A stretch of DNA of 5,298 bases from contig CAMJTZ010000139.1 of the NCBI GenBank assembly GCA_946408865.1, forward strand, positions 1-5,298, given 5' to 3'. Source of the stretch: an uncultured Clostridia bacterium. Lineage in GTDB: Bacteria > Bacillota_A > Clostridia > Christensenellales > Aristaeellaceae. Positions 1 through 5,298 of the stretch are shown here, piece after piece. The position numbers were made by a program, and so were the translations under genes. The notes under the pieces are model-generated. The model was not told where the DNA came from. It did no database searches and worked only from the letters and a program-made list of their open reading frames with translations. Every line of letters starts with the position of its first letter. The first letter of the stretch is position 1.

Positions 1-1659
1 ACCTTTATACAGCAATCCCAGCATGGTAATGTCGTCAAATTGCGGCGCATCGCCGACAAACCTGTCAATATGCTTCCGGACCGTGGGCAGTAGTTTTTCA
101 GGAGTTGCATCCGGATCTTCATTCAGCGCTTCCAGCATTCGTTCATTGCCGAACAGCTCGTCGTGGGCGTTGGTAGCCTCGGCCACTCCGTCCGTATAGA
201 CAAACAGGCTGTCGCCCGGGTGCAGTTCGAATTCATGTTCCCTGAAGCGCATTCCCTTCATGGTTGCCACAGCGGGAGAATGACGGTAGATCACCAGCTC
301 ATATTCTCCGCCTGCCCGCCGCAGTGCGGGATGTTCATGTCCGGCGTTGGCGGCCAGGCCTTTGCCTGTGGTCATGTCAAGGATTGCAAACCATACGGTT
401 ACAAACAGTTCCGCATCGTTTCCCTCACAGAGCTGTTCATTTACATAACTCAGGATCTCGGCAGGTCCGCCGCCCATCAGCGCCCGGTTCTTGATAAGCG
501 TCTTGGCAATTACCATGAACAGTGCAGCCGGTACGCCCTTGCCGGATACGTCTGCCATGACGAGGCCTAAATGGTTTTCATCAATCAGGAAGAAATCGTA
601 GAAGTCGCCGCCCACTTCCTTGGCCGGGGTCATGGTGGCGTAAATATCGATTTCTTTCCTGTCGGGGAAAGCCGGGAAAATACGGGGCAGCATATCCGCC
701 TGGATCTGGGTGGCCACATTGAGCTCCGCCCCGATCCGTTCCTTCTCCGCGGTTACGGTGGCCAGATTGTCCATATAATCAATCAGGCGGATCTCCATTT
801 CCCGGGTTTCCTGATAGAGCAGGCCGATTTCGTCCCTCGTGTGAATGGGAAGATTAATCACATCCCCGCTGGTGATCTTTCCCCCATGGCTGCCGAACTC
901 TCCCACCGCCTTCGAAAGCATCGAGATCGGTTTGGTTACGGTCCGGGACATCAGATACATGACCAGCACGCTGGCTGTGAGTCCCAGGATGATGGCATAG
1001 GTCAGAAGCCGGATCAGGAAGGCGTTGCGGTCTCTCATGACCTTTGTCATATCAATGTCCACGCCCACGCAGGCGACCGGTTCCCCGGCGCTGTTCAGCA
1101 CAGGCTCATACCCGGAAGAGAGCCAGCCGAAATCGGTCATGCTGACCGTCGGTTCAATCCGCTCGTTATCGGTTTTCCTCTCAAAGCCCTCCGCGTCCGC
1201 CTCGACGAGGCCCATGATCCACAGCGGCTCATCCGGATCAAGAACGTACATGCTCTCATGCCTGTCCGCCGGCATATGCAGCATGTATATGTATTTCGCA
1301 TCCTGCAGGTCACGCAGCTTGGACATGGTTTTCCGAAGGGACTGCACTTCTTCGAGCCAGCCGTTTTCCGCCAGACAGTCCTCAATCATCTGTTCGTCTT
1401 CCGCCTCTTCGGCCCGGTTTCGGATTTCCTGATATTCCGGCGTGCTGAGGAAGTCTCTCAGGGCTCCGATCCGGTCTCCGTTCAGCAGGGAAGACACCGT
1501 GGCGGCTGTTTCTACGGTTTCCACCCGATAAAACTCATCCACCTGAGACGTGTTCGCCCAGTACGCAATGGCAATCAGACCCCCGGCGATTGCCAGCACC
1601 AGAAACAGGAGAAGGCCATTCACCCGATGGGAGACAGACTGTCTTCTTTTTTGTTTCAT
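1..1659 (-). CDS. Membrane-bound SpoIIE/RsbU-type PP2C serine phosphatase with Cache-like sensor and HAMP domain (3' end cut by window edge)
   Basis: Reading down from the ATG at 1659, 553 codons stay open to base 1, so the stop lies outside the window. Seen in the translation: a basic N-terminus (MKQKRRQ), a membrane helix at about residues 14-35, an extracytoplasmic region at about 37-213, a second helix at about 214-236, a HAMP-like stretch at about 237-300, a charged linker ending in the motif ATQIQADMLP (316-325), then a PP2C/SpoIIE domain from about 330. The metal-binding acidic motifs are intact: GGDFYD (350-355), DVSGKG (370-375), NAGHEHP (438-444), YTDGV (488-492) and FDDIT (541-545). 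Family members end soon after the last motif, so few residues are probably missing. Known family role: dephosphorylation of phosphoserine/threonine on STAS-domain anti-anti-sigma proteins under control of a sensor. The substrate and ligand here are unknown. The gene starts 21 bases after the MATE-kinase fusion, its probable partner. Fold assignment is near certain; the target is inference. Confidence 0.95.
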   Translation of the reverse strand, partial: MKQKRRQSVSHRVNGLLLFLVLAIAGGLIAIAYWANTSQVDEFYRVETVETAATVSSLLNGDRIGALRDFLSTPEYQEIRNRAEEAEDEQMIEDCLAENGWLEEVQSLRKTMSKLRDLQDAKYIYMLHMPADRHESMYVLDPDEPLWIMGLVEADAEGFERKTDNERIEPTVSMTDFGWLSSGYEPVLNSAGEPVACVGVDIDMTKVMRDRNAFLIRLLTYAIILGLTASVLVMYLMSRTVTKPISMLSKAVGEFGSHGGKITSGDVINLPIHTRDEIGLLYQETREMEIRLIDYMDNLATVTAEKERIGAELNVATQIQADMLPRIFPAFPDRKEIDIYATMTPAKEVGGDFYDFFLIDENHLGLVMADVSGKGVPAALFMVIAKTLIKNRALMGGGPAEILSYVNEQLCEGNDAELFVTVWFAILDMTTGKGLAANAGHEHPALRRAGGEYELVIYRHSPAVATMKGMRFREHEFELHPGDSLFVYTDGVAEATNAHDELFGNERMLEALNEDPDATPEKLLPTVRKHIDRFVGDAPQFDDITMLGLLYKG

Positions 1660-1668
1660 GGTTTTCTG

Positions 1669-1676
1669 CTCCTCTC
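1669..1676 (-). promoter_or_regulatory. Ribosome binding site of the phosphatase gene
   Basis: On the minus strand GAGAGGAG lies 9 bases before the ATG at 1659, inside the 21-base gap after the TAG stop of the transporter gene. It is a strong Shine-Dalgarno match and supports this ATG as the start, giving a protein with a short basic N-terminus directly before the first membrane helix. Confidence 0.8.
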
Positions 1677-1680
1677 AGTC

Positions 1681-3477
1681 CTATTCGTAAACCACGGTCA
1701 TGGTGTTGAAACCCTGATAGTTCCGGTAATAGATGAATTTGCTCTGGCGGCGCACCATCATGACGCCGATGGAATCCATGATCGATGCCTCCATGTCCTT
1801 CTGGGCCTTCTCCATCCGCAGGTCCAGCGGATTGAAGAAAGGCGCGCTGTCCCGGATATGCAGCACATACTGCGGGCCGGGTTCAATCACCAGCACAATC
1901 TGAATATACTCGTCCTTCCTGCCGGTAAAGGCCTTCTGCATCGTGACCGCGCACAGTTCCTCCACGCCCAGCTGAATCTGCGCGGCCTTGCCCGGCGGAA
2001 TGCGGTTCTCATCGCAGAATTCCTCCACCTGCGCCAGCGCGGTCGCGAGTTCGCGGTTGTTGTTCGTCATCACGATCCGGCAGGCCCGTACGTTTTTGAA
2101 GGTGTCCTTCATTTTCCGCGTCCACAGAAACAGCTGGAAAATCAGAAGCGACAGCGCGGCGGTCAGCGGGAACACCCACCAGATCCTGGCCGGATCCAGG
2201 AGTCCGAAGAAAAGCGTGAAGGGGATCAGGCAGACCGCCTCCCGGAGCGCGGTGGCGATGAAGGTATACCATGTTTCCCCCCGGGCCTGACAATACCGCA
2301 GAAGAATCGACAGGATGCCTGTTAGCGGAGCGGATATCAGAAAGATGCGTATCGCCGGAACCGCCACGGCCAGCTGGGTCTCCTCCCGGAAGCCGAAAAA
2401 CAGCGCCGCGGGTCTCGCCAGAATCGCCAGCACGGCAGCCACCAGCGTTCCAAGCGCAATTCCGAGCTGCAGGCTCATCTTTTCGACCATGTGCAGGCTT
2501 TCCTGGTCCCTCTCCGCCGAAAACGTGGCGACCGCGGGCTGCATGGCGTCCCCGATGGCGGAATAGACGGGCATGGCAAGATAGCTGATATTCAGAATCA
2601 GATCATATACAGCCACATACAGCGTTCCGGGAATCAGCTCCCTGGCTCCCGCCCACATCAGCAGATGGTTCATCAGCAGCTGGGAGCAGAACTGGAACAC
2701 ATAGCCGATGGATGAGGCAAACCCCGTCCGGAAGGAAATCCGGAAATACCTTCTTGTCTCCTGCGGGCGGTCGTCTTTCACGCCGAAAATGACGCGGAAA
2801 TGGAGGGTGCCTTTTGCGCTGAAGAAATGAACGGTCAGAATACCCAGGCTGACCGCCTGGGCCGTGATGGTCGCCAGGGCCGCCCCCCGTACGCCCCATC
2901 CCGCGACCAGAACAAACAGGATATTCAGCACGACGTCCAGAATGCCTCCGGCCGTCATCGCCTGAGCCGCGCGCCGGGGGTCGTCGTCGTTCTGAACAAA
3001 GTAATACAGCATATAGCTGAAAAGCAGAATCGGGCTGGCTGTCAGCAGCGGACGCGCGTACTGCCTGCACATCGTCCAAAGCTCCGGATCCTCCTCGCTG
3101 GCCGCCAGAAGCCTGAGCAGGAAGTCAGGAAAAAGATTTCCTGCCAGGATCAGGAAAAGAGAAATCCCCCCCGTCCAGAAAGCAATCTTCCGGAAAAGCG
3201 CCGGCGTCAGCAGCTCCTCCCGCCTGGCGCACAGCTTTGCGTGCACGATGGAGCCCCCAATGCCGAAGCTCAGGGCGATCACGTTATAAAACAGGTATAT
3301 GGGCGTCACGATTCCGATGGCCGCGAGCGCCTTTTCTCCCAGCCGCTGCCCCACCGTCACTGCGTCCGCGATATTGGACAGCGACAGCGCCGCCGAGGAA
3401 ATCAGGGTGGGGATCAGCACCCGCAACAGCATATTGCGGGGGATGACCCATTTCTCGCTGGTTTTTTTCCAGGTCAT
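1681..3477 (-). CDS. MATE-family transporter fused to a C-terminal RsbW/SpoIIAB-like (HATPase_c_2) domain
   Basis: The product has 598 residues, whereas MATE transporters are usually about 450. Residues about 12-455 form the two homologous MATE halves (about 14-230 and 245-455) with many hydrophobic helices. The first half carries the family-like segment VGQRLGEKALAAIGIVTPI (42-60), and the second half the segment around AIGDAMQPAVATFSAERD (307-324). MATE proteins export cationic drugs or metabolites by Na+ or H+ antiport; the substrate here cannot be told. Residues about 468-598 resemble the anti-sigma-factor serine kinase ATPase fold: an N-box-like helix with EE at 506-507, a G1-like D-x-x-x-x-F-N-P at 543-550, and a G2-like IGVMMVRR at 570-577. 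Three usual residues are replaced: the N-box Asn by Val511, the N-box His by Lys515 and the G1 Gly by Ala545. With twelve membrane helices the domain would be cytoplasmic. The ATG at 3477 overlaps the preceding stop by four bases, so translation is probably coupled. The architecture is clear; whether the kinase domain is active is open. Confidence 0.93.
   Translation of the reverse strand: MTWKKTSEKWVIPRNMLLRVLIPTLISSAALSLSNIADAVTVGQRLGEKALAAIGIVTPIYLFYNVIALSFGIGGSIVHAKLCARREELLTPALFRKIAFWTGGISLFLILAGNLFPDFLLRLLAASEEDPELWTMCRQYARPLLTASPILLFSYMLYYFVQNDDDPRRAAQAMTAGGILDVVLNILFVLVAGWGVRGAALATITAQAVSLGILTVHFFSAKGTLHFRVIFGVKDDRPQETRRYFRISFRTGFASSIGYVFQFCSQLLMNHLLMWAGARELIPGTLYVAVYDLILNISYLAMPVYSAIGDAMQPAVATFSAERDQESLHMVEKMSLQLGIALGTLVAAVLAILARPAALFFGFREETQLAVAVPAIRIFLISAPLTGILSILLRYCQARGETWYTFIATALREAVCLIPFTLFFGLLDPARIWWVFPLTAALSLLIFQLFLWTRKMKDTFKNVRACRIVMTNNNRELATALAQVEEFCDENRIPPGKAAQIQLGVEELCAVTMQKAFTGRKDEYIQIVLVIEPGPQYVLHIRDSAPFFNPLDLRMEKAQKDMEASIMDSIGVMMVRRQSKFIYYRNYQGFNTMTVVYE
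1684..2076 (-). other. Divergent anti-sigma-kinase-like ATPase domain within the transporter gene
   Basis: This part encodes residues 468-598 of the fusion protein. It begins right after the last membrane helix and a basic linker (TRKMKDTFKNVR, 453-464). Aligned by eye to SpoIIAB/RsbW, Glu507 sits at the catalytic-base position and Asp543 at the conserved Asp of the G1 box. The metal-chelating N-box Asn position is Val511, the following His position is Lys515, the DxG glycine is Ala545, and the glycine-rich G2 loop is reduced to one glycine (571). The fold is probably kept, but nucleotide binding may be weak or lost. Confidence 0.8.
3474..3477 (-). promoter_or_regulatory. ATGA start/stop overlap coupling the DUF2156 and MATE-kinase genes
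   Basis: On the minus strand the bases ATGA combine the ATG of the transporter with the TGA of the preceding gene. A GAGGTG ribosome binding site at 3483-3488 lies 5 bases upstream, inside the end of the preceding gene. This arrangement is typical of translational coupling and of products needed together. Confidence 0.85.
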
Positions 3478-4325
3478 TTCAGCACCTCATATACTTTCAG
3501 CAGATCAACAGGAGAAAGCAGCGTCTTTTCCCTCCGCAGACCGTCCAGCCCCAGATCCTCCTCGATATCGATCAGCGGATACTGAGGCAGCAGGACTTTG
3601 GCAAATTCATGAATACAGACGGCGGTCACATCCGGGGAGATCAGCTCCTCCCGCCGGAACATGGTCAGGGTAAAGATTTTCGGATCGCGTTCATAGCCAA
3701 GAAAAAACGCTGCAGGTCCTTCCTCGGTCTCTACCAGCACGCCCCGGAAGCCCAGTTCGCGCAGATGGCTCAGTTCAAAGGAAAGCACCAGCTCGTCTCC
3801 CGGCCCGACAGGTGCGGACGGCAGCGCGGCGTCCGCCGCGATTTTCCGAAGGCGGGGCTCATCCTCGAAGGAGATTTCCCTGACCGTGTATGGGCTGATT
3901 TTGCTGAAATGCCTGCACTTGTATCGGAAGCTGTGGGTCACGGGGAACCCCGGACTCAGAGCCAGCGCGGGGGTGGAAAGGATATACTCGCTCAGATCCG
4001 CCCGGTACAGATGTTTCCATCCTCTCTTCTCCAGCGCCTCCGCCTGCGTCTCCGTCGCGTACACAAAACGGGCAGGACGCTCCGTCCGGGCCGTTTCTTC
4101 CATAAACGCCGCGCATTTGTCCTCCCGGCCGCATGGCATATAATATGCCTTATCATGCTGGCTTCGGATGACATAAAAGTCTTCATCCCCGCCAATCGTC
4201 ATCCCGTAGGTCTCCGCCCAGGTCAGCAGAGACGGAAATGTCAGTGCGGAAAAAGGTTGAACATCGGCATTTCTGCATTTTTCAATCCAGGCCCGGTCCG
4301 ACAGCTCCAAAGGACGAAACAGCAT
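3474..4325 (-). CDS. DUF2156 protein (phosphatidylglycerol lysyltransferase C-terminal-like domain), soluble
   Basis: The 283-residue product has no membrane segment or signal peptide, so it should be cytoplasmic. The family call rests on overall layout and on the C-terminal signature EEDLGLDGLRREK (255-267) followed by SPVDLLKVYEV (271-281), which matches the E-DLG--GLR--K...P...K-Y ending of DUF2156 proteins. The central stretch with HSFRYKCRHFSKI (131-143) corresponds to the region that usually reads as a basic K/R-N-x-x-x-x-F segment. DUF2156 is a double GNAT-like fold. In MprF it transfers lysine or alanine from aminoacyl-tRNA to phosphatidylglycerol, but short soluble members have no settled function, so no substrate is claimed. 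The ATG at 4325 has only a weak ribosome site (GAGAAG, 6 bases upstream) and lies 44 bases after the acetyltransferase stop. The stop overlaps the transporter start. Confidence 0.88.
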   Translation of the reverse strand: MLFRPLELSDRAWIEKCRNADVQPFSALTFPSLLTWAETYGMTIGGDEDFYVIRSQHDKAYYMPCGREDKCAAFMEETARTERPARFVYATETQAEALEKRGWKHLYRADLSEYILSTPALALSPGFPVTHSFRYKCRHFSKISPYTVREISFEDEPRLRKIAADAALPSAPVGPGDELVLSFELSHLRELGFRGVLVETEEGPAAFFLGYERDPKIFTLTMFRREELISPDVTAVCIHEFAKVLLPQYPLIDIEEDLGLDGLRREKTLLSPVDLLKVYEVLK

Positions 4326-4369
4326 ATTCAGCTTCTCACTCTCTAAATCATTTTTTCTTTTCCGTCGGT

Positions 4370-5209
4370 TTATTCCAGCGAAAAAGGAAACCAGAAATCC
4401 TGGGGGATAATCTGATCCGCCGCCCGGAAGCTCCCGAGGGAAAACACTCTTTCCTCTCCCGGACCGTTCTGAAACAGCGGCGTGCGAACCAGGTAAACCG
4501 ATGCGGGAATTCTTTCCGTCATCGGGATCAGCGCCTCTTTCCAGTCTTCACCGCAGGCAAGCAGCTCGCTGACAACACAGCGCCTGTCCTGAACGTAAGC
4601 CGCCATCAGCGCCCGGCCGGCCCGCCAGTAGGACGTGCCGTACGTTTCTGACAGTTCATACCATGTCTGCGGATAAACAGAATGAGGAAGCCCTGTAAGC
4701 GCCGTCTCCCGCAGCTTCGCGTAGGCCGCCGCGGTCAGACGCGCCGCCTCCAGCGGTGAAGAATCCGGAAGGCTTTCCTTTGTAACCCTGGCCTCCCGCA
4801 GCCTGCTCAGCGGCCTGAAACGGCGTTCCCGCAAATAAACCGGTATCAGGGACGGCTCTGACGGCACCAGCGTCGCGCTGTCCGAAACCGACAGCGCCTG
4901 ATCCAGCGCCGCGCTTTGAAGCTTCAGGCCAATCCGGCATCCGCGGTATTCCGGCAGGGTGGAAAGCGCGTACAGATAACTGGTTGAAACCGGCGTCTTC
5001 CCATCCGGCAGGTGATATACACCGGAAACGATGTATTCCGCCGATACGGGCTTCCCTTCCGTCTCCGCGACCAGGCAGCCGTCCTCCCGCAGAAAGAGCC
5101 TGTAAAAGGCGTCAATGTCTTCCTCCGGATCGTGAAATCCCGCCTTCCAGATCTCCCGAAGCGCGGGAAGATCTTCCGGCTTCCAGGGGCGAATCACCGT
5201 TTCCTTCAA
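4370..5209 (-). CDS. GNAT-family N-acetyltransferase
   Basis: A 279-residue protein without membrane segments. The first half (to about residue 140) is GNAT-like: it opens with IRPWKPEDLPALREIW (6-21), a typical first strand and helix. It then has a strand with CLVAETEGKPVSAEYIVSG (45-63), and motif A at 80-98 (ALSTLPEYRGCRIGLKLQ), which binds the acetyl-CoA pyrophosphate. In the usual R-G-x-G-[IV]-G loop the second glycine is Arg92. A family-like LVPSEPSLIPVYLRERRF (114-131) follows. The second half (about 150-279) is less distinctive and ends in WFPFSLE; it may be a second, degenerate GNAT-like half. The acceptor substrate is unknown. The first codon is TTG (5209) with AAGGA 10 bases upstream. 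A GTG at 5197 is a rival start that would give M-IRPWKPEDL, the more typical length of the N-terminus. An in-frame stop just upstream excludes a longer start. It is probably in the operon with the downstream DUF2156 gene, 44 bases away. Confidence 0.9.
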   Translation of the reverse strand: MKETVIRPWKPEDLPALREIWKAGFHDPEEDIDAFYRLFLREDGCLVAETEGKPVSAEYIVSGVYHLPDGKTPVSTSYLYALSTLPEYRGCRIGLKLQSAALDQALSVSDSATLVPSEPSLIPVYLRERRFRPLSRLREARVTKESLPDSSPLEAARLTAAAYAKLRETALTGLPHSVYPQTWYELSETYGTSYWRAGRALMAAYVQDRRCVVSELLACGEDWKEALIPMTERIPASVYLVRTPLFQNGPGEERVFSLGSFRAADQIIPQDFWFPFSLE

Positions 5210-5219
5210 TGCTTTTCAT

Positions 5220-5224
5220 TCCTT
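5220..5224 (-). promoter_or_regulatory. Ribosome binding site of the acetyltransferase gene
   Basis: AAGGA follows directly on the TGA at 5227-5225 and lies 10 bases before the TTG at 5209. An ATG at 5219 overlaps it but is in another frame and too close to it. A second AAGGA at 5202-5206 lies only 4 bases before the alternative GTG start at 5197. The sequence alone does not settle which start is used. Confidence 0.5.
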
Positions 5225-5298
5225 TCAGGGATATTCTCCAGGCCGCCGGCGGCCAAAGCACTTCAGGGCGACGAAAGCCCCGGAACCCACTTCCCCGA
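5225..5298 (-). CDS. Possible C-terminal end of an upstream gene (partial)
   Basis: Read on the minus strand from 5296, 23 codons stay open and end in TGA at 5227-5225, giving a tail GEVGSGAFVALKCFG followed by RRRPGEYP. The stop sits 15 bases before the acetyltransferase start and next to its ribosome site, a spacing typical of operon neighbours. Codon third positions are mostly G or C, as in the other genes. The stretch is too short to recognise a family. Another frame is also open through this region and runs into the acetyltransferase gene out of frame, so this call is tentative; the region could equally be a leader. Confidence 0.35.
   Translation of the reverse strand, partial: GEVGSGAFVALKCFGRRRPGEYP
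5241..5254. repeat. Perfect 14-base GC palindrome
   Basis: GGCCGCCGGCGGCC is its own reverse complement. It has no loop and no following T-run on either strand, so it is not a standard terminator. It lies 31 bases upstream of the acetyltransferase start and within the possible end of an upstream gene. It could be a protein-binding site or simply a product of arginine and glycine codons in GC-rich DNA. Confidence 0.4.

Follow-up and report, generated by a model that had tools for sequence, protein, structure and literature searches.

A MATE transporter encoded in the window, the whole stretch of 5,298 nucleotides analysed here, ends in a relative of RsbW/SpoIIAB-type kinases that has lost key residues of the ATP site, and in its subfamily the gene is linked to that of a receptor PP2C phosphatase. 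An exporter with such a built-in, disarmed kinase copy, encoded beside switch genes, suggests that the switch controls the transporter rather than a gene-expression factor. We propose a membrane partner switch in which the transporter is the output and the disarmed domain would be a docking receptor for an unphosphorylated STAS protein; judging from sequence, we give this reading a probability of about 0.5.

Layout of the window and its two central proteins

The window contains the following features.

3477-1681, minus strand: gene for the MATE-HATPase_c_2 fusion (ORF call, 598 aa)
2104..3447, minus strand: MATE domain of the fusion (residues 11-458), with the fold of PfMATE and DinF-BH
1687..2085, minus strand: pseudo-HATPase_c_2 domain, the proposed STAS receptor (residues 465-597; Pfam, motif counts and AF2)
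1927..1962, minus strand: N-box EELCAVTMQKAF of the fusion (residues 506-517), with E507 retained and V511 in place of the Mg-chelating Asn
1659-1, minus strand: gene for a sensor-HAMP-PP2C phosphatase of the SpoIIE/RsbU type (553 aa, running past the window edge)
811..954, minus strand: HAMP linker of the PP2C protein (residues 236-283), a weak match of 16.1 bits against a cut-off of 25
16..579, minus strand: PP2C (SpoIIE) catalytic domain (residues 361-548; Pfam and motifs)
3474..4325, minus strand: LPG_synthase_C (DUF2156) gene, aminoacyl-tRNA-transferase fold (PF09924, 1.1e-07; Foldseek)
4370..5209, minus strand: GNAT acetyltransferase gene (Pfam)

The sequence-only reading had described a MATE permease with a C-terminal RsbW/SpoIIAB-like domain, followed after 21 bases by a sensor-HAMP-PP2C protein on the same strand, and the ORF listing and Pfam bore this arrangement out, the HAMP match being weak. 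On the other side, the LPG_synthase_C gene and the MATE gene share 4 bases. Pfam found neither a STAS family nor a sigma family among the window's four main ORFs.

Pfam matched the fusion to MatE at 8e-26 and to HATPase_c_2 (PF13581) at 4.9e-08 (33.5 bits, above the cut-off of 27.4; residues 472-592). In the AF2 model (pLDDT 93.0, pTM 0.90), the transporter has the MOP fold, and 6 residues separate its last helix from the first HATPase strand. The fold of residues 465-597 was assigned from Pfam, from alignment with intact kinases and from AF2 secondary structure; the 50 rows of VIA-align belong to the MATE part, and a comparison of the pseudo-domain sequence with PDB chains gave nothing below E 0.35. 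Of 7996 candidates scored, 43 proteins were related to the fusion at E <= 0.001, and 26 of these aligned across at least 96% of its length (E < 1e-77), 25 of them with both Pfam labels. The related loci span 27-99% identity, and the module occurs in isolates and in rumen and gut MAGs (Coprococcus catus, Hungatella hathewayi, Butyrivibrio, Oscillibacter). Mean pairwise identity was 0.403 for the pseudo-domain versus 0.394 for the transporter; the pseudo-domain is thus conserved as well as the transporter and is not a decaying remnant. Among the papers listed by searches of an open-access library, no title or abstract opening recognisably described the fusion or the operon.

The neighbouring protein is a SpoIIE-type PP2C (PF07228, 5.1e-45) that contains the motifs GGDFYDFF, ADVSGKGV, YTDGVAEA and DDITML; its top NCBIfam match is SiaA, although the 58.6 bits fall short of the cut-off of 700. 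Its best 14 matches (95-99% identity) are 560 aa long in 13 cases and 568 aa in the other, and the window therefore probably removes only about 7 residues. These 14 proteins lie on 18 contigs, 12 of which have no source listed; this spread disfavours an assembly chimera at the window edge. All 14 lack PF13581, and we rejected a kinase fused to the window PP2C like those of the three nearest relatives (L001-L003).

The ATP site of the fused domain

We scored motifs by the roles that parts of PMC10345196 and PMC7340262 give for RsbW and SpoIIAB residues. The Mg-chelating asparagine (the column of RsbW N53 and SpoIIAB N50) was present in none of the 80 full-length MATE-fused domains, the window's included; its place is taken by Ala (43), Val (26), Thr (5), Ser (4), Leu (1) or Ile (1). 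The same asparagine is present in all 61 intact kinases of these loci, both PP2C-fused (33/33) and free (28/28). Similarly, the glycine of the DxG motif (G1) was found in 0/80 MATE-fused domains versus 61/61 intact kinases, and the first lid glycine (G2; SpoIIAB G107) in 1/80 versus 61/61. Judged by the Mg-chelating Asn and the G1 and first G2 glycines, the MATE-fused domain falls outside the RsbW/SpoIIAB kinases. The catalytic, STAS-facing glutamate is present in all 80 domains, the G1 aspartate in 58 and the last lid glycine in 79. We infer that the domain has lost the use of ATP; motif loss does not prove that nucleotide binding is gone.

At the position of Tyr118, one of the residues through which RsbW bonds to RsbV, 58/61 intact kinases have an aromatic residue and the pseudo-domain usually has Leu, Met or Asp; this argues against an interface identical to that of RsbW and RsbV. 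The RsbW residues R23, D42 and K44, which bond to RsbV, are conserved neither in the intact kinases nor in the pseudo-domain. As a separate observation, a lid arginine is invariant in 61/61 intact kinases and does not appear among the five residues that the fused domain most often has there; it did not align with SpoIIAB Arg105, and hence we assign it no role.

Intact RsbW-type kinases were found in the cluster at 52/80 loci, and 59/61 of them lie on the fusion's strand and no more than 6 kb away. A free cluster kinase matched RsbW 6m36 weakly (E 0.0014). In the other 28 clusters no intact kinase is visible, for which contig ends account in some cases and not in all. These kinases bear on a claim of the sequence-only reading, that the transporter's own domain is a working serine kinase opposing the PP2C. 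The claim can draw on the PF13581 match above cut-off, on the invariant glutamate and on the fact that no second kinase can be seen in the window or as a fusion to window-type PP2Cs. However, with the asparagine and the DxG glycine lost in 80/80 domains, the first lid glycine lost in 79/80 and an intact kinase in most clusters, we consider it highly improbable, and the transporter's fused domain is probably not the kinase.

Gene neighbourhoods of the fusion

We found a same-strand PP2C gene downstream of the fusion at 74 of the 75 loci where the catalytic part is visible: 73 by motifs and one, L043, by Pfam. In L043 the first PP2C lacks the motifs, though it is SpoIIE by Pfam, and a second PP2C follows; L011 is the single locus of the 75 without a PP2C. 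Outside the 75 are L034, L036, L050 and L075, whose contigs end after a matching N-terminal part, and L040, whose contig ends earlier. This linkage is far from chance. As a control with plain MATE genes, we compared by eye the PF01554 matches listed in 5 genomes with PF07228 matches; among those listed, none but fusions had such a match 5 kb away or closer.

A sister family behaves differently. We chose by eye 40 further large proteins among the PF13581 matches that were listed in 32 genomes; of these proteins, 32 were MATE-HATPase fusions that keep the asparagine and 8 were not fusions; a further sister-type fusion, in L077, stands outside the 32. Taking as neighbours genes with a PP2C HMM score above 60 within 3 kb on either strand, a PP2C lies beside 1/32 sister fusions (L112), among the matches listed and with contig ends not discounted. 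Neighbours in L114 and L136 reached 67-68 bits to the PP2C model and were excluded from the count; that of L114 is a GGDEF protein. STAS genes occur near 3/32 sister fusions (L123, L147, L151). PP2C linkage is a property of the window's clade and not of every such fusion, and among the matches listed the sister family rules out a general rule. The expectation of the sequence-only reading that related fusions would mostly have an adjacent PP2C gene thus held for the window's subfamily and failed for the sister subfamily. The Asn-lost fusions form one clade, and asparagine loss and PP2C linkage on this one branch count as one event, not as repeated evidence.

Candidate STAS substrates occur among the relatives. 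A STAS gene lies in the cluster at 31/80 loci, all 33 aligned STAS sequences have an SSAG motif with both serines, and the STAS profile matches the structures of RsbV (6m36) and SpoIIAA (1th8/1til). Cluster-type STAS genes occurred in 15/15 relatives' genomes searched; those of L001-L003 lie on other contigs, with no STAS gene inside the 8.5-10 kb flanks. These data uphold the membrane partner-switching setting that had been suggested from the window, and the suggestion that the phosphorylated partner is encoded elsewhere fits the window's clade.

An alternative is that the fused domain is merely structural or senses another ligand unrelated to STAS, the PP2C belonging to a separate pathway and being just co-transcribed. 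The 49/80 clusters without STAS would agree with this, as would the 31/32 sister fusions without PP2C (among the matches listed, contig ends not discounted). Co-transcription alone, however, hardly explains a PP2C that persists across 27-99% identity together with recurring intact kinases and STAS proteins, and we regard the alternative as unlikely.

Enzymes with a possible bearing on cargo accompany the fusion. An LPG_synthase_C (aminoacyl-transferase-like) gene is present in 54/80 loci, a formyltransferase (FMT) gene in 47/80, and one or the other in 75/80. P0022 is a one-chain LPG_C-MATE-HATPase fusion and L048 a one-chain FMT-LPG_C fusion, and these single chains link the enzymes to the transporter. 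A Foldseek search with the LPG_C model found 2hqy, the closest match, 4v35, 5vrv and FemX, and thus an aminoacyl-tRNA transferase fold. The GNAT gene is linked in the 7/80 loci closest to the window. Genes bordering the module are unrelated, the commonest family occurring in 3 of 58 scanned.

These neighbours also bear on a second alternative, in which the transporter is a sensor or sink whose pseudo-domain captures or releases STAS according to transport state, with the output of the switch elsewhere, at a sigma factor or another enzyme. Genes and motifs would be identical under this account; STAS genes on other contigs in the three nearest relatives suit it, and the STAS-APH kinase fusions of some clusters would be possible other outputs. 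Against this, the operon's PP2C already has a dedicated receptor, enzymes encoded with the MATE suggest that the exporter is the thing worth controlling, and no sigma factor appeared among the 25 of 53 families listed for 58 of 92 flanking ORFs. We doubt that the transporter plays this part.

A proposed switch with a transporter as output

We return to the transporter as output. An outside signal would act through the receptor phosphatase, with its extracytoplasmic sensor, HAMP and PP2C parts, to dephosphorylate the STAS protein. Rephosphorylation would fall to a true RsbW-type kinase, fused to PP2C in many relatives and free in others; for the window allele it is probably encoded in trans or downstream. 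The C-terminal domain of the MATE protein, kin to this kinase minus the Mg/ATP-site residues, may use its retained glutamate, facing the STAS serine, to dock the unphosphorylated STAS protein alone. Docking would then gate the transporter from the cytoplasmic face, and the LPG_synthase_C and/or formyltransferase enzymes encoded alongside may make or modify the cargo. Weighing against the proposal are the STAS-free flanks of L001-L003 and the in-cluster STAS genes at only 31/80 loci, the 28 clusters in which no intact kinase is visible, the residues at the Tyr118 position and the STAS genes near three sister fusions that keep the asparagine.

Partner switching is known chiefly as sigma-factor control. 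The module has the PP2C, STAS and HATPase_c_2 kinase families in common with RsbU/RsbV/RsbW and SpoIIE/SpoIIAA/SpoIIAB; it differs in that no sigma factor was seen and in the additional degenerate HATPase copy on the transporter. SiaA of Pseudomonas aeruginosa is membrane-bound. As described in parts of PMC7647112 and PMC8457831, SiaABCD comprises the PP2C SiaA, the kinase SiaB, SiaC and the diguanylate cyclase SiaD; there too, a PP2C and a kinase set the phosphorylation of an anti-sigma-antagonist-like protein that directly binds a non-sigma output. That output is a cyclase bound via its stalk, whereas the MATE output proposed here would be bound via a kinase-like domain. In MlaFB, according to PMC7367683, the small STAS protein MlaB binds one part of a lipid transporter, the ABC transporter ATPase, and stabilises it, as a STAS protein is proposed to dock on the MATE here. 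The transporter class is another one, however, and has no HATPase_c_2 domain. MlaFB is not known to include a PP2C or a kinase. MprF, a flippase with an LPG synthase C domain, likewise pairs such a transferase fold with a membrane transporter, and MprF domains (4v35, 5vrv, 7duw) are among the matches of the LPG_C model; the transporter of the present module belongs to the MATE (MOP) proteins, and the transferase mostly has a gene of its own, P0022 being a one-chain case. SypE of Vibrio fischeri combines kinase and phosphatase roles in one protein acting on the STAS protein SypA (PMC8256260, in part), and is comparable to the 33 PP2C-HATPase fusions of the related loci. No transporter is known in the Vibrio fischeri system.

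Tentatively, the module may represent an unrecognised class of signalling output, an ATP-site-stripped anti-sigma kinase relative on a transporter that turns a transcription switch into direct control of export. The fusion would have arisen once from a plain MATE, with the domain kept semi-intact in one branch; in the other, which acquired its own receptor phosphatase, kinase and cargo-modifying enzymes, the domain would have become purely a STAS receptor. The target of at least one non-sigma STAS switch, SypA, is described as not known (PMC8256260). In the present module the likely target would be physically marked, by the transporter's disarmed copy of the kinase that the switch itself uses. 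Since isolates carry the module, STAS gating of a membrane transporter is open to direct test. If true, the proposal would moreover suggest a cargo pathway, with aminoacyl- and formyl-transferases, for MATE proteins so far annotated only as efflux.

The module and its gene order

The four genes of the window lie head to tail on one strand:

5209-4370, minus strand: GNAT
4325-3474, minus strand: LPG_synthase_C, aminoacyl-transferase-like (LPG_C)
3477-1681, minus strand: MATE-HATPase_c_2 fusion
1659 to the window edge, minus strand: sensor-HAMP-PP2C

The LPG_C and fusion genes overlap by 4 bases. The same operon is present in three MAG loci (L001-L003; from sheep rumen, goat reticulum and one unstated source), with fusion proteins 98-99% identical to that of the window.

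Using a profile of the fusion, we searched public genomes and retained the best 80 of 98 loci encoding a relative. These were mostly from Clostridia, with three loci from Synergistaceae and one Kiritimatiellia MAG. Cluster membership was assigned by iterated HMMs on the locus ORFs, on the same strand and with gaps up to 400 bases. By this rule, the cluster contained a PP2C in 77/80 loci, LPG_C in 54, a formyltransferase (FMT) in 47, one or other of these two in 75, an intact kinase (free or PP2C-fused) in 52, STAS in 31 and GNAT in 7. A recount by motifs found a PP2C with at least three of four catalytic motifs downstream of the fusion in 73 loci, including L059, where one gene intervenes. In L043 the neighbour is SpoIIE family by Pfam and lacks the motifs, with a second PP2C behind it. 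The contig end cuts the gene after a match to the PP2C N-terminal part in L034, L036, L050 and L075, and the L040 contig stops before any PP2C; in L011 we found no PP2C downstream of the fusion. Counting the 73 loci and L043, and leaving out those cut by contig ends, a PP2C therefore follows the fusion in 74 of the 75 loci where its catalytic part would be visible. The arrangement described in the sequence-only reading, a MATE-HATPase fusion followed by a PP2C (after 21 bases in the window), is confirmed.

Genes immediately outside the module are unrelated: the commonest family occurred three times among the 58 flanking ORFs scanned of 92 listed. The module is genuine and widely distributed. 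The Synergistaceae and Kiritimatiellia loci (L030, L036, L040, L076) nest among Clostridia in the tree, which suggests transfer between phyla or MAG contamination. Within the module we also observed an LPG_C-MATE-HATPase gene fusion (P0022), an FMT-LPG_C fusion (L048:8322-9998) and an apparent LPG-MATE reading frame truncated at the start of its contig (L009:1-2190).

The transporter-fused domain

We aligned the MATE-fused domains of the window and 79 loci (n=80) with the intact kinases of the same loci (33 PP2C-fused and 28 free). At the position of RsbW Asn53 and SpoIIAB Asn50, asparagine is present in 61/61 intact kinases, and the MATE-fused domains carry A43 V26 T5 S4 L1 I1; the partial L022, outside the 80, also has V. 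The DxG glycine (A76 T3 D1) and first lid glycine (SpoIIAB G107; A41 S34 T2 G1 L1 E1) are likewise replaced, versus G in 61/61 intact kinases at each. The G1 Asp is retained in 58/80, the last lid glycine in 79/80, and the Glu equivalent to SpoIIAB Glu46 and RsbW Glu49 in 80/80. Excerpts of published work describe SpoIIAB Asn50 as the Mg chelator and Glu46 as the catalytic base (PMC10345196), and place RsbW Glu49 in contact with RsbV Ser56 (PMC7340262). The decay thus affects much of the ATP/Mg side but spares the residue that faces the STAS serine. Judged by these motifs, the transporter's HATPase_c_2 domain is a pseudokinase. The sequence-only reading had taken it as the possible kinase opposing the PP2C; the membrane partner-switch setting stands, but the choice of kinase was probably wrong (Asn in 0/80 MATE-fused domains versus 61/61 intact kinases).

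The pseudo-domain is as conserved as the transporter (mean pairwise identity 0.403 versus 0.394 in an 83-sequence alignment). The RsbW Tyr118 position, aromatic in 58/61 intact kinases, is mostly Leu, Met or Asp in the MATE-fused domain, which speaks against an interface that merely reproduces that of RsbW with RsbV.

Sister fusions and origin

From the PF13581 matches listed for 32 genomes we selected 40 more large proteins, of which 32 were a second kind of MATE-HATPase fusion. These sister fusions keep both the Asn and the G1 Asp in 32/32 and the DxG Gly in 9/32; at two tabulated lid positions, Gly is a minority or outside the five commonest residues. A PP2C adjoins only 1/32 (L112), and STAS lies within 3 kb of 3/32 (L123, L147, L151). 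By eye, the neighbour of one such fusion (L114:6593-8371) is a sensor-GGDEF protein, matched in length and with a similar score by that of another (L136:4558-6336); a third (L113:3708-5453) lies beside a PIG-L-like deacetylase and a glycosyltransferase-like protein.

A rapid maximum-likelihood tree built from the MATE part (110 rows, after 19 Asn-lacking and 1 Asn-keeping near-copies or cut rows were dropped) placed the 61 Asn-lacking fusions, 31 Asn-keeping fusions and 18 plain MATEs each on a single branch (support 100, 90 and 95, by SH-aLRT only). The MATE-HATPase fusion thus seems to have arisen once, and Asn loss with gain of the PP2C operon seems to be a single later event; the two changes coincide on a single branch and do not amount to a correlation seen repeatedly. 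The TM5 Asn/Asp pair, which we take to have an ion-site role, is swapped in the Asn-lacking clade (window 2923-2937, fusion residues 181-185): D181 in 61/61 and N185 in 60/61, versus N in 17/18 and D in 18/18 plain MATEs. The pair is mixed in the Asn-keeping family.

Kinase, STAS and a proposed receptor

Relatives such as L046 and L072 have the order STAS, MATE fusion, formyltransferase, PP2C, free kinase (L046: PF01740 4.2e-14, PF00551 1.2e-11, PF13581 7.3e-23), and 59/61 intact kinases lie within 6 kb of the fusion on the same strand. The L001 PP2C has 692 aa and ends in a PF13581 kinase (3.1e-23); L001-type alleles likewise have 692 aa and carry PF13581. At the DNA level the window is 98-100% identical to L001-L003 as far as about position 700, then ~79% identical through the PP2C catalytic domain, an abrupt drop (window 1-700 versus L001:10337-12415); PP2C alleles at this one locus are mosaic. 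The 14 proteins closest to the window PP2C have 560 aa (13) or 568 aa (1), and PF13581 was found in none of them. The most likely end of the window phosphatase is thus 7 residues beyond the edge, with no kinase fused to it; the kinase for its switch must be in trans or downstream.

SSAG is kept in 33/33 STAS sequences, which match RsbV and SpoIIAA structures. PF01740 is present in 33/34 genomes, and a profile of the STAS kind found in the clusters matches 15/15 genomes tried. We found no STAS in 8.5-10 kb either side of the operon in L001-L003; in those genomes the cluster-type STAS genes sit on other contigs. Elsewhere, a STAS-APH-family kinase fusion lies near the cluster (L032:13860-15041, L027:6791-7996), and further STAS-matching ORFs of ~400 aa adjoin those of L026, L035, L049, L051, L071 and L074. 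In three genomes, a high-scoring cluster-type STAS adjoins a protein of 201 aa (L116:4057-4662, L085:871-1476) or 403 aa (L121:10415-11626) with no significant Pfam match; its N-box-like stretch is EEMMGMM in L116 and L085, and it looks like another Asn-less HATPase. In Hungatella hathewayi DSM 13479, the STAS gene is immediately preceded by a 1260-aa ORF (L072:5849-9631) with no Pfam match at E 0.01.

Among the papers listed by searches of an open-access library, we found none recognisable as an account of this MATE-HATPase fusion or its operon. To judge from excerpts, the closest working parallel is SiaABCD, in which a PP2C together with a kinase sets SiaC, the direct activator of an enzyme (PMC7647112, PMC8457831); MlaB is an example of a STAS protein seated on a transporter (PMC7367683). 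At about even odds, the best explanation is that the pseudo-domain serves as a receptor. We infer the following chain as a whole: an external signal would be perceived at the PP2C sensor, the PP2C would then dephosphorylate STAS, and unphosphorylated STAS would dock on the disarmed HATPase-like domain of the fusion; docking would alter MATE activity, and the true kinase would reset the system.
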